From Methanomicrobiales archaeon (GTDB lineage: Archaea; Halobacteriota; Methanomicrobia; Methanomicrobiales; JACTUA01): a stretch of DNA of 64,000 nt. Made by a program: the position numbers and the translations under genes. Positions within the stretch are counted from its first letter, which is position 1. Every line of letters starts with the position of its first letter. Below the pieces are notes generated by a model that was not told the DNA's origin, made no database searches, and was given only the letters and a program-made list of their open reading frames with translations. Below are positions 1 through 64,000 of this stretch, piece by piece. The stretch lies in the NCBI GenBank assembly GCA_030019205.1, contig JASEFH010000010.1, forward strand, positions 1 to 64,000, given 5' to 3'.

Positions 1-165
1 ACAGGTAAAAGGTATTTATCAATGGAAGAGAGATGATCATGCGGGATCCAGGGTATCCATTTTACAGAAAATTTGAGACACTACCAAAATTCTTGTTCTG
101 CACGCCAATCCATGATTAATTTCAGGCACTTGTGTTAGCTCCACGCCACCAGAGGTTCGTTCCAT

Positions 166-291
166 TCACAGGGCGTACCAACCTCCCGTTTCACGTCCTT
201 TCGGGGACTCCGGGCGTGATACTCCCCGGGCCTCGGCAGTGACCGTCACCCAATCACCGAGTTTTTTTCCTGCTGTTGTCCTTTGTTTCAT
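166..291 (-). CDS. small 41-residue hypothetical protein
   Basis: This short frame reads ATG to TGA on the minus strand and encodes 41 residues, beginning MKQRTTAGKKLGDWVTVTAE. I do not recognise it. It is supported by a strong ribosome binding site, GAGGAGG, about 7 bases before the ATG at 291-289. The segment GDWVTVTAEARG resembles the end of the small protein at 16980-17168 (GDRVKVTVERL), which hints at a short beta-barrel or TRAM/OB-like piece, but this is only a visual likeness. It lies in an otherwise gene-free stretch and has no operon partner. It could be a real small protein or a truncated remnant of a longer one. Confidence 0.4.
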   Translation of the reverse strand: MKQRTTAGKKLGDWVTVTAEARGVSRPESPKGRETGGWYAL

Positions 292-1400
292 GCGGCACCC
301 TCCTCAATCGGCCCATCACCGTCTTATCCCATGGTGATTCCTCGTCGCGCAATCTGCTCCCTGCAGGCTGCCCTTTGTGCTCCGGGTCACGGTACAGGTC
401 ACGCACGATCCCGCATGCCGAACCCGGTTCTTGCACGAGTGCGGAAAATGCCCTTCAGATCCTCCGCAGGGCTCTCCGGCATCGCAGGATGGCGCCCCCG
501 CGATTCGATCTCTCCGATTATTCCCTGTCTTCCGATGGCAGCAGGACCGCTCTGCACCGTGTATCATGCCACAAGACCCCCTCTCCCCGGAACGCGGCGG
601 ATCCTGTCGTGTCGTGATGTGGTAGCGCGACCGATTGGCATGGCAATCGCATGGGCACCCATTCATCCTCATCCAGAAGCCTCCGGCTCATGGCATGCTC
701 TATTGAAACTGCCATCGAAGGAGGGAGCTACGCCGGGACGACGAAACCCCACTCCCTCGGGCAGAACCGGAGAGTATGTTTGCTCGGGATGCCCCGACCC
801 TGCCGGCCTGGCACACGGATCCCAAGGAAACGGGGGACTCCCCGCAGGTCAGAGGCAAACTGCGCCGGAGAGCGTTTCCTCAAATGGAGGATCCCCTCAC
901 AGGGAACACGGTTTCTTCGTCGGCGAACCTGAGGTTCCCGGGCGGCAACAGAGCCGCGCAAATGACGATTCTTCCGGTGGATCGTGCCGGGATTGTTCCG
1001 ATGAACGCTCGTTCCGCAGAACAGGAAAGACCGTGTACCGGATCCTTGCTGGGCTCACGGGCCGCTTCGGTGGATATCGACTGCCGGCATCGAACGGACC
1101 GACGCGACTGCAGTACGGGAGCCGTCGCTCTGCAGGAGGAATATCCGGGAGAATCGGGAAGGCGGAAGACCGCCGGATGAGGGGGTGAAGAGAAGCCATG
1201 CGGACCTCTTCACGATCGACTCTCCGCCCTACACCGTATCGAAACCCATGATCCTTCTCGATTGGCGGTTCCGCGAGGGTCCTCCAGTGAGATCTCGTTC
1301 CTTCCTGGCAGAGTCGATCCGGGAGGAGATGAGGGGACCGGACAGCCGGAAGAGAATTCTGCACGGCTGCAAACGCCTGTCCGATCGCCTTTCAGGGGGT
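292..1400. other. gene-free GC-rich spacer
   Basis: About 1.1 kb with no convincing gene. A plus-strand frame of 301 codons crosses it, but its product is rich in R, P, S and G with no recognisable motif, and overlapping frames on the other strand are equally open, as expected of random GC-rich DNA. The repeated GGATCC/CCGGAT vocabulary is typical of spacers in this window. Confidence 0.6.
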
Positions 1401-1721
1401 TCACCTGGCACGCGGCTGGATGATGAACTCCCCGGACTGGACCCAGAAGTTTTTTACTTCGGGAGGTTCCGCAAGGTTCTTCTCCAGATCCGACGTGGCT
1501 GCCCCGAAAATCTCCTGATACGAGGAACTCAGCGCCGCTTCGTCCTCCCAGAGCGATATCACAACGATGGTGTCGGGGTCATCCCGGGCGATCAGGTTGA
1601 ATGCCCCCCGATAGCCCCTTGCCGCACGGGCGATCGGATCCGCGATCTTCTTCTGAACGTCGAAGAAGGTCTTCTGCTGACCTTCTTTCATCCTCCACGT
1701 GGACATCCTGGCAAACGTCAT
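1401..1721 (-). CDS. antibiotic biosynthesis monooxygenase (ABM) fold protein
   Basis: A protein of about 106 residues of the dimeric alpha/beta barrel ABM type. The pattern MSTWRMKEGQQKTFFDVQKK, a central GYRGAFNLIARDDPDTIVVIS strand pair and a following SLWEDEAAL helix are typical of this fold. Members act as small oxygenases, quinol-modifying enzymes or stress proteins; no substrate can be assigned. The upstream TTG at 1736 would add five residues, but a TATA-like box (TTATAT, minus strand, 1756-1751) lies about 30 bases before the ATG at 1721, so I prefer a nearly leaderless start there. It stands alone, transcribed away from the gene at 1925. Confidence 0.7.
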   Translation of the reverse strand: MTFARMSTWRMKEGQQKTFFDVQKKIADPIARAARGYRGAFNLIARDDPDTIVVISLWEDEAALSSSYQEIFGAATSDLEKNLAEPPEVKNFWVQSGEFIIQPRAR

Positions 1722-1924
1722 CTGAATCGTGGCCAATTGCCGTGCATGGCATATAACCGTTGTGCCTCCCGAGAACGCTTCCGGGGGTCAATGGCTCCCG
1801 GGCGCTCCGGCAGATACGCATTCCTGACTGCACCGCTGCAACCCGATGCAGGAAGACCTATCAATGACGATTTCACTGGCGGCCCCATTCGACAGCATCC
1901 CTTTCGGCCTGCACGGTCTCGCAC

Positions 1925-2143
1925 CTACCGCAGCAGCTTCTTCGATCTTCCCGGCCGGCGGAGCGCCTCCCTCGTACCCTCCCCGATGCCCTTCGGTGCG
2001 CCATCCGCAGTCCCGTCGGCATAGAGGGCGAGCATCAGCCCCCGGAGAAGGACCTCCCTCGCGCCCGCAGTCAGCTCTTTTGAAGCCTCGACCTTCTCGA
2101 TCAGATCGAGGATGGCCATCTTCCGGTACCCGTCCGACATCAC
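1925..2143 (-). CDS. small helical hypothetical protein
   Basis: A 72-residue protein that I do not recognise. The first 45 residues look helical and amphipathic (MAILDLIEKVEASKELTAG, then VLLRGLMLALYADG). The tail is basic and disordered (RRPGRSKKLLR). The first codon is GTG at 2143, followed at once by ATG at 2140, and either may serve. A clear TATA box (TTTATATA, minus strand, about 2190-2183) lies some 45 bases upstream and a GGGAG motif lies before the start, which supports expression. The function is unknown. Confidence 0.6.
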   Translation of the reverse strand: MMSDGYRKMAILDLIEKVEASKELTAGAREVLLRGLMLALYADGTADGAPKGIGEGTREALRRPGRSKKLLR

Positions 2144-3153
2144 AGACGACTCTCCCGTACAGGGGGACGAGCCGGTTTTTTCTATATAAACATTCGTCTG
2201 CCGGCTCCCGTGCGGTCAGGGGACGACCCTTGAGCGGGGATGCCGCCATCATCCGCAGGTCTCCAATGAGCCATGCGGCCGGCTCGGCTCTGGCGTCGGG
2301 ATCGGGAAATCCTGCAGTGCGCGTGAATACCACCGGGATCGCACAGAATCTGGCACGATTCCAGGGGGCAGGATACGGCCGGATGTACTTCTGCCCCCTC
2401 TGCCGGGTCGGAATGGGTAGGGCCGAAGCAGCGGATTACCTGGGGCCTTCATGCTGCAGGAGCGGAAGAGGCGCGGCCTTCCTCCCGTTTCTCTCTCCCT
2501 TCGGCAGGATTCGGCAACGAAGAGACGGGTGATGCAGAAGGAGCCTCCGAAGAGATGAGCGGGAGGACGCACCCGGGGCCGTCCCCCGGGATATTCCTGC
2601 GGGAGAGCGCCCCTGCATGCAGGTGATTGTCTCGAGAACCGGTTCTCGTTGAGTTCAGGTATGCTCCGTGCGGATAATGCCTTCTCGGAATTCTGACTGC
2701 GGGGGGTACCGGGCGAGGGAGCCCCCCCTTGATCCCCCACCGATGCGAAAGGGCTGTATACAGAGAGCATGAGATCGGTGTTCGTTCCGTTCCAGTGCGG
2801 ATCGGGCTGGCCGCGTCTCCCCGTCGCTCTGGCATGCGGAACTTCAAGACAGAGCGGAATGGAGACACCCGGGGATCGGTCCTGCGCTCGAGCTCAGGGT
2901 GGAGCCGCCCTTCTGCGGCATCCCGCGGTGCAGGTATCCTGCAGGCTGACAGATAGAGAGAAACCGATCTCCGATCGTGCGGATTGGCCTGGAACGGGGA
3001 TACGGGCTCGGCAGCCCCCGATATCAGGCCGCTCGCACCGGGCGCGTGCATTCCGGAACCAAATCGCGGTCTCGATGGTTCGAGCGTGTATGGCTGCGAC
3101 GGGAGGGTCTGCCATGAGCAGGGAGTTCTCGGCAGGTTATCTGCGATCCGCCG
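2144..3153. other. gene-free spacer with one TATA box
   Basis: About 1 kb. It holds the TATA-like TCTATATAAA at 2181-2190, best explained as the promoter of the minus-strand gene ending at 1925. The rest is GC-rich, with several open frames of no coding character. I see no RNA gene. Confidence 0.55.
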
Positions 3154-3408
3154 TCAGCCAAACTTCAGCTTCATGCCCAGGATGTAGCCGACGAGACCGA
3201 TCGTGACCACGTTGGCGATGACGATGGGATGCGACTGGATGGAGACGCCGTACCACGTCCAGAGGGAGAGCCCGGCGAGAAAGAGGGTGAGCATGCCGTA
3301 GGAGAAGTCCCGCGCCGATCGCGTGGCGCGGGTCTTTGCCACCTGGGGGAGGAAGGATATGGTGGTGAGAAACCCGGCGATGAGGCCGAGCGCTGTGATC
3401 TGATCCAT
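3154..3408 (-). CDS. SemiSWEET family sugar transporter (MtN3/saliva, PQ-loop)
   Basis: An 84-residue membrane protein with three predicted transmembrane helices, the length of one SemiSWEET triple-helix bundle. The first helix carries the signature SFLPQVAKTRATRSARDFS: the PQ motif followed by the conserved basic and small-residue turn. SemiSWEETs work as dimers and let small sugars diffuse across the membrane; the substrate here is unknown. The start at 3408 is fixed by a GGAGGAG ribosome binding site six bases upstream. Longer in-frame extensions have no such site. It is divergent from the HAD gene at 3556. Confidence 0.88.
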   Translation of the reverse strand: MDQITALGLIAGFLTTISFLPQVAKTRATRSARDFSYGMLTLFLAGLSLWTWYGVSIQSHPIVIANVVTIGLVGYILGMKLKFG

Positions 3409-3555
3409 GAATGCTCCTCCATACTGGATCGCAGCCGCTGAAAAAGGTGTCCGTTCGTGCGGCGAAAACCTGATAATGCGGCCGATGCGATAACTGAACC
3501 GGCAGATCCGTATTCTACCGCTCGCCGCAGGCGGGCGATCAGCGGAGAGTGTAAG

Positions 3556-4293
3556 GTGTCGCGAAACGAGAGGGCGGGGCGGGGCGGCATGCCCGCTGCA
3601 CGGCTGGCCGGGGGAAGACGGGCAGGCGCACCCATCCGCGCGGTCATCTTCGACATGGACAACACCCTGTTCGATTTCGTGCGCGCCCAGATCGGGGCAT
3701 GCAGGGCAGTCGTGCATCACCTCGGGAGAGGGTCCGGGCACGAACTCTTCGAATACTTCCGCCGCCCGGGGAAAGGATTCGAGGACCCCGAGAACATCCT
3801 CGACTACATGCGGGATATCGGAATGGCGCCGGACGGGCAGTTCGCCCGCTGCTGCCGCATCTACGAGGATGTGAAACTCTCGGGAATCGCCCCCTACCCC
3901 GGCGTGCCCGAGATGCTGGACCACCTCGCAAACCTGGACCTCTCCCTCTCCGTCGTCACCGATGCCGTCCAGGAGAACGCCCTTCTCCGTCTGGAGCGGG
4001 CCGGCATCCGCGACCGTTTCGACCTGGTCGTCACGCCGGATCGCAGCGGCAGTCGCAAGCCCGATCCGGCGCCATTCCTGTACGCTCTCCGCGGGATGGG
4101 AGCGGTACCCGAAGAGACGATCGTGGTGGGCGACAGCATGCGCCGCGACATCCTGCCGGGCTGCCGGCTCGGCATGGTGACCGCCTATGCCGCATACGGA
4201 GACCGCTCGTTCACGGCTGCGGAGTCTCACGCCGCGGATTTCGTCCTCCGCAGCCCCGCCGAGCTGTGCCGGATCGTCAGGGCCAGGGAATAG
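3556..4293 (+). CDS. HAD superfamily hydrolase (phosphatase-like)
   Basis: A haloacid-dehalogenase-type hydrolase of about 245 residues. All four HAD motifs are present: DMDNTLFD (nucleophile Asp and acid Asp), VVTDA, the lysine in SRKPDPAPF, and VVGDSMRRDI for magnesium. A helical cap lies between motifs I and II, as in the C1-cap phosphoglycolate phosphatase-like group. The substrate cannot be told from sequence. The GTG start at 3556 has a GGAG motif nine bases upstream; the ATG at 3589 is an alternative and would remove a basic, poorly conserved N-terminus. It converges with the marker 8 gene, leaving only 15 bases between stops. Confidence 0.85.
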   Translation: MSRNERAGRGGMPAARLAGGRRAGAPIRAVIFDMDNTLFDFVRAQIGACRAVVHHLGRGSGHELFEYFRRPGKGFEDPENILDYMRDIGMAPDGQFARCCRIYEDVKLSGIAPYPGVPEMLDHLANLDLSLSVVTDAVQENALLRLERAGIRDRFDLVVTPDRSGSRKPDPAPFLYALRGMGAVPEETIVVGDSMRRDILPGCRLGMVTAYAAYGDRSFTAAESHAADFVLRSPAELCRIVRARE

Positions 4294-4308
4294 CGGCGCC
4301 CATCCGAG

Positions 4309-5163
4309 TCAGAGCAGCGGGGATGGGGTGCTTCCCCCTTCGAAGGGGAGCTTTTCGGACTTCACCAGCAGAGGATCGCCCGACTCCCGCAGCTTCGCCA
4401 GGACGATCTCCTTCCCCCTCGGCGTGATGGCGAAGACCGGGATCGCGGCGCCCGCCTGGAGGAGGGCGACCCTGCCCGCCGCCTCCCGTACGGTCCGGGA
4501 TGCGCAGGCGGTGACCAGGTCGGCAGCCTGCACCAGCCGTTCGGCCCCGCCCCTCGAAATCCCCGTCGTATGGACCCCGAAGATGAGGGAATCGGGGAAC
4601 CGCCGCCGGATCTCCGCCGCCACGTCGGGATCCGCCACGGTGACACCCACCTGCCGGAAACCGGCGTCGCAGGCCCGCTGCACACCCGCTGCCAGGTCGA
4701 TCCGTGCCGTCTCTCGATCGAGCACGACACCGCCCTGCTCCTCGATCGCCGATATCAGCTGCGGAATGGGAGACGTGCTGACGAGACCGGACATCCGGCC
4801 GCCGATCCCCTGCACCAGTGCGGGATTCTGCACCAGCACCGTGCCCGCCCCCTCGCAGACCAGAACGACGCAGTCGAGAAGCCCCTGCCGCAGCCCGCTG
4901 CTGAGCAGCTCGGATGCTCCGAAGAGGACGAAGTCGCGGTCCGAGACGATCTCACGCCGCGGAGTGAACATGCCATAGGACTGGATGCGGTTCTCGATGT
5001 TCTCGCGCACCGCATCCTCGGTGATCTCGTGCACGGGTCGTGCGAACCTCCGCGCCAGGGGGCACTCGCGGATGATCGGAGGCCCGACCTCCACCACGCG
5101 TCCGTTGCGGATCACGACGCGGCACCTTCCGATCGCTTCGATGATATGCTCGTCCTCGCTCAT
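4309..5163 (-). CDS. methanogenesis marker protein 8 (DUF2099)
   Basis: A protein of about 284 residues matching methanogenesis marker 8, a family restricted to methanogens and their relatives. The N-terminal block DEHIIEAIGRCRVVIRNGRV is the family signature, followed by VVEVGPPIIRECPLARRF and a central region with GVTVADPDVAAEIRRRFPDS. Its biochemical role is unknown; it is retained in genomes encoding methyl-coenzyme M reductase. I place the start at 5163, because GGTGG lies eight bases before it; ATG 5169 sits too close to that site. The C-terminus contains a CCCCTTCGAAGGGG palindrome. An AT-rich box at 5198-5212 probably drives this gene and the divergent one at 5220. Confidence 0.9.
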   Translation of the reverse strand: MSEDEHIIEAIGRCRVVIRNGRVVEVGPPIIRECPLARRFARPVHEITEDAVRENIENRIQSYGMFTPRREIVSDRDFVLFGASELLSSGLRQGLLDCVVLVCEGAGTVLVQNPALVQGIGGRMSGLVSTSPIPQLISAIEEQGGVVLDRETARIDLAAGVQRACDAGFRQVGVTVADPDVAAEIRRRFPDSLIFGVHTTGISRGGAERLVQAADLVTACASRTVREAAGRVALLQAGAAIPVFAITPRGKEIVLAKLRESGDPLLVKSEKLPFEGGSTPSPLL

Positions 5164-5194
5164 GGACATCGCCACCAGTAAAGTAGTTGAGCCC

Positions 5195-5215
5195 TGCATA
5201 TAATAGATATACGGG
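5195..5215. promoter_or_regulatory. shared divergent TATA region
   Basis: The segment TATAATAGATATA (5198-5210) is the only AT-rich island between the divergent marker 8 gene and the DUF1624 gene. It lies 30-45 bases from the minus-strand start at 5163 and 10-20 bases from the plus-strand ATG at 5220. It may serve as promoter in both directions, with the plus-strand message nearly leaderless. This is inferred from base composition and spacing only. Confidence 0.45.
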
Positions 5216-5219
5216 ACGC

Positions 5220-5990
5220 ATGGACGGGAGCCGCCTGATCCGCAGTGCCGAGGGGAGATACTGGGAGATCGACCTGGTGCGCGGGATCGCTGTCGTGATG
5301 ATGATCACCTTTCATGCCCTCTTTGCCGTGAACTACCTCGGGGTATACGACGTCGAGGTGAGCAGCGGGTTCTGGCGATCGTTCGCCCTCGCCACGGCCA
5401 TCCTCTTCGTCTTCCTCGTCGGTCTCTCCCTCTCCATCCACGATGCGCGGCTCCAGGAGAAGGGCGGCATATGCTCCTGCCGCCCCTACGCCCTCCGGGG
5501 TCTCCGCATCTTCGCCCTGGGGCTGGTCATCACCGCCGCCACATGGCTGATCCTCCGCGAGGGCTACGTCGTCTTCGGGATCCTCCACCTGATCGGGCTG
5601 TCCATCATACTCTCGCCGCCTTTCTTTCGGCACCGCGGCCTCGCCCTCTTTACGGGAATCTACGTCATTGCCCTGGGGCTCCTCCTCCCTTACTATCCGG
5701 GCCCCATCTGGCTGATCTGGCTCGGGTTCCGGCCGTATTCCTTCTACAGCATCGACTACGTCCCTCTCTTCCCCTGGTTCGGGGTGGTGCTCCTCGGACT
5801 GTACGCGGGCGGCGTTCTCTATCCGGACGGGCGGCGGCGGTGGGCGCTTCCGGAGGAGGGGAGATCGATCGCCGCGCCTCTCGCGATCCTCGGGCGCAAC
5901 AGCCTGCTGGTGTACATGGTGCACGTTCCCCTGATCCTGCTCGCCATCGGGATCTGCTGCCCCGAATCGATCGCAGCCCTGCTGGGGTGA
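5220..5990 (+). CDS. DUF1624 / HGSNAT-like membrane acyltransferase
   Basis: A polytopic membrane protein of 256 residues with about seven hydrophobic segments. The N-terminal signature YWEIDLVRGIAVVMMITFHA and the C-terminal GRNSLLVYMVHVPLIL are characteristic of the DUF1624 / heparan-alpha-glucosaminide N-acetyltransferase-like family. These proteins are thought to move acyl groups onto sugars at the membrane. The conserved His in the first helix (TFHALFA) and the His in MVHVP are candidate catalytic residues. The substrate is unknown; modification of surface glycans is a reasonable guess. The next gene begins 50 bases downstream. Confidence 0.8.
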   Translation: MDGSRLIRSAEGRYWEIDLVRGIAVVMMITFHALFAVNYLGVYDVEVSSGFWRSFALATAILFVFLVGLSLSIHDARLQEKGGICSCRPYALRGLRIFALGLVITAATWLILREGYVVFGILHLIGLSIILSPPFFRHRGLALFTGIYVIALGLLLPYYPGPIWLIWLGFRPYSFYSIDYVPLFPWFGVVLLGLYAGGVLYPDGRRRWALPEEGRSIAAPLAILGRNSLLVYMVHVPLILLAIGICCPESIAALLG

Positions 5991-6039
5991 GGGGCGGCAT
6001 TCGAAACGGATAAGGGGTGAGCAGACAGAGGTACGGTGC

Positions 6040-7533
6040 ATGGCCCGCCCTTCTGGCCGCCCATACCCGGAACGACCCCCACTCCACCGACAGCGGCAGG
6101 AGACGCTGCTCTCCCGCCTTCTCCTGCTGGCGGTGACCGTGGTTGTTCTTGCCTTCCTCTGCGCCAGCGCCGCAGCGGCTCCGCAGGATCCGCCTCCGCA
6201 GGATCCCGTCACGGCCGTCTACTTCACCGGAGTGGGATGCTCGCACTGCGCCCGGGTGGATCCCGTGCTCTTCCAGGACTGGATGCAGGCGTATCCCGAG
6301 CTCGTCGTCGTCGAGTACGAGATCTTCCGGCAGCGGGAGAACGGAGCGGTCCTTCTCCAGTTCGACGAGCGCTACGGGACCGGGACCGGGGTGCCTCTCC
6401 TCTTCTTCTCCGGCGGCCTCTCCTATGCCGGAGACAGCGCGATCCTGGCGCAGACGCCCGGTACGATGGCCAAGCTCCGGGAAAATCGATCGCTCCTGGC
6501 GGAGGATGGAATCGATATCGCATCCGCGGATATCGCAGCGCTTCCGGGCTATCCCAAGATCTGGCACCGGGAGAGAGTGCTCATAAAGAAGGGTTCGGGA
6601 GGGGAGACGGCTATCCTCCGGACGCTTCTCCTCTCCGGGAACGTGACGGCATCCCTGTCCGGCATCCCCTACCGTGTCGTCCCCCCGGAGCCTGTCCCGC
6701 TCTCCGGACGGGAAGCGGCGTTCCAGCATGCGGTGGAGCTGGAGGGCTGGATCCTGCAGTGGAACGCCTCCGTGGGGCCCAGCCCCTCGGATGAAGGCCA
6801 GGTCGGGAATGAGAGCAGCGCCAACTGCACCGCCCTGCCGCAGATCTCGCTTCCGACCGTGATCGGCCTCGCGATCGTGGATGCGATCAATCCCTGCGCC
6901 CTCGCCGTCCTGATCCTGATGCTCCTCGCGGTCACCACGCACAATCCCGGCGGAAAGCGGGACGTCCTCCTGGCCGGAACCGCGTTCACGGCCGCCGTAT
7001 TCGTCTGCTACTTCATGTACGGCATCGCCCTCACCCTCTTCTTCCAGGCGCTGCAGGGTCTGGCACCCGTCCGGCTCCTGCTCTATCAGGTGCTCGGGGT
7101 GGGAGCGATTCTGCTCGGTTCGCTCCACCTGCTGGACTTCTTCGGGCGGAGCGGAGGACGGAGAATCACCGCGCTGCCGGGGAGCTCTCGCGCCCGCATC
7201 GGGCGGATCCTCTCTCGCATGATCTCACCCCGCGGAGCGTTTCTCGTCGGGGCGTTCGTCTCGGTGTTCCTGCTCCCCTGCACCATCGGCCCCTACATCC
7301 TCGGATGCGGGATCCTCTCCATCCTCGGGCTCGTGCAGGTGATTCCGTACCTTCTCCTCTACAACCTGATCTTCATCCTGCCGATGGCGGGAATCACCCT
7401 CGCCATGTACGTGGGCATCGGCACAGCGGCGGATGCTGCCGGCTGGAGAGAGCAGAACGTGCGCTACCTCCACCTGATCTCCGGCACGATCATCCTGCTG
7501 ATCGGGACTGCGATGCTGATCGGGCTTATCTGA
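6040..7533 (+). CDS. thioredoxin-like / CcdA-type membrane thiol-disulfide protein
   Basis: A 497-residue two-part redox protein. Residues 22-47 form a signal or anchor helix. Residues 55-235 form an extracytoplasmic thioredoxin-like domain with the active-site motif C67-S-H-C70 (GVGCSHCARVDP). From about residue 270 there are six hydrophobic helices of the CcdA/DsbD type, with the paired cysteine motifs INPCALAVL (near 280) and FLLPCTIGPYILGCG (near 414). CcdA-type cores move reducing equivalents across the membrane; here the receiving thioredoxin is fused on the outside. A GAGG site lies eight bases before the ATG. It may reduce exported disulfides or serve cofactor maturation. Confidence 0.87.
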   Translation: MARPSGRPYPERPPLHRQRQETLLSRLLLLAVTVVVLAFLCASAAAAPQDPPPQDPVTAVYFTGVGCSHCARVDPVLFQDWMQAYPELVVVEYEIFRQRENGAVLLQFDERYGTGTGVPLLFFSGGLSYAGDSAILAQTPGTMAKLRENRSLLAEDGIDIASADIAALPGYPKIWHRERVLIKKGSGGETAILRTLLLSGNVTASLSGIPYRVVPPEPVPLSGREAAFQHAVELEGWILQWNASVGPSPSDEGQVGNESSANCTALPQISLPTVIGLAIVDAINPCALAVLILMLLAVTTHNPGGKRDVLLAGTAFTAAVFVCYFMYGIALTLFFQALQGLAPVRLLLYQVLGVGAILLGSLHLLDFFGRSGGRRITALPGSSRARIGRILSRMISPRGAFLVGAFVSVFLLPCTIGPYILGCGILSILGLVQVIPYLLLYNLIFILPMAGITLAMYVGIGTAADAAGWREQNVRYLHLISGTIILLIGTAMLIGLI

Positions 7534-7635
7534 ATGTCTCTGCCGAACCCTTCCCCCTCCGCGTGGCTGCCACCCGCCCATATTCTTATATGGGTACCCC
7601 TCCTATACCGCGCCTCGAAGCGTGGAGGGATGACG

Positions 7636-8442
7636 ATGGTTGCAGAGATGGGAGGGACCAGATTCTCCATCGAGACAAATACCGAGATGATGAAGGTTGC
7701 ACGAGACGTCCCCCGGTTGATCGAGACGCTCCTCTACAGCGAGGATATGTTCGCCCGTGCGCGGGCAGCGGAGATCCTGGGGGAGCTGCAGAACGGGCTC
7801 GCCATCGAACCACTGGTCGAGGCCCTGGCGGATTCCCATGCCAGTGTGAGGGAGAATGCGGCGGAGGCTCTCCGAAAGTTCGGCGATATGGCCGTGGACT
7901 CGCTGATCGATGCGCTCGGGGATCGTAGCGAGACCAAGCGCTCCTATGCGGCCGGCATCCTGGGGCGGATCGGATCGGAGAAGGCAGTATCCGCCCTGAT
8001 CGCCGCTCTGCAGGACGAGAACCCGGATGTGCGCTGCTATGCGGGCGGGTCTCTCTCGCAGATACCGGCGGCGGTGGATTCCTTGATCAAGGCCCTTGAG
8101 GGGGGGAACCCGGACGTGCAGGCCCTGGCTGCCGCGGCTCTGGGGAGGATGGGGGATGCGAGGGCAGTCGAGCCGCTTGCCGGGGCGCTCGCCAGCGGTG
8201 ACGAGCGGGTGCGGAACGCCGCTGCCGGCGGGCTCCTCGCCCTGGGGCGGGATGCGGTGACGTCCATAATCGGACTGCTCTCCGACGGGAATGCCGTCGT
8301 CCGCTTCTACGCCGCCTCCCTCCTTGGGATGCTCGGGGATCCTCGCGCGCTCGGTCCGCTGGAGGAGCGCCGGGGAGACGCGGATGCTGACGTGCGGGAG
8401 GCGGTGCAGAGAGCGCTGGAGAGGATCCGGAAGGGTGAGTGA
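7636..8442 (+). CDS. HEAT-repeat (PBS lyase type) protein
   Basis: A soluble protein of 268 residues made of about seven HEAT-like helical pairs, each near 31 residues, with repeated patterns such as RARAAEILGELQNGLAIEPL, VRENAAEALRKFGDMAVDSL and VQALAAAALGRMGDARAVEP. Such proteins act as binding scaffolds; no enzyme motif is visible. I choose ATG 7636 because GGAGGG at 7624-7629 is correctly spaced for it; ATG 7630 abuts that site. A TATA-like TTCTTATATG lies at about 7584-7593. The long in-frame extension upstream crosses this promoter and is unlikely to be translated. It converges on adenine deaminase, 13 bases between stops. Confidence 0.85.
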   Translation: MVAEMGGTRFSIETNTEMMKVARDVPRLIETLLYSEDMFARARAAEILGELQNGLAIEPLVEALADSHASVRENAAEALRKFGDMAVDSLIDALGDRSETKRSYAAGILGRIGSEKAVSALIAALQDENPDVRCYAGGSLSQIPAAVDSLIKALEGGNPDVQALAAAALGRMGDARAVEPLAGALASGDERVRNAAAGGLLALGRDAVTSIIGLLSDGNAVVRFYAASLLGMLGDPRALGPLEERRGDADADVREAVQRALERIRKGE

Positions 8443-8455
8443 ACGGGGGACCCCG

Positions 8456-10111
8456 TCAGGCATCGCGGACGAAGAGGGGGACGTCCCGGAACGCAACGGC
8501 ATCGAACGGACCGCGGATCGTGACGCGGAGCTCCGGGATGACGGTCAGGGCCAGGAACGAGAGGTACATGAAGGCGTCCTCGATCCCGCCCATCGCTGCA
8601 ACCCTCCGCTGCAGTTCCCGCAGCCGGCGGGCAACCTCGTCGTAGGGCTGCTCCGACATCAGCCCGGCGCACTCCAGCGGGAGCCGTGTGCACCCGCCCC
8701 TGCTGACCGCGACCATACCGCCTCGGAGAGCGATCACCTCCCCGATCGCGCGCAGGATGGCAGAATCCTCAACGCCCGCCGCCACGATGTTATGCGCATC
8801 GTGCGAGACGGATGCTGCGATCGCCCCCTCGGAGAATCCCAGACCGTGCACCAGCCCCAGGCCGAAACCCCGGTTGCGGTAGCGATCGCAGACGACCACT
8901 TTCAGGATATCCCGCTCCGTATCGGGGATGCTCTCGACGGAGTACCGCAGGTCCCGCGTTCGGATCTCGCCTTGCACCAGCCCGATCACGCGGGCCTCTC
9001 CCGCGCCCGCGAGATCGAGGCGTTCGGGAACCCGGCTCTCGAATGCGCAGGAAACGCCGCCGCTCCTGCGGTAGGGCAGGTCACGGATACGGATGCCTTT
9101 CTTGTACGTCTCCAGAACCCGGAATCCCCCCTCGCCATCGACGATGCAGAAGTCGGCCCACCGCCCGGGGGCGATGGCCCCGCGGTCCGACAGCCCGAAG
9201 CGCTCGCTCGGGGTAAGAGTGGCCATGCGCAGGGCGATTTCAGGTTCCATGCCATATTCGACTGCCTTGCGGATGCAGTCGTCGATCTGTCCGTCCGCCT
9301 CCAGCGTCTCCGTCGAACGGTCGTCAGTGGCGAACGAGCATCGGGAGGTGGTGCAGGCATCGGCGAGAGGGGCGAGAGCCCGCAGGTTCCGCTCGGCCGA
9401 TCCCTCCCGCATGTAGATGTACATACCGCGTTTCAGTTTCTCCCGGGCCTCGGCGAAGGTCGTGGACTCGTGATCGCTCTGGATGCCCGCGAGGATGTAG
9501 GCGTTGAGCTCCTTTCGCGTGAGCCCCGGGGCATGGCCGTCCACCGTCCGCAGGAGCGCGATCTTGGCGAGCACCTCCGCATCCCCCCGGAGCACGCCGG
9601 GCACGTTCATGACCTCCCCCACCCCGATGATGCCTTCCCGCCCGCTCAGGGAGGCGAGGTCCCGGCTGGAGAGCATCGCACCCCCGCTGTCCTGCGGGGT
9701 TGCCGGGACGCAGGAGGGAAGCATGTAGAAGATATCGAGAGGGGTGCGTGCGCTCTCCCGCAGCATAAACTCGATGCCGGGTATGCCGCAGACGTTGGCT
9801 ATCTCGTGGGGATCGGCGATCGCGGTGGTGGTGCCGTGCCGGAGCGCCAGGCGCCCGAACTCCGATGGAGTCAGGAGAGAACTCTCGATGTGCACGTGGG
9901 AGTCGATGAGGCCCGGCACCACGCGGGCGCCGTGCAGGTCGTGTTCCTCGATCCCGCGGTAGTCGCCGATCCCGACGACTATGCCCGCCCGTACGGCAAA
10001 GGAAGCCCTCTCCCAGCTGCACGTAAACGGACTGAAGATCTCGGCATTCTCGAAGACTGCGTCGGCAGGCGTTCGCCCGAGCGCAGTCCCGAGCATGTCC
10101 TCAACAGGCAT
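8456..10111 (-). CDS. ade: adenine deaminase
   Basis: A 551-residue amidohydrolase of the bacterial/archaeal Ade type, which converts adenine to hypoxanthine and ammonia in purine salvage. The metal-binding HxH pair is in PGLIDSHVHIESSLL (H72, H74), and TTTAIADPHEIANVCGIPG is the family signature. Further Ade hallmarks are GVGEVMNVPGV and the C-terminal SHDAHNIVAAG and GGMVAVSRGG blocks. The length fits the family. The start overlaps the stop of the lipoprotein gene by one base, so the two are probably co-translated; why a lipoprotein and a GTPase should be linked to purine salvage is not clear. Confidence 0.95.
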   Translation of the reverse strand: MPVEDMLGTALGRTPADAVFENAEIFSPFTCSWERASFAVRAGIVVGIGDYRGIEEHDLHGARVVPGLIDSHVHIESSLLTPSEFGRLALRHGTTTAIADPHEIANVCGIPGIEFMLRESARTPLDIFYMLPSCVPATPQDSGGAMLSSRDLASLSGREGIIGVGEVMNVPGVLRGDAEVLAKIALLRTVDGHAPGLTRKELNAYILAGIQSDHESTTFAEAREKLKRGMYIYMREGSAERNLRALAPLADACTTSRCSFATDDRSTETLEADGQIDDCIRKAVEYGMEPEIALRMATLTPSERFGLSDRGAIAPGRWADFCIVDGEGGFRVLETYKKGIRIRDLPYRRSGGVSCAFESRVPERLDLAGAGEARVIGLVQGEIRTRDLRYSVESIPDTERDILKVVVCDRYRNRGFGLGLVHGLGFSEGAIAASVSHDAHNIVAAGVEDSAILRAIGEVIALRGGMVAVSRGGCTRLPLECAGLMSEQPYDEVARRLRELQRRVAAMGGIEDAFMYLSFLALTVIPELRVTIRGPFDAVAFRDVPLFVRDA

Positions 10112-10458
10112 CAGACGACGATGTCCCGGATGATGCTCGCGGTCCTCTCATTTCCGATGGTGATGTAGACGTAGAGCTTGTACCTGCCGGGATCCAGGTC
10201 GACGGGGAGGGAGTAGGCGTTCTTCCCCTGCGCGAACGTGACGATGCTGGCATTCTCGAAGATCTGCATCTGCTCGAGGTCCCGGATCTGGAAGATATTC
10301 ACCTGCAGCACGGCATCAACAGTCCCGCCTCCATTGGTCGCCTCGACGTGAAGCTCCCTGCCGTCGTAGGAGACGTCATCGAGGCTGGTTCCGACGCAGC
10401 CCGCGAAGACGCCGAGGATACCGAGTGCCGCCACCAGTAGGATCGACCATCTCGACAT
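10111..10458 (-). CDS. small lipoprotein of unknown function
   Basis: A 115-residue exported protein. The N-terminus (SILLVAALGILGVFAGC) is a signal peptide ending in a lipobox-like AGC, so Cys21 may be lipid-anchored. The mature part is predicted all-beta, with VDAVLQVNIFQIRDLEQMQI and a PGRYKLYVYITIGNE strand pair, possibly an immunoglobulin-like domain. I do not recognise a family. It sits between the GTPase (31-base gap) and adenine deaminase (1-base overlap) on the same strand. Confidence 0.72.
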   Translation of the reverse strand: MSRWSILLVAALGILGVFAGCVGTSLDDVSYDGRELHVEATNGGGTVDAVLQVNIFQIRDLEQMQIFENASIVTFAQGKNAYSLPVDLDPGRYKLYVYITIGNERTASIIRDIVV

Positions 10459-10489
10459 TATCTCAATGTAAAATGTCCAAGTTTTAAAA

Positions 10490-10987
10490 CTATTGGATTG
10501 TTGCAGGAGAGAGGACCTCTTTCACAAAAGCCTCGAATGCATCGGAAACCGTCTCGGGGCGGAGTGCGGACACGGCGTAGATCGGCGCACGGTAGAAGCG
10601 ACTTCTGAACCTCTCCGGCGTGGAACCGGGGTGATCGCACTTGTTGAGCATGATCGCGTAGGGAATGCCCCTCTCCTGCAGCCAGCGGTGCTGGCGCTCC
10701 GTCAGGGCGTCCAGATCCCGCGTGGTATCCACCACCATGACCGCCCCGTGCATCCCCCGCGAGAGGATCTGGCGGGCGAATTCGAAGCGCTCCTGTCCGG
10801 GGGTGCCAAAGAGGTAGACGACACGCTGCCCCATCCGCACCCTCCCGAAGTCCAGCGCGACGGTGGTCGTCCCGCCATCGCTCTTCACCTCGATGTGGCG
10901 GGAGAAGGGATCCAGGGATCGGATGAAGGTCGATTTTCCCGCATTGTACGCCCCAAACACCACCACTTTGCACTTCTCTTCTCCCAT
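10490..10987 (-). CDS. small Ras-like GTPase (COG2229 / MglA-SRPRB-like)
   Basis: A 165-residue small GTP-binding protein. The P-loop is GAYNAGKST (near residue 11), switch I carries TTTVALDFG, the G3 region reads LFGTPGQERFEFARQIL, G4 is LNKCD and G5 lies in VSALRP. The usual Asp of the G3 DxxG motif is replaced (GTPGQ), as in the COG2229 group of prokaryotic small GTPases. Such proteins act in polarity, motility or signalling switches, often with a longin/roadblock partner, which is not seen nearby. It is divergent from the chemoreceptor gene at 11354. Confidence 0.85.
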   Translation of the reverse strand: MGEEKCKVVVFGAYNAGKSTFIRSLDPFSRHIEVKSDGGTTTVALDFGRVRMGQRVVYLFGTPGQERFEFARQILSRGMHGAVMVVDTTRDLDALTERQHRWLQERGIPYAIMLNKCDHPGSTPERFRSRFYRAPIYAVSALRPETVSDAFEAFVKEVLSPATIQ

Positions 10988-11353
10988 GGATCCAGCGTGA
11001 CCGCAAAGGGCATAAATATCTTCCGTGTCGCGCGGACATCGATAGAAAAAATTTTAGAGGTTAAAATGTCGTATATGCTGTTATTATCTGTTATTATATC
11101 CTTTAATAAATTAAAAATTGTTTTCTATCAAAAGACAGGTATAAATATTCAATATGCAAATCCCAATTCTGCCGCTTCCGGCGGTTTCTGCCGGACTGCT
11201 TCCTCTGCATCTGAACACGGTTCTAAGAGACTGCATGCACCTTATTCAGAAAAATATCAGTTTTTTACTCAATATAGGCAATTATGTCAGACATAACAAA
11301 AAGAAAATATTTAAATATTAAATAAAGAAAATGTTCAGATCAGAGGATCCGAG
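10988..11353. other. AT-rich divergent intergenic region
   Basis: This 366-base region is much richer in A+T than its surroundings. It holds a 10-bp tandem direct repeat (CTGTTATTAT twice, 11078-11097), a 15-bp perfect palindrome (11282-11296), a palindromic TATA box TATTTAAATA (11308-11317) and an AGAGGA ribosome binding site. It probably controls both the GTPase and the chemoreceptor operon. Confidence 0.6.
11282..11296. promoter_or_regulatory. palindromic operator candidate upstream of chemoreceptor
   Basis: TTATGTC-A-GACATAA is a perfect inverted repeat with 7-bp arms around one central base. It ends 11 bases before the TATA box at 11308-11317, where an activator or repressor of the chemoreceptor/cheW/cheR genes could bind. 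The regulator is unknown. Confidence 0.45.
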
Positions 11354-13504
11354 ATGCATCCTGCGGTGACCGCCGAATGGCAGGGATGCGCCGCAGGATC
11401 GATACCTGAAGTGATGGATATGTCAAAAGCAGCCAAGAAAGCGATAATCTCCCAGGTCGCCCGCGAACCTCCGGAGACTGCCAGTACCGAACTTGAAGCG
11501 CAGGTGCATGCGATCGAGGAGGCCCTGCACAGGGCCCTCTCGGGAGACTTCTCCGTGCGCCTGAACGGCGAGTTCGCGGAGCCCTCGATGCAGGCGCTCG
11601 CGGGCACCGTGAACACGGCGATCGAGCGGCTGGCCGCAAAAGACGCAAAAGGCCAGAACCTGATCTTCTCAAGGAATCCCCTGCCCATGGTTGTCGTCGA
11701 CTCGAAGTTCAAGCTCCTGGATGCGAATGCGGCGTACGAGACGCTGATGCAGCTCCCGCGCGAGCGCCTGATGCGGATGGAGGCAGGAGACTACCGGATC
11801 CGCTTCATCCAGGGCGACCGCACGGAGAAGACGTTCAACGAGGGGCAGACAACGAAGTGCGAACTGGAGCTCACGTTGAAAGACGGCTCGCGGAAGATCG
11901 TTGAGCAGTACGGCGTCCCGCTGCTCACGAGCAAGGGAGAGGTCAAGACCGCCTTCTTCGTCTACAACGACATCACGCGCCAGCGCCAGGACGAGCAGGC
12001 GTTAAAGGAGCAGATGGAGAAGAACACGGTCTTCCGCAAGCGCTCCGACACCATCGTCCAGCAGAACCCGATGCCGATTCTCCTGATGGACCCTGCCTTC
12101 AAGATCCTGATGACGAACGATGCCTTCGTCTCCATGAGCGGTTTTTCAAAAGAGCAGCTCCGCGGCATGAGCGCACGGGACTTCAAGGTTCTCGCGCAGA
12201 AAGGCGAGGGGCTCAAGTACGTCCTCCAGGAGAAGAAGCGCAGCTTCGGCGAGACGACGGTCGACCTCCCGAGCGGCGTCCATATCCTGGAGCAGTACGG
12301 CATCCCGATCCTCGGCGAGAATGGCGAGATCTCCACCATCCTGATCGTCTACAACGACATCACCGAGCGGCGCAGAAAAGAGGAGGAGGTCGCCAGGCTG
12401 ATGGAGGAGTCCTGCGAGAGGGCGGAGCGGCTGACGCAGAGCGCGATGGATGTGGAGCGCGTCATGGCCGCTGTCGCCCGCGGGGATCTGACCGCCGTAT
12501 GCACGATCGCGGAGAACGACCCCCTGGCAAAACTGAAAAACGATTACAACGACTCCATCACTGCCATCCGTTCCCTCCTCCTCGAGGTGGCGAAGGCGGT
12601 CGTACAGGTTCAGAACACCACCCGCGACGTCAGCCAGAGCACCGCCGAGATCGGCAAGGCGACCGAGCAGGTGGCCACATCCACCCAGGCATCCGCGGAC
12701 TGCGCCCGCAAGCTCCTGGAGCAGATCGAGGCGGTGGGACGAGAGGTCTCGGATCTTTCCGCTTCGATCGAGGAGATCGCCAGCACCTCCCATGAGGTGA
12801 CCGATCGCGCTCAGGGAGCATCCCGGGAGGGGCAGAACGCTGCAAACCTGGGAAGCCAGGCGAACGCCAAGATGCAGGCGGTGGAGAGGATCGCCCGCCA
12901 GAGCGTGGAGGAGATCAGTCGGCTCAACGAACAGATGCGGGAGATCAGCAACATTGTCAAGCTGATCACCGACATTGCCAACCAGACCAACCTTCTTGCA
13001 CTCAACGCCGCCATCGAAGCGGCGCGGGCCGGCGAGCATGGGCGGGGGTTCGCCGTCGTCGCCGGGGAGGTCCGCAACCTCGCCGGCGAGGCGAAGAAGG
13101 CGACCCAGCACATCGAAGACGTGATCAGCAGCATCACGGCAAACAGCGACCGCACCGCGACGTCGATGAAGAACGCCTATGGAGAGATCGCGCTCGGGAT
13201 TGAGAGCGTAAACAAGACCATCGAGGCCCTGAACCGGATCATCGCGGAGATCGGGGTCGTTGCAGATGGCATCACGGAGATCTCGAAGGCGACAGAGGAT
13301 CAGGCGAATGCTACGAATCGCGTGATGGAAAGAATGGACGAGGCCACACGGATCACCAAGGGGAACATGACCCAGATCGAGGATATGGCAGCTCTCGCCG
13401 AAGAGGTGAACGCTTCGACCGAGGAGGTCGCCAGCGGGAGCCAGGAGCTCTCACAGATGGCGGTCCAGCTGAAGTCCATGATGGAGCAGTTCCGGCTCAA
13501 CTAG
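11354..13504 (+). CDS. soluble methyl-accepting chemotaxis protein with PAS domains
   Basis: A 716-residue chemoreceptor with no transmembrane helix, hence cytoplasmic. A HAMP-like segment lies near residues 55-95. Two PAS-type domains follow, at about 96-215 ([20 protein letters not shown]) and 225-345 ([20 protein letters not shown]). A second HAMP-like linker lies near 350-410, then the long coiled-coil signalling domain. Its conserved hairpin tip is near 538-575: [20 protein letters not shown], then [15 protein letters not shown]. It probably senses an internal redox or metabolic signal and passes it to a CheA encoded elsewhere. The start is fixed by AGAGGA seven bases upstream. CheW follows after eight bases. 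Confidence 0.92.
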
Positions 13505-13512
13505 GGTGGATC

Positions 13513-14019
13513 ATGAACGCGACGATCGACCTGGTGGAGTTCGAACTCGGCGGGGAGCACTATGCGCTGGACATCCAGCTGGCGCGGGAGATCGTGGAGA
13601 TGATGCCGATCACACCCATCCCCCGCGCGCCGCCCTACCTCTCCGGTGTCATCAACCTCCGGGGGGAGATCACCACCATCATCCATCTCGCAAGCCTCCT
13701 CGGGATTCAGGAGCGGGACCGGCAGGCAAACCAGAAGATCATCGTCCTGATGTCGGAGTTTGCCCGCGGCGCCAACGTCGGCGTGATCGTGGACGACGTC
13801 CACTCCGTGATCCAGGTGCCGGAGTCTGACATCGAACGGCTTGGCGACGGGCTCTCCACGGAGTTTGCCAGTTTCGTGAAAGGCATCATCAAGATCGGCG
13901 GCGAGAACGGAGAGGGGGCCGGCAGGCGTGAGGACGGGAAGCGAAGAAAAGAGCTCGTCATCTGGATCGACCTCCAGAAGATCGTCGGGGACCGGCTGGA
14001 TCCAAGGAAAGGATCCTGA
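13513..14019 (+). CDS. cheW: CheW chemotaxis coupling protein
   Basis: A 168-residue CheW-domain protein. The pattern LVEFELGGEHYALDIQLARE, then PITPIPRAPPYLSGVINLRG and a closing VVIWIDLQKIV-like strand (ELVIWIDLQKIVG) is the standard CheW fold, two SH3-like beta barrels. It couples the receptor to the CheA kinase. An unusual charged insert (GGENGEGAGRREDGKRRKE, near residues 135-153) precedes the last strand. The gene follows the receptor by eight bases and precedes cheR by 31 bases, so the three probably form one operon. Confidence 0.93.
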   Translation: MNATIDLVEFELGGEHYALDIQLAREIVEMMPITPIPRAPPYLSGVINLRGEITTIIHLASLLGIQERDRQANQKIIVLMSEFARGANVGVIVDDVHSVIQVPESDIERLGDGLSTEFASFVKGIIKIGGENGEGAGRREDGKRRKELVIWIDLQKIVGDRLDPRKGS

Positions 14020-14050
14020 TAGGCCCCATCGCTCCGCATCCGCCGGAACC

Positions 14051-14857
14051 ATGAACTCCTTCCAGACGCTGACGCGGACGATCGAGCGGATTCTCCACAT
14101 CCGCTGCTCCTGCTACAAAGAGGACTACATCCAGCGGAGGATCCTGTCCAGAATGCGGCTGCGGGGCGTGGAGGGGTTCGACACCTACCACCATCTCCTC
14201 CTTTCCAGCCCAGATGAGCAGGAGGCATTGCGGGACGCGCTCACCATCAACGTCACGAAATTCTTCCGGGATCCCGCCGTCTTCCAGATCCTGCAGAGAG
14301 AGATCCTCCCCGACCTGCTGACCCGGAAACATCGGGTTCGCATCTGGTGTGCAGGATGTTCGAGCGGCGAGGAGCCCTACTCCATCGCCATGATCTTGCA
14401 GGATCTCCGGTGTCTTCATCCCACGCTGTCGGCTGTCATCTACGCAACCGACATCGACAACCGGGTGCTGCAGAGGGCAGAAGAAGGCATTTACGAGAGA
14501 AGATCCCTCGATCACCTCGATCGGGGGCAGATCAAGCGGCACTTCTCTCTTCTCCCGGACGGCAGGTATGCGGTGAAGCCGCATGTACGGGAGTGGGTGC
14601 GGTTCCGCCGCCACGACCTCCTGACCGATGCGCCCGTCGCACGATTCCTGGATCTGATCACCTGCCGGAACGTGACGATCTACTTCACGGAGGAGCAGAA
14701 GAACGCTCTCGCCCGCACGTTCCATGCCGCCCTGAACAGCGGTGGCTATTACGTCATGGGAAAGACGGAGTATCTGGGCAGGGAGGTCGAAGCCCTGTTC
14801 ACCCCGTTCAACACCGCAGAGAAGATCTACACCCGCGGGGACACTACCCCCTGGTAA
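14051..14857 (+). CDS. cheR: CheR protein-glutamate O-methyltransferase
   Basis: A 268-residue CheR, which methylates glutamates of chemoreceptors using S-adenosylmethionine. The N-terminal helical domain includes YKEDYIQRRILSRMRLRG. The methyltransferase domain has the motif I region VRIWCAGCSSGEEPYSIAM, ATDIDNRVLQRAEEGIY (acidic ribose-binding Asp) and LDLITCRNVTIYF. The length is normal. No cheB, cheA or cheY is seen in this window. The last 31 bases overlap, tail to tail, the end of the opposite-strand gene at 14827. Confidence 0.95.
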   Translation: MNSFQTLTRTIERILHIRCSCYKEDYIQRRILSRMRLRGVEGFDTYHHLLLSSPDEQEALRDALTINVTKFFRDPAVFQILQREILPDLLTRKHRVRIWCAGCSSGEEPYSIAMILQDLRCLHPTLSAVIYATDIDNRVLQRAEEGIYERRSLDHLDRGQIKRHFSLLPDGRYAVKPHVREWVRFRRHDLLTDAPVARFLDLITCRNVTIYFTEEQKNALARTFHAALNSGGYYVMGKTEYLGREVEALFTPFNTAEKIYTRGDTTPW

Positions 14858-15423
14858 TCCAGGATGACCGATGCCGGCAGGCGGATCCGCCCGTGGTAGC
14901 AGCGGACAGGATAGATCTCCTCCAGGATATGGAGCGAACAACGCTCCAGGCATCCCCCCAGCAGGGCATCGTAGCGCTGCTCCTCCCGCCGGTAGAACTC
15001 CTGCAGCGCATCCGCCACGGGGAGGGCGCTCCCTTCGATGACGCCTGCCACCAGGCGGTGTCCGATCTCCGTCGGAATCGCCTCCTCCCTTCCATCCACG
15101 ATCAGCAGCGTCCTGTGCACCTCCAGCGTCCCGGGGGGGATCACGGTGAACAGGATCTCGATGTCCACGGCATGCAGGCTGTTTGCTCCGGCGACGACGA
15201 AGTGCTCGAGGAGTTCGAAAAACGTCGTTCGGTTCGCGGCGATCTCCGTGTTGACGGCATGGATGACCGCATCTTTCAGGGCATCCGCGATCGCTTCCTC
15301 GGAGCGCAGCCGCTCCACCAGCTCCCGTTGAGCGCTCCTGCGCAGGAGCACGGACCGCAGGTGCATGTAGCGTTTCCAGAACTCCTTCTCCAGGAACTGC
15401 ATCGAAGCCGTCTCATCGGTCAT
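14827..15423 (-). CDS. hypothetical protein next to the che genes
   Basis: A soluble protein of about 198 residues that I do not recognise. It looks alpha-helical in its first 90 residues (EKEFWKRYMHLRSVLLRRSA) and then has beta-rich segments (DIEILFTVIPPGTLEVHRTL). The start at 15423 is chosen because GGGGAG lies six bases upstream; longer forms lack a site. It overlaps the upstream membrane protein gene by 11 bases, so the pair is probably translationally coupled. Its 3' end overlaps cheR by 31 bases on the other strand. A role with the adjacent soluble receptor is possible but unproven. Confidence 0.7.
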   Translation of the reverse strand: MTDETASMQFLEKEFWKRYMHLRSVLLRRSAQRELVERLRSEEAIADALKDAVIHAVNTEIAANRTTFFELLEHFVVAGANSLHAVDIEILFTVIPPGTLEVHRTLLIVDGREEAIPTEIGHRLVAGVIEGSALPVADALQEFYRREEQRYDALLGGCLERCSLHILEEIYPVRCYHGRIRLPASVILDYQGVVSPRV

Positions 15424-15664
15424 GACCATCTCCCCGCTCCGCGGGCTCGGGGACGAACAGACTCTGCATCCTCCTCCGTCGCGAGGCATGCCGGCGGATC
15501 TCCCCGCACACGATCGCACCATTGACGCCAACGACCACGATGACCAGCGTGAGGCTGATCCAGAGCATGGAACCCTGCGCGGTCAGGAAGACGGCCCAGA
15601 GCAGGGTGGCGAGCGACACGAGGTAGAAGATGACCCAGGTCTTCGTCTCCAGGAGATCCATCAA
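15413..15664 (-). CDS. small membrane protein with two TM helices
   Basis: An 83-residue protein with two clear hydrophobic helices (WVIFYLVSLATLLWAVFL and WISLTLVIVVVGVNGAIV) followed by a basic, disordered tail (RRHASRRRRMQS). I do not recognise a family. Its 3' end overlaps the next gene by 11 bases. The upstream DNA (15665-15780) is very AT-rich and contains TATTTAAA-like boxes on the minus strand, a likely promoter for this pair. Confidence 0.7.
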   Translation of the reverse strand: MMDLLETKTWVIFYLVSLATLLWAVFLTAQGSMLWISLTLVIVVVGVNGAIVCGEIRRHASRRRRMQSLFVPEPAERGDGHDR

Positions 15665-15842
15665 AGAATAAATGAATACAATCTTATTTAAATTATTTTA
15701 AATAATATTAGCCTTTTATTCCCAACTAATAATAATTTAAGCAAACAATCGAACATTTTCAGGGCTTACTCCATCTATAATCCATGCGAAGATGGCATGC
15801 ACTATCGGAAGGGATTTATCTGAATTTTCGCCATAATATGGC
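15665..15842. promoter_or_regulatory. AT-rich divergent promoter region
   Basis: An A+T island with TTTAAATTATTTTAAATAAT (15688-15707), in strong contrast to the neighbouring genes. It separates the minus-strand membrane protein gene from the plus-strand gene at 15843 and probably drives at least the former. No operator-like palindrome stands out. Confidence 0.45.
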
Positions 15843-16472
15843 GTGGATAAACGGGATCTCCTCTTTCTCGCCGCGGGGGTGGCGTTTGTCGTTGCCCTCT
15901 CCCTTCTTCTGCATCCGCCGGCGGTTCAGCCTCCTGCCGGGGACATCCCGCCGCCGGCGGCGCCCACCCCCCCGCTGTCACCCCCGCCGGCACCGCCTGA
16001 GGCGACCCGCCCCGAAGTCGCCCCGCAACGGATCGTCTACACCGAGAGACCCCACCAGTATACGGTGTACCTGCTGCCTGCCGACATCGCCTCGTACGGG
16101 AATTCCGATCCCCCCTGGGTTTACCGGAACGTCACGACGTTCGCTGTCATGGAAGGATCCCGGGGAGGAGTCACGGAGCGGTTTGCGGTTCCCTATCCGC
16201 TGTGGAGGATCAACTGCTCCGTCGCAGCCGAGAGGACCCCGCAGTACGCCCGCTTTCAGGTGGCCCTCATGGACGCGGAGACGGGATCGCTGGTGGATGC
16301 CCTGGAGATGCGGTATCCCGGCAGCAGCACGCGGATCATCCGTGAGCACAGCCGGGAGTTCTACCTGATCGTCGGCGCCAGCCAGATCGACCGCTTCACC
16401 ATCGCACTGGAAGTGCCCGACGACTGGACCGGCGCTCCCGTATCCGGATGCACGGGAATACGGTGCGGCTGA
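15843..16472 (+). CDS. membrane-anchored exported protein with proline-rich linker
   Basis: A 209-residue protein starting at GTG. Residues 5-24 form a signal anchor (LLFLAAGVAFVVALSLLLH). Residues 25-60 are a proline/alanine linker (PPAAPTPPLSPPPAPPE). The remaining ectodomain is beta-rich, with three possible N-glycosylation sites (for example YRNVT and RINCS). I do not recognise the family; this architecture is common among archaeal surface proteins. No operon partner is evident. Confidence 0.72.
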   Translation: MDKRDLLFLAAGVAFVVALSLLLHPPAVQPPAGDIPPPAAPTPPLSPPPAPPEATRPEVAPQRIVYTERPHQYTVYLLPADIASYGNSDPPWVYRNVTTFAVMEGSRGGVTERFAVPYPLWRINCSVAAERTPQYARFQVALMDAETGSLVDALEMRYPGSSTRIIREHSREFYLIVGASQIDRFTIALEVPDDWTGAPVSGCTGIRCG

Positions 16473-16979
16473 AATCCTCGCGCTGCTGAGGATGGTTGCG
16501 CTACTCCCGCACCCGGGTACGGTTCCCCGCCGCGGATCCTCTCCGTCAGGGGGGACACAGGGCGGGGCGCGGATCCGGACGCGAGCGGTCTCTGTAGGGG
16601 AGGCTTCGGCCGCCGCGGACGTTCGGGAGAGTTCTCCTCCCGCCGTCGATGCGGCAGGCCCGGGAATCCTTTCCATCGCGGAGACGTGACCGTCGCCGTC
16701 TGAAGCGAGGAGTCCTCGCACCGCGGGAAGACGGTGAAGCCCCGCTCCCGATCGCTCTCTCGGGGAGGGCGCCCCCGTGCAGGGGCGATCGCGTGCGGGG
16801 ACGATCGGGTGGGGGCGGGAGAGCGGGAAGAAGGCTGCCGTTATCAGGATGATCCTCTCGCGGCAGGGAGTACGGGGCGGGGCGCGAGGTTGCGATTCTG
16901 ACGGCGGAAAGGCTCATGGATGCAGAGCCGGGCGGTGCAGGATGCGCCCTCGAAGGCGTAGTTACGTCTCTGCGGGCGA
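16473..16979. other. gene-free spacer with a GC hairpin
   Basis: About 500 bases without a convincing gene. A hairpin CGCCCC-CGTGCA-GGGGCG lies at 16770-16787. The overlapping frames are R/G/P-rich and do not look like proteins. Confidence 0.5.
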
Positions 16980-17168
16980 TCAGAGCCTCTCCACCGTAAC
17001 CTTGACCCGATCCCCGGCCTTGAAACCGTGCCCCTTGGGGAGATCGATGTTGAACCAGGGGACCGCGGGATCGTCCTGCGTCTTGTCCTGGGACATCAGG
17101 CAGTCCTTGCTCTCGTTGATGTTGGCGACGAAATCGATAGTGCCGACAATCTCGACTCTTTTCTCCAC
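16980..17168 (-). CDS. small conserved-looking hypothetical protein
   Basis: A 62-residue protein starting with GTG at 17168, preceded by an excellent GAGGTGA ribosome binding site six bases upstream. The first strand (VEIVGTIDFVANINESKDCL) and the last (GHGFKAGDRVKVTVERL) suggest a small beta-barrel. The closing GDRVKVTVE resembles the loop and strand of OB, TRAM or SH3-like barrels. Function is unknown. It stands alone. Confidence 0.7.
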   Translation of the reverse strand: MEKRVEIVGTIDFVANINESKDCLMSQDKTQDDPAVPWFNIDLPKGHGFKAGDRVKVTVERL

Positions 17169-17420
17169 GGCAATTCACCTCGAACTGTATGCGACCGGAC
17201 TGCCCGCCGCCGCGGACGTCCTCTGCAGGATAGAAAAGACGCAGAAAGAGATAAACATGTAGGTCCTGCGGGTAGCCGACGGGCGGGAATCTTACGGCGC
17301 CGCTTCAGGCCGCTGCCCCGATTCACGTGCTCCGCGGGGCGGGAGAATGCGGGGAGGGGGGTTGGGAGCGATACCACTAACCCGAAAGGCACGCCATCTG
17401 GCACGGGGGACGGGAGGCCC

Positions 17421-17675
17421 CTACCCCAGGGCCTTGTTGGTGACCATCCATGTGGTGCTGTTGGAGTAGCTCCATTTGATGATGTTCAGCTCCTCGCAGA
17501 CCTCCGCCAGAATCCCCATGTTAGTCCCCACCTCTTTGGGGGAGAGCCCCAGGTCCCGTGCGATATACTTGGACTTGAAGAAATGATTTCCCCGTTTCAG
17601 GCCCTGACTGAGGTAGTATACGATCTTCCTCTGGGTCTCGTTGTACTTCTCTCGGATTCTCCGGGTCGACGGCAC
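17421..17675 (-). CDS. winged-helix protein (DUF7123-like)
   Basis: An 84-residue winged-helix protein. The order is a helix NETQRKIVYYLSQGLKRGNH, then FFKSKYIARDLGLSPKEVGT (helix-turn-helix), then VCEELNIIKWSYSNSTTWMV (wing). This matches the small archaeal family annotated as DUF7123, common in haloarchaea and Methanomicrobiales. It is probably a DNA-binding regulator with unknown targets. The upstream AT-rich stretch (17697-17765) includes TATATATC-like boxes suited to its promoter. Confidence 0.75.
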   Translation of the reverse strand: MPSTRRIREKYNETQRKIVYYLSQGLKRGNHFFKSKYIARDLGLSPKEVGTNMGILAEVCEELNIIKWSYSNSTTWMVTNKALG

Positions 17676-17782
17676 GCAGCCCCACCTCGATTGTTGCTAA
17701 ATTCTATCCAGTTCGAATATATATATCTAGCGATATTATCGCAGCAAGACGCATTTACGTTTTCATTCGTTCTGCAAATCCA

Positions 17783-18562
17783 TTAGCCGGCCCGCCCGGG
17801 TGGCTGCTGCCGCCCGGGCCTGTACACCACGACCGTCACGTTATCCTGCGTGACTCCGAGGGCATTCTTCAGCAGGTCGTGCACGATGGCGGAGCAGTCG
17901 CCCCTCGACGCAGCCGACACGAGCACCGCATCCTCCACGTAATCGTGGATCCCGTCGCTGGTGAGAAGGAGAGTCCCTCCCGCGGCAAGGTCGACCTCGT
18001 AGAGATCCAGGCCGAAGTCCAGCCCGAGAGCACGGGTCACGATGTGCCGCAGGGGATGCCGCCTCGCCGTCTCCGGCGAAATCTCGCCGCGATCCACGAG
18101 CTCCCGCACGAGGGAGTGGTCCTTCGTCACAAACGCGATCCCCCTGCCGATCACGTAGGCGCGGGAATCCCCGGTATTGGCAATCACGGCGGTGCCCTCT
18201 CTCGCCAGGGCGGTGACGAGCGTCGTCCCCATGCCTTCCCGCCCGCTCGTGGCCTCTTCCAGGATCTTCCGGTGAGCCTCGCGGTAGGCTCCGGTGAGGA
18301 GCAAGCGGATGGCGGGTGCATCCATCCCCTCCTGATAGGAGTCTTCCATCACGGCGCGGACCACGTCCACCGCAATCCGCGCAGCCTCTTCTCCGGCGGA
18401 ATGCCCGCCCAGACCGTCGGCGACCGCGAGGAGCGAGGCATCCTTCAGGGAAAGAACGAGCATCGCGTCCTCGTTCTGCGGTCTTCCTCCCGCGTGGCTG
18501 CCCCCGCAGGCATGGTCGGTTGCGACGAAGCGGAACCTCTGCGTATGGATGCGGTGAACCAT
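17783..18562 (-). CDS. PP2C-family serine/threonine protein phosphatase
   Basis: A 259-residue PP2C phosphatase. The metal-binding and catalytic motifs are in order: GRPQNEDAMLV, VADGLGGHSAGEEAA, GMGTTLVTALA, ANTGDSRAYVI, LLTSDGIHDYV and QDNVTVVVY. All key aspartates are present, so the enzyme should be active with manganese or magnesium. It is a stand-alone phosphatase without membrane or sensor domains. It follows the DHH gene by 30 bases on the same strand; no protein kinase is seen in the window, so the substrate is unknown. Confidence 0.92.
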   Translation of the reverse strand: MVHRIHTQRFRFVATDHACGGSHAGGRPQNEDAMLVLSLKDASLLAVADGLGGHSAGEEAARIAVDVVRAVMEDSYQEGMDAPAIRLLLTGAYREAHRKILEEATSGREGMGTTLVTALAREGTAVIANTGDSRAYVIGRGIAFVTKDHSLVRELVDRGEISPETARRHPLRHIVTRALGLDFGLDLYEVDLAAGGTLLLTSDGIHDYVEDAVLVSAASRGDCSAIVHDLLKNALGVTQDNVTVVVYRPGRQQPPGRAG

Positions 18563-18592
18563 GGAACCCCCGACTCCGGGGATGCGATTCCC

Positions 18593-20434
18593 TCAGCTGC
18601 CGAGGGGGGCTTTCCCGATCTTCTCGATCAGCCCCTTCAGCACCGCATCCCGCATCCCTTCCACGAACTTGATGCTGCCAACCACCAGGTGACCCCCGCC
18701 GGAGACTCCCCCGCCCGAGATCTCGGTGCGGAGTTCGCGCACCATCTTCGGGATGTTCATCATCACACCCCGGGAGCGGAGCACGGCGAAGTCCGGCCCG
18801 AAACCGATGGTGACCACCGGCTCGCCGGCATGCTGCTGCACCAGGCGGTCGTGCACCTCGCCGGAAGTCTTCCCCGGCGGCGGGAAGGTGAACTTGTGCG
18901 CGTGGATCTCCACGTCCAGCAGGAAGAGACGGGCTCCATTCGGGAGCACCTCCGAACGGACATGAGGCATCGTGGCTTCCAGCTGATCCTCGATGGCGGC
19001 ATTCGCCGCGGCCGTGAGCAGCTCCACCAGTTTCCGATGCCGCAGGGTGTTGCCATTCAGGTTCAGGATGTCCTTTATCAGTTCCCGCCCGTCGTTGAAC
19101 CGCAGCCAGAATTGTTCGTAGTCGAGGGCGAGAGCGATATCCCTGCAGAGCTCCTCGGTGTACTCCTCCTCTACGAGGGCCAGGTACCATGCCCGCTCGG
19201 GAGCCTCGCTGCGATCGCCGACGGCGGCAACGGCCGGCAGATGGCGGATGAGAGGGTCCACCGCGGGATTGATCATGCGGGCGATCTCGGTGCCCAGCAT
19301 CCCCGAGGTGATGCCAAAATCCCCGCCGACATGGTAGGGGTTGACGTGCGCCTGCAGATACTGGTCGATCACGGCATCGGGATGGTGGTGGTCCACCACG
19401 ACCACGGGCAGCCCGTAGACCTGCGCAATCTTCAGGGAGGGTTCGTCCTCTTCGGTGGAGCCGTTGTCCGTGAGCAGGATCATCGGGAGTTTCTGGCCGA
19501 AGCGGGCGAAGTCCTTCAGGGCTCCGTCGAGGTCGCGGGTGATGTCCTCGATCTCGTAGAAGGGCGCTTTCGAGGGAGCCCGCCGGAACAGAAAATAATC
19601 CGAATCGAAGTCCCCGCCGCACTCGCGTATGAGCGCAACCACCGCCTGCTCGATGGCGACCGCCGAGCAGATCCCGTCGGCGTCGGCATGGTGGCGGAGG
19701 AGGATGGGCTGGGCCTCGAAGACCGCTTTGCGGATCAGTTTCGCCACCTTCCGCATCTGGGGACGGAGTCGATCCAGGATCTCGCTCTCGATCAAAAAGG
19801 GCATGTCCTGCGGTTCCGCCCGCCGATCGAGAGCCTGCTCAATCTGCTCTTTCAGGTTCCTGGCATCCTCCCCGGTGAGCGTGGACAGGGATGAGACCTC
19901 CACCTGCAGCTGGTTGTTCCGCTGCATCACCTCCCCGACGATAGACACCCCTTCGCCGAGCTGCACCTCCGGGTAAGCCCTGACACCGGCCTCGACGAAT
20001 GCGGCCGCATTCACCGTACCGTAGCCATCCACGAGGGTGAAGATGGTCGGTCCGCTGGTCTGCTTGATCTGGGCGACCTCCCCCTCGATGTAGACGGTCC
20101 GCCCGATCTTCTTCCCGAGCTCCGAGAGTTTCACGGGGGCGGAAGTCCGTTTGACCACCTCCACGCGGTACTCGGGGAGGATCACTTCCTCGAGGTCGAT
20201 GTTCCCGTTGCTGCGGATGGTGAGCACCTTCACGAGCACCTGATCCCTCTCGGCGTGCCGCGTCCTGACGTTGCTCTTGTGGATCAATCCCTTCGTGCGG
20301 TCGTTGAGCTGCACGAAGGTGCCGAAGTTTGCAAATCCCTGCACCCGTGCTACGTAGGTCTTGCCCACCTCCACATCCTCGAGCCCGCAGGCGGGGCAGA
20401 GGCGGTATACAATCGTATTCGTATCTTGCGCCAT
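18593..20434 (-). CDS. archaeal RecJ-like DHH phosphoesterase with S1 and OB domains
   Basis: A 613-residue protein of the archaea-specific RecJ-like group. A short zinc-type CPACG motif is at residues 13-17. An S1 domain covers about 22-85 (GKTYVARVQGFANFGTFVQL) and an OB/tRNA-anti domain about 112-185. The DHH domain follows, with HHADADG at 248-254 and the VVVDHHHPD motif near 345. A DHHA1-type C-terminus contains the glycine-rich motif SGGGVSGGGH. It is predicted to cleave single-stranded nucleic acid 5' to 3'; small phosphodiesters such as cyclic dinucleotides are a less likely substrate. The start at 20434 follows the upstream stop by two bases. Confidence 0.9.
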   Translation of the reverse strand: MAQDTNTIVYRLCPACGLEDVEVGKTYVARVQGFANFGTFVQLNDRTKGLIHKSNVRTRHAERDQVLVKVLTIRSNGNIDLEEVILPEYRVEVVKRTSAPVKLSELGKKIGRTVYIEGEVAQIKQTSGPTIFTLVDGYGTVNAAAFVEAGVRAYPEVQLGEGVSIVGEVMQRNNQLQVEVSSLSTLTGEDARNLKEQIEQALDRRAEPQDMPFLIESEILDRLRPQMRKVAKLIRKAVFEAQPILLRHHADADGICSAVAIEQAVVALIRECGGDFDSDYFLFRRAPSKAPFYEIEDITRDLDGALKDFARFGQKLPMILLTDNGSTEEDEPSLKIAQVYGLPVVVVDHHHPDAVIDQYLQAHVNPYHVGGDFGITSGMLGTEIARMINPAVDPLIRHLPAVAAVGDRSEAPERAWYLALVEEEYTEELCRDIALALDYEQFWLRFNDGRELIKDILNLNGNTLRHRKLVELLTAAANAAIEDQLEATMPHVRSEVLPNGARLFLLDVEIHAHKFTFPPPGKTSGEVHDRLVQQHAGEPVVTIGFGPDFAVLRSRGVMMNIPKMVRELRTEISGGGVSGGGHLVVGSIKFVEGMRDAVLKGLIEKIGKAPLGS

Positions 20435-20436
20435 GA

Positions 20437-21651
20437 TTACTGTTCTCCGCATTCCACAGGGACCACCTCTCGCTCTCCCGAGAGCTGCAGCAGCCTGCAC
20501 TCGCCATCCCGCCGCCCCTTGGCAATGATGACATCCCCGCCCTCCAGCCTCGTCCGCTTGCCGGGGCGGTAGGTCCAGCGGTCCCCTCTCTTGATGGCAA
20601 GGACCACCATTCCCGTGACTGTCCCGAGGGATGCCTCCTGGAGGGTTCTCCCCGCCAGCAGAGAATCCGCCCGGATCTCCACGCGGGAGATGATCTCGTC
20701 GGACTCCCGCACGATCTTCCGGAAGAGCGGAGGTATCTCGATGTCCCGCAGGATCACATCGGCGATGGCATGTGCAGCATCGCCAATCGCCTCGGCAAAC
20801 GAGGTCATGTAGAGGAGCCCGCGCAGATATTCCACGTCTGCTATCCTCCTCGCGGACTCCAGCACCCAGAGATCCAGCTGGTAGCGCATCCCGTGCATCC
20901 TGTCGGCGAGTGTGGCGACCTCGTTTGCCACCTCCTTGCTGTTGAACAGGAGGGAGGTATAGGCAAGACCGACGGCAAGCTCGCTCAGGTTCTTCATCTC
21001 CACGATGAGCCGCACCGCCCGATCGAGGTCGTCGACATCGCCCGTGCTTTCGCGTTCGCGCCAGGCGTCCATTGCACCGCCGGCCATCTCGTGCAGAAGC
21101 GCCACTCCGCCTTCCAGACCCTTGGCGATGAGGATGTCGCCGCCGCAGATCTCCGAATTCTTGTCGGGGTCGAAGAACCAGCCGTATCCCCTGCGGATGG
21201 CGATCACGCGCATTCCGGTGCGGCTCTGGAGCCTGAGTTCGCCCAGGGTATGCCTGTCGAGGGCGCTCCCCGGGTTGACGATGACGCGGATGGTCACCTC
21301 CTCCGCCTCGGGGAGCGCCTGCTTGATCTTGGCGGGGAACCGGATATCACGGAGCACGATCTGGGCGATCTGAGATGCCGAGTTGGAGATCCGCTCGGCA
21401 GCCTCGGCGACCTGCAGCATCCCACTCATCCACTCCGCCTCCTCGAGGCGCCGGGCGCCCAGGATGCTCGTGATCCGGGCCTGGTACACCATCTCGTTCA
21501 TCGACTCCTCGAGGTGCACCACCTCCCGGGCTATCTCTTTGTTCTCGAACAGTATCGCAGAATAAGAGAGATCGACCATCAATTCCGAGATGTCTTTCAT
21601 CTCGATCAGAACATCTTTGAAGCTTCGGGGTTGATAATCGCGTTCCACCAT
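20437..21651 (-). CDS. tandem PhoU / TrkA-C (RCK_C) regulatory protein
   Basis: A soluble protein of about 404 residues built from two copies of a PhoU-like helical domain followed by a TrkA-C domain: PhoU 10-105, TrkA-C 115-195, PhoU 210-300, TrkA-C 310-390. The TrkA-C copies show LGELRLQSRTGMRVIAIRRG and LQEASLGTVTGMVVLAIKRG, and each ends in GGDxxIAKG. TrkA-C domains bind small ligands (cyclic di-AMP in some families) and usually gate cation transporters. No channel is encoded beside it, so its transporter partner must act in trans. I use ATG 21651, placed about 50 bases after a TATA-like CTAATATAG. Confidence 0.88.
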   Translation of the reverse strand: MVERDYQPRSFKDVLIEMKDISELMVDLSYSAILFENKEIAREVVHLEESMNEMVYQARITSILGARRLEEAEWMSGMLQVAEAAERISNSASQIAQIVLRDIRFPAKIKQALPEAEEVTIRVIVNPGSALDRHTLGELRLQSRTGMRVIAIRRGYGWFFDPDKNSEICGGDILIAKGLEGGVALLHEMAGGAMDAWRERESTGDVDDLDRAVRLIVEMKNLSELAVGLAYTSLLFNSKEVANEVATLADRMHGMRYQLDLWVLESARRIADVEYLRGLLYMTSFAEAIGDAAHAIADVILRDIEIPPLFRKIVRESDEIISRVEIRADSLLAGRTLQEASLGTVTGMVVLAIKRGDRWTYRPGKRTRLEGGDVIIAKGRRDGECRLLQLSGEREVVPVECGEQ

Positions 21652-21699
21652 AGGTCGCTTTTCACTTCGTCTCACATACGTATGACCATGTAACACTAT

Positions 21700-22720
21700 A
21701 TTAGTTTATGTTCAGGCACGGAGAACGCCCTGGCCGCAGGGATACCCGCATGAATGCGGTCGATGTCAGGCTCTTACCGCCGCCGATCGAGGGGCTCATC
21801 CTCCTGCCGCTGTTCCCAGGCCGGTTTACCGCTCGGGAGACTGTGGACGATGAAGGACCGCCAGCCCGGCGGTTCACCGTGAATTCATCCTCCAACACGC
21901 ACGGATCCGCGGACGATCCGAGGAGGATCGGTCATGCCTTCTTTACCGGGATCCGATGCGACCCGGGCATAGAGGTTGCATGACCGAACGGTGCGATCTG
22001 AAACGGTTTCGGCCGGGTATCCCGGAGAGGGGGCAAACCGCGGTTCAGGCCACCGTGTGAAAGAAGGCCCATGGAGGCTTCATCCCGAGGGGATGGGGGG
22101 ACAGGGGAGAGATCCCCGCGGGATCCGAATGCAGCCTCGGTGAAGCCGGCGGGGGGAGGGGCCCTTCCCTTCCAGCAGGATTCCCCTTCCTTCGTGCGGC
22201 AGGCTCTGGGAGGGGAGACCGCAGGCTATCACCGCAGATGGATGAAACGATGTTTGCAACAGGATCGAGCCCGGGCCTTCGGGATTGGCGAAGCTCGCGG
22301 CGGAGTATACGGATCCCGTCGTGCACGACAGGGACAGGGCGGGTGGCATTGCCCGGATCCTCCTTCCCGTGCATCGTATCGGGGGTTGCGCACCCCGCCA
22401 CTCCGCGATACCCTCTCCCCCTGTGACAGCGATACGGCCTGTGCCGGGATACTCTCTCCTGTATTCCGTGGCCGAAGGGCGGACAACACCTGCCCATCCT
22501 CCCGCCGCGCTGATCGAAGAGACGGGGGGTGCGAGACTCGAAGAAGTTCTGCCGGTGATGCGGGCATTCCCGGAGCCTTCCGGGATCCGGTTATTCGTGG
22601 AGCGGGGAGTCTCGCCCTGTCCGGAGAACGATGAGCGATGCGGGTACCCCTGCCGAAGACGAAAAAAGGGGGCAGGGCCATGCAGCGATTCTCAGATATC
22701 CTGGGATATCCTGTATTCCG
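21700..22720. other. gene-free spacer
   Basis: About 1 kb with no convincing gene. The minus-strand promoter of the PhoU/TrkA-C operon lies at its left end (TATATTAG, about 21698-21705). A degenerate repeat core CGTGCGGCAGG lies at 22193-22203, preceded by CCCCTTCCTT. The remaining frames are low-complexity and unsupported by ribosome binding sites. Confidence 0.55.
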
Positions 22721-23593
22721 TCACGTGCAGTGGGGCACCCCCAGCTCGCCTTCGTTGTAGTCGTTGATCAGGTCCGCCAGCTCGATGAACCTCTGCCGGA
22801 CCGCACTGTTCCCCTTCAGCTGAGCAATCTGCGAAGGGGTGTACGTGTTGAACAGAACTGCCGCATCTTCCATCGCATCCTCCACAGCCGGCGGGAGATG
22901 CGCACCGCTCAGGACGTTCAACTGGGCGGCGATGAACTGGAACGAGAGGATGTAGTACGCGTTGCCCCGGGGTTCGGTCCACAGCACCTCATAGAAACTC
23001 TGGCCGCTCTCGTAGAACAGGGTATCCTCTCCAATGGATGCCCAGGTGCTGTCGTAGGGTGCCGGGCCGTATACAGAGTGCGTCTTCCAGTATCCGGGTG
23101 TCCGCGTGCATCCCAGGGGTTCGTTGCAGAAACTTCTCCAGATCGACTTGTGGCATGCATCGCCGCACGGGTCAGGGTTGCAGCCGCAGCACAGGTACGC
23201 TGCATGGTAGCCGTAATTGGGCAGGAGTGGAAAAGTCAGCACCCAGCCATTCTGCTGGACTTCGCGGATGTGGTATTCGACAGAGTCCTGAGTGCAGTCG
23301 AACTGGATCAGGTAATTGCCAGTCTCGTTCGTGATGTCGTAGGGCTCATTCTCATCCCACATCCCGTTCTTGTTCAGGTCGATGTAGATCTTCCAGCCCT
23401 CGAGCCCGGTGCAGGTCTCGCGGGAACAGCAGGTTCCTGCCTCGCAGTAGCCATACTTTGCACCCTTCACGGTGCACTTGCAGCCGTCGGACGGTGTGCA
23501 TACAGAATCGCCGGCACTGGCGACCCCGACAAACGCCACGGCAACCAGCAAGACCATTGCGAGAATGGTGCCTGCTCTCATCAGCATCTTCAT
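22721..23593 (-). CDS. secreted cysteine-rich protein with SdrD-like and GYWKTH motifs
   Basis: A 290-residue exported protein. Residues 1-27 are a signal peptide (ILAMVLLVAVAFVGVASAG). There are 16 cysteines in the mature part, many in clusters (CKC, TCC, LCCGC, PCGDAC). An SdrD-B-like segment GWKIYIDLNKNGMWDENEPY suggests a calcium-binding beta-sandwich. It is followed by CTRTPGYWKTHS, a motif found in many archaeal and bacterial surface proteins. The C-terminal 100 residues are helical. A GAGGTGA site precedes the ATG by nine bases. It is flanked on both sides by about 1 kb of gene-free DNA, so it is probably monocistronic. Extracellular or cell-surface adhesion is a guess. Confidence 0.8.
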   Translation of the reverse strand: MKMLMRAGTILAMVLLVAVAFVGVASAGDSVCTPSDGCKCTVKGAKYGYCEAGTCCSRETCTGLEGWKIYIDLNKNGMWDENEPYDITNETGNYLIQFDCTQDSVEYHIREVQQNGWVLTFPLLPNYGYHAAYLCCGCNPDPCGDACHKSIWRSFCNEPLGCTRTPGYWKTHSVYGPAPYDSTWASIGEDTLFYESGQSFYEVLWTEPRGNAYYILSFQFIAAQLNVLSGAHLPPAVEDAMEDAAVLFNTYTPSQIAQLKGNSAVRQRFIELADLINDYNEGELGVPHCT

Positions 23594-24512
23594 AGCGTTG
23601 TTCTCACCTCAACCAGATGGAGTATTCCCTGCCTAGCGAACCTAAGCGGGGGCACGGGGATATACATTGCTTTAACTATTTAATCCTTATTACCGACTAA
23701 AAAGTTTAAAATCCATCAGCCTGTATCAAGATTATAAGATAAAATTAATATATAAAACTTGGTTGAACCTGAATCAATGATAATTATGTTGATTCCGTAT
23801 TTACATCGCCCAATAGGGAGATCCATGCAGACACCACCGGAATAATGTTTTGCGGTCCCAAAGCGCACCGCATTCGTTCAGACCTGAGGCATGGATACTG
23901 CGGGGATTTCACCCGATTCCGCCTTACATCCCCGAAACGATCCCCGCATATCTGTCTTTGTCGCAGTGCAATCCTGCCCTCCCCATCCGGTCGGACTGGG
24001 TTCATGCGGGTATGCGCACATCGGATTTCCAGCACCTGCCATCAGCAGAGACCGGCAGAACCCGGCTCTGGTGCATGCAAGGGGCTTCAGAACTCATTTT
24101 CTTCCTGTTCTGCAGCCCTGAAGTATCCATCTCGCTGCTCAGGGCACGACTTTCCAGGGAGTGCTCGCGGCTGAAGGGGAATGAGCGCGCAGGAAGACAT
24201 GTGCCGATCTGTCAGACCGATTATGCCTTCGTCTCTCCCCCTCTCGAACGGCCGGAATCCACGGCATGGATGCACAACTGCTCGCACGGGACCTGATCGC
24301 CTGCGCATCGGATGCACCATCGGATCTCTCTCATCCCGGAGTACATCCGCCTCTTTTCGGTCGGCGAGCCTGTCCGCAGCCTTTGCCTGCAGTCTCGACT
24401 CGTGCGAAGGTAACAAATACCGGCAACTCCTCCGCTTCCTCGAACTGTGCGATCGGAGCCCGCCTTTCCTCGGGATAAAATCGCAATTTCGGGACAGAGG
24501 ACCGGACAGGAA
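23594..24512. other. AT-rich promoter region, then gene-free spacer
   Basis: The first 200 bases (23640-23830) are strongly AT-rich with several TTTAAA and TATAAA-like words, suitable for the promoter of the cysteine-rich protein. The rest is GC-rich and holds no convincing gene. Confidence 0.5.
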
Positions 24513-25721
24513 TCAGCCGAGCACAATGGCGATCATCGTCGTCAATACCAGCGCTCCAATCACATCAATCGTGGTTGTGATGATCGGTATCCCGAAACTG
24601 TCCGGATCCAGATCGTGCAGGAAGGAGAGGCTGGCAACCAGGTAAGCGATGGCACTTGTCAGGGCCATGACTGCCACTCCCGCGGACATGCTGATCCCCA
24701 CCAGCAGGAGCGCGCCGGGCGATCCCATCCCAAACACCCCGGCAGCGATGTGGACGGTGAATCCGAGGAACGGGAGCAGTACGACCGCGTACAGAAAAGT
24801 GAGGGAGAAGTAAGGAAGAGAGTCCCGCCCCGGCAGGTATGTCGGAGAGATTGTCCCCATGTGGAGTCCCGTCGCGAGCCGCGAACTCATGATGCCTCCA
24901 ATCGAACCGCAGACCCCCATGAAAGGCGGGATAAGGATGAGCAGCGCTGCAGAGGTGGTCAGCTGCTCCGCCTCCGTGCTGTAGACAGCACCCGCGATGA
25001 TGCCAAGGAAGGCGAGCAGGGGTAAGAGCATGAGACTTTCCCGAAAGATCGAGCGGATGCGGTCTGTTGTCCGCGAAGTGTAGGCCACGAGGAGAATGGC
25101 CAGTATGAGAATGGCAATTCCGCAGGCGACCCGGATCTCCATTGGAATCCGGAGAACGCCGAGTGCGGTGATGAGCAGGATCGGAACCGTCACCAGATCC
25201 CCGATCGCTGTCACCGATGGAGCCCCGATCATGTCCAGATCGAGACCATACCAGTAGCTGGCGGCGGATATGACCAGGGTGAACAGGATCAGGAGAGATC
25301 CTGACAGGATCCCGCTGAAGACGGATATCAGCGTGAAATCCAGGGGAGTGAGACCGTGGATCCCCATGAGTCCGGCCGTTCCACTCGCCATGAGTCCGAG
25401 AAGAAGGGAGATGACCAGGGTGATGATGATGGCTGCCCGAATATTGTCCCCCAGCACACTCTCTTCTGCAAGTTTGATTTCAAACTCGCCAAGGTGCATG
25501 GACGATGCCAGGCGGGAGACGAGTGCGCCGGATATATTCCCCCGCATGTCTATCGATGGCGGCACCAGCAGCAGCAGGCCGGGGAGCATCGCGATGAGCT
25601 CGTTGACGGAACCTAGGGATATTCCTGCACCGATTTCGGCCAGGGAAGCGATCAGAAGTGCGATCAGCCCGGTAAGAAGATATCCGATGCGGCGGCCTAT
25701 GCCCTCGATCATCGGAATCAC
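24513..25721 (-). CDS. MgtE/SLC41-type divalent cation transporter
   Basis: A 402-residue integral membrane protein with about ten hydrophobic helices in two homologous halves. Each half carries the MgtE-type signature: LPGLLLLVPPSIDMRGNISG with a following SRLASSMHLG, and ILIPPFMGVCGSIGGIMSSR with ATGLHMGT. Bacterial MgtE has one such membrane domain and works as a dimer; this tandem form resembles eukaryotic SLC41. It lacks the cytoplasmic N and CBS domains, so it is not gated in the MgtE way. Magnesium is the likely ion. The start codon is GTG 25721 (ATG 25712 is possible). It lies 14 bases after the RNase Z gene. Confidence 0.87.
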   Translation of the reverse strand: MIPMIEGIGRRIGYLLTGLIALLIASLAEIGAGISLGSVNELIAMLPGLLLLVPPSIDMRGNISGALVSRLASSMHLGEFEIKLAEESVLGDNIRAAIIITLVISLLLGLMASGTAGLMGIHGLTPLDFTLISVFSGILSGSLLILFTLVISAASYWYGLDLDMIGAPSVTAIGDLVTVPILLITALGVLRIPMEIRVACGIAILILAILLVAYTSRTTDRIRSIFRESLMLLPLLAFLGIIAGAVYSTEAEQLTTSAALLILIPPFMGVCGSIGGIMSSRLATGLHMGTISPTYLPGRDSLPYFSLTFLYAVVLLPFLGFTVHIAAGVFGMGSPGALLLVGISMSAGVAVMALTSAIAYLVASLSFLHDLDPDSFGIPIITTTIDVIGALVLTTMIAIVLG

Positions 25722-25735
25722 TCTCGCCTGCCATA

Positions 25736-26683
25736 TCAGCTCCTGAAGGATATCTCCAGCACGGTCAGATCGGGCGGCGCGATCACTTCCCCGTCGAACT
25801 TCTTGCGCGCATCGCGGATGTGGGTTGCCGGATTCGTGTACCGGGAGCTGATGTGCACGAGCGCAAGCCTCTGCACGTTCAGATGCGCCGCCGCCTCCCC
25901 GGCCTCGCCAGCGGTGGAGTGGAATACCTCGATCGCCCGCTCCCGCTCGGCATCGTCGAACGTGGCGTCGTGGATGAGGAGATCCGCCCCCCGTCCCACC
26001 GTCTCGATGCTGTGGTGTATGGGCCGCGTGTCGCCCGTATAGATCAGCTTCCTCCCCGGGCGGGGAGGCCCCAGGACATCGTCGGGATGGATCTCTCTCT
26101 CCCTGCCGTCCTGCACGATCGTGACCGTCTCCCCCCGCTGGAGCCGCCCGAAGAGCGGTCCCGGAGGCACTCCCAGTTCGATCGCGCGCTCCCGGTTGAA
26201 CCTCCCGGGGCGGTCGTCTTCTGCGAGGATGTAGCCGAGGCCCGGCATGCCGTGCTGGATTCCGAACGCGGTGACGGAGAACCCCTCGAACGGGACCGTG
26301 GATCCGGGAGTCAGCTCCTGCGCAAGGAGGGGGAAGCCCAGCTTGGACCTTCCGATCTGCCGCACCAGCCCCGCGAACTCGTGCACGCCCTCCGGCCCGT
26401 AAACGGTGAGCGGCTCCGTCCTGCCCATGAACGAGAGCGTCTCCGTGAGGCCGAAGATCCCCAGGAAATGGTCCGCATGCCAGTGCGTGACGAAGATGCC
26501 GTCCACTGAAAACCCGCTGCGGGCCCGCATCATCTGCTGCTGCGCCCCTTCCCCGCAGTCGAAGAGGAGGGTGACAGAGCCCCGCCGCACCATGATGCAG
26601 GGCGGGTTCTTGTAGGGGGTGGGGAGTGCCCCCGCCGTCCCCAGGAAGTAGACGTGCAGCGTCTCGCCGGCTATACGAACCAC
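25736..26683 (-). CDS. rnz: ribonuclease Z
   Basis: A 315-residue metallo-beta-lactamase-fold endonuclease that removes the 3' trailer from tRNA precursors. It shows LHVYFLGTAGALPT, the zinc motif THWHADHFLG, then YTGDTRP and a final HISSRYT, all typical of short-form RNase Z. No ATG lies at the expected position; the best start is GTG at 26683, giving the family length. That codon lies inside the end of the upstream isomerase gene (13-base overlap), and the GGAGG of that gene's last codons lies next to it. Longer in-frame extensions are in the isomerase shadow. Confidence 0.93.
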   Translation of the reverse strand: MVRIAGETLHVYFLGTAGALPTPYKNPPCIMVRRGSVTLLFDCGEGAQQQMMRARSGFSVDGIFVTHWHADHFLGIFGLTETLSFMGRTEPLTVYGPEGVHEFAGLVRQIGRSKLGFPLLAQELTPGSTVPFEGFSVTAFGIQHGMPGLGYILAEDDRPGRFNRERAIELGVPPGPLFGRLQRGETVTIVQDGREREIHPDDVLGPPRPGRKLIYTGDTRPIHHSIETVGRGADLLIHDATFDDAERERAIEVFHSTAGEAGEAAAHLNVQRLALVHISSRYTNPATHIRDARKKFDGEVIAPPDLTVLEISFRS

Positions 26684-27447
26684 CTCCGGAACATGGACAG
26701 GCTCTGGTTCGCTTCTTCCAGGCTCCGCCCCTCCACCACCACCGTTCCCGAGTAGCGGGAGGCGACTGCCCGCCCGACCTCCTTCCAGTCGATGGTGCCT
26801 GCGCCCAGGGCCAGATGTTCGTCGCGGCTGCCGTGGTTGTCGTGGATGTGCAGGTGGTGCACGGATCCGAGATGGGCCAGGAACGCCGGTACCCGACCGA
26901 CCGTGTTCGCGTGCCCCACGTCGAGCGTGATCCCGATTCCCTCCAGATCCTCGGTCATGCCCAGGATCTCCTCCGGGAAGCGGCAGAGGAACTCCCGATA
27001 TCCTCCCAGGTTCTCCAGGCATGCCAGCACCCCGAACTCCGATGCCGCCCGCCCGATCTCGGCGAGAGCGGACTTTTGCGCTGCCCAGACCTTGTCCGGC
27101 ACCAGTTTGCCCACGGGGGAGAGGTAGCCGGGGTGAAAGGTCACTGTCGAGGCCCCGAGCCTGTTCGCAGCCTCGATCGTCTTTATCGTCTGGCGGATCG
27201 ACTCGCGGTAGATGGGGTGGTTCATCGAGGCGATGTTGAGGTCGCTGTAGGGGGCGTGTACGGTCACCTGCAGGGAGGTGCTCCCGATCGTATCCCGGAT
27301 GCCCCGGAATGTATCCTCATTCAGGAGGCTGTACCTTCCGTCCGAGACGATCTCCCAGCCCCGGTAGCCCATGGGCTCAAGGGCATGCACCCAGTCGCAT
27401 GACTCCCAGACGCGGGATGAGGCGGAGAAGGCCGGTGTGAGCGGCAT
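26671..27447 (-). CDS. sugar phosphate isomerase/epimerase (AP endonuclease 2 TIM barrel)
   Basis: A 258-residue TIM-barrel protein of the xylose-isomerase-like/AP endonuclease family 2. Supporting segments are GYRGWEIVSDG, VHAPYSDLNIAS, TVTFHPGYLSP, ACLENLGGY, ITLDVGHANTVG and HIHDNHGSRDEH, which provide the His/Glu/Asp metal ligands. The reaction cannot be named. The gene begins right after the UPF0200 stop and ends within the start of RNase Z, in a five-gene operon that mixes tRNA processing, nucleotide and ion functions. Confidence 0.85.
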   Translation of the reverse strand: MPLTPAFSASSRVWESCDWVHALEPMGYRGWEIVSDGRYSLLNEDTFRGIRDTIGSTSLQVTVHAPYSDLNIASMNHPIYRESIRQTIKTIEAANRLGASTVTFHPGYLSPVGKLVPDKVWAAQKSALAEIGRAASEFGVLACLENLGGYREFLCRFPEEILGMTEDLEGIGITLDVGHANTVGRVPAFLAHLGSVHHLHIHDNHGSRDEHLALGAGTIDWKEVGRAVASRYSGTVVVEGRSLEEANQSLSMFRRWFV

Positions 27448-27993
27448 TTACGCCCCCTGCAGATTGGACAGCAGCCGGATTACGCTCTCCTCGAACTCCG
27501 CCACGGTTCCCTCGTTGCAGACGGTGTAGTCCGCTTCGGCAAGAGCCCTCCCCAGCCCCCAGGCGAGCTCGCGGCGGTCCCGTTCCCGCAGCTCCGCATG
27601 GTGGCGGGGATCGTCGCTCCTTCCCCGTCGGCTCAGTCGCTGCGCCCGAATCTCGAACCCGCAGCAGATACCGACCAGCGTGAAGTCCGCACAGTGGCGG
27701 CGGAACGTCTCCACCTCCGCGTCCCCTCGGATGCCGTCCACGACCACCCGGTCGGCGTCCAGCCCCGCCAGAAGGGGGAGCGTGCGCTGCGCGATGGCAT
27801 CCATGCCCTCCTCCCTCCGGAGGCGGTTTGCCATGTCGCCCAGGTTGCGGTCGGTCAGGGGAAGCCCCTCCTCCTCCACCGCAGCCCGGATGACGTCTCC
27901 CATGACCACGACGGGGATGCCCATCCCCCGCGCGATCCGCGAGAACTCTCCCTTACCGCTCGCGGGCAATCCAACGACTCCGATCACCTTCAT
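27448..27993 (-). CDS. UPF0200 nucleotide kinase-like ATPase
   Basis: A 181-residue P-loop protein. The Walker A motif is GVVGLPASGKGEFS (residues 5-18), followed by VVMGDVIRAAVEEEG and a DGIRGDAEVETF segment, which is the signature of the archaeal UPF0200 family. It resembles nucleoside monophosphate or dephospho-CoA kinases. The substrate is not established. Its first 41 bases overlap the end of the radical SAM gene, suggesting tight coupling. Confidence 0.85.
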   Translation of the reverse strand: MKVIGVVGLPASGKGEFSRIARGMGIPVVVMGDVIRAAVEEEGLPLTDRNLGDMANRLRREEGMDAIAQRTLPLLAGLDADRVVVDGIRGDAEVETFRRHCADFTLVGICCGFEIRAQRLSRRGRSDDPRHHAELRERDRRELAWGLGRALAEADYTVCNEGTVAEFEESVIRLLSNLQGA

Positions 27994-28675
27994 ACTCCAC
28001 CTCGCCTTCTTCCCTCGTGCGGATCTTCACCCGCCGGCCGAGCTGATCGCCGACCCTCTTCATCTCTGCCAGCGTCAGCGGGGCGATGGTTCCGAGGACG
28101 CCCTGCTGAAGCACCAGATCCACGCCGTTCGCCTCCCTGGCGATGTACTGGGCCTCGTCTTCGCAGCCCCGGAAGAGGGTGATGACCACCTCGAACTCCG
28201 GCAGTTCGCCCTTCTCGTACGCCTGGCGGCAGATGAGGAGCGAGCGCTGCACCTTATCCACGAATTTTCGCTTCAGAAGATTATCATACCTTTCCCAGCG
28301 GGTCTTCAGGTCGAGGGCGATCCGGTCGACCAGACGCCGCTCCAGGAGAGCTTCGAGCGTTGCCGGAAACACGCCGTTCGTCTGGACCCCAATTGCAAGG
28401 CCCATCTTCCGACAGGCAGACGCCAGCGCCAGCAGGGGGGCTTTCTGGAGGGTGGGCTCCCCCCCCGAGAAGACCACACCGCTCACCAGGAGCCGGGAGG
28501 TATGGATCAGGGAGATCACTTCCTCGATGCTGCGGAAGTCCTCGCCGTCCTGGATGGATCGGTTGTGGCAGTAATCGCACCGCACCGGACAGCCCCGCAG
28601 GAATACTGTGCAGACCGCTCTCCCCCGCCAATCGACCGTGCTGAGGGGGACAAAACCCCCGAAATTGACCTTCAA
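27953..28675 (-). CDS. radical SAM activating protein (NrdG-like)
   Basis: A 240-residue radical SAM protein of the anaerobic ribonucleotide reductase activase / pyruvate formate-lyase activase type. The 4Fe-4S motif is C-P-V-R-C-D-Y-C (CxxxCxxC) near residue 29. VVFSGGEPTLQ is the SAM-binding GGE motif, and GVQTNGVFP follows. The N-terminal VNFGGFVPLSTVDWRGRAVC is typical of archaeal NrdG homologues. No nrdD lies in the window. It starts the operon that runs to the MgtE gene. The ATG at 28675 sits 470 bases from the divergent thiC. Confidence 0.87.
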   Translation of the reverse strand: MKVNFGGFVPLSTVDWRGRAVCTVFLRGCPVRCDYCHNRSIQDGEDFRSIEEVISLIHTSRLLVSGVVFSGGEPTLQKAPLLALASACRKMGLAIGVQTNGVFPATLEALLERRLVDRIALDLKTRWERYDNLLKRKFVDKVQRSLLICRQAYEKGELPEFEVVITLFRGCEDEAQYIAREANGVDLVLQQGVLGTIAPLTLAEMKRVGDQLGRRVKIRTREEGEVEYEGDRSRWIARER

Positions 28676-29149
28676 CCAACCACCGACTCGTGTACTAAGT
28701 GGGCAACAGCGGTTTTTAATCTATTGCGTGGGGCGCGGGCATGTCCCGCTCCCGGGGACGGAGCAGATCTCCCGCCGTCCCCCTCCTTCGAAGGGCTCGT
28801 GCCCGCCGTGCACCGCCATCCTTCCTCCCCGTTACGAGGCCACGCATCATCGCGCCCGACTGAGATGGCGAGAGGGGAGTTGAGTCTCTCGCCCCTCACC
28901 CGCGTCCCGCCGGGATCGCCCTTCGCGATGATGGAAAGGGAGTCATCCTCAGGGACACACCGGGTGCGCATGCGCGAAGCCAGGGGGCGCTGGAGGGGTT
29001 GCAGCTTCGTTCCCTCCCTCCTCGAGCCCCACAGGGTAAAAAAAGTTGTCCTAATGCAAATCAAGTTTACTTGATGAGTTAACAAGCCAGATTTAGTCAG
29101 GAACAGAAAAACCGAGCCTTTATCAGGTCTTTTCTCCCACCAATACTGC
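28676..29149. other. intergenic region upstream of thiC
   Basis: This 474-base gap is GC-rich on the left with no gene. The right 110 bases are AT-rich and carry a palindrome at 29060-29075 and a TATA-like CCTTTATC near 29117-29124, about 26 bases before the thiC ATG. I see no TPP riboswitch fold. Confidence 0.5.
29060..29075. promoter_or_regulatory. palindromic operator candidate upstream of thiC
   Basis: ATCAAGT-TT-ACTTGAT is a perfect inverted repeat with 7-bp arms and a 2-base centre. It lies about 75 bases before the thiC start and about 42 bases upstream of the TATA-like box. In archaea thiamine genes are controlled by ThiR-type regulators (DNA-binding domain plus ThiN), so this is a reasonable candidate site; the match is inferred. 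Confidence 0.5.
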
Positions 29150-30424
29150 ATGGGACTCATTCAGGATGCGCGACGGGGCGTCGTCACGGAGGAGATGCGG
29201 CAGGTGGCAAGGGCTGAAGGCGTGACGGAAGATTTCGTGCGGCGAGGCGTCGCCAGCGGCCACATCGTCATCCCCGTATCCCCCTACCGGAATGTCAGAA
29301 TATGCGGGATCGGCGAGGGGCTCCGCACCAAGGTCAACGCCTCGATCGGCACATCGACAGACATCGTGAACGTGGACATGGAGGTGGAGAAGGCGATCAT
29401 GGCGGAGCGGGCCGGCGCGGATACGCTGATGGAGCTCTCGACGGGCGGCGACTTCGTGGACATCCGAAAACGGGTGATTGCGGCCACATCCCTCTCCGTC
29501 GGCTCTGTTCCCCTCTACCAGGCATTCATCGAGGCGGCGCGGAAGCACGGCGCCGTGGTGCATATGCGGGAGGACGACCTCTTCCGGATCACCGCCGAAC
29601 AGGCGAAGCTCGGGACCAACTTCATGGCCATCCACACGGGGATCAACTACGAGACGATGAAGCGGCTGCGGAACCAGGGGAGACACGGGGGTCTCGTCTC
29701 TCGCGGCGGGGCCTTCATGACCGCCTGGATGATCCACAACGAGAAGGAGAACCCGCTCTACAGCGAGTTCGACTACCTCCTGGAGATCCTGAAAGAGCAC
29801 GAGGTGACGCTCTCCATGGGGAACGGCATGCGGGCGGGCGCCGTGCACGACGCCACCGACCGGGCGCAGGTCCAGGAGCTGATCATCAACGCCGAGCTCG
29901 CCGACAGAGCGCATGCAGAAGGTGTCCAGACGATCGTGGAGGGGCCGGGCCATATCCCGATCGACGAGATCGAGGCGAACGTGATCCTCCAGAAACGGGT
30001 GACCAACCGCAAACCCTTCTATATGCTCGGGCCGATCGTGACCGATATCGCGCCCGGTTACGACGACCGCGTCGCCGCCATCGGGGCGTCCCTCGCATCC
30101 GCCAATGGCGCCGACTTCATCTGCTACGTCACCCCGAGCGAGCACCTGGCCCTGCCGACGCCTGAGGAGGTCTACGAGGGTGTGATCAGCTCCCGGATCG
30201 CCGCCCACGTCGGGGACATGATCAAACTCAGAAGACGGGATGCCGATCTGGAGATGGGGCATGCGCGCCGGGATCTCGACTGGGAGCGGCAGTTCCAGGT
30301 GGCGATCAACCCGGAGCACGCCAGAAGGATCCGAAGCGAACGGATGCCCGCCGACACGGATGCCTGCACGATGTGCGGTGACTACTGCGCTCTGAAGATC
30401 GTCAACCGCCACTTCACCTTTTAA
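29150..30424 (+). CDS. thiC: phosphomethylpyrimidine synthase ThiC
   Basis: A 424-residue radical SAM enzyme that turns aminoimidazole ribotide into HMP phosphate for thiamine synthesis. It opens with the family signature [20 protein letters not shown]. Hallmarks are [35 protein letters not shown] and the C-terminal cluster motif CTMCGDYC, spaced C-x2-C-x3-C, one residue shorter than the usual bacterial C-x2-C-x4-C. The length fits the short archaeal form without the bacterial N-terminal domain. There is no Shine-Dalgarno sequence before the ATG, and the TATA-like box is only about 26 bases upstream, so the message may be leaderless. Confidence 0.95.
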
Positions 30425-30927
30425 CACCCCTTTTGCATTTCTGCGGTTCCTGGGACATTTCAGAGGACTATTCCGGACGACCGTTGAGGCCCGGGGCAAC
30501 CCCCCCGATCCTGCACGGGCGGCAGGAATGCGCCAGCGGAGCCAACTCGTAACGGCACGGCGGGGCGATCGCAAACCCGCGGGATCCGATGCCTGACCGG
30601 TCGGCACTGGCATCCGCCAGTTTCCCGGGATCCGGCTCTGCAGAATAGCTCCCCGGCAGATTTTCCACCTGTCCCGCGGATGACCCATCGATGATCCGCA
30701 TTCACCCTTCCCCTCGGTGAGGGGAGGGGGACCGTGCGACAGGCCCGTACCGGAACTGTACATGCCGGGCAGGATGCTCTCTGTCGCACGAAGGGGCAGG
30801 AGGAGCGGGGCCCTTCCCCGGAGAACACCCGAGAGCCGAACACAGGCCCTTGGTGAGGATTTCGACAGAGCCCGGGATCCAATATTTTAAGTGGGTATTT
30901 CATCAACTATACGTAAATGAGCGGCAC
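30425..30927. other. spacer with stacked hairpins and repeat cores
   Basis: About 500 bases with no gene. A CCCCTC-GGT-GAGGGG hairpin (30710-30724) is followed by GTGCGACAG (30734-30742) and its inverted copy CTGTCGCAC (30781-30789), with GCCCGTAC/GTAC...CGGGC pairing inside. A TATA-like AATATTTTAAG near 30881-30891 probably serves the following gene. Confidence 0.5.
30734..30789. repeat. inverted repeat GTGCGACAG / CTGTCGCAC
   Basis: Two perfect 9-bp arms (30734-30742 and 30781-30789) enclose 38 bases that can themselves pair in part. The same core recurs in other spacers (36354-36362, 43876-43884, 43903-43910), which makes it a likely member of a dispersed extragenic repeat family. Confidence 0.55.
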
Positions 30928-31509
30928 ATGAGTGTCGATAAGCGGGAGCTGCGGCAGGTGGCGAAGGATCGGAGGCTGAACCTCGCACCGGGGGTGCGCG
31001 CGGAGAAGGCGCGGCAGATCCGCACGCACCTCCTCCCCCTTCTCGAAACGCACGATCCCATTCTCACGTACGTCTCCAAAGAGCCGGAGGTGGACACCCG
31101 CGAACTCATACAGTGCCTCCTCGCCAGCGGAAAACATATTGTCGTCCCAATCATTGAGCGGCAGACGGTGTCGCTCCGCCTGACCTATCTGGAGCATCTC
31201 CATCACCTGGTGGAGAGCACGTTCCACGTGCCCGAACCCATCGGGCACGAGATTCCGGCACGGGCGGAGGACGTCACGGTCGCAGTCATACCTATGCTCG
31301 CATTCGATCCCGCCGGGAACCGCCTGGGCTACGGTGCAGGCTACTACGATCGGTTCCTGATCCGTCACCGCAGAGTGGTGAAGATCGGCGTGGCATTCTC
31401 CTGCCAGCAGGTGGATGCAATTCCGGCCGATGCAAACGATGTCAGGATGGACTGGATCGTCACCGAGGACGGGGCGATCCGCTGCAACCATTCGGGCGAT
31501 CCAGAGTAA
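30928..31509 (+). CDS. 5-formyltetrahydrofolate cyclo-ligase family protein
   Basis: A 193-residue protein of the 5-formyltetrahydrofolate cyclo-ligase (methenyl-THF synthetase) family. It starts MSVDKRELRQVAKDRR, with the basic ATP-binding segment, and has VIPMLAFDPAGNRLGYGAGYYDRFL, which is the family's signature loop. In methanogens the pterin carrier is usually tetrahydromethanopterin, so the true substrate may be a related formyl-pterin or folate. The ATG at 30928 is chosen because the sequence before it is AT-rich promoter-like DNA (TATA-like AATATTTTAAG about 40 bases upstream). The next gene begins 84 bases on, after its own promoter. Confidence 0.9.
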   Translation: MSVDKRELRQVAKDRRLNLAPGVRAEKARQIRTHLLPLLETHDPILTYVSKEPEVDTRELIQCLLASGKHIVVPIIERQTVSLRLTYLEHLHHLVESTFHVPEPIGHEIPARAEDVTVAVIPMLAFDPAGNRLGYGAGYYDRFLIRHRRVVKIGVAFSCQQVDAIPADANDVRMDWIVTEDGAIRCNHSGDPE

Positions 31510-31530
31510 AATTTATATATTCTAATACAC
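31510..31530 (+). promoter_or_regulatory. TATA box for cdc48
   Basis: AATTTATATATTC lies immediately after the cyclo-ligase stop and about 80 bases before the cdc48 ATG. It is a strong archaeal TATA element. The 5' leader would then be about 50 bases and contain GGGAG. Confidence 0.5.
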
Positions 31531-31593
31531 TTACCTTACGTAAATCTCATACCTGTAGACGACGCATACTGAAAGAGAGTGGGAGATCGTACC

Positions 31594-34029
31594 ATGGCCG
31601 ATACATACGAAGTCACTGTGAAGGAGGCCTTTCACGGGGATGCGGGAAGAGGCATTGCGCGGCTGAGCCTGGACCTGATGAAGGAGATGCGTCTCGTCAG
31701 CGGAGACGTGATCGAGATCTCCGGGCGGAAGAAGGCCGCTGCAACGGTCTGGCCCAGCGATCCCGAGGATACCGGAAAGGCCATCCTCCGGATCGACGGC
31801 AACATCCGCAGTAATGCAGGGGCAGGGATCGACGACAAAGTGCGCATCCGCAAGACAGAGGCCGGCTACGCCAAGAAGGTCGTCATCCAGCCGACTCAGC
31901 CCATACGCCTCGTGGGGGGCGAGCAGTACCTGGGACGCCTCGTGCGCGGGCGGCTGGTCATCGAGGGGCAGACCCTCCGCGTCAACCTCATGGGCAACCC
32001 GCTCACCTTCGTGATCTCGAAGGTGATGCCGAAGGGGGTCGCCATCGTCACGGACGATACCGAGGTGGAACTGAAAGAGACCCCCTATGAGCCGGAGAAA
32101 GGGAAGAAAGAGATCGGGGACGTGCACTACGAGGACATCGGAGGACTGGACCGCGAGCTCCAGCTCGTCCGCGAGATGATCGAGCTGCCCCTCCGCCACC
32201 CGGAGCTCTTCGAGCGGCTGGGGATCGAGCCCCCGAAGGGCGTACTCCTCTTCGGCCCGCCGGGCACGGGCAAGACGCTGATCGCGAAGGCGGTCGCAAA
32301 CGAGGTGGACGCTCACTTTATCACGCTCTCGGGCCCCGAGATCATGAGCAAGTACTACGGCGAGAGCGAGCAGCGGCTCCGCGAGGTCTTCGAGGAGGCG
32401 ACCGCGAACGCTCCGGCCATCATCTTCATCGACGAGATCGACGCGATCGCCCCCAAGCGGGAGGAGGTGACCGGCGAGGTGGAGCGCCGCGTGGTCGCCC
32501 AGCTCCTCTCCCTGATGGACGGCCTCAAGGCCAGGGGGCAGGTGGTGGTCATCGCCGCAACCAACCTGCCGGACATCATCGATCCCGCCCTGCGGCGCGG
32601 CGGGCGGTTCGACCGCGAGATCGAGGTCGGCATTCCGGACAAGCGGGGGCGCCTCCAGATATTCAACATCCACACCCGGGGAGTGCCGCTCGCAGGCGAC
32701 GTCGATCTGGAGTACTACGCCAACATCACCCATGGATATGTCGGCGCAGACATCGCTCTCCTGGTCAAGGAGGCGGCGATGCATGCCCTGCGGAGGGTGC
32801 TGCCCCAGATCAAGATCGAGGAGTCGATCCCCTCCGAGATCATGGACCAGCTGGTCGTCACGCGGGACGACTTCGACGAATCGATGAAGTATGTCGAGCC
32901 AAGCGCGATGAGGGAGGTGGCCGTCGAGGTCCCTGACGTGGACTGGAGCGATGTCGGAGGTCTCGAGGAGGTGAAGGCCGAACTGACGGAGGCGGTGGAG
33001 TGGCCGCTGAAGTATCCGGACGTCTATGCCCGCCTCCAGACCAAACCCCCGAAGGGCATCCTGCTCTTCGGCCCTCCGGGCACAGGAAAGACCCTGCTTG
33101 CCAAGGCAGTGGCGAACGAGAGCGAGGCCAACTTCATCTCGGTGAAAGGCCCGGAGCTCCTCTCGAAGTGGGTGGGCGAGTCCGAGAAGGGCGTGCGTGC
33201 GGTCTTCCACCGCGCTCGCCAGGCGGCGCCGTCGATCATCTTCTTCGACGAGATCGACTCTCTCGTGCCCAAACGCGGGCTGTACGTGGGCTCGTCCCAT
33301 GTGACCGAGAGCGTGGTCTCCCAGGTGCTGACCGAACTGGACGGCATGGAGGAGCTCAAGAACGTGGTGGTGATCGGGGCGACGAACCGCCCCGACATGA
33401 TCGACGGTGCACTGCTCCGCCCGGGGCGGCTGGACCGGCTCATCTACGTGCCGCCCCCCGACGCGGATGCCCGGCGGAAGATCTTCGAAGTGTACCTGCG
33501 GAACGCTGAGCAGATCCTGGGCGGCGATGTCAGCATCGACGAGCTGGTTGGATTGACGGACGGTTATGTGGGCGCCGATATCGCCAACCTGGTGAGAGAG
33601 GCCAAACTTTCCGCCATGCGGGAGTTCCTGGCCACCATGGGCGGGCGGCCGGAGTCGGAGAGGATGGATGCGATCGGGAACGTGCGGATTACCCGCCGCC
33701 ACTTCGAGGAGGCGATGGGAAAGGTGCGGGGCTCCATGGACCGTGAGTCGATCGAGGAGGCCGAACGCCAGGCCTGGGAGATGATCTACAACGCCGAACA
33801 GCGCAATGCCCTCGAGGAGGCGGTCGCGATCGTGAAGCGTGCGGAGGGCATGATGAAGGCGCCCGGGCTCCCGGAGGATGTTGCGGCGATGAAGGAACAG
33901 CTCCGCCAGAGGGTCTTCGAGCGGCGCAAGGAATGGGTGGAGATCCGCCGCCTCACGAAAGAGCTCGCCGAGAGGCTGGAAAAGGAACAGGAGAAACTTC
34001 GAAGACTCGCAACCACGGTCGCCCGGTAA
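31594..34029 (+). CDS. CDC48/VCP-type AAA ATPase
   Basis: An 811-residue archaeal CDC48 homologue that unfolds proteins with ATP. The N domain (residues 1-185) has the double-psi barrel start [20 protein letters not shown]. Two AAA modules follow, with Walker A GPPGTGKT near 220 and 493. Walker B is [14 protein letters not shown] in the first and [15 protein letters not shown] in the second. Both second-region-of-homology arginines are present ([20 protein letters not shown]). The C-terminus is a charged coiled coil. GGGAG lies eight bases before ATG 31594. An Hsp20-like gene follows six bases after the stop, so folding and unfolding functions are co-expressed. Confidence 0.96.
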
Positions 34030-34035
34030 ACGGTC

Positions 34036-34437
34036 ATGAACAGCCATTTCGAAAACGACGGCTTCGAAGATCTGCATTCGATCATCGAGGCGCTCTTAAG
34101 GCAGGCCGGTATCGGCTCACAGATGCTCCCCGGAGGATTCCGGATCGTCATCATCGGTTCGAAGCCGAAGAGGGTTCCGATGGACAGCACCGAGCCGGGA
34201 GCGGAGGTGCACACGATCGGCGATCTCGTGATAGCGGCCGCCGAGGTGCCCGGCGCTCGCCTCGAGGACATCCATCTCGGGCTCACGGGCGGCACGCTCA
34301 CAATCGTCGCCGAGACGGGAGACCGTACGTTCCGTAAAAGCGTGGACCTGCCCCCGGTCGATGCGGAGTCCATGCGGTGCTCCTGCAGGAACGGCGTGCT
34401 CGAGGTGACGTTTCGGAAGGCGGCAGCCCCGGGATGA
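34036..34437 (+). CDS. Hsp20/alpha-crystallin-like small chaperone
   Basis: A 133-residue protein whose second half is an alpha-crystallin-like beta-sandwich: VHTIGDLVIAAAEVPGARLE, then DIHLGLTGGTLTIVAETGDR, TFRKSVDLPPV and NGVLEVTFRK. The pattern v-x-a-E-v-P-G and the closing L-x-V-x-F are typical of Hsp20 proteins, though the C-terminal I-x-I anchor is not seen. The first 45 residues are helical and carry no chaperone motif. It is six bases downstream of cdc48 and must be in the same operon; a role as holdase or adaptor for CDC48 is an inference. Confidence 0.8.
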   Translation: MNSHFENDGFEDLHSIIEALLRQAGIGSQMLPGGFRIVIIGSKPKRVPMDSTEPGAEVHTIGDLVIAAAEVPGARLEDIHLGLTGGTLTIVAETGDRTFRKSVDLPPVDAESMRCSCRNGVLEVTFRKAAAPG

Positions 34438-34523
34438 TCCATTTTTACCGCACCTCCCGCCTGATCGCTCTTCCCCGAAATTAGCTATACATATGATGAA
34501 TACCACTACTAATGTGGTGACGT

Positions 34524-35621
34524 ATGCCCAGGACAACTGTCTCTGTCATCAAAGCGGATATTGGTAGTTTCCCCGGCCATTCCCGCATCCACCCTTCGCT
34601 CATGGAGAAGGCGGCGCAGATGCTCAAAGCGGAAGAGGGGAAGCGGATCATCGACTCTTTTGTGACGCACGCCGGTGACGATCTGAACCTGATCATGACC
34701 CACACCCGGGGCGAGGACGACGCGGAGATCCACACCCTGGCATGGGACGTCTTCAGCGCCTGTGCCGAGATTGCGAGGGGGATGAAGCTCTACGGGGCGG
34801 GCCAGGACCTCCTCTCGACCGCGTTCTCCGGCAACGTGAAGGGCATGGGGCCCGGGGTTGCCGAGATGGAGTTCGAGGAGCGGGGGAGCGACCCGGTGCT
34901 GGTCTTCATGGCGGACAAGACCGAGCCGGGAGCCTGGAACTATTTCCTGTACAAAATTTTCGCCGATCCCTTCAACACTCCCGGTCTCGTGATCGATCCC
35001 GGGCTGCACAGCGGGTTCATCTTCGAGGTGCACGATGTCGTGGAGAAGCGGAAGATCACGTTCCGCTGCCCCGAGGAGATCTACGACATGCTCGCCTACA
35101 TCGGTGCGCCCTCGCGCTACGTGATCAAGTACGTGCACCGCAAGGACGGTCTCATCGGGGCTTCGACGAGCACCCAGCGCCTGAACCTGCTGGCCGGCCG
35201 CTACGTGGGCAAGGACGACCCTGTCATGATCGTGCGGGCCCAGAGCGGGCTTCCGGCAGTGGGCGAAGTGATCGAGGCCTTCACCAACCCTGTCATCGTG
35301 GCCGGCTGGATGCGGGGCTCCCACCATGGACCGTTCATGCCCGTCGGACTCTGCGATGCTAACTGCACGCGGTTCGACGGACCCCCCAGGGTGGTCTGTC
35401 TCGGGTTCCAGGTGAGCGACGGGCGGCTGATCGGCCCGGTGGACATGTTCGACGACCCCGGGTTTGACCATGTGCGGCAGAAGGCCAACCGCGTGGCAGA
35501 CTACCTCCGCTCGCACGGCCCGTTCGAGCCCCATCGCCTCTCCCTGGACGAGATGGAGTACACGACGCTCCCTCAGGTGGAGGCAAAACTCAAGGAGCGG
35601 TGGGAGGGCCTGCCCGAATAA
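34524..35621 (+). CDS. fbp: fructose-1,6-bisphosphate aldolase/phosphatase
   Basis: A 365-residue bifunctional gluconeogenic enzyme of the archaeal type V family, which condenses triose phosphates and then dephosphorylates fructose-1,6-bisphosphate. The start TTVSVIKADIGSFPGHSRIH is the family signature. Further conserved segments include TRGEDDAEIHTLAWD, MADKTEPGAWNYFLYKIF and RGSHHGPFMPVGLCDANC. The length fits the family. An AT-rich stretch near 34481-34500 (TTAGCTATACATATGATG) lies before the gene, giving it its own promoter after the hsp20 stop. Confidence 0.95.
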   Translation: MPRTTVSVIKADIGSFPGHSRIHPSLMEKAAQMLKAEEGKRIIDSFVTHAGDDLNLIMTHTRGEDDAEIHTLAWDVFSACAEIARGMKLYGAGQDLLSTAFSGNVKGMGPGVAEMEFEERGSDPVLVFMADKTEPGAWNYFLYKIFADPFNTPGLVIDPGLHSGFIFEVHDVVEKRKITFRCPEEIYDMLAYIGAPSRYVIKYVHRKDGLIGASTSTQRLNLLAGRYVGKDDPVMIVRAQSGLPAVGEVIEAFTNPVIVAGWMRGSHHGPFMPVGLCDANCTRFDGPPRVVCLGFQVSDGRLIGPVDMFDDPGFDHVRQKANRVADYLRSHGPFEPHRLSLDEMEYTTLPQVEAKLKERWEGLPE

Positions 35622-36852
35622 CACCCCCTTTTCTGCCAGCGGCCGATGCGGGGGCAACCGTATCCCGGATCCCTTTCCTTGCCTTTGCCCGAGACCCGTT
35701 CCGTGCCGGGTTCGCACCGAGCGGCACAGACGTTCCTGCGGGAGGCAGGGGATCTGCCGCGCACCGCAGACTCTCGATCAGCGGCGGTGTCGCTCGTCCC
35801 GAGAGCAGGGCTGAATCCTGCAGCGGGGTAGCGGTCGGCAACCCCGTGAACGCGTATTTTTGCCGCTCGTTCATAGCCGGTTTCTCAACACACCGCAGGG
35901 CGACCCGCCGCCATCCGCCTTTCGGGGCGTACGGGGATTGGCATGGTCGCGATCCGGAATCGGTCCGCGCCTGGCGCAGGAGTGCGCCCTTCTTCCCCAT
36001 GCAGTGCGATAGAGCCCGGTTCCCTGCAGACCCTCTCATCCGGGCTCGCCGGCTGTCGCCCTCTTCGATCTCTCCGCCCGTTAGTCCTAACAAAGAGAGA
36101 CTATCTACCCGCTCCATTCCCCCATACGACATTCCGGAAGGAGCGGCCCGGCAACACCCCCGGATTGCAGCGTCTCGGGGATAATGACATACAGCGTTCC
36201 TTTCCCGATCCCGACGTCAGCCTGTCGGGATACTGGTTCTGCGCCCTGCATCGCGAGAGATCGAGGCACATCGTCCACCCACTGCACGGACTCCCGACTG
36301 TTCTCCACAACCAATCCGCCCGCGAAAGACGTCCGGCCACCGAATTTCCGGCCCTGTCGCACGTTAGGGCTGGCGGGCGCAACCCTGCCGGAACCTCCGC
36401 TCCTCCGGCGGGGTATACTGAAGGGCGAGAGGATCCCGGAGAGCCCGGGTCGACTGCGCTGCATCCCGCATGCGACGACGGTCTCCGGGGATCTCCGCCG
36501 TTGCCGGGAAGAGAAAGGCAATCCGGGCCGGAATGCGCTACCGGGCCCATGCACAGGAGCAGGGGACGTCACCCCTGCACCGATTGGACGAGGCGGGTCG
36601 GAGACGCTGCGCGCATACCGTATTCGCTGTGGACGGAAGGTGCAGAGGCTGGCAGCGAGACATCCCTCCCCCCGCGTGGCCGATCCTGCGTGTGCCCAAC
36701 GTCCCTGTGCACCCGGGTCGATGCCCGCGCACGCCCGGCGACGGCAGATACGGGGCGGTAACAACAGGAGAACGAAAATGTTCCCCGCCCGCGGGCGTCG
36801 AGATTCCTGCAATAGAAAATTTAATCAACTCACACCAACCACATAACCGAAG
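35622..36852. other. 1.2-kb gene-free spacer
   Basis: No convincing gene in 1.2 kb. Long open frames on both strands have R/P/G/S-rich products and no initiation signals. A repeat core CCCTGTCGCACG lies at 36352-36363. The right end becomes AT-rich (AAAATTTAATC, about 36815-36826), a likely promoter for the LSm gene. Confidence 0.55.
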
Positions 36853-37089
36853 ATGGCGACCAGCATCGTTCTGCCCATAAAGAAGGTATTCGGCCTCGTG
36901 GATTCAAAGATTATCGTAGAGATCAAAGACGAGAAGCGGAAACTGCAGGGAAGGCTCGTTGCCGTGGACGAGTACCTGAACATCCACATGGATGAGACGA
37001 TCGAGTATACCGACAGCCAGAGGGGACGGAACCTGGGCACAGTAGTGATCCGGGGGAACAATATTCTGACAATATCCCCCGTTATCTGA
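36853..37089 (+). CDS. LSm (Sm-like archaeal) RNA-binding protein
   Basis: A 78-residue Sm-fold protein. The Sm1 motif is present as KIIVEIKDEKRKLQGRLVAVDEYLNIHMDE (residues about 19-48, with the D-x-x-N-I signature in DEYLNI), and Sm2 is VVIRGNNILTISP. Archaeal LSm proteins form heptameric rings that bind U-rich RNA and act in RNA processing. The length is normal. A winged-helix gene with an iron-sulfur motif follows seven bases later. Confidence 0.93.
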   Translation: MATSIVLPIKKVFGLVDSKIIVEIKDEKRKLQGRLVAVDEYLNIHMDETIEYTDSQRGRNLGTVVIRGNNILTISPVI

Positions 37090-37096
37090 ACCTGCC

Positions 37097-37462
37097 ATGG
37101 CGGAGCAGAAGACTGTGCCCCTGACAGAGGCCGAGGCGGAGGCGCTCCGGATCATCCAGTCGAAGCCGGAGGGGGTTCTCCAGAGCGAACTCTGGAAACT
37201 GCTGGACATCGACAGCAGGAAATGCTCCCGAATCGTCAAGCGGCTCCTGGACGCCGGTCTGATCGAGCGGATCGAGTTCCGCCGGGAAGGCATCAAGACA
37301 TACGTGCTCCGGGCCCGCAGACAGGCGGTGACGCCGAGGCTGATCATCGCCGGCGGGGAACTGGTGCCCTGCATCGGATGCGAGCGGGAGTGCACGGTCG
37401 AGGAGTGCGATCTCCTCGTCGACTGGATGTACCAGCTGGCCATCGAAGAACTCTCGGAGTAG
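37097..37462 (+). CDS. winged-helix protein with a four-cysteine (Fe-S-like) C-terminal motif
   Basis: A 121-residue protein. Residues 8-75 form a winged helix (EAEALRIIQSKPEGVLQSEL, then DIDSRKCSRIVKRLLDAGLI and the wing ERIEFRREGIKTYVL). The C-terminal part has C92, C95, C99 and C104 (PCIGCERECTVEEC), a spacing that suits an iron-sulfur cluster or zinc. The combination of a wing fold and a C-terminal cysteine cluster resembles TFE-beta / RPC39-type transcription factors. A MarR-like regulator with a metal site is the alternative. It is co-operonic with the LSm gene. Confidence 0.75.
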   Translation: MAEQKTVPLTEAEAEALRIIQSKPEGVLQSELWKLLDIDSRKCSRIVKRLLDAGLIERIEFRREGIKTYVLRARRQAVTPRLIIAGGELVPCIGCERECTVEECDLLVDWMYQLAIEELSE

Positions 37463-37521
37463 CCCGCTGCCCGTCATCTCTCTCTGCGTTCCTGCGGCGG
37501 GGATTCTCGCGCCCGCTCCTT

Positions 37522-39183
37522 CTATCTCCTTCTCGAAGACGTCTTTCTGGAAGTTCTGCGGAATATGTGCCGAAGGACGATGAATGTGACCATTACTGCG
37601 GATACGACCAGGACGCCGACGCCACCCAGCCCGGGCTCCAAAAAGAGGGAATCGAAAAGACCGCGCTCCCCGGAGGCCGCCTGGGATGTCAATCCGAACC
37701 TGGCAGACGAGTTATCAGAGACCGCTTCGAAGACGACGTTGCCGAACAGATCGTAGCCCACAAACGTCGTCTCCAGCACCAGCGGAGACCCGTCTCCGCT
37801 CCACTCCGCGATGCGTATCCCGGCTATCCCCCCGGGCTGCCTCTCCACCCACTCCGGGGCGGCCGCAATCCGCACCCGAATCGGGCCATCCGGATCCCGG
37901 TCGAGATGGGTGACGGCGGACATGTAGGTGTACTCCCCCGGATCCTGGGCTGATCCGCCGGTATACAGGTATTCCTGATGCACTTCCGCCAGGCCGACGG
38001 CACGGGCAGCCAGTCTTCCCATCTGTTTCTCGGGCACGGGCTTCACGGCGCTCAGGGAGAAGTAGTACACCCGCTGATCGCCGCTGCCGCTGCCGGCAAA
38101 CAGATGATGTCCCGAGATGGCAGCACGGGTGATCTCGGGGCCCACCAGCGCGCCGAACGAGGTGGTGGAGACGTAGTTGCCCTCGTTTGTGGTATCGAAG
38201 ACCCACAGCGGTCTTCCCTCGGCGGTGAATACGTGGATCCGGCTCCCCTCGCAGACCGCTGCCAGATTCCCCTCGGGAGATATGGAGACTGAAGAGATCC
38301 GTCTGCTGGCAGCGTACTTCCAGAGAAGCGCTCCCTCCCGATCGAAGAAGTACGCCACGCGGTCCGTCGAACCCGCTCCGACGAGTGAACCGTCAGCCGA
38401 CATGGCGACACCCGCCACGCTGCCCCCCGTGACGCGCTTCCAGAGAAGTCTTCCCTTGGAGTCAAGGAAGTAGATGGCCCTGTCGTCCGAACCCCCTGCA
38501 ACATAGCTGCCATTTTCGGATATCGCAGTGCTGATCACGTTGCCCTCTGCCGCATACCGCGCGATCTCTCTCCCTTCCTGGTCGAACACCTGGATGCTCC
38601 CATCGTCAAACCCGGCGGCAACACGGTTACCATTGGCTGACACTGCCACGCTGTAGGCGAAGTATCCCGTATTCCTGCTCCACTTCTCCGCTCCCTGCCG
38701 GAGAAAGAGGTATACCCTGTCTGCGGCAACGGCGACGTACCTGCCCTCCGGCGAGATCGAGATGCCGTTGACAGGTACGCTCAGCCCCTTCGTCCACTGG
38801 ACCGTGCCGTTTCCATCCCAGACATAGATCTGGCCGGGGCGGTAGGTTCCCGCTGCCGCCAGGGATCCGTCCGCCGCGATGGATGCTGCCGTGATCCTGT
38901 CCACGGTCGCGTACTTCCAGAGAAGGGTTTCGTACAGGGCCGGAGCCTGGTGGAGTTCGATCTCCGTTTCGGTGTCGCTGACGGCAATAGGCGGGGCGGA
39001 GCCATCGGTGGCGTTCAGCCCGGTCTCCGCATCCACGGGGAGTTCCTCCTCTTCCTCCTCGACGATGACGGGATAGAGTTCCTCCACCTCGCCGCCCCCA
39101 TCCGATTCCTGAGCGGCGGCCGGAAGCAGGAGGCACAGGAAGAAGAGAACGATGATGCTGAGTCGGATCGGATCGCAGCCCAT
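37522..39183 (-). CDS. secreted beta-propeller (WD40/PQQ-like) surface protein
   Basis: A 553-residue exported protein. Residues 1-24 are a signal peptide (LSIIVLFFLCLLLPAAAQ). A very acidic linker follows (EEEEEELP). From about residue 90 to 390 there are about seven repeats of roughly 40 residues with the pattern GxVxxxAISxxGxYVAxGxxDxxIYFxDxxGxLLW, for example VISTAISENGSYVAGGSDDR and VAGVAMSADGSLVGAGSTDR. A second beta-rich domain covers 400-510. A transmembrane helix (GVLVVSAVMVTFIVL) and a basic tail end the protein, so it is anchored with the propeller outside. Its ligand is unknown. Confidence 0.85.
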   Translation of the reverse strand: MGCDPIRLSIIVLFFLCLLLPAAAQESDGGGEVEELYPVIVEEEEEELPVDAETGLNATDGSAPPIAVSDTETEIELHQAPALYETLLWKYATVDRITAASIAADGSLAAAGTYRPGQIYVWDGNGTVQWTKGLSVPVNGISISPEGRYVAVAADRVYLFLRQGAEKWSRNTGYFAYSVAVSANGNRVAAGFDDGSIQVFDQEGREIARYAAEGNVISTAISENGSYVAGGSDDRAIYFLDSKGRLLWKRVTGGSVAGVAMSADGSLVGAGSTDRVAYFFDREGALLWKYAASRRISSVSISPEGNLAAVCEGSRIHVFTAEGRPLWVFDTTNEGNYVSTTSFGALVGPEITRAAISGHHLFAGSGSGDQRVYYFSLSAVKPVPEKQMGRLAARAVGLAEVHQEYLYTGGSAQDPGEYTYMSAVTHLDRDPDGPIRVRIAAAPEWVERQPGGIAGIRIAEWSGDGSPLVLETTFVGYDLFGNVVFEAVSDNSSARFGLTSQAASGERGLFDSLFLEPGLGGVGVLVVSAVMVTFIVLRHIFRRTSRKTSSRRR

Positions 39184-40356
39184 GGCACGAGAATATGGGC
39201 GACAAATCTATTTAAACCAGCACGAGCCGGTACTCCGCGGGGATGCCGTTGCCTCCTCCCGGCGGCGCTCTTGCGGTGCCGCAAGGCGGGGTGCGACATG
39301 CGCTGGCACGCTTCTCGCGCAAAGGATGTCGGGAATCTGGGGTCGAATTCATGTCTTTTCCATCCGTTCTCCTCTGCCGGGATAGGAAGAGCGGGATCGG
39401 CGTATCTCTGTAGCCTTTCCCCGCCGGTTCCGCCATTCGTACGCTCCGAAGGGGTATCCCGTGCCGTGCCAGTCCAGCCCGAGCGTCGATGGAAATGGCC
39501 ATCCCGATCCTGCCACGGAGGGGGGTGGCTGCGGGGGAATCAGGTTCCTGCAGAGGTATCCTCTCCCGAAGCGCCAAACGGGCGCAGCATGCGATCTCCA
39601 ACGCCCGCCGCCCCCTATCCCGCTCTTCCCGCATGAAATGGGAGCGGACGCTGCCGCATGCGAACGGACGCATCGCGCCGTGGAGAGATTGCCCGCCGGG
39701 GGGGAAGAGATCCAGGTACGCTGGCTGCTGGGGTTCCCCGACCAATGCATCGGCGTCGGTAAAAGCCGAACGGAAAGACGGTCCTTTTCAGAAAATGAAA
39801 CGTCCCGCGATGGCGGGACTCTTGGGAATCCTGAGCCCGGATCGTGACATTCCGGAAAGTCGACGGCGATCCCGTGGAGAGTCTCCGGAGCATCCGCCTC
39901 ATAAACCCCCCCCTATCCCCAAGCTCCCTTCGGAACGGCATCCCCTGTGCCCCGACCCCCGTGTGTATTCCGCAGAAAGGGGAACCTGCCCGGCGATTCT
40001 TCCGACTCCATCTGCAATCCGGCTGCGACCTTTCGAAGCTCTATCGAACCTGCGGCACGCATGCACGCCGCCCGTAGAACAGAAAGCGGCGCTTCGGAGC
40101 GCGATCCCGGTCAATCACGAAACCGGTCGCATCCGGAGGGAGGAGGCGCGATCCGGTGAATGAAGAATCTGCAGGGGACGGAGTGGCATCGAACGATTCT
40201 ACATCAGGATCGAAGCCTTCCGGAAGATCGTTTCCCGCTATGGATGGCATGACACGCATTCCCGGGGCCTGTCCGCCAGGTCTGTCCGAACCGGTCGGGA
40301 GAGTTCTGGGACGACCTGAAAGTTTATCCCTGCTTCCTGCAGAATTTCAGTATGGA
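39184..40356. other. gene-free spacer, promoters at both ends
   Basis: A minus-strand TATA (TTTAAATAG, about 39213-39205) lies 22-30 bases before the propeller gene start. A plus-strand TATA-like AGTTTATCC (40321-40329) lies before the pilin-like gene. The 1.1 kb between them has no convincing gene. Confidence 0.5.
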
Positions 40357-40866
40357 ATGCTTCGAGCGGAGGACGCGGATTCACACTCCCTGGCCACCAT
40401 CCTTCTGATTGCCATCACCATTCTCCTCGCTCTTCTGGTGCTCCTCCTCTTCCACCTGCCAGCACTGGAATGGTCGTCCGGCATTCCCGCCATCTTCGTC
40501 ATCACCTCGATCCACCACGAGAGCGAACTGTATCCTCATTCCCTGAACTACGACAGCCGTATCATTCTCCGGCACAGCGGTTCGCAGGAGATGAAAAACG
40601 ACGATCTAGAGGCGAAAATATACAAAAACGGCATACCGCTGCGCTGCAACATATCCACCCTGAACGGCCATAACTTCATTGGCACCCACCACTATGGAGT
40701 CCAGTGGATCGGCGGATCGGGGTGCCAGGGGGTATTCTGGAGTCCGGGGGAGACACTGATCATCGACCTGACCGACGGCACCATCCGCCCGGGAGATACG
40801 ATCCGCGTGGATGTGCTGGAACGATCGGGAAAGCGGGTGATATCCCGCCACACTTATCAGACCTGA
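40357..40866 (+). CDS. archaeal type IV pilin-like protein
   Basis: A protein of about 169 residues. The N-terminus MLRAEDADSHSLATILLIAI is a charged leader followed by a long hydrophobic helix (residues 12-36), as in class III archaeal pilins (DUF1628-like). The ectodomain is beta-rich, with SIHHESELYPHSLNYDSRII and closing strands GDTIRVDVLERSGKRVISRH. I chose ATG 40357 because the longer frame upstream crosses the TATA-like AGTTTATCC at 40321. A prepilin peptidase would cleave before the helix. A strong inverted repeat begins at the stop codon. Confidence 0.72.
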   Translation: MLRAEDADSHSLATILLIAITILLALLVLLLFHLPALEWSSGIPAIFVITSIHHESELYPHSLNYDSRIILRHSGSQEMKNDDLEAKIYKNGIPLRCNISTLNGHNFIGTHHYGVQWIGGSGCQGVFWSPGETLIIDLTDGTIRPGDTIRVDVLERSGKRVISRHTYQT

Positions 40867-40916
40867 CGGAGCGCTCTTCCCGCAGCGGAGCCCCGCTTCG
40901 CCGTATCCGTCAGGTC
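40860..40916 (+). terminator. stem-loop at the stop codon of the pilin-like gene
   Basis: GACCTGACGGA (40860-40870) and TCCGTCAGGTC (40906-40916) form a perfect 11-bp inverted repeat that includes the TGA stop codon. A smaller AGCGG-AGCC-CCGCT hairpin lies in the loop. No T-tract follows, so it may stabilise the 3' end rather than terminate transcription. Confidence 0.5.
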
Positions 40917-41153
40917 CCGGCGGTCGAAGCCGTCCCGGTGCCACGGATGGCTCCGGCAGGAGGCGACGTCGCGGTACAAGAGGGATTGCAGCACAGCGGA
41001 TGCGAACGGGTCCGCCTGCATCGGGTTACCCGAGAGTCCATGGAGAGAGGCCCGCAGTCTCGGCTGCCTCTCCGGCGGGCAGGCGGGACGGGTCTGCCCC
41101 GACCCGCCCCTTCGGCCGGTACAGGAGGACCCTCCTGCGAACCTCCCCCTGTC

Positions 41154-41705
41154 CTACCTCTCCAGCCCTTTTTCCGTCCATTCCAGGTTCAGAAGCTGCC
41201 GCTTCTTGCTGTCGAAGTCCTCCGCCGTGATGATCCCCCTGTCCCGCAGTCTTGCCAGGTGCTCGAGCTCCGTCACGTACTCCGGTGCAGCGAAGGTCCG
41301 GGACTCCTCCACCGCTGCCCGCTCGCCGTGCTCGCTCGCCTCCGCCCCCCTCACCTGCCCCTGCCGTTCCTGGATGAACTTCCGATAGTTGTTGAACTCG
41401 TCCTCGATGAACTCCAGATCGGTCCTTGTCAGGATGCCCGTCGATGGGATCGAGATGTCGTAGTCGAAGAGCACCTTGACGCCCTCGCTGCCCGGCGAGA
41501 GATACACCCGCAGCGTCGTGATCCAGCGATCCACGTGGAAGGACGTGTACGAGCCGTGCGTCGTTCCCCGTCTCACCTCCAGATGGATGGGTCTCTCCGC
41601 ATTGACCACCGAATAGTTCAGCGTGGAGAGGTAGTTTCTGGTGAGATCGAATATGGTGCCCGTCTCTCCGCCGACAGTAAACGATCGGGTAATCCGCCTT
41701 CCCAT
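41154..41705 (-). CDS. SHOCT-domain protein of unknown function
   Basis: A 183-residue soluble protein. The N-terminal 105 residues are beta-rich (RRITRSFTVGGETGTIFDLT, ITTLRVYLSPGSEGVKVLFD). A charged linker at 112-135 leads to a SHOCT-type C-terminal domain with the usual pattern: VTELEHLARLRDRGIITAED followed by FDSKKRQLLNLE. SHOCT domains are short helical oligomerisation elements in many archaeal and bacterial membrane-associated proteins. The function is unknown. Its start lies close to an AT-rich stretch near 41710-41725. Confidence 0.8.
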   Translation of the reverse strand: MGRRITRSFTVGGETGTIFDLTRNYLSTLNYSVVNAERPIHLEVRRGTTHGSYTSFHVDRWITTLRVYLSPGSEGVKVLFDYDISIPSTGILTRTDLEFIEDEFNNYRKFIQERQGQVRGAEASEHGERAAVEESRTFAAPEYVTELEHLARLRDRGIITAEDFDSKKRQLLNLEWTEKGLER

Positions 41706-41977
41706 ACGGAGACATCTTATCCCTCATATATATCTTTGCCCTCCGCCGGCTGCCGTGTCGGAGAGCCCCTGCCGTCCACCAAGCGATGCCGGAAAGGGAA
41801 AAGAGGAGGTTGCGCCCGTCGGTATCTGCAGGGGTTACCCCACGAGGGGAATCGGAGTCGAACAGGCACAGACAAGGAACAACCCGCCCACGATCGTCCA
41901 GAGCATCTCCCTCAGCATACCTGTATTTTTGTCCGTTTTAAAAATAAGCATTCCCATGAGTTCGAATTTCTTCGAAG

Positions 41978-42568
41978 TCAACCGGATAGCGGATGCCGGC
42001 TTCCCGAATACCGCAGCACCGCCCGGGCCAGGAGTTGGGCGAGCCGGACCGGTTCGGGAGTCTTACCCTCGAGCGTGAAGTCGTTGCAGAGCCGTGCTGC
42101 GTCGGCGGCCGATATTCCGCTCACCCGCAGATACACGGTATGGCCGGTGTGCAGGGGCACGGGGGTGCGGGGGCCCAGTCTGCGGTACGCGGAGAGCCTG
42201 CCGGCATCCCCCGGAAAATGGCGGCAGATATCGCCTTCGAGTCCTTCCGACTCCTCGTACGTGACAATGATGACCGGAAGCGAGGTGCGGCGGGCAATCT
42301 CTTCGGGGTCGATGATGTTGTACCAGGCGATGACACATCCGCTGATCAGGAGGAGGTTGATATCCCGACGTCGCAGGTCCGCGATCAGCCGCAGCACGGC
42401 GTCCGTGGCATCCATGCCCCCGACGGTGACGTGCGTGCAGGCCATGCCGTCGACGCGGAGATCCTTTCGCATCACGACCCCGCCGAGAATGGACCGCTCT
42501 CTACCGCTGAAACTCTCGGCGATGCCCAGCGCCCGGAGCCCTCTTTTGGCAATATGCATGGAAGCCAT
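41978..42568 (-). CDS. DUF99 family protein (endonuclease dU-like)
   Basis: A 196-residue protein matching DUF99, an archaeal family sometimes annotated as endonuclease dU. The conserved blocks are KRGLRALGIAESFSG, GGVVMRKDLRVDGMACTHVT and LLISGCVIAWYNIIDPEEIA, followed by PVIIVTYEESEGLE. Activity should not be assumed. ATG 42568 or 42559 are both possible starts; neither has a clear ribosome binding site, and a TATA-like TATTTATG lies about 15-25 bases upstream. It is divergent from the AglJ gene, 30 bases apart. Confidence 0.88.
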   Translation of the reverse strand: MASMHIAKRGLRALGIAESFSGRERSILGGVVMRKDLRVDGMACTHVTVGGMDATDAVLRLIADLRRRDINLLLISGCVIAWYNIIDPEEIARRTSLPVIIVTYEESEGLEGDICRHFPGDAGRLSAYRRLGPRTPVPLHTGHTVYLRVSGISAADAARLCNDFTLEGKTPEPVRLAQLLARAVLRYSGSRHPLSG

Positions 42569-42598
42569 TATGAGGATGGATCATAAATACAGTTACCA

Positions 42599-43516
42599 AT
42601 GAGCGTTCCCAGAGACGACGTCTGCATCTTCATACCCACGCTGAACGAAGCCCCCACCATCGGGCAGCTCGTCTCAGAGTTCCGGGAACTCGGCTACCTC
42701 CACATCCTGGTCGTGGACGGGGGCAGCACCGACGGCACGATCGAGATCGCCAGGGCTGCCGGCGCCAAAGTCCACATCCAGACCAGCAGGGGGAAGGGGA
42801 ACGCGATCATCGAGGCGCTCGACCTGATCGATCGCCCCTACGTGCTGATGCTGGATGGAGACGGCACCTACTCGCCCCGGGACGCGGAGATCATGCTGAG
42901 GCCGCTCTCGCTGGGGTACGACCATGTCATCGGCAACCGTCTGAACAACCCGAACTCCGCCGCATTCTCGCGGCTGAATCTGTTCGGAAACCGCATCATC
43001 AACGGGCTCTTCAAATTCGCGCACCGGCGGGATCTCTGCGACATCCTCTCGGGGTACCGGGCATTCACCCTGGACTCGCTGCGGCAGATGCATCTGAAAG
43101 AGGGGGGATTCGCGATCGAGACCGAGATGTCGGTGGGCGCCGTGCGCAACAACCAGCGGGTGATGGTCGTGCCGGTAAAGTATACAGAGCGGCAGGGCAC
43201 CGCGACCAAACTGAACCCCATCCAGGACGGTGTCCGCATTGCCGGAGCGATCTACCGCCTTGCCCGGATGAACAATCCTCTCTTCTACTTCGGTCTGCTC
43301 GGCGTCGCGATGGTGATCCTCGGGTCGATCACCGGCGTGTACGTCGTGCTGGAGTGGCTGAAGGACATCGAACATCTCCCGCTCACCATCCTGACCGTGC
43401 TCCTGATCACCGTGGGATTCGAGATCTTCATGTTCGGGGTGATCAGCGACATGATCCTGACCTTCCACCGCGAGATCATCCGGGAGATCCAGCAGCCCCC
43501 GAGAGAGCCCAAATAA
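42599..43516 (+). CDS. aglJ: AglJ-type glycosyltransferase (family 2)
   Basis: A 305-residue membrane-associated glycosyltransferase. The GT2 domain (1-220) starts DVCIFIPTLNEAPTIGQLVS, with VVDGGSTDGT and the metal-binding LDGDGTYSPRD. LSGYRAFTLDSLRQMHLKEG follows, with ETEMSVGA. Two helices near residues 228-250 and 262-287 anchor it. The match is to the AglJ family, which adds the first hexose to dolichol phosphate for S-layer protein N-glycosylation. No other agl gene is adjacent. Sugar specificity is inferred from the family. Confidence 0.88.
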   Translation: MSVPRDDVCIFIPTLNEAPTIGQLVSEFRELGYLHILVVDGGSTDGTIEIARAAGAKVHIQTSRGKGNAIIEALDLIDRPYVLMLDGDGTYSPRDAEIMLRPLSLGYDHVIGNRLNNPNSAAFSRLNLFGNRIINGLFKFAHRRDLCDILSGYRAFTLDSLRQMHLKEGGFAIETEMSVGAVRNNQRVMVVPVKYTERQGTATKLNPIQDGVRIAGAIYRLARMNNPLFYFGLLGVAMVILGSITGVYVVLEWLKDIEHLPLTILTVLLITVGFEIFMFGVISDMILTFHREIIREIQQPPREPK

Positions 43517-43865
43517 CTGCCCGGAAGTGCCGCCGGGGATCACTCTCCCTGTCTGCGGCATGCCCCCGAAACGGACCCGTGAGGCTTCGATCGGGATCGC
43601 CCTCTCCCCTTCGCGGGCGCAGCCGCGGATCGGCCAGCGGCATCGGACACTCACTGCATTTCTACCATTTCCCCGTTTGCCGCTGCCGTTGTACGAAGGC
43701 CCCGCAGTAGCGGCGCAGCACTTCCCCAGGACGGAGCGACGGTGTCCTGCCAGGAGCCTGACAGGGGATGGAAGCATTCCCGTTGCCAAGGGACCGCTCA
43801 CCTTGCCAGGATAGAGGCTCTGCCCCGCATTGGAGGGGCGGGTTTCTCCCTGTCTTCCGGCAGGC

Positions 43866-43913
43866 GGGAGAGGGGCTGTCGCACCCCCTCCTTCCCGCCC
43901 GATGCGACAGGAG
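43866..43913. repeat. dispersed extragenic repeat, copy A
   Basis: The element reads GGGAGAGGGGCTGTCGCACC, then a C-rich stretch ending TGCGACAGGAG. It carries an 8-bp inverted repeat (43876-43883 / 43903-43910). It closely matches the element at 44208-44250. Confidence 0.5.
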
Positions 43914-44207
43914 TCCCGCGAAGAGTACGGTCCAGCCCCGAATCGATCCCGGCTCGACTCTCCCCCCCTGGCATGGGAGACCGTTCGCTCCGGCCTTCGG
44001 AAGCAGGGGATATCGCACGCGATGAGGAGGCCTGCGGGAGACCCCGTGATTCCCTTCTCCCCCCTTGGGGGGGGGAGAATGGATCCGGCGACGGGCGGGA
44101 TCGGACAGGGGGCGCCGTTTCTGGATCGATCCGCTACCCAACGGGATCGATGGTTCAGTCGCCGTGCGGGCATCTCGGGGATCGTACCAGCGGGGGAGGG
44201 AGACGGG

Positions 44208-44250
44208 GGGAGAGGGGACGCACCCCCTCCCTCGGAGGTGCGGCAGGAGC
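44208..44250. repeat. dispersed extragenic repeat, copy B
   Basis: This copy starts GGAGAGGGGACGCACCCCCT and ends GGTGCGGCAGGAG. Compared with copy A at 43866 it lacks four bases in the left arm and has a shorter middle. The shared order of G-rich, CGCACCCCCTCC and TGCG(A/G)CAGGAG parts argues for a common origin. Confidence 0.5.
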
Positions 44251-44662
44251 GGTTCCGGAGGTGTGGATGGCATCGATCCAGGGCGAACACGAACCAGACT
44301 CCGAAGAAGCCTCTCTTCCCTGTCATCGATCGACCCCTCATCCGGATCAGGCCTCGTCGAACTGGGGGCGGATGCATCCCGCCCCCGCGCGGTTCGATGG
44401 GACCTGTGGGGGGAAGCGAGAATCGAATTTCTCCCGTCCCGGATCGGAATTCCCGTGTTTCCCGGGAGGTGGGAGGAGCACCTCTGACTCTCGTGCCCGA
44501 TCAGATACGGCGAGGAGGTCTCCTGCCAGGAATCCCTTTTGGTACGGGAGAGAAGGGCATGTGCGCAGATAGGGGCATTCTATCAGACGAACCAGCCGCT
44601 CCGAACGGAAAAGAGGGCGAGGATCCGGACATTCCGGTAATGCTACCCTTTCGCCCGCCCGA

Positions 44663-45226
44663 TCAGGTACCCGGGGCCGTTCGTTTCTCCATCGGACGGA
44701 GCTCGCCCAGGATGTGGAGGATGCGGCAGGAGTGCTCCACGGCCGAGGTGACGAGATACGCCTCTTCCAGCGTGCTGCCGCAGGAGAACGTGCCGTGCCC
44801 CCGCACGAGCACGACTGCGGCAGCGGCCAGCGCATCCGCCACGCGCTCTGCCAGCTCCTCCGACCCCGCTCTCCCTTCGATGACTGCGATGCGGGGGCAA
44901 ATCATCCCGCCCTCGACATCCTTCGGCTCAACCAGGTCCCGCACCATGGACGCGGCAACGGCGTACGGCGGGTGTACATGCAGCACCGCGCGGCGGTTCG
45001 TCCGGAGGTAGATCGCGCGGTGGACGACGGACTCCCGCGAGGCCTCGGGAGGGGGGCTGCCAGAGAACGGCACGAATACCGCGGTTCCCGGTTCGTCCAT
45101 ATAGGCCCCCGTCCGCTTGATCCAGAAGCCCTTCCCCTCGCGGACGCTGAAGTTTCCGAAGTTGCCGCCGGTCAGCCCTTCCGCGAACAGACGCCTGCCT
45201 ATCCTCGCAATCTCCGGATCCCGCAA
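44663..45226 (-). CDS. class II aldolase (fuculose-phosphate aldolase family)
   Basis: A 187-residue zinc-dependent class II aldolase/adducin-family protein. The zinc ligands are in AVLHVHPPYAVAAS and VVLVRGHGTFSCG, and the catalytic acid lies in GGNFGNFSVREG. The family includes L-fuculose-1-phosphate aldolase, which in methanogens has been linked to lactaldehyde supply for coenzyme F420. I place the start at TTG 45226, six bases after a GAGGTG site; GTG 45235 abuts that site. Its first 28 bases overlap the glycosylase gene. It is the last gene of a four-gene operon. Confidence 0.85.
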   Translation of the reverse strand: MRDPEIARIGRRLFAEGLTGGNFGNFSVREGKGFWIKRTGAYMDEPGTAVFVPFSGSPPPEASRESVVHRAIYLRTNRRAVLHVHPPYAVAASMVRDLVEPKDVEGGMICPRIAVIEGRAGSEELAERVADALAAAAVVLVRGHGTFSCGSTLEEAYLVTSAVEHSCRILHILGELRPMEKRTAPGT

Positions 45227-45831
45227 CTGTCGCACCTCTTCTTTGCACAGCGCTCTTTGGCGTACTCCACGATGTGGGCATGGCTCTGGCGGCATGCCTC
45301 GGGGTCTCCCGATACGGCGTTCTCGAACGCACGGCGGAGTGCATCGCGATTCCCCGGAATGCCCGCACAGCGGCATATCCTCTCCGTATACGCATCCATG
45401 ACAAAGCAGGGGCGGGAGAAGCCATAGCAGAGGATGCTGTCCGCCGTCTCTTCCCCAACGCCGTGTACGGAGAGCAGCTGCTGCCGTAGCTCGGCGGTGG
45501 TCATCTCCTGCATCCGCTCCACGCCCCCGCACGTGCGTACGTGTCGCGCCAGGTTCTGGAGGCGCCGCGCCTTTACCCGGTAGAAACCGCTGCTGCGGAT
45601 GGCACGCTCCACCACGTCAGCGGGTGCATCGCATAGCCGGTCCAGGGAGAGTAGCCCCACCTCGCGGAGCCGTTCCAGCGCCCTCTCCACGTTCTCCCAG
45701 CGGGTCTGCTGCGTCAGGATCGCACCGATCATCACGCCGTCCGGATCGGAGTCCCACCATTCGATGCGGCCGTATTCCGAGGATAGGAGGCGGAGGATCT
45801 CCGCTGCCTTACCTGAACTGGATGCCGACAT
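45199..45831 (-). CDS. HhH-GPD DNA glycosylase, endonuclease III-related (COG2231/MagIII-like)
   Basis: A 210-residue base-excision repair glycosylase. The helix-hairpin-helix is LLSVHGVGEETADSILCYGF and the catalytic aspartate is in CFVMDAYTERICR. The position of the catalytic lysine of true endonuclease III (GVGRKTAN) is Glu or Thr here, so the enzyme is probably monofunctional without lyase activity. Four cysteines near the C-terminus (EAC, ERCAKKRCDSC) suggest an iron-sulfur cluster with unusual spacing. ILTQQTRWENVERAL is the HhH-GPD entry motif. It overlaps both neighbours by about 25 bases. Confidence 0.87.
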   Translation of the reverse strand: MSASSSGKAAEILRLLSSEYGRIEWWDSDPDGVMIGAILTQQTRWENVERALERLREVGLLSLDRLCDAPADVVERAIRSSGFYRVKARRLQNLARHVRTCGGVERMQEMTTAELRQQLLSVHGVGEETADSILCYGFSRPCFVMDAYTERICRCAGIPGNRDALRRAFENAVSGDPEACRQSHAHIVEYAKERCAKKRCDSCGIRRLRG

Positions 45832-46459
45832 CCTTCATCCTGTTGAACCGGGCGATGTTGAGAAGGACGGGGGTGATGCTCTCCACCATGGACGATGCGC
45901 GAAGCGGCCCGGCGTCGAACGCACGCAGGTTCGGCATCGAAGCCACCAGGTCCATGACCTGCCGCTTCGCCTGCGGATCGTCGCCGCATACCGCGACAGA
46001 GTAGTCCAGGGACTCGCCGATCGCCTTCCAGCGGTTCGCAGCGATGTTGTTGAAAGCGGTGCAGACCCGGGCGCTCTCCGGGAGGAGACTCTGAATCAGC
46101 ATGCCCGCGGAGCCTTCGGGAGGAGGCGCATAGTAAAAGCAATCGGACCGCTCGATCGGGTTCACGGGGCTGATCACGATCTTGTCCTCGAATCCGCTGA
46201 TGCTCTGGAGCGTGGACGCCACATGCTTGAAGGGAATGGCGAGAACCACGATATCGGCTTCGTCCACGGCGCCCTGGTTGTCCGCCCCCCTGCAGGCTGC
46301 TCGGAGCCCCCGCGCCTTCAGCGCCTGCACCGTCAGGTCGCTCGCCTCGCAGGCCTTCCGCTCCTCGCGGGAGCCGAGGATCACTTCGTGGTGCAGCGAG
46401 AGCCGGAGCGCCATTCCTTCGCCGATGTCCCCGGTTCCGCCCAGGATACCTATCTTCAC
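45809..46459 (-). CDS. npdG: F420H2:NADP+ oxidoreductase
   Basis: A 216-residue F420-dependent NADP reductase (Fno), which passes hydride between F420H2 and NADP+. The Rossmann motif is MKIGILGGTGDIGEGMALRL, with the NADP phosphate-binding region VILGSREERKACEAS. Further family marks are VVLAIPFKHVASTLQSI, VISPVNPIERSD, the F420-binding stretch around CTAFNNIAANRW and the closing MVESITPVLLNIARFN. It overlaps thioredoxin by four bases and the glycosylase by 23 bases. NADPH made here could feed the thioredoxin system. Confidence 0.93.
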   Translation of the reverse strand: MKIGILGGTGDIGEGMALRLSLHHEVILGSREERKACEASDLTVQALKARGLRAACRGADNQGAVDEADIVVLAIPFKHVASTLQSISGFEDKIVISPVNPIERSDCFYYAPPPEGSAGMLIQSLLPESARVCTAFNNIAANRWKAIGESLDYSVAVCGDDPQAKRQVMDLVASMPNLRAFDAGPLRASSMVESITPVLLNIARFNRMKDVGIQFR

Positions 46460-46731
46460 TCTTCCACCAGCGGCTGCAGCAGGATTTCCAGGGTCTGTGC
46501 GGTGGTGAGCCCTTCCAGGGTCTGCACGACCCTGCCGTCCTTCTCGATGATCAGGGTGGGAACCACCTGGATCCCGTAGCGTTCGGCCTCGTCCATATGC
46601 TCGTCCACGTTGATCTTCCGGATATCCACCTTATCTCCCATCCGGGTCGCCAGCTCGTCGATCATGGGTGACTGCCGTTTGCACGGACCGCACCAGTCTG
46701 CGTAAAAATCTATCAGAACGGGTTTACTCAT
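46456..46731 (-). CDS. thioredoxin
   Basis: A 91-residue thioredoxin. The active site is FYADWCGPCKRQSP, with the cis-proline in IQVVPTLIIEKDGR. It is a stand-alone cytoplasmic thioredoxin of near-normal length. The start at 46731 has GAGGTGG about nine bases upstream. It is the first gene of the operon with npdG, a DNA glycosylase and a class II aldolase. No thioredoxin reductase is present in the window; in methanogens this can be ferredoxin- or F420-dependent. Confidence 0.92.
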   Translation of the reverse strand: MSKPVLIDFYADWCGPCKRQSPMIDELATRMGDKVDIRKINVDEHMDEAERYGIQVVPTLIIEKDGRVVQTLEGLTTAQTLEILLQPLVEE

Positions 46732-47251
46732 ATGCAATCCCACCTCGCGTTGCAGCAGGGGAAGATAAACGTTCTCATCTTCCCTCCTGCCCAGCGAATC
46801 TCGCTTTCGCTTCGAGAGATACAAGGAGTTACTCTTTCAATATATATTGAGGTTCTGGTACGGGAATATCCGCGGCATGGGAGAAGACGGGAGGACTCTC
46901 TCATGTTCGCCTGTGCACGGACCCATCGCACCGATCGGGAGGGTAAGGGAGTGCCCCTCTTCCGGGCCCTCGCTCCCCGCCGGAACGATAATCCGCAGGA
47001 CAGGATGCCTCATTATTGCGAGTAAAATGCATGGCAGTCGATCATTCGATCGACTCTGCAGAATCTTGGGATGATGTCCCTGTAAAGCCGGATCATTCCT
47101 GCAGAGAGGCACGCGGTAGCATACGGTTATCAGGTGTGCTCTAATCCATGGTTATTATCGTTATATCGGCATATTTATATAAAATAAATTGTATGGTGGC
47201 GGCCGCAGCCTGCCGGATCATGCGCTCCGGCAGGTTGCAGGAAGAGAGAGA
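46732..47251. other. intergenic region with promoters for divergent genes
   Basis: About 520 bases. The left side holds an AT-rich TTTCAATATATATTGAGG (46826-46843), a nearly palindromic element suited to the minus-strand thioredoxin operon promoter. The right side has the TATA-like CATATTTATATAAAATA (47169-47185) for the DUF2795 gene. The middle shows no gene. Confidence 0.5.
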
Positions 47252-47503
47252 ATGGCACGAAGAGGAGAAGAAATGGAGCCCTCGGTTCGGGGTGGCGAAG
47301 AGTCGCTCCGGACGCCGGGAAGCGCCTCGCAGTTCCAGTCCTACACCAAGGGGATCGACTACCCGAAGTCCAAGCGGGAGGTAGTCGAGTACATGCGGAG
47401 GATGAACGCTCCCGACGAAGTCATCCGTGAGGCAGAATCCCTGCCGGATCAGGAGTTCCGCTCTGCCGCCGAGCTGAGTCAGGCATTCGGGAAGATCAGA
47501 TAA
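47252..47503 (+). CDS. DUF2795-like small protein
   Basis: An 83-residue protein. The C-terminal 55 residues match the DUF2795 pattern: a KGIDYPKSKREVVEYMRRMN start, a helix APDEVIREAESLPDQEF and the closing RSAAELSQAFGKIR. The family is small, helical and of unknown function. Two starts are possible, ATG 47252 and ATG 47273; the latter has GAGGAG five bases upstream, the former AGGAAGAG. The promoter TATA lies near 47170-47182. It is monocistronic. Confidence 0.75.
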   Translation: MARRGEEMEPSVRGGEESLRTPGSASQFQSYTKGIDYPKSKREVVEYMRRMNAPDEVIREAESLPDQEFRSAAELSQAFGKIR

Positions 47504-48249
47504 CTCTGTGAGCCATACCTGCCACCCCAAATTTTTCACGGTGCGTATTCGCAACCGAAGGTTCTCGAACAGCAATCCCATCTCCACAGCCTGACCGCAG
47601 GCGGCTCTCCTTCGGCGCAGTGATCAGGGTATCCGCGATCCCGCTGCAATGCACACCGCCGCCGCGCGCCGAATATGCGCAGGCCATCCCGCATGCGTCC
47701 CCGAATCAAAATACTGCTTCCGGGAAACATTCAGCCGCTCCAACCCCTCCAAAAGGGAGAGGTGCCGCCAGGGCAGCCCACGAACGCACACCGCACAGGG
47801 GCGTGTTCCGCGGCGTTCAGGGCAGGAGATCCCCGCCCTTGACATTCGCCGGAATGCCTGCGATGGGGGCAGATGCTCCATCCAGGAGGCACCCCCCCCG
47901 AGGACGGCTACCATCAACCCGCCTGACATGCGGGCAGAGTCGCACACCGTTGAAGGGGAGGATGACGAAGGCAGGGACACGTGCTCCGCCCTCCTTCACC
48001 GCCATGGAGAGGGGGATCCGATCGGAGCGTGCCGGAGTGCCCCGTATCTGGCGGACCGGGAAGAGGTAAATCGTTAACACCATCGATCGCTGGCGGTGTG
48101 ATCTGCTGCCGGGGACGTCTGCGGAGGACAGGGAGGGTTTCCGTGAATGCTCTGCCGGAGCAGCATGGGGATAGGGGCGCCCGCGAGCCGCACCGGGGCT
48201 GTCTGCGCTGTTCACGCCCCGTCACCCGAAAAGATGAATGGATTCGCCC
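47504..48249. other. gene-free spacer
   Basis: About 750 bases with no convincing gene. A CCCTCCAAAAGGGAG hairpin lies near 47746-47760. Overlapping open frames on both strands have no recognisable protein character. Confidence 0.5.
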
Positions 48250-49764
48250 TCAGCGGGAGAGGATGGTCATGATGATCCGACCGTAGGCCGGGCGCGTCAC
48301 GAGCACCCCGATGAGAACGCCAATGATGGTGACGATGGCAAATCCGCGGAGCGTTGAGAGATCCATCAGCACCAGGGGCAGCATGGCGATGACGACCGTC
48401 GCGGCGGCGACGACGATGATGCCGAGCGCCCGCGAGAGCCTCTTTAAGTAGAGGTTCGGGGAGGGCACGCGCCCTTCATGCAGCACCTCGTCGGTGATCA
48501 CCACCAGCTGATCGATGCCCGTGCCCAGCACCGCGATGATACCGGCAATCGCCGCCAGATCGAGCTGCTGGATGAAGCGGGCGATCCCGAGCAGGATGAT
48601 GATCTCGGCAACGTTGATGGCCATCATGGGGAAGACGACCATCGGTTCGCGGTAGCGGAAGTAGACCACCGCCCCGACAGTCAGGACCGCCAGGATGCCG
48701 GCGTACAGGCACATTGTCTTGAAGTGGTCACCGAGCGAGGCGGGGACGGATCCGGAGCCCGCCACCGAGACCTCCACGGGGAGCGCACCGGCCCGGAGGT
48801 GGATCTCGAGGGCCATCGCCCGATCGAGGGCCTCCTGTCCGGCGCCCGTCGAGGCGGAGAGGACGCGAACGGGACCGGATCGGAGCTGGTTTGCCAGATC
48901 GGGGCTGAGCGGAGCGGAATAGACCGATCGATTGTCGAGCAGCATGATCAGCTCGTGGTTGTCGGGATCGTTCACCGCATTGTGGTCGATGGCAGCCCGG
49001 CGGAAGGCGGCAGCCCCTTCGTCGGAGAGGGTGAAGGGAACGCCCCAGGTGCCCTGTTGCGGATCCCGCTCCGGCACCCCGACGCTGGTGATCGCGTCCC
49101 CGAAGAGCACATGCTCGGTCTGGTTGCCCGAGGTCACGATCCGGATCTCGAACTTGCCCTGCTTGCCCACGATGTCGCGCGCCGTTGTCATGTCCACACC
49201 GGCCAGCTCCACCCGCACATAGCGCGCGATCCCCGAGAGCGAGGTGAGCGTGTTTACCTTCGCGTCACGGGTGCCCAGGCTGTTCAGCTTGTCTTCCAGG
49301 ATCCGCTTTACGTCGTCCGCCGTCGCGCGGGAGACCCCCTGCTCGTAGGAGACGAGCTGCCCCCCGGAGGCCGAGAAGGCGGAGGCGAGCTCGGGTTCGG
49401 TGTAGAGCCTGCGGATCTCGAGCTTGTTCTCCTCGACAAGGTAGACCTCGGCGTCAAGCCGTTTCTGCAGATCGCCGACGAAGTCCTGGACTGGGCGATC
49501 CGTGTCGAAGCCGGCGATCACCGCCTTGAACTCCAGCTGGAGCCAGGCCCCGCCCTCCAGGTCGAGCCCGAACTGGAGCGCCGTTGCCGGTTTGCCGTCA
49601 TCGATGTGAGGGAATATGGCAATCAGGGAGGCGATCGTGAGGATGACCACCAGAAGCACGCGCCAGTCGCGGAGCAGCCGTTTCACGTCATCTGCTCGCA
49701 CGGAACCGCCATCCTCGGGCTTATCGCTCCCCGCCTTCTGCTTCTTCGCACCTCTGTGCTTCAT
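48250..49764 (-). CDS. secD: protein translocase subunit SecD
   Basis: A 504-residue RND-type membrane protein that aids Sec-dependent protein export. The first transmembrane helix is at about 36-56 (LLVVILTIASLIAIFPHI), followed by the signature LQFGLDLEGGAWLQLEF, a large extracytoplasmic P1 domain and five C-terminal helices (AGILAVLTVGAVVYF, ... VTIIGVLIGVLVTRP). AGIIAVLGTGIDQLVVITDE is the conserved motif within the fourth helix. The start overlaps the secF stop by four bases. A charged tail (MKHRGAKKQKAGSDKPED) precedes the first helix. Confidence 0.95.
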   Translation of the reverse strand: MKHRGAKKQKAGSDKPEDGGSVRADDVKRLLRDWRVLLVVILTIASLIAIFPHIDDGKPATALQFGLDLEGGAWLQLEFKAVIAGFDTDRPVQDFVGDLQKRLDAEVYLVEENKLEIRRLYTEPELASAFSASGGQLVSYEQGVSRATADDVKRILEDKLNSLGTRDAKVNTLTSLSGIARYVRVELAGVDMTTARDIVGKQGKFEIRIVTSGNQTEHVLFGDAITSVGVPERDPQQGTWGVPFTLSDEGAAAFRRAAIDHNAVNDPDNHELIMLLDNRSVYSAPLSPDLANQLRSGPVRVLSASTGAGQEALDRAMALEIHLRAGALPVEVSVAGSGSVPASLGDHFKTMCLYAGILAVLTVGAVVYFRYREPMVVFPMMAINVAEIIILLGIARFIQQLDLAAIAGIIAVLGTGIDQLVVITDEVLHEGRVPSPNLYLKRLSRALGIIVVAAATVVIAMLPLVLMDLSTLRGFAIVTIIGVLIGVLVTRPAYGRIIMTILSR

Positions 49765-50618
49765 CGTGCCTCACTCCTCTGCACATGCCACTTCAGGAGC
49801 CCGGCATTGGTCATCCAAGTGTTCATCAGGTCGACCGCGAGTCCGATGAGGAGAACGGAGGAGATCTCCATGATGACCGGAATCTGACCCAAGAACGACA
49901 CCGCCCACATGGCGGCGATCGCCGCGAGCGTGGTGGTGGTCATGATGATACCCGTGCGGTAGGCGCCGGCGAACCTCTCCTCGAGCTTTCCCTTCCGCTT
50001 GAGCACGCGGGTGGTGAGCAGGATGTCGCTGTCCACCGAATAGCCGATGAGCATCAGGAGGGCGGCGGTGGTGCCGAGGGAGAGGGGGATGCCCACGAGA
50101 TCCATGACGGCAGCAGTGACTGCGATGTCCGCGAACGCCGACAGGACCACGGCGAACGACGGGACAACGGCTCGGAAGGCGACAAAGACCACGATGGACA
50201 TGCCGATGAAGGAGATCGCGAGGGCGAGCAGCGCCTGCTGCTGTAAAGTCTTTCCGAACGTCTCCCCGATCTGGTCGATCTTGGCGTCGGGGTAGCGTTC
50301 ATTGACGAACGCGATCAGCGACTGGAGGTCGTCATCGCTCATCGGCTCGAACTTCAGGTAGTAGCCGGTTGACTGCCCCCCCTGGAGGGGGGTGATGAGG
50401 GGATAGGCGGCGAACGTCGAGATCAGAGTTTCTTCGGTATCGGTTGTATGGAGGGTGACCGCTGTCCCCCCGGCGAAGTCAAGGCCTGGCTCCACCGGCA
50501 GACCGATCGTTGCGATGTTGTAGGTGAGCAGGGCCAGGGCAACCATCAGGATGATTGCCGGGATGACGACCATCTGCTTTGGGGTGTAGCGGTTCACGTC
50601 ATACGTGAAAAATCCCAT
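49761..50618 (-). CDS. secF: protein translocase subunit SecF
   Basis: A 285-residue SecF partner of SecD. It begins MGFFTYDVNRYTPKQMVVIP with the first helix, then shows the signature LPVEPGLDFAGGTAVTLHTT. The C-terminal helices contain AFADIAVTAAVMDLVGIPLS and MLIGYSVDSDILLTTRVLKR, the conserved motif of RND-type SecF. secF precedes secD, the archaeal gene order, and the two overlap by four bases. It is divergent from the DUF2551 gene, with an AT-rich promoter region between. Confidence 0.95.
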   Translation of the reverse strand: MGFFTYDVNRYTPKQMVVIPAIILMVALALLTYNIATIGLPVEPGLDFAGGTAVTLHTTDTEETLISTFAAYPLITPLQGGQSTGYYLKFEPMSDDDLQSLIAFVNERYPDAKIDQIGETFGKTLQQQALLALAISFIGMSIVVFVAFRAVVPSFAVVLSAFADIAVTAAVMDLVGIPLSLGTTAALLMLIGYSVDSDILLTTRVLKRKGKLEERFAGAYRTGIIMTTTTLAAIAAMWAVSFLGQIPVIMEISSVLLIGLAVDLMNTWMTNAGLLKWHVQRSEAR

Positions 50619-50749
50619 ACCATATCATTTTATCAAGATAACCATATAAGATTTGGTTGTTTTCCAGGAGTAAAAATGGAAGCCAAAGCCTCGTTTATAC
50701 CATCGAGAGAAAGAAAACATTTATATAAAATCTGGAGTCAAACGCAGTT
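50619..50749. promoter_or_regulatory. divergent promoter between secF and DUF2551 gene
   Basis: This 131-base AT-rich gap contains CATTTATATAAAATC (about 50718-50732), which lies about 20-30 bases before the plus-strand ATG at 50750, and TCATTTTATC near 50624-50634 on the secF side. Both suit archaeal TATA elements, giving short or leaderless messages. Confidence 0.5.
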
Positions 50750-51064
50750 ATGAAATTTCCGTCTGATATCAGAAAAGATATCGAGGCCCGCCTCATCGGA
50801 TATCTCTCACGGGATCGGACCGGAATCAGACGCGAATTGCTGGGGCTGTTCCTTCGGATAAAAGCTCTCACGATACCGCAGATCTACAATGCCCTCAAGA
50901 ACCGATTCTCCATCAGTTACCACCAGGTGGCGTCCATGGTGGGTATCATCGCCTCCAAACTGGGCATCCTCCGCCTTACCCGGAATGCTGAAGGCACGAA
51001 CACCCTGTACGAGCTCAAGGAACAGTACGTCGACATGGTCCGACGCATCGTTTCCAGCGCGTGA
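50750..51064 (+). CDS. DUF2551 winged-helix protein
   Basis: A 104-residue protein of the archaeal DUF2551 family. It has the look of a small winged helix: SDIRKDIEARLIGYLSRDRT, GLFLRIKALTIPQIYNALKN and YHQVASMVGIIASKLGILRL, then a wing-like TRNAEGTNTLYELKE. It is probably a DNA-binding regulator with unknown targets. It lies just before a cluster with archease. Confidence 0.82.
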   Translation: MKFPSDIRKDIEARLIGYLSRDRTGIRRELLGLFLRIKALTIPQIYNALKNRFSISYHQVASMVGIIASKLGILRLTRNAEGTNTLYELKEQYVDMVRRIVSSA

Positions 51065-51092
51065 GACGCGCCGGCTGCTTCTCCTCCTTCCC

Positions 51093-51386
51093 ATGGCGCA
51101 TGACCCCGATCCGGCAGTCCCTGCCGATTCAAGCGGCGATTCCGCTTCTCCGGCGATTCAGGTGACAGAGGAGGTCCGGTCCTATATCAAGTCGCGGAGG
51201 TGCAACTTCCGGCTTTCGACCTCCTGCGGGGGGGCCATTCTTCTCCCCGTCAGCGTGAAGCCCCCCAAACCGACCGACATCCAGATCAGCGTCGGCGATT
51301 ACACCCTGTACGTATCGCGCTACCAGGCACGGGATCTCCGCACCATTCACCGGGGGATGATCCCGAGACATTATATGTACTACTGA
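51093..51386 (+). CDS. small conserved-looking hypothetical protein
   Basis: A 97-residue protein. The first 25 residues are polar and disordered, and the rest is compact: VTEEVRSYIKSRRCNFRLST, then GAILLPVSVKPPKPTDIQIS, then a strand DYTLYVSRYQARDLRTIHRG and the end MIPRHYMYY. I do not recognise the family. It lies 28 bases after DUF2551 and 14 bases before archease, so it is likely in one transcription unit with both. Confidence 0.72.
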   Translation: MAHDPDPAVPADSSGDSASPAIQVTEEVRSYIKSRRCNFRLSTSCGGAILLPVSVKPPKPTDIQISVGDYTLYVSRYQARDLRTIHRGMIPRHYMYY

Positions 51387-51400
51387 AATCCCGACCTGCC

Positions 51401-51805
51401 ATGCCGTACGAAGAACTCGAACACACAGCCGATGTACGGATCCGGGTGAGGGGGGAGTCCATCCCCCATCTCTTCGGAGAGGCGGCGCGGGCGATGTTCC
51501 AGACCATGTACGGGCCCTGCACGGGGAGGTCGATCTCCCGCACCATCGTCCTGGAGTGCGCCGATCCCGAGTGCCTGCTCGCCGATCTCCTGTCCGAGCT
51601 GCTCTTCGTCTCGGAGGTGGAGGATGTCGTCTTCTGCTCGTTCACGGTGGAGATCGCGGGGGCGCGCCTACGGGCGGAGGGCTTCGGAGAGCCGCTCGAC
51701 CGCACGCGGCACGCAGGACGGGAGATCAAGGGAATCTCCTACTCCGGCCTCCGCATCCAGGAGAAGGACGGGGAGTACTCCGTTGACATTATCTTCGACG
51801 TCTGA
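51401..51805 (+). CDS. archease, RtcB activator
   Basis: A 134-residue archease. The family start PYEELEHTADVRIRVRGESI is present, with LLADLLSELLFVSEVEDVVF in the middle and GREIKGISYSGLRIQEKDGE plus VDIIFDV at the end. The acidic residues of the metal site are in EHTAD and the closing DIIFDV. Archease promotes guanylylation and turnover of the RNA ligase RtcB, whose gene is only 860 bases downstream. The gene lies 14 bases after the hypothetical at 51093. Confidence 0.95.
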   Translation: MPYEELEHTADVRIRVRGESIPHLFGEAARAMFQTMYGPCTGRSISRTIVLECADPECLLADLLSELLFVSEVEDVVFCSFTVEIAGARLRAEGFGEPLDRTRHAGREIKGISYSGLRIQEKDGEYSVDIIFDV

Positions 51806-52335
51806 AGAGATCGTCGCTTCTGCGGCGACCGTTCCGCTCGCGATCGCACTACGCACGCATTCCGTAACAGAAAGGGGCGTTCCATCGGAGAGCCGGGCCG
51901 TGCGATGTCCCCGATATCCCTCCCTTCGAGGCTGTCGTATCAGCGGGCGCGATTCCGGATCCGCACGGGAGCATCGTCCCCGGGGTGCGAGGGAAATGGG
52001 AGGAGGCAGGTTCGCCCCATCTTCTCCCCTTCGGTTCGATGAGGCAGGTGATCGAGACCCCCTGCTGGATCCGCCAGGTCTCTCATTCTGTGTCTGTAGC
52101 CTCCTGATCGTGAGAAAACCGCCCGGGCTGCCATCCATCGAGCTGCAGCATCTTCACCTCCACCTGCCCGCCCCAACCCCATGCACGGGAGATGGGGGCG
52201 GGCCCCGGGCGGTCCTGCAAGGATGCCCCGGCCCCGCATGACGAATGATGCTCATTTTTATCCACGCCGATTCCCGAAGGATCCATAGAACGCAGACTTT
52301 ATGCCCGACTGCATCCGTACTACCACACACGGGGT
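51806..52335. other. gene-free spacer
   Basis: About 530 bases between archease and the zinc protein. No convincing gene. A TATA-like ACTTTATGCC (about 52293-52302) lies 35-45 bases before the ATG at 52336. Several GC-rich inverted repeats occur, none strong enough to list. Confidence 0.5.
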
Positions 52336-52536
52336 ATGGGAAGACACGTCTGCTCCCGCTGCGGCATCGCCCTGAACGAGAAGAGTACGTATCTCGGGTA
52401 CGTCCGCGGCTATCGCTGCGTCCCGTGCGGAAAGTACTTCTGCCAGCGGTGCATGCGAACCAGAAAGGCGCTGGTCCGGGTGCGGAAGACCTGCCCCCTC
52501 TGCAGCCGCGAGCTCACCGACATGTTTGACGTTTAG
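52336..52536 (+). CDS. small eight-cysteine zinc-binding protein
   Basis: A 66-residue protein dominated by cysteine pairs: C6-x2-C9, C28-x2-C31, C36-x2-C39, C53-x2-C56. The order of four CxxC pairs is typical of a two-zinc cross-brace (RING- or FYVE-like) or of two zinc ribbons. The segment between pairs is basic (MRTRKALVRVRKT), suited to RNA or protein binding. The gene lies 125 bases before rtcB on the same strand and has its own TATA-like box. It may accompany the RNA ligase, but no function is known. Confidence 0.78.
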   Translation: MGRHVCSRCGIALNEKSTYLGYVRGYRCVPCGKYFCQRCMRTRKALVRVRKTCPLCSRELTDMFDV

Positions 52537-52661
52537 GCCTGGCATCCCCCGCGGGAGCGGCAGGCGACCGCATGCTTCCCGGGAGAACACAAATATTATC
52601 GTATCCGTCCAATACGTACCAGCGCGGATGCCGCGGGCAGGCGCGGCATCGGGGTGAGGTC

Positions 52662-54119
52662 ATGAAGGAAAATTCTGTTGAGAAAGGGGACGGGGGCATC
52701 CGGAGAGTCGGCGATCTCGAGTGGGAGGTGGAGATCGGGTTCGTGCCCCGCATGCGGGTGCCGGGACGGTTCTTCCTCTCCCAGGAACTCTACGAGAGCC
52801 TCGAAGAGGGGGCTCTCGTCCAGCTCGCGAACGTTGCGACCCTACCCGGCATCGTGCAGCACTCCCTCGCCATGCCGGATATCCACTGGGGGTACGGGTT
52901 TCCCATCGGGGGTGTAGCGGCGTTCGGGATGGATGAGGGGATCATCTCCCCCGGCGGTGTGGGTTTCGACATAAATTGCGGCGTCCGCATCTTCACCACC
53001 CCGCTGCGGGCCAGGGACCTCGGGAACAGACGGGAGCTGATCGAGAACCTCTTTCGGGACGTGCCCACCGGGGTGGGGGCCAAGAGCACGCTCCGCTTCT
53101 CGATGCGGGAGCTCGACGAGATGATGGTCTCCGGAGCCCGCTGGGCGATCGAGAAGGGATATGGGCTGGAAGCGGATGCCATCCACTGCGAGGAGGGTGG
53201 CGCCATGCCGGGCGTCGATCTCGCGGCCGTGAGCCAGAAGGCGCGCCAGCGCGGAATGCCGCAGGCCGGAACGCTCGGTGCGGGGAACCATTTCCTGGAG
53301 ATCCAGGAAGTGCGGGAGATCTACGACGAACCGTCAGCGAAGGCATACGGACTGTCGCCGGGTCAGATCTGCGTCATGATCCACAGCGGCTCCCGGGGGC
53401 TGGGGCACCAGGTCTGCACCGATCACCTGAAGCTGCTGGATGCGGCCGTGCGGAAGTACGGCATCTGGCTGCCCGACCGGCAGCTCGCGTGTGCGCCGCT
53501 CGCCTCCCCCGAGGGCAGGGCCTACTACGGGGCGATGGCGGGCGCGGCGAACTACGCCTGGGGGAACCGCCAGGTGATCACCCATATGGCCAGGAACGTC
53601 TTCGAACGGCTGTACGGGATACCGCACGAAGAGATGCCGCTCGTCTACGATGTGGCGCACAACGTCGCCAAGTTCGAGGAGCACCGCGTGGAGGGGAGAC
53701 TGCAGCGGGTCTGCGTCCACCGAAAAGGGGCCACCCGCGCTTTCGGCCCTGATACGCCGGGGATTCCCGCGGAGTATGCCTCCGCCGGGCAGCCGGTGAT
53801 CATCCCGGGGAGCATGGGCACGCCCTCCTACATCCTGCACGGGACGTCGACTGCCATGGAGCGTGCCTTCGGGAGCACCTGCCACGGGGCCGGACGGACG
53901 ACCAGCCGATCCCAGGCCAAAAGGCAGAGGAAGGGCTCGGAGGTTCGCCAGGACCTCCAGAAGCGGGGCATCCTGGTGCGGGCTCCCAACGACGCCTCCA
54001 TCGCCGAGGAGGCCCCCGAGGTCTACAAGCCCAGCAGCGCCGTCGTCCAGGTGGTCCATGATCTGGGGATCTCCCGGCTCGTCGCCCGCCTCGAGCCGCT
54101 CGGGGTGATCAAGGGATGA
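52662..54119 (+). CDS. rtcB: RNA-splicing ligase RtcB
   Basis: A 485-residue RtcB, which joins 2',3'-cyclic phosphate and 5'-OH RNA ends, as in tRNA splicing. Conserved blocks are AMPDIHWGYGFPIGGVAAF, GGVGFDINCGVR (metal-binding Cys), GAGNHFLEIQ, MIHSGSRGLGHQ and the closing STCHGAGRTTSRSQA, with the histidine that carries GMP. No intein interrupts it. ATG 52662 has GGTGAGGT upstream. Its stop overlaps the next gene start (ATGATGA), so the next gene is probably coupled. The intron-bearing tRNA-Met at 61927 is the kind of substrate it would seal. Confidence 0.96.
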   Translation: MKENSVEKGDGGIRRVGDLEWEVEIGFVPRMRVPGRFFLSQELYESLEEGALVQLANVATLPGIVQHSLAMPDIHWGYGFPIGGVAAFGMDEGIISPGGVGFDINCGVRIFTTPLRARDLGNRRELIENLFRDVPTGVGAKSTLRFSMRELDEMMVSGARWAIEKGYGLEADAIHCEEGGAMPGVDLAAVSQKARQRGMPQAGTLGAGNHFLEIQEVREIYDEPSAKAYGLSPGQICVMIHSGSRGLGHQVCTDHLKLLDAAVRKYGIWLPDRQLACAPLASPEGRAYYGAMAGAANYAWGNRQVITHMARNVFERLYGIPHEEMPLVYDVAHNVAKFEEHRVEGRLQRVCVHRKGATRAFGPDTPGIPAEYASAGQPVIIPGSMGTPSYILHGTSTAMERAFGSTCHGAGRTTSRSQAKRQRKGSEVRQDLQKRGILVRAPNDASIAEEAPEVYKPSSAVVQVVHDLGISRLVARLEPLGVIKG

Positions 54120-54691
54120 TGGCGAGGATCGGTCTCTTCTGGGACTGCACCCAGATCTTCAACCGCTTCCTGGAGGACTGCAGCCTCTGCTGCGAACTGG
54201 TCACACCGCACCTCCTGGCCGCCCCGTTCTACCGCGGCCGTTTCTCCTGCCTCCTGGTTCCCACCGGGTTCGCCAATCCTGCGTATTCAAGGCTCCTGCC
54301 AGCCCTCCGCTCCTCCTCCTCCCGCGTCGAGAGGTTCCTGGAGAACGGGGGGCGTATGCTCGTCTACGGCGCCGCCGTGGATCGGGATGATGCCTACGAC
54401 TGGCTCCCGTTCTCCATCCGCTACCGTCAGATCTACGCGGAGCGGAGCGTTCGGTTCGAGTGCCGGGAGTACGCCTCCATCCTGCAGGGCTACGATACCG
54501 CCTCGATCGCCTGCGACGGATATTTCACGGAGGCCGACGCGGATGTGCTGGCCCGCGACGAGTGCGGGCAGGCGATCTTCATCGGAAAGGATGTCGGCGA
54601 TGGGCTCGCACTGGTGACGACCTTCCACGAATACCCTTCGCGGACGTTTATCCGCGAGTTCTGCGATGGGAAAAAGGAAATAGTATTCTAG
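54116..54691 (+). CDS. hypothetical protein, GATase1-like fold
   Basis: A 191-residue soluble protein that I do not recognise. The order of segments resembles a class I glutamine-amidotransferase/ThuA-like fold: GRFSCLLVPTGFANPAY, RFLENGGRMLVYG, a middle domain, and GDGLALVTTFHEYPSRTFI at the end. No nucleophile-elbow cysteine is obvious. It starts inside the rtcB stop (overlap of four bases; ATG 54119 is the alternative), so it may work with the ligase or with the following DUF2111 gene. Confidence 0.7.
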   Translation: MMARIGLFWDCTQIFNRFLEDCSLCCELVTPHLLAAPFYRGRFSCLLVPTGFANPAYSRLLPALRSSSSRVERFLENGGRMLVYGAAVDRDDAYDWLPFSIRYRQIYAERSVRFECREYASILQGYDTASIACDGYFTEADADVLARDECGQAIFIGKDVGDGLALVTTFHEYPSRTFIREFCDGKKEIVF

Positions 54692-54719
54692 CATACAGGG
54701 ATGTATACGAGTGGGTGCC

Positions 54720-55142
54720 ATGGAACGGTTTACCATCTCTGAAGAGTCAACGGCGGACGATCTCATTCCGATTGCGATGAGCATCCATGCGATGCTCTAC
54801 CAGCTTCCCATTACCGCACGGTCCCGTGCGAATCCGGGCGTTCGAGTCGAGGAGGGGCGGGTGATCGACCGGAACTACAGCGGGCCGGTCCTCGAAGAGG
54901 TGCTCCAGGAGAACCGTACCATCAAGAAGACTCCCAGGAGCGGGACATACAGGGGGATTCCCGTCATCGTCGCACCCATCCAGGATACGGCGGGAACCGC
55001 GATCGGAGCCATCGGGGTGGTGGACATCAGCGGCATCTTCGATCTGGCAGGCCTCATGGAGCACCGCCAGGCAATCCTGCGTCAGATCGGCGGGGGCGAG
55101 ACACCATCGCCCGAACCCTCCGCCAGGAAGGGCGGACCATGA
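54720..55142 (+). CDS. DUF2111 family protein
   Basis: A 140-residue protein matching DUF2111, found in methanogens. Characteristic segments are IPIAMSIHAMLYQLPITARS, RVEEGRVIDRNYSGPVLEEV, YRGIPVIVAPIQDTAGTAIG and IGVVDISGIFDLAGLMEHRQ. The pattern is reminiscent of a small PAS/GAF-like sensory domain, but no ligand is known. It overlaps birA by four bases at its 3' end. Confidence 0.85.
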   Translation: MERFTISEESTADDLIPIAMSIHAMLYQLPITARSRANPGVRVEEGRVIDRNYSGPVLEEVLQENRTIKKTPRSGTYRGIPVIVAPIQDTAGTAIGAIGVVDISGIFDLAGLMEHRQAILRQIGGGETPSPEPSARKGGP

Positions 55143-56116
55143 ACGAATCTGCGTTTGCCGTGCTGGAGATCCTGGACAGGAGCGATCGCCCGATGCATGA
55201 CGACGAGATCGCCGCCGCACTCGGTGTTCCGCTCTCCCGCGTCCGTGCGGACATCCAGGAACTCCAGCGGCTCGGCTACGACTTCGCGCTGACGGAGAAG
55301 GGCTACCGGGTTCGGATGCGGAGCAGCCGCCTGCTCCCCTACGAAGTCCAGAAAGTGCTCACGACACAGTTCATCGGGCGCGAGATGCTCTACTGCGAGA
55401 GGACCGCATCCACGACCTGGATCGGAAAACAGGTGATGGCCGAGGAGGATCCGGCCCGCCATCACGGCATGGTCATCATCGCAGAGGAGCAGACGGGCGG
55501 CACCGGCAGGCTGGGCCGCGCCTGGATCTCTCCTCCGGGGGGGATCTGGATCACCATCGTCCTCCACCCGAAGATCCCGATCGATCGCGTCTTCATGGTG
55601 ACCATGGCGGGATCCGTCGCGGTCGCACGGGCGATCCGCAAGGAGTTCGATATCGGCGCCCTGATCAAATGGCCAAACGACATCTTGGTGGGGGATAAGA
55701 AGATCGCCGGCCTGCTCGTCGAGCTCGCGAGCGAGGGGGAGACCATCCACTACTGCCTCCTCGGGATCGGGATCGATGCGAACATCCCGATCATGGAGCT
55801 CACCCCCGGCCTCCGCCAGTCGGCCACTTCCCTTTCCGCGGAGCTCGGGCACGACGTGGACCGGCCGGCGTTCCTGGCGGCGGTCCTGAAAGAGTTCGAG
55901 CGGCACTACCTCCTCCTGGAGAGTGGCGAGTACGATACCATCATCCGCGAGTGGAAGTCACTCTCATCCACCCTCGAGCACCGGGTGCGGATCCGCACCC
56001 ACACCAGGCACTTCGAGGGGGAGGCGATCGATATCGACGATCACGGTGCGCTGATCGTGCGAAGGGACAACGGGGCTGTCGAGCGGGTGATTGCCGGAGA
56101 CTGCCACCTGCTCTGA
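55139..56116 (+). CDS. birA: BirA bifunctional biotin-protein ligase
   Basis: A 325-residue biotin-protein ligase with an N-terminal helix-turn-helix (residues 1-60; MHDDEIAAALGVPLSRVRAD). The ligase domain has EEQTGGTGRLGRAWISPPGG (biotinyl-AMP loop), LIKWPNDILVGDKKIAGLLVE and GIGIDANIP, with the SH3-like C-terminus TRHFEGEAIDIDDHGALIV. It attaches biotin to the PycB carrier lysine. The N-terminal domain suggests it also represses transcription, perhaps of this cluster. It overlaps the DUF2111 gene by four bases. Confidence 0.94.
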   Translation: MNESAFAVLEILDRSDRPMHDDEIAAALGVPLSRVRADIQELQRLGYDFALTEKGYRVRMRSSRLLPYEVQKVLTTQFIGREMLYCERTASTTWIGKQVMAEEDPARHHGMVIIAEEQTGGTGRLGRAWISPPGGIWITIVLHPKIPIDRVFMVTMAGSVAVARAIRKEFDIGALIKWPNDILVGDKKIAGLLVELASEGETIHYCLLGIGIDANIPIMELTPGLRQSATSLSAELGHDVDRPAFLAAVLKEFERHYLLLESGEYDTIIREWKSLSSTLEHRVRIRTHTRHFEGEAIDIDDHGALIVRRDNGAVERVIAGDCHLL

Positions 56117-56123
56117 ATCGGCA

Positions 56124-56138
56124 GGGGGTGCAGCCCCC
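56124..56138 (+). promoter_or_regulatory. GC hairpin between birA and bioY
   Basis: GGGGG-TGCAG-CCCCC forms a 5-bp G:C stem with a 5-base loop, eight bases after the birA stop and 20 bases before the bioY ATG. It may slow ribosomes or polymerase, or act as a processing site, so that birA and bioY are made in different amounts. Confidence 0.35.
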
Positions 56139-56157
56139 AATACAAACTGGTCACGCC

Positions 56158-56667
56158 ATGTACGGAAACCGTGAAAGAACCGCGGTACTCGCGCATACGG
56201 CCACGTTCATCGCGCTGATCACCGTGGGAAGCTGGATATCCATCCCCTTCATTCCGGTGCCGCTCACCCTGCAGACGCTCTTCGTGCTGCTCGCGGGGGC
56301 GATCATGAAACGGAACGGTGCCGTGCCCGTCCTGCTTTACGTCCTCCTCGGGGCCCTGAACCTGCCCGTCTTCCACAACGGCCTGGCCGGCATCGGGATC
56401 CTGCTGGGTCCGACGGGGGGCTACCTCGTCGGGTTCATCCCGGCGGCCTTCATCGTCGGGCTCGCGTACACGCGATCCGCCGCTGTCGGAAGAATCCTGG
56501 GGCTGCTTGCGGCCGACGCCACGCTCCTTCTCACCGGCATGGCATGGCTCGCGTTCTCGACGGGCATGCCGCCCGCGACGGCGTTCTTGGTAGGCGTACT
56601 GCCCTTCATCCCCGGAGATCTGCTGAAGATCGCTGCCGTCTACACCATTGCCAGACGATTCCCATGA
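56158..56667 (+). CDS. bioY: BioY biotin transporter S-component
   Basis: A 169-residue membrane protein with about five to six helices. It carries the BioY signature: WISIPFIPVPLTLQTLFVLL, then GALNLPVFHNGLAGIGILLG, followed by PTGGYLVGFIPAAFIVGL. The closing LPFIPGDLLKIAAVYTIA is also typical. BioY binds biotin in ECF-type transport. The stop overlaps the first ATPase gene (ATGA). ATG 56158 has no strong ribosome binding site. Confidence 0.95.
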   Translation: MYGNRERTAVLAHTATFIALITVGSWISIPFIPVPLTLQTLFVLLAGAIMKRNGAVPVLLYVLLGALNLPVFHNGLAGIGILLGPTGGYLVGFIPAAFIVGLAYTRSAAVGRILGLLAADATLLLTGMAWLAFSTGMPPATAFLVGVLPFIPGDLLKIAAVYTIARRFP

Positions 56668-57326
56668 TAGAGATCCGGAACCTTCGCCATCGATCCCTGG
56701 ATATCCCCTCTCTCGCGATCCCGCCGGGCAGAACGGCAGTGATAGGGCTGAACGGCAGTGGAAAGACCACGTTTCTCTCGCTCTGCGTCGGGATCGCTCT
56801 CCCGCAGGGCGGCTCGATCCTCCTGGATGGCCGTCCGCCCCGCGAGACGGACGTGGGATGGGTGGCGGAATTCCCGGATCGGAACATGCTCTTTGACAGG
56901 GTCTCCGACGAGATCGCATCGCCCCTGCGGTTCCGGTTCGTGCCTGCCCCGAGGATTCGGGAGGCGGTCGAGCGGATCGCGGCGGATGTCGGCATCTCGG
57001 GGCTGCTTGCCCGGAACCCCCGCAGCCTCTCCGGGGGCGAGAAGACTCTGGTCGCCCTCGCCACGGCGCTCGTCTCCCGCCCGGTAGTGCTCGTTCTGGA
57101 CGAGTTCGACTCCCATCTGGACGCCGAGACCCTGGGGGAAGCGGAGCGGGCGATCGGGCGGGCTCGGGTCCCCTACGTCCTCCAGTGCACCCAGAACCCG
57201 CACGTGGCGCGTTCGGCAGACCGCGTGCTCTATATGGAGGCGGGACGGGTCCGAGATCTGGGGGCGCTGGATCGGATGTTCCGCGCCGGAGACGCGGATC
57301 GGGCAGCGTGGGAGTTACCGGCATGA
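56664..57326 (+). CDS. ECF transporter ATPase (first, EcfA-like)
   Basis: A 220-residue ABC ATPase. Walker A is AVIGLNGSGKTTF, the signature is SLSGGEKTL and Walker B is VLVLDEFDSHLD, with the catalytic Glu retained. Two motifs differ from the norm: the Q-loop reads VAEFPDRN where FQNPD is usual, so Gln is replaced by Glu, and the switch reads QCTQNPH where VTHD is usual, so the His is replaced by Gln. It should still bind ATP. It overlaps bioY and the second ATPase by four bases each. Confidence 0.9.
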   Translation: MIEIRNLRHRSLDIPSLAIPPGRTAVIGLNGSGKTTFLSLCVGIALPQGGSILLDGRPPRETDVGWVAEFPDRNMLFDRVSDEIASPLRFRFVPAPRIREAVERIAADVGISGLLARNPRSLSGGEKTLVALATALVSRPVVLVLDEFDSHLDAETLGEAERAIGRARVPYVLQCTQNPHVARSADRVLYMEAGRVRDLGALDRMFRAGDADRAAWELPA

Positions 57327-57967
57327 GAATCACCCTCGACGAGGTCTCCCTGCGGAGGGGGGAATGGCAGCTCATGGCCAGCGGCCGCTTCGACCTGGGC
57401 ATCCACCAGGTCAGCGGGCGGGTGGGGAGCGGCAAGTCCACGCTCGCCCTCTTGATGGGCGGCCTGCTGGAACCCGAGGAGGGATGCATCCGAATGGAGG
57501 GCATCCGGCGGAGGATGCTCTCGTTCCAGTTCCCCGAGTACCACGTCACCGAGAGGAGCGTTGCGGGCGAGATCGCCTCCTGGGGCTGCGACCCGGACAC
57601 CGTGATCGCCGAAGCCGGGCTCGGGGGAAGGGGGGACGAGGATCCCCTCCTCCTCAGCCGCGGGGAACTCAAACGGCTGCACCTGGCCTGCATCCTCCGG
57701 TGCGACTGCGACCTCCTCCTGCTGGACGATCCCTTCTGCTCCCTGGACTGGCGGGGCAGACGTCAGGTCTGGGACTGGATCGAGCGGCGGCGGGGGATTG
57801 TCGTCGTATTCACGAACGAGCGGCGTGTGCTCCCCGGGGTGCGCTGGCGGTGGGAGATACGGGAGGGGCTGCTCCGATCCATGGACGGGAGCCACCCTCC
57901 CGCCGTGGATCCGCCGCCCTTCGCGGGGGAGAGGGGGCGGGAGGAACGATGCGGGATCCCCGGCTGA
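57323..57967 (+). CDS. ECF transporter ATPase (second, divergent)
   Basis: A 214-residue divergent ABC ATPase. Walker A is GRVGSGKST and the Q-loop Gln is retained (LSFQFPEYHVT). The signature is LLLSRGELKR rather than LSGGQ. Walker B reads LLLLDDPFCSLD, so the catalytic Glu is Asp, and the switch region reads VVVFTNERR with Asn where His is usual. It may be a weakly hydrolysing or regulatory partner of the first ATPase. A proline/arginine-rich C-terminal tail runs into G-rich DNA. The end overlaps ecfT by 19 bases. Confidence 0.85.
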   Translation: MRITLDEVSLRRGEWQLMASGRFDLGIHQVSGRVGSGKSTLALLMGGLLEPEEGCIRMEGIRRRMLSFQFPEYHVTERSVAGEIASWGCDPDTVIAEAGLGGRGDEDPLLLSRGELKRLHLACILRCDCDLLLLDDPFCSLDWRGRRQVWDWIERRRGIVVVFTNERRVLPGVRWRWEIREGLLRSMDGSHPPAVDPPPFAGERGREERCGIPG

Positions 57968-58611
57968 GGCTGCTCGCCACGGTTGCCCTCTCCATCGCGG
58001 CCTATTGCAGCCTTGCGGGAGCGGCGGCCGCAGGTGTCTGGTGGCTCCTCTTCAGCGGGAGGACGCGATCCATCCCCCACCCCCGGGCGCTTCTTTCGTT
58101 TATCGCCCTTCTCGCTGTCTTCTCTGCCGCCATCCATATCGGCGGCGGGGACGGTATCTCTTACCTGGTGCGGTTTTCGGTCATCGCCCTGATCGCCGCC
58201 TGGACGTTCGCCGACCGCCAGCCGGGCGAGCTCCTGGATCTCTCCACCTGGTGTCTGGGGGAGCGTATCGGATTCGAGATCGGGCTCGTGGCTGAGATGA
58301 GCATGCGCTCGCTCGAGGTGATCGCGGAAGATTTCGAGCGGATCCGCCAGGCCCAGGGGATCAAGGGGGTGCCGTGGGGAGTGCGGAGTCTCGTGCCGGC
58401 CGTCTCGGCGCTGATCCACGCCGGGCTGGTGCGGGCGGAGGATCAGGCGGATCTCCTGGCGGTGCGGGGCTACCGGAGGGGCGGGACCTCCTGCCCCCGC
58501 TTCTCCCGCGAGCCGATGGACGTTGCGGCAGCTGCATCCGCAATTCTGGTTGGATTGGCGCTTTTTGTGCCAGCTGGTGATATTTTTATACTTTTACAAA
58601 GAAGTTTTTAG
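57949..58611 (+). CDS. ECF transporter T-component
   Basis: A 220-residue membrane protein, the energy-coupling T-component. It has about five hydrophobic helices and a cytoplasmic coupling region with the characteristic EVIAEDFERIRQAQGIKG motif (the A-R-G-type coupling helix) and a second, LLAVRGYRRGGT. It joins the two ATPases to BioY. The ATG at 57949 has GGGAGGA six bases upstream. The last 30 bases contain an AT-rich promoter for pycB. Confidence 0.85.
   Translation: MRDPRLRLLATVALSIAAYCSLAGAAAAGVWWLLFSGRTRSIPHPRALLSFIALLAVFSAAIHIGGGDGISYLVRFSVIALIAAWTFADRQPGELLDLSTWCLGERIGFEIGLVAEMSMRSLEVIAEDFERIRQAQGIKGVPWGVRSLVPAVSALIHAGLVRAEDQADLLAVRGYRRGGTSCPRFSREPMDVAAAASAILVGLALFVPAGDIFILLQRSF
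58578..58600 (+). promoter_or_regulatory. internal promoter for pycB-pycA
   Basis: GATATTTTTATACTTTTAC (58578-58596) lies inside the 3' end of ecfT, an AT-rich island in a GC-rich operon. It is about 55-70 bases before the pycB ATG and probably lets pycBA be transcribed without the biotin import genes. Confidence 0.5.
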
Positions 58612-58651
58612 GGACTTTGTTGCGTACGAATCCTCAGTCCGGAGACCTCAG

Positions 58652-60391
58652 ATGACTGCCAGCAGTTCTTCCCGAGTGCGCATCACCGACACCACGCTGC
58701 GGGATGCGCATCAATCGCTCATCGCCACCCGGTTGAGGACGGAAGATCTCCTTCCCCTGGCGCGAACCCTGGACGATGTGGGGTTCTTCTCCGTCGAGGC
58801 CTGGGGTGGAGCGACCTTCGACTCCGCGATCCGGTTCCTGAACGACGATCCCTGGGAGCGGCTGCGTAGCCTGAAGGAGGAGCTGAAGAAGACGCCCATC
58901 CAGATGCTCCTCCGCGGGCAGAACCTCGTCGGTTACCGCCATTATCCCGACGACGTGGTGGAGCGGTTCGTCGACGCCGCCTGCCAGAACGGCGTGGATA
59001 TCTTCCGGATCTTCGACGCCCTGAACGACATCCGCAACATGCGGAAGGCGATGGAGGAGGTGAAGGCAAGAGGCGCCCACCTCCAGGGAGCCATCTGCTA
59101 CACGATCAGCCCGGTGCATACCATCCCTGCCTTCATCGAGATGGCCCGGGAGCTCTACAGCCTGGAGTGCGACTCGATCTGCATCAAGGATATGGCCGGG
59201 CTGATTATGCCCGAGGCGGCGCGGGAGCTGATCTGCGGCATAAAAGACGAGATGGACATCCTGGTGGATCTCCACTCCCACTCGACAAGCGGCGTCGCCC
59301 CGATGAGTTACCAGGCGGCAATCGATGCCGGCGCGGATATCCTGGACACTGCCATGTCGCCGTTCGCTCTCGGGACTTCGCAGCCTCCCACCGAGAGCAC
59401 GGTCGCCGCTCTCGCCGGCACGGCGAGGGACACGGGCATCGATCTCGTTGCCCTCCGAAAGGTGCGCAATCAGTGCCTGCGTATCCGCGAGAAGTACGCC
59501 GGCCTGATCAGCCCCATCTCCGAGCGGGTGGACAGCGATGTGCTGATCTACCAGCTGCCGGGCGGGATGATCTCCAACCTCTACTCGCAGCTCAAGGAGC
59601 AGGACGCCCTGAACCGACTGGAGGACGTCTTTGCCGAGATCCCGCGGGTGCGGGAGGATCTCGGCTACCCCCCGCTCGTTACCCCGACGAGCCAGATCGT
59701 GGGCACCCAGGCGGTCATCAACGTGCTCGTGGGCGGCGAACGCTATCAGAACGTGACGAACGAGGTGAAGGACTACGTGCGGGGGCTCTACGGGAAACCG
59801 CCGGCGCCCATCCGCGACGAGATTCGCGAACGGATCATCGGCAGCGACCCTCCCATCACGGTGCGGCCGGCGGATCTGCTCGAACCGATGTATGAGAAGA
59901 TGAAGCGGGATGCGGTAAAAGCGGGGCTTGTCAAGAAGGAGGAGGATATCCTCACCTACATCCTCTACCCGGCCATCGCCCCCGCGTTCCTGCGGGGCGA
60001 GAGGAAAGCGGAAGTCCTGCCGGTGAAGGAGGCGGAGAGCAAGCCGCCCGTGGATCTCCCGAGCAGCATGGAGGTGGAGGTCGACGGCGAGATCTTCTCC
60101 GTGCGGATCCTCACTGTGGAGGGTTCCGCGGTCACACCGACGCCAAAGCCTCACGAGAAGATCCCCCGCGGCGAGATGGAAGGGGGCGTGAAGAGCAACA
60201 TGCAGGGAATGGTGCTCGAGGTGGTGGCTGCGACCGGCACCATGGTCAGGAAGGGGGATGTCCTGATCGTCCTCGAGGCGATGAAGATGGAGAACCCGAT
60301 CCACAGCCCGAGGGACGGCAGGGTCGGGGAGATATTCGTGAACCAGGGGGATGTGGTGCAGCCCGGCGACGTGCTGCTGGTGATCGAATGA
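58652..60391 (+). CDS. pycB: pyruvate carboxylase subunit B (carboxyltransferase and biotin carrier)
   Basis: A 579-residue PycB. The TIM-barrel carboxyltransferase starts VRITDTTLRDAHQSLIATRL and contains AWGGATFDSAIRFLNDDPWE, FRIFDALNDIRNM and LVDLHSHSTSGVAPMSYQAA. The C-terminal biotin carrier has VLEAMKMENPIHSP, with the biotinylated lysine at residue 545. The enzyme makes oxaloacetate from pyruvate and bicarbonate for the incomplete citric acid cycle of methanogens. GGAG precedes the ATG by eight bases. The upstream AT-rich promoter is inside ecfT. Confidence 0.96.
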   Translation: MTASSSSRVRITDTTLRDAHQSLIATRLRTEDLLPLARTLDDVGFFSVEAWGGATFDSAIRFLNDDPWERLRSLKEELKKTPIQMLLRGQNLVGYRHYPDDVVERFVDAACQNGVDIFRIFDALNDIRNMRKAMEEVKARGAHLQGAICYTISPVHTIPAFIEMARELYSLECDSICIKDMAGLIMPEAARELICGIKDEMDILVDLHSHSTSGVAPMSYQAAIDAGADILDTAMSPFALGTSQPPTESTVAALAGTARDTGIDLVALRKVRNQCLRIREKYAGLISPISERVDSDVLIYQLPGGMISNLYSQLKEQDALNRLEDVFAEIPRVREDLGYPPLVTPTSQIVGTQAVINVLVGGERYQNVTNEVKDYVRGLYGKPPAPIRDEIRERIIGSDPPITVRPADLLEPMYEKMKRDAVKAGLVKKEEDILTYILYPAIAPAFLRGERKAEVLPVKEAESKPPVDLPSSMEVEVDGEIFSVRILTVEGSAVTPTPKPHEKIPRGEMEGGVKSNMQGMVLEVVAATGTMVRKGDVLIVLEAMKMENPIHSPRDGRVGEIFVNQGDVVQPGDVLLVIE

Positions 60392-61866
60392 CGCACTTCG
60401 AGAAGATCCTGATCGCCAACCGCGGGGAGATCGCCATCCGGGTGATGCGGGCCTGCCGGGAGCTCGGGATCGAGACGGTCGCCATCTACTCCACGCCGGA
60501 CAAGAACGCGCTGCACGTGAAATACGCCGACGAGGCCTTCCACGTCGGGGACGCCCATCCCTCCAAAAGTTACCTGAACAAGGAGCGGATCATCGATATC
60601 GCTCATAAAGCCGGTGCGGAGGCTATCCACCCCGGTTACGGGTTCCTGGCCGAGAACAGCGCTTTCGCGAAACTCTGCTGCGACGAGGGGCTCGTCTTCA
60701 TCGGCCCCTCCTGGAGGGCGATCCAGGCGCTGGGATCCAAGGTGGGCGCCCGCAGCCTGATGCGGTCTTCCGGCGTGCCGGTGCTCCCCGGTACGCCGGA
60801 CGGTGTCACGGACATCGACGAGGCGAAGCAGGTGGCCGCCGAGATCGGCTACCCCGTGATCTGCAAGGCGAGCGCCGGGGGCGGCGGTATCGGGATGCAG
60901 ATCGTCCATGAGGAGTCAGCGCTCGAGGAGGCGATCGCCGCCGGGATGCGGATCGCGGAGTCCGCCTTCGGAGACCCGACCATCTTCATCGAGAAGTACC
61001 TGACGAAACCGCGCCACATCGAGTTCCAGGTGCTCGGCGACAACTATGGACACGCGATCCACCTCTTCGACCGCGAGTGCTCCATCCAGCGGCGCCACCA
61101 GAAGCTGATCGAGGAGGCGCCTTCTCCCATCATGACGGCGGACCTGCGGGAGAGGATGGCGGAGTCGGCCCTCACGGCGGTCCGTGCGTCGAGGTACTCC
61201 AACGCGGGTTCGATCGAGTTCCTCTACGCGGACGGCGACTACTACTTCATGGAGGTCAACGCCCGCCTGCAGGTGGAACACACGATCACGGAGTTCATCA
61301 CCGGCGTGGATCTGGTGAAGCAGCAGATCGCGATCGCGGCCGGAGAACCGCTCCTCCTCGACCAGGAGGACGTGACCGCCACCGGGCACGCGATCGAGTG
61401 CCGGATCAATGCGGAGGATCCCATGAACAACTTCGCCGCGGATCCAGGCAAGATCGTCCGCTACCGCTCCCCGGGAGGGCCAGGCATTCGCGTTGACAGC
61501 GGGATTCATGTGGGTTACACCATCCCGCCTTACTACGACTCCATGATCTCGAAGCTCTGCGCCTGGGGCAGCAGCCGCATGGAGGCGATCCAGAGGATGC
61601 GGCGGGCGATCTACGAGTACGTGATCATCGGGGTGAAGACCACGCTCCCGCTCCACCACGCCGTGATGCACAACAGGCGCTTCACGGAGGGGGATACCCA
61701 CACCCACTTCCTGCAGGAGGAGCGGATTATCGAGAACCTGCACCGCTACCTGCGCGAGGAGGAGACCCGCATGCAGACGCTCGCCGCATCCCTTCGCCAG
61801 GGCAAGGAGATCGCGGCGATCTCCGTTGCGGTCAACGTCTACATCAACCAGCAGAAGAAGCGGTAG
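60388..61866 (+). CDS. pycA: pyruvate carboxylase subunit A (biotin carboxylase)
   Basis: A 492-residue ATP-grasp biotin carboxylase. It opens FEKILIANRGEIAIRVMRAC, with the ATP-binding loop ICKASAGGGGIGMQIV and FIEKYLTKPRHIEFQVLGDN. FMEVNARLQVEHTITEFITG and IECRINAEDPMNNF follow. It carboxylates the biotin on PycB using ATP and bicarbonate. The start overlaps the pycB stop by four bases. The last gene of the block ends 60 bases before tRNA-Met. Confidence 0.97.
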   Translation: MTHFEKILIANRGEIAIRVMRACRELGIETVAIYSTPDKNALHVKYADEAFHVGDAHPSKSYLNKERIIDIAHKAGAEAIHPGYGFLAENSAFAKLCCDEGLVFIGPSWRAIQALGSKVGARSLMRSSGVPVLPGTPDGVTDIDEAKQVAAEIGYPVICKASAGGGGIGMQIVHEESALEEAIAAGMRIAESAFGDPTIFIEKYLTKPRHIEFQVLGDNYGHAIHLFDRECSIQRRHQKLIEEAPSPIMTADLRERMAESALTAVRASRYSNAGSIEFLYADGDYYFMEVNARLQVEHTITEFITGVDLVKQQIAIAAGEPLLLDQEDVTATGHAIECRINAEDPMNNFAADPGKIVRYRSPGGPGIRVDSGIHVGYTIPPYYDSMISKLCAWGSSRMEAIQRMRRAIYEYVIIGVKTTLPLHHAVMHNRRFTEGDTHTHFLQEERIIENLHRYLREEETRMQTLAASLRQGKEIAAISVAVNVYINQQKKR

Positions 61867-61889
61867 GCCCTCCGAATCAAGGACCTATA

Positions 61890-61900
61890 GGTTTATTAGG
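61890..61900 (+). promoter_or_regulatory. TATA box of tRNA-Met
   Basis: GGTTTATTAGG (61890-61900) lies about 30 bases before the mature tRNA 5' end, the expected place for an archaeal TATA element. Confidence 0.55.
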
Positions 61901-61926
61901 GTTTCCGCCCAAACTGTTTAGTCCGG

Positions 61927-62037
61927 GCTGCGGTGGCCTAGCTGGTTAGGGCGCCAGACTCATAGGGTTTTTGAGCGAACGAAAGCGCCATCATCTGGGA
62001 TATCTGGAGATCGCGGGTTCGGATCCCGCCCGCAGCA
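61927..62037 (+). tRNA. tRNA-Met (CAU, elongator) with intron
   Basis: Exon 1 is 61927-61964 and exon 2 is 62002-62037; the intron is 37 bases (61965-62001) and lies after position 37, the canonical archaeal site. The acceptor arms are GCTGCGG / CCGCAGC with discriminator A. The D-stem is GCC/GGC, the anticodon stem CCAGA/TCTGG with loop CTCATAA, and the T-arm GCGGG-TTCGGAT-CCCGC. The CCA end is not encoded. An intron in the elongator tRNA-Met is known from other Euryarchaeota. RNA splicing endonuclease and RtcB would process it. Confidence 0.9.
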
Positions 62038-63074
62038 CTTTTACGGCAGGTTTGGAATTGAATACTGCAATCATGACTCTGCCGAAGGGGAGCAGTCTTC
62101 ACCCGTGCTCTCTTGATGCAGAGTCATCAGTGTATCGACGCTTTTCCCTCCTTTGACCCGAAAACCGGAAAATACGGCAATGTTGTTCCCTATCATGCGC
62201 TCGATGGACGCAACTGGCGATTTTAACCGGTGCAGGGGCAAAAGTGAAGTAGATCCCTGGTAATTCGAACAAGATCGAGGAGTATGCGATCGGGGATCCG
62301 ATCCCGCAGAAGGCCTGCATCTACTGCCTCTCGTATCCACCTCCAGCATCATCCCAACCGCCAGAACAGTAGCTGCTCCATCCATACGAGTATGTTTGTA
62401 TACTCCACACCCATGCCAGCTGTGCCGTGTGACCCTGTCCCCAAGGCGGCTGCACTCGCCGGGATATCAAGCTCCCACTCCATGCCTTCATCGTCGCTGT
62501 CATCGGATACCTGGCACCGGGGCTTAAACTGCGTTACACACGAATAGAAGCGAGCTTAGAGCGGTCGGCTCCCCGTGTGCCGCTTTCATGAACGTTCTGG
62601 GAACGGGCAACTCCGGACTCTCGGCCATCGCATTCGCAGTAGTTCTCCGGCGGGCGCTCGGGGGCGGATGCGCAGCCTCGGCAATCAGCCGGTTCGTCGG
62701 GATCGCCGGAGCCGCGGGGATTGCCCGGGGGTCTTCCCCTGCGATCCCGGTCGCATTCCGATAACCCCCTCCGGTACTCTCCACCCGATGATCGGAATCG
62801 TCCCGCTGATCGCGACGCTCATCGCAATGGAGGTATTCGCCTTCTCTGAAAGGGCCAGGGCTGAATGGCGCGGTTTCTTCATCGCCGCCCAGATGGCAGA
62901 CGGGACGACCGTTCTCGGGCACGGACTCTGGCGGGTTCTTCCCGCTTTCTCAGAGTTTCTAACACAATCTGCTCCCTGCTGGCAAATTGCCCGGGATCAT
63001 CGATGCAGAGATCCCCCGGTGCCAAGGGAGTCGGAGAGGGGGGCAGGCATACTCTGCCGCAACCTGGAATCTCC
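62038..63074. other. gene-free spacer
   Basis: About 1 kb between the tRNA and the permease gene. I see no convincing gene. Short open frames have no motif or start signal. Confidence 0.5.
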
Positions 63075-64000
63075 CTAGCCTCCTTCAGGCGTCTTCAACT
63101 CGTCGACGAGGACGCGGTAGCCCGCCAGAACGATCGACGCGATCAGAGGCCCGAACACGAACCCGATGGCGCCCAGCGCATACAGACCCCCGAAGATGGC
63201 GATGAACATGATCACGGGGCTGATGCCGGCACGGTTGCCCATCAGGACGGGGCGCAGGAAGAGATCCGGAAACGCCGCGACGATCAGGTATCCGGCGACC
63301 AGCATCACAATCCCCCGCGCCAGGTTGCCCGTAAAAATGTCCAGGATGGCGAGGACGACGATGACGAACGATGGGCCAACTACGGGGAGAACCTCCGAGA
63401 CCGCGAGAACGAACGAGAAGAAGATCACGTGATCGTAGCCCAGGATATACAGGAACGGAGCCGCGATGAAGAACGTGACGACGGCAATTCCGATATCGAC
63501 CACAAATACCGCGTACAGGGTGTCCGATACCGTCCTGCCGATCTGCTGGAGAGCGTTCCCCATCCGCCCGGGAACAATTCCCAGGATCTCTCCCCATATC
63601 TCCTCTCCGTGGAGGAGGAAGAGGTAGAGGCTGAAGAAGAAGATCGCGATCTCGACCAGGTAGTCGGGAATCGAGAAGACAAGCCTCTCGAGCGTGCTCC
63701 CGGCGAGTTCCGTGAGCCGGTTCAGCCAGCTGGCGATCAGGTCCTGCGGGATGAGGGGCATACCCAGGAGACCCCCGGACACGAGATCCGCCCAGCCCGC
63801 CTCGATGCTCTCGGCTATCCGCAGGATCAGGTCGCGGTTCTGGTAGAGTATGCCGAGAATGCCCAGGATAAAGACCAGGATCGCGAGAAATACGAGCGTG
63901 GTCGCAATAGATGCCGAAACGAAGACGGTGAACCTGCGACCGATCCATCGGCGGAGCGGCATGACCACGACGGCGGCAGCGACGCCGAGAAGGAGGGTAT
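63075..64000 (-). CDS. AI-2E family transporter (TqsA/PerM-like), N-terminus outside window
   Basis: A polytopic membrane protein with seven or more helices of the AI-2 exporter/PerM-like family. The C-terminal half shows the family blocks: FVLAVSEVLPVVGPSFVIVV, MLVAGYLIVAAFPDLFLRPV and GGLYALGAIGFVFGPLIASI. The frame stays open and hydrophobic (LLLGVAAAVVVMPLRRW) up to the right edge at 64000, so the true start lies beyond it; a start at 63968 would cut the first helix. The substrate is unknown. Confidence 0.85.
   Translation of the reverse strand, partial: TLLLGVAAAVVVMPLRRWIGRRFTVFVSASIATTLVFLAILVFILGILGILYQNRDLILRIAESIEAGWADLVSGGLLGMPLIPQDLIASWLNRLTELAGSTLERLVFSIPDYLVEIAIFFFSLYLFLLHGEEIWGEILGIVPGRMGNALQQIGRTVSDTLYAVFVVDIGIAVVTFFIAAPFLYILGYDHVIFFSFVLAVSEVLPVVGPSFVIVVLAILDIFTGNLARGIVMLVAGYLIVAAFPDLFLRPVLMGNRAGISPVIMFIAIFGGLYALGAIGFVFGPLIASIVLAGYRVLVDELKTPEGG

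Follow-up and report, generated by a model that had tools for sequence, protein, structure and literature searches.

Can a biotin importer of the ECF type still work when neither of its two ATPases carries the full set of catalytic motif residues? The question is raised by a biotin gene cluster of a Methanomicrobiales archaeon, found in a stretch of 64,000 nucleotides (contig JASEFH010000010.1, positions 1 to 64,000), here called the window. A sequence-only reading of this DNA had listed motif residues missing from both ATPases, had described the losses as complementary and had proposed either an asymmetric module with a single productive ATP site or a changed coupling mechanism. An ATP site is built from the Walker A and B motifs, the Q-loop and the switch of one ATPase together with the signature of its partner (PMC7756269, excerpt). 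We defined site 1 as the motifs of the first ATPase, A1, with the signature of the second, A2, and site 2 as the A2 motifs with the A1 signature; motif losses read subunit by subunit are misleading, and the view by composite site separates the changes that are old and shared from those private to one genome.

The Biotin Operon and Its Two ATPases

The features of the cluster are collected in Table 1. BioY is the sole match of its kind in the window genome, and the reading frames of A1 and A2 are both intact. The top NCBIfam model was TIGR04520 (ECF_ATPase_1) for A1, with 95.5 bits, and TIGR04521 (ECF_ATPase_2) for A2, with 57.5 bits, both under the equivalog cut-offs of 315 and 330, respectively. 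By structural comparison of the AlphaFold models (pLDDT 95.5 for A1 and 94.6 for A2), the closest solved fold to A1 was 8bms_A, an EcfA (Z 28.0, rmsd 1.6, 209 aligned), and that of A2 was 4zir_A (Z 21.2, rmsd 2.6, 189 aligned), tied with other ABC ATPases, with 8bms_B at Z 20.9. The best models and the fold lists thus agree on ATPases of the EcfA/CbiO type, with the tie noted for A2. The gene order BioY-A1-A2-T on one strand was found in 193 of the 199 loci of the order that bear BioY, the remaining 6 having no scored A1 or no scored T; the 8 loci without BioY have less than 600 bases upstream of A2. As expected for a group I ECF system, dedicated A and T genes accompany that of the S component, which belongs to the BioY family. 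We take the locus for a group I ECF system dedicated to biotin import, BioY-EcfA1-EcfA2-EcfT; that it works with two non-equivalent ATP sites seems to us an even call.

Table 1. Genes and motif residues of the biotin cluster in the window, and genes of the second ECF module.
Feature	Position	Strand	Basis
BirA-type biotin protein ligase with N-terminal HTH, first gene of the cluster	55139..56116	+	TIGR00121 182.9 bits, above cut-off; Pfam BPL_LplA_LipB, BPL_C
BioY, biotin-binding S component	56158..56667	+	Pfam PF02632 133 bits
A1, first ECF ATPase (EcfA1-like), 220 aa	56664..57326	+	ABC_tran
A1 E69, position of the Q-loop Gln	56868..56870	+	orthologue alignment
A1 E147, Walker B catalytic Glu, kept	57102..57104	+	orthologue alignment
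A1 Q177, position of the switch His	57192..57194	+	orthologue alignment
A2, second ECF ATPase (EcfA2-like), short, 214 aa	57323..57967	+	ABC_tran
A2 R113 in signature LSRGE, facing the A1 ATP site	57659..57661	+	orthologue alignment
A2 D136 replacing the Walker B catalytic Glu, private to the window genome	57728..57730	+	orthologue alignment
A2 N165 replacing the switch His, private to the window genome	57815..57817	+	orthologue alignment
EcfT, membrane coupling subunit, divergent	57949..58611	+	Pfam CbiQ 24.5 bits, slightly under cut-off 25
EcfT K139 in the first coupling motif, Arg in other ECF T subunits	58363..58365	+	orthologue alignment
Pyruvate carboxylase subunit with biotin attachment domain, consumes biotin	58652..60391	+	PYC_OADA, Biotin_lipoyl
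Pyruvate carboxylase, biotin carboxylase subunit	60388..61866	+	Biotin_carb_N, CPSase_L_D2, Biotin_carb_C
Second ECF module, tandem/fused EcfA	G000 C15 32384-33820 (L274 3885-5321)		
Second module, S gene	L274 3336-3881		weak TrpP match
Second module, T gene	L274 5328-6107		CbiQ

A gene for a DUF2111 protein (54711-55142) overlaps the start of the BirA gene and, because of this overlap, possibly belongs to the biotin cluster.

To ask how far the cell depends on this operon, models of bioA, bioB and bioD were considered, each of which passes its cut-off in 6 or 7 of 14 control genomes; none of the three was found over the cut-off in the window genome, where the bioA model gave sub-cut-off matches to other aminotransferase-like genes. 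Since a biotin-dependent pyruvate carboxylase adjoins the operon, bioA, bioB and bioD are missing at these cut-offs and a single BioY is present, uptake must work somehow.

The motifs pointed out in the sequence-only reading are all present in the translations. A1 carries Walker A GLNGSGKTT, Q-loop VAEFPD, signature LSGGE, Walker B LVLDE and switch CTQN, that is, Glu for the Q-loop Gln (E69) and Gln for the switch His (Q177), with the Walker B Glu and LSGGE retained; A2 carries GRVGSGKST, SFQFPE with the Q-loop Gln (Q69) kept, LSRGE, LLLLDD with Asp as the last residue of Walker B, and FTNE with Asn at the switch. LSRGE had been counted among the losses: the motif is real, but merely its third residue differs, and Lys or Arg at that position is also known in functional ABC ATPases. 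A displacement of the His or Gln to a neighbouring position was excluded by a profile-profile comparison of A1 with A2 and by the orthologue alignment (201 A1, 207 A2), in which E69 and Q177 stand on the columns of the Q-loop and the switch, and D136 and N165 on columns with Glu in 204 of 206 and His in 204 of 205 sequences with a residue there. The AlphaFold model of A2 agrees with this placement: D136 comes immediately after the Walker B strand (131-135) and N165 immediately after the strand preceding the switch (159-164). The codons of these two residues are each one base away from a Glu and a His codon, respectively.

Distribution of the Changes across the Order

A2 was searched in 232 genomes of the order and matched at 1e-15 in 213. 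Left out of these were G016, whose sole match resembles a tandem ATPase in its score and in the length of its frame, G019, G025, G031, G033 and the split G107, so that 207 operons were aligned, comprising 201 A1, 207 A2 and 202 T sequences; 6 of the 207 loci lacked an A1 over 100 bits, 5 lacked a T, and the Q-loop falls in a gap in 2 A1 and 2 A2 rows.

Of the 201 A1 sequences, 2 have the gap at the Q-loop position and none of the other 199 has Gln there; these have Glu in 190, Ala in 6, and Ser, Asp and Pro in one each. The A1 switch is more variable (Gln 155, His 41, other residues 5), and its state changed at least 11 times on the tree. Walker A, LSGGE and the catalytic Glu of A1 are retained order-wide, the latter in 199 sequences with Asp in the other 2, and this retention indicates that site 1 is under selection. 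Among the 207 A2 sequences, the Q-loop has Gln in 198 (Pro 5, Ala 1, His 1, gap 2), the third residue of the signature is Arg in 198 (Ala 4, Gln 2, Gly 2, Leu 1), Walker B ends in Glu in 204 (Gly in one, G145, Asp in the window genome, gap in one) and the switch is His in 204 (Asn in the window genome, gap in 2). D136 and N165 therefore occur once each among the orthologues, both in the window genome, in a set that contains no genus-mate of it.

The order-wide changes, namely those of the A1 Q-loop, the A1 switch and the A2 signature, all fall in site 1, and the two private ones, Glu to Asp and His to Asn in A2, both fall in site 2, which is canonical in nearly all relatives. In the window genome, site 1 keeps the Walker B Glu and is without Gln and His, and site 2 keeps Gln and LSGGE and is without Glu and His; judged by these motifs, the relatives would have one canonical site and the window genome none. 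The idea that the losses of the two ATPases complement each other does not survive a count by composite site, since the shared changes lie all in one and the private ones in the other. The proposed asymmetry was borne out for the order, as far as can be predicted from motifs; in the window genome no canonical site is left. The alignment rejected the possibility that this genome alone has the A1 changes: Glu and Gln of A1 and Arg of A2 are shared with the relatives, and it is for the A2 Glu and His alone that the relatives carry the usual residues.

A changed Gln, Glu or His of site 2 was found in 9 of the 207 loci, and the minimum number of such changes on the tree is 6. Besides the window genome, they are G001 and G007-G009 of the same family, with Pro for Gln, and G131, G145, G154 and G214 elsewhere. 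Five of the ten operons of the family of the window genome are thus affected, versus 4 of the 197 others (Fisher p about 1e-5, a value that ignores kinship, as three of the five belong to one genus). In G145 (L185), the Walker B Glu of A2 is replaced by Gly (LVLDGPF) and the switch His is kept, so that site 2 has lost its catalytic Glu a second time, separately.

We also considered a strict covariation between the acidic Q-loop of A1 and the signature Arg of A2, which is not a rule in the joint table: 5 loci combine Q-loop Ala with LSRGE, 4 combine Glu with LSAGE, and 2 combine Glu with LSGGE. The two features would be only loosely associated, and the association is repeated in the second ECF module described below.

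One operon of a single-contig genome (G189, L065, C1 99698-103276) is without A1, A2 coming directly after a BioY that lacks its usual end, with the start of EcfT cut; no match of A1 grade was found elsewhere in that genome (best 1e-39). This is either a natural deletion or an assembly fault.

Origin and Pace of the Changes

The A2 profile was then searched against 391 sampled genomes of the phylum. Proteins of the order itself all matched at 1e-64 or better, and no other order gave a match better than 9e-31. Outside the order, 26 loci were taken (6 + 20), with BioY in 21. These 21 operons come from other families of the phylum, and Gln, Glu and His are present in A1 and A2 of every one of them; their A1 signature is LSGG, and that of A2 is LSGG in 18 and LNRGT, LSNGH or LSNGQ in the others. 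The 5 remaining loci (L289, L291, L297, L298 and L300) have fused ATPases, with no BioY found; the signature of their second domain is LSKGQ or FSKGQ, and Gln, Glu and His are kept.

A tree built on A1, A2 and T of 196 members of the order and 5 outside loci placed the order in one clade with a long stem. As all 21 outgroup operons keep these three residues in both ATPases, the asymmetry is derived in the order, and the Gln of the outgroups together with the single clade makes the loss of the A1 Gln common to the whole order.

To evaluate whether the operon of the window genome is simply decaying, departures from columns conserved at 95% or more were counted. There were none among the 29 columns of A1 and the 16 of T, and 2 among the 25 of A2, which are exactly E136 and H165. 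Two or more such departures were found in 13 of the 207 A2, and the count of 2 is not extreme by itself. The root-to-tip distance of the window genome is the third shortest of 196. A general decay of the operon is rejected by the column count and by this ranking.

The Coupling Subunit

EcfT is reached by the CbiQ model just below its cut-off (Table 1), and of the two X-Arg-X motifs expected in a CbiQ/EcfT protein the first has Lys and the second Arg. The Lys of the first motif is present in all 200 members of the order with a residue at this position, versus Arg in all 25 outside T subunits; the Arg of the second motif is kept in 199 of 201 with a residue. In known ECF transporters the replacement of either coupling Arg impairs function (PMC3246461, excerpt), and in Lactobacillus delbrueckii EcfA is the docking partner of one long coupling helix and EcfA' that of the next (PMC10368641, excerpt). 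Since A1 matches best the EcfA1 model and A2 the EcfA2 model, the altered coupling motif would face the altered ATPase.

Possible Working of the Motor

The data suggest a mechanism to which we give roughly even weight, in which site 2 hydrolyses ATP, site 1 mostly holds it and the motor of the window genome is slowed. Site 1 would have been altered early in the order; it probably binds ATP and turns it over slowly or seldom, so that its main part would be to keep the dimer together and transmit the stroke to EcfT, and site 2 would be the likely hydrolysis site. In the window genome, site 2 has taken the mildest replacements, Asp for Glu and Asn for His, and its motor may be slower but still working, enough for a vitamin needed in traces. 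The hydrolysing site, the slow rate and the continued uptake are all three inferred. A slow, working motor is the most likely outcome, given the conservative nature of both replacements and the need of this genome for biotin. Sites with Asp for Glu seem to hydrolyse still, but more slowly than the transport cycle, and in MRP1 (ABCC1) mutants of the switch His in the canonical site lost transport except those with Gln and Asn (PMC7756269, excerpt); MRP1 is an exporter, and its tolerance of Asn may not carry over to an ECF importer.

As in degenerate-site transporters, the deviations lie in one composite site and are conserved among orthologues, but the loss of the Walker B Glu that goes with a degenerate site was not found here. 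For this reason, we say that the module would work like a degenerate-site transporter and do not call it a typical member, and site 1, which keeps its catalytic Glu unlike the usual degenerate sites of exporters, may still hydrolyse. The switch His that persists in 41 of 201 A1 also speaks against a degenerate site 1. Moreover, the ECF module of L. delbrueckii has both catalytic Glu and depends on each of them: changing Glu to Gln in one ATPase, whichever of the two, abolished ATPase activity and transport (PMC10368641, excerpt), which argues that ECF motors need both sites. These points, with the catalytic Glu kept in 204 of 206 A2 as well as in A1 and with the Gln and Asn that sustain transport at the MRP1 switch, would favour a module in which both sites hydrolyse throughout the order, the replacements being tolerated and the two halves functionally near-symmetric. 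We regard this as a minority view, still to be taken seriously: the Q-loop Gln is found in none of the 199 A1 with a residue there versus 21 of 21 outgroups, the changes accumulate in one site and not in both, and all human ABC degenerate sites have a changed signature, as A2 does (PMC7756269, excerpt).

That the motor of the window genome is dead or dying, and BioY alone imports the biotin, is kept in play by BioY of Rhodobacter capsulatus, which shows uptake activity without A and T (PMC3246461, excerpt). The only canonical site of the module has lost both key residues, the G189 operon does entirely without A1, and the excess of site 2 changes in the family, with the caveat on kinship given above, goes in the same direction; on the other hand, the frames are all open, no other conserved position is lost, evolution is slow, and decay would be expected in Walker A, the signatures and T too. 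We consider a dead motor unlikely. It is harder still to believe that site 1 has taken over hydrolysis in this genome, A1 E147 being the only catalytic Glu left in the module beside the Asp of A2, because Gln, His and LSGGE have not returned to site 1 and A1 is unchanged with respect to its relatives at every conserved column. Least credible of all is that D136 and N165 are sequencing or assembly errors in an ordinary gene of the order: each codon is indeed a single base from the usual one and the changes are seen in one genome only, but among 214 codons two independent errors would have had to strike just the two catalytic ones, in a genome with 99.59% completeness and 0.38% contamination.

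Going beyond the slowed motor that we prefer, it is conceivable, though improbable, that in the ECF importers of the order an acid (Glu or Asp) in the Q-loop of the first ATPase, opposite the Arg of the partner signature, makes site 1 an ATP-holding clamp, the pairing being present in two separate ECF modules. In the biotin module the Lys of EcfT, expected to dock on this half, would belong to the change, and the importer of the window genome, left without any canonical catalytic site, would be driven by ATP binding and very slow hydrolysis.

Relation to Known Systems and a Second ECF Module

The module resembles BioMNY of R. capsulatus, a group I ECF system with a BioY S component, dedicated A and T and a role in biotin supply. 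BioM, however, forms a homodimer, whereas in the module of the window the two ATPases differ from each other and show changes in Q-loop, switch and signature, and the first coupling motif of T has Lys in place of Arg. With the EcfA-EcfA' modules (L. delbrueckii ECF-FolT2, 8bms; EcfAA', 4zir) it shares heterodimeric ATPases of the same fold; unlike L. delbrueckii, its site 1 is without Gln and His, and site 2 of the window genome without Glu and His. As in MRP1, TAP, BmrCD and Pdr5, the changes of one composite site include the partner signature and are conserved in orthologues. Those proteins are exporters, most of them without the Walker B Glu at the degenerate site, whereas here the system is an importer that retains the Glu, and it is the Q-loop Gln that is invariably lost.

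Degenerate ATP sites have so far been described mainly for exporters. Among the matches listed from the open-access literature, none dealt with degenerate sites in ECF transporters, although the print literature may differ; the paper bearing both ECF and degenerate-site terms among those matches concerns BmrCD (PMC7828314, excerpt), and the matches listed for BioY in methanogens, as excerpts, contained nothing on these ATPases. What appears to be new, on the evidence of the motifs, is an ECF importer with a putatively altered ATP site throughout an order, together with one genome that has lost Glu and His of site 2 as well. Such an importer with its natural variant would probe how many hydrolysis events are needed per cycle, and the same comparison, for which canonical sister operons exist, would ask whether ATP binding alone expels the S component.

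A search of viral contigs gave no match, and a scan of genome contigs with one protein returned two unrelated ABC genes. A second ECF module with a tandem, fused EcfA was found in the window genome (Table 1), and a similar alteration of the same composite site is predicted in it, although it is distant from the biotin module. In the 30 best-scoring loci, the own copy included, of the 118 genomes with a match among 135 searched, the Q-loop has Asp in domain 1 in 30 of 30 and the signature of domain 2 is LSRGE in 30 of 30. The switch His is kept in both domains, that of domain 1 lying in xEHK in 29 of 30 and in LLTDHG in the own copy. The second module differs from the biotin module in its fused ATPases, its TrpP-like S component, and in keeping both the switch His and the Arg of the first T motif.
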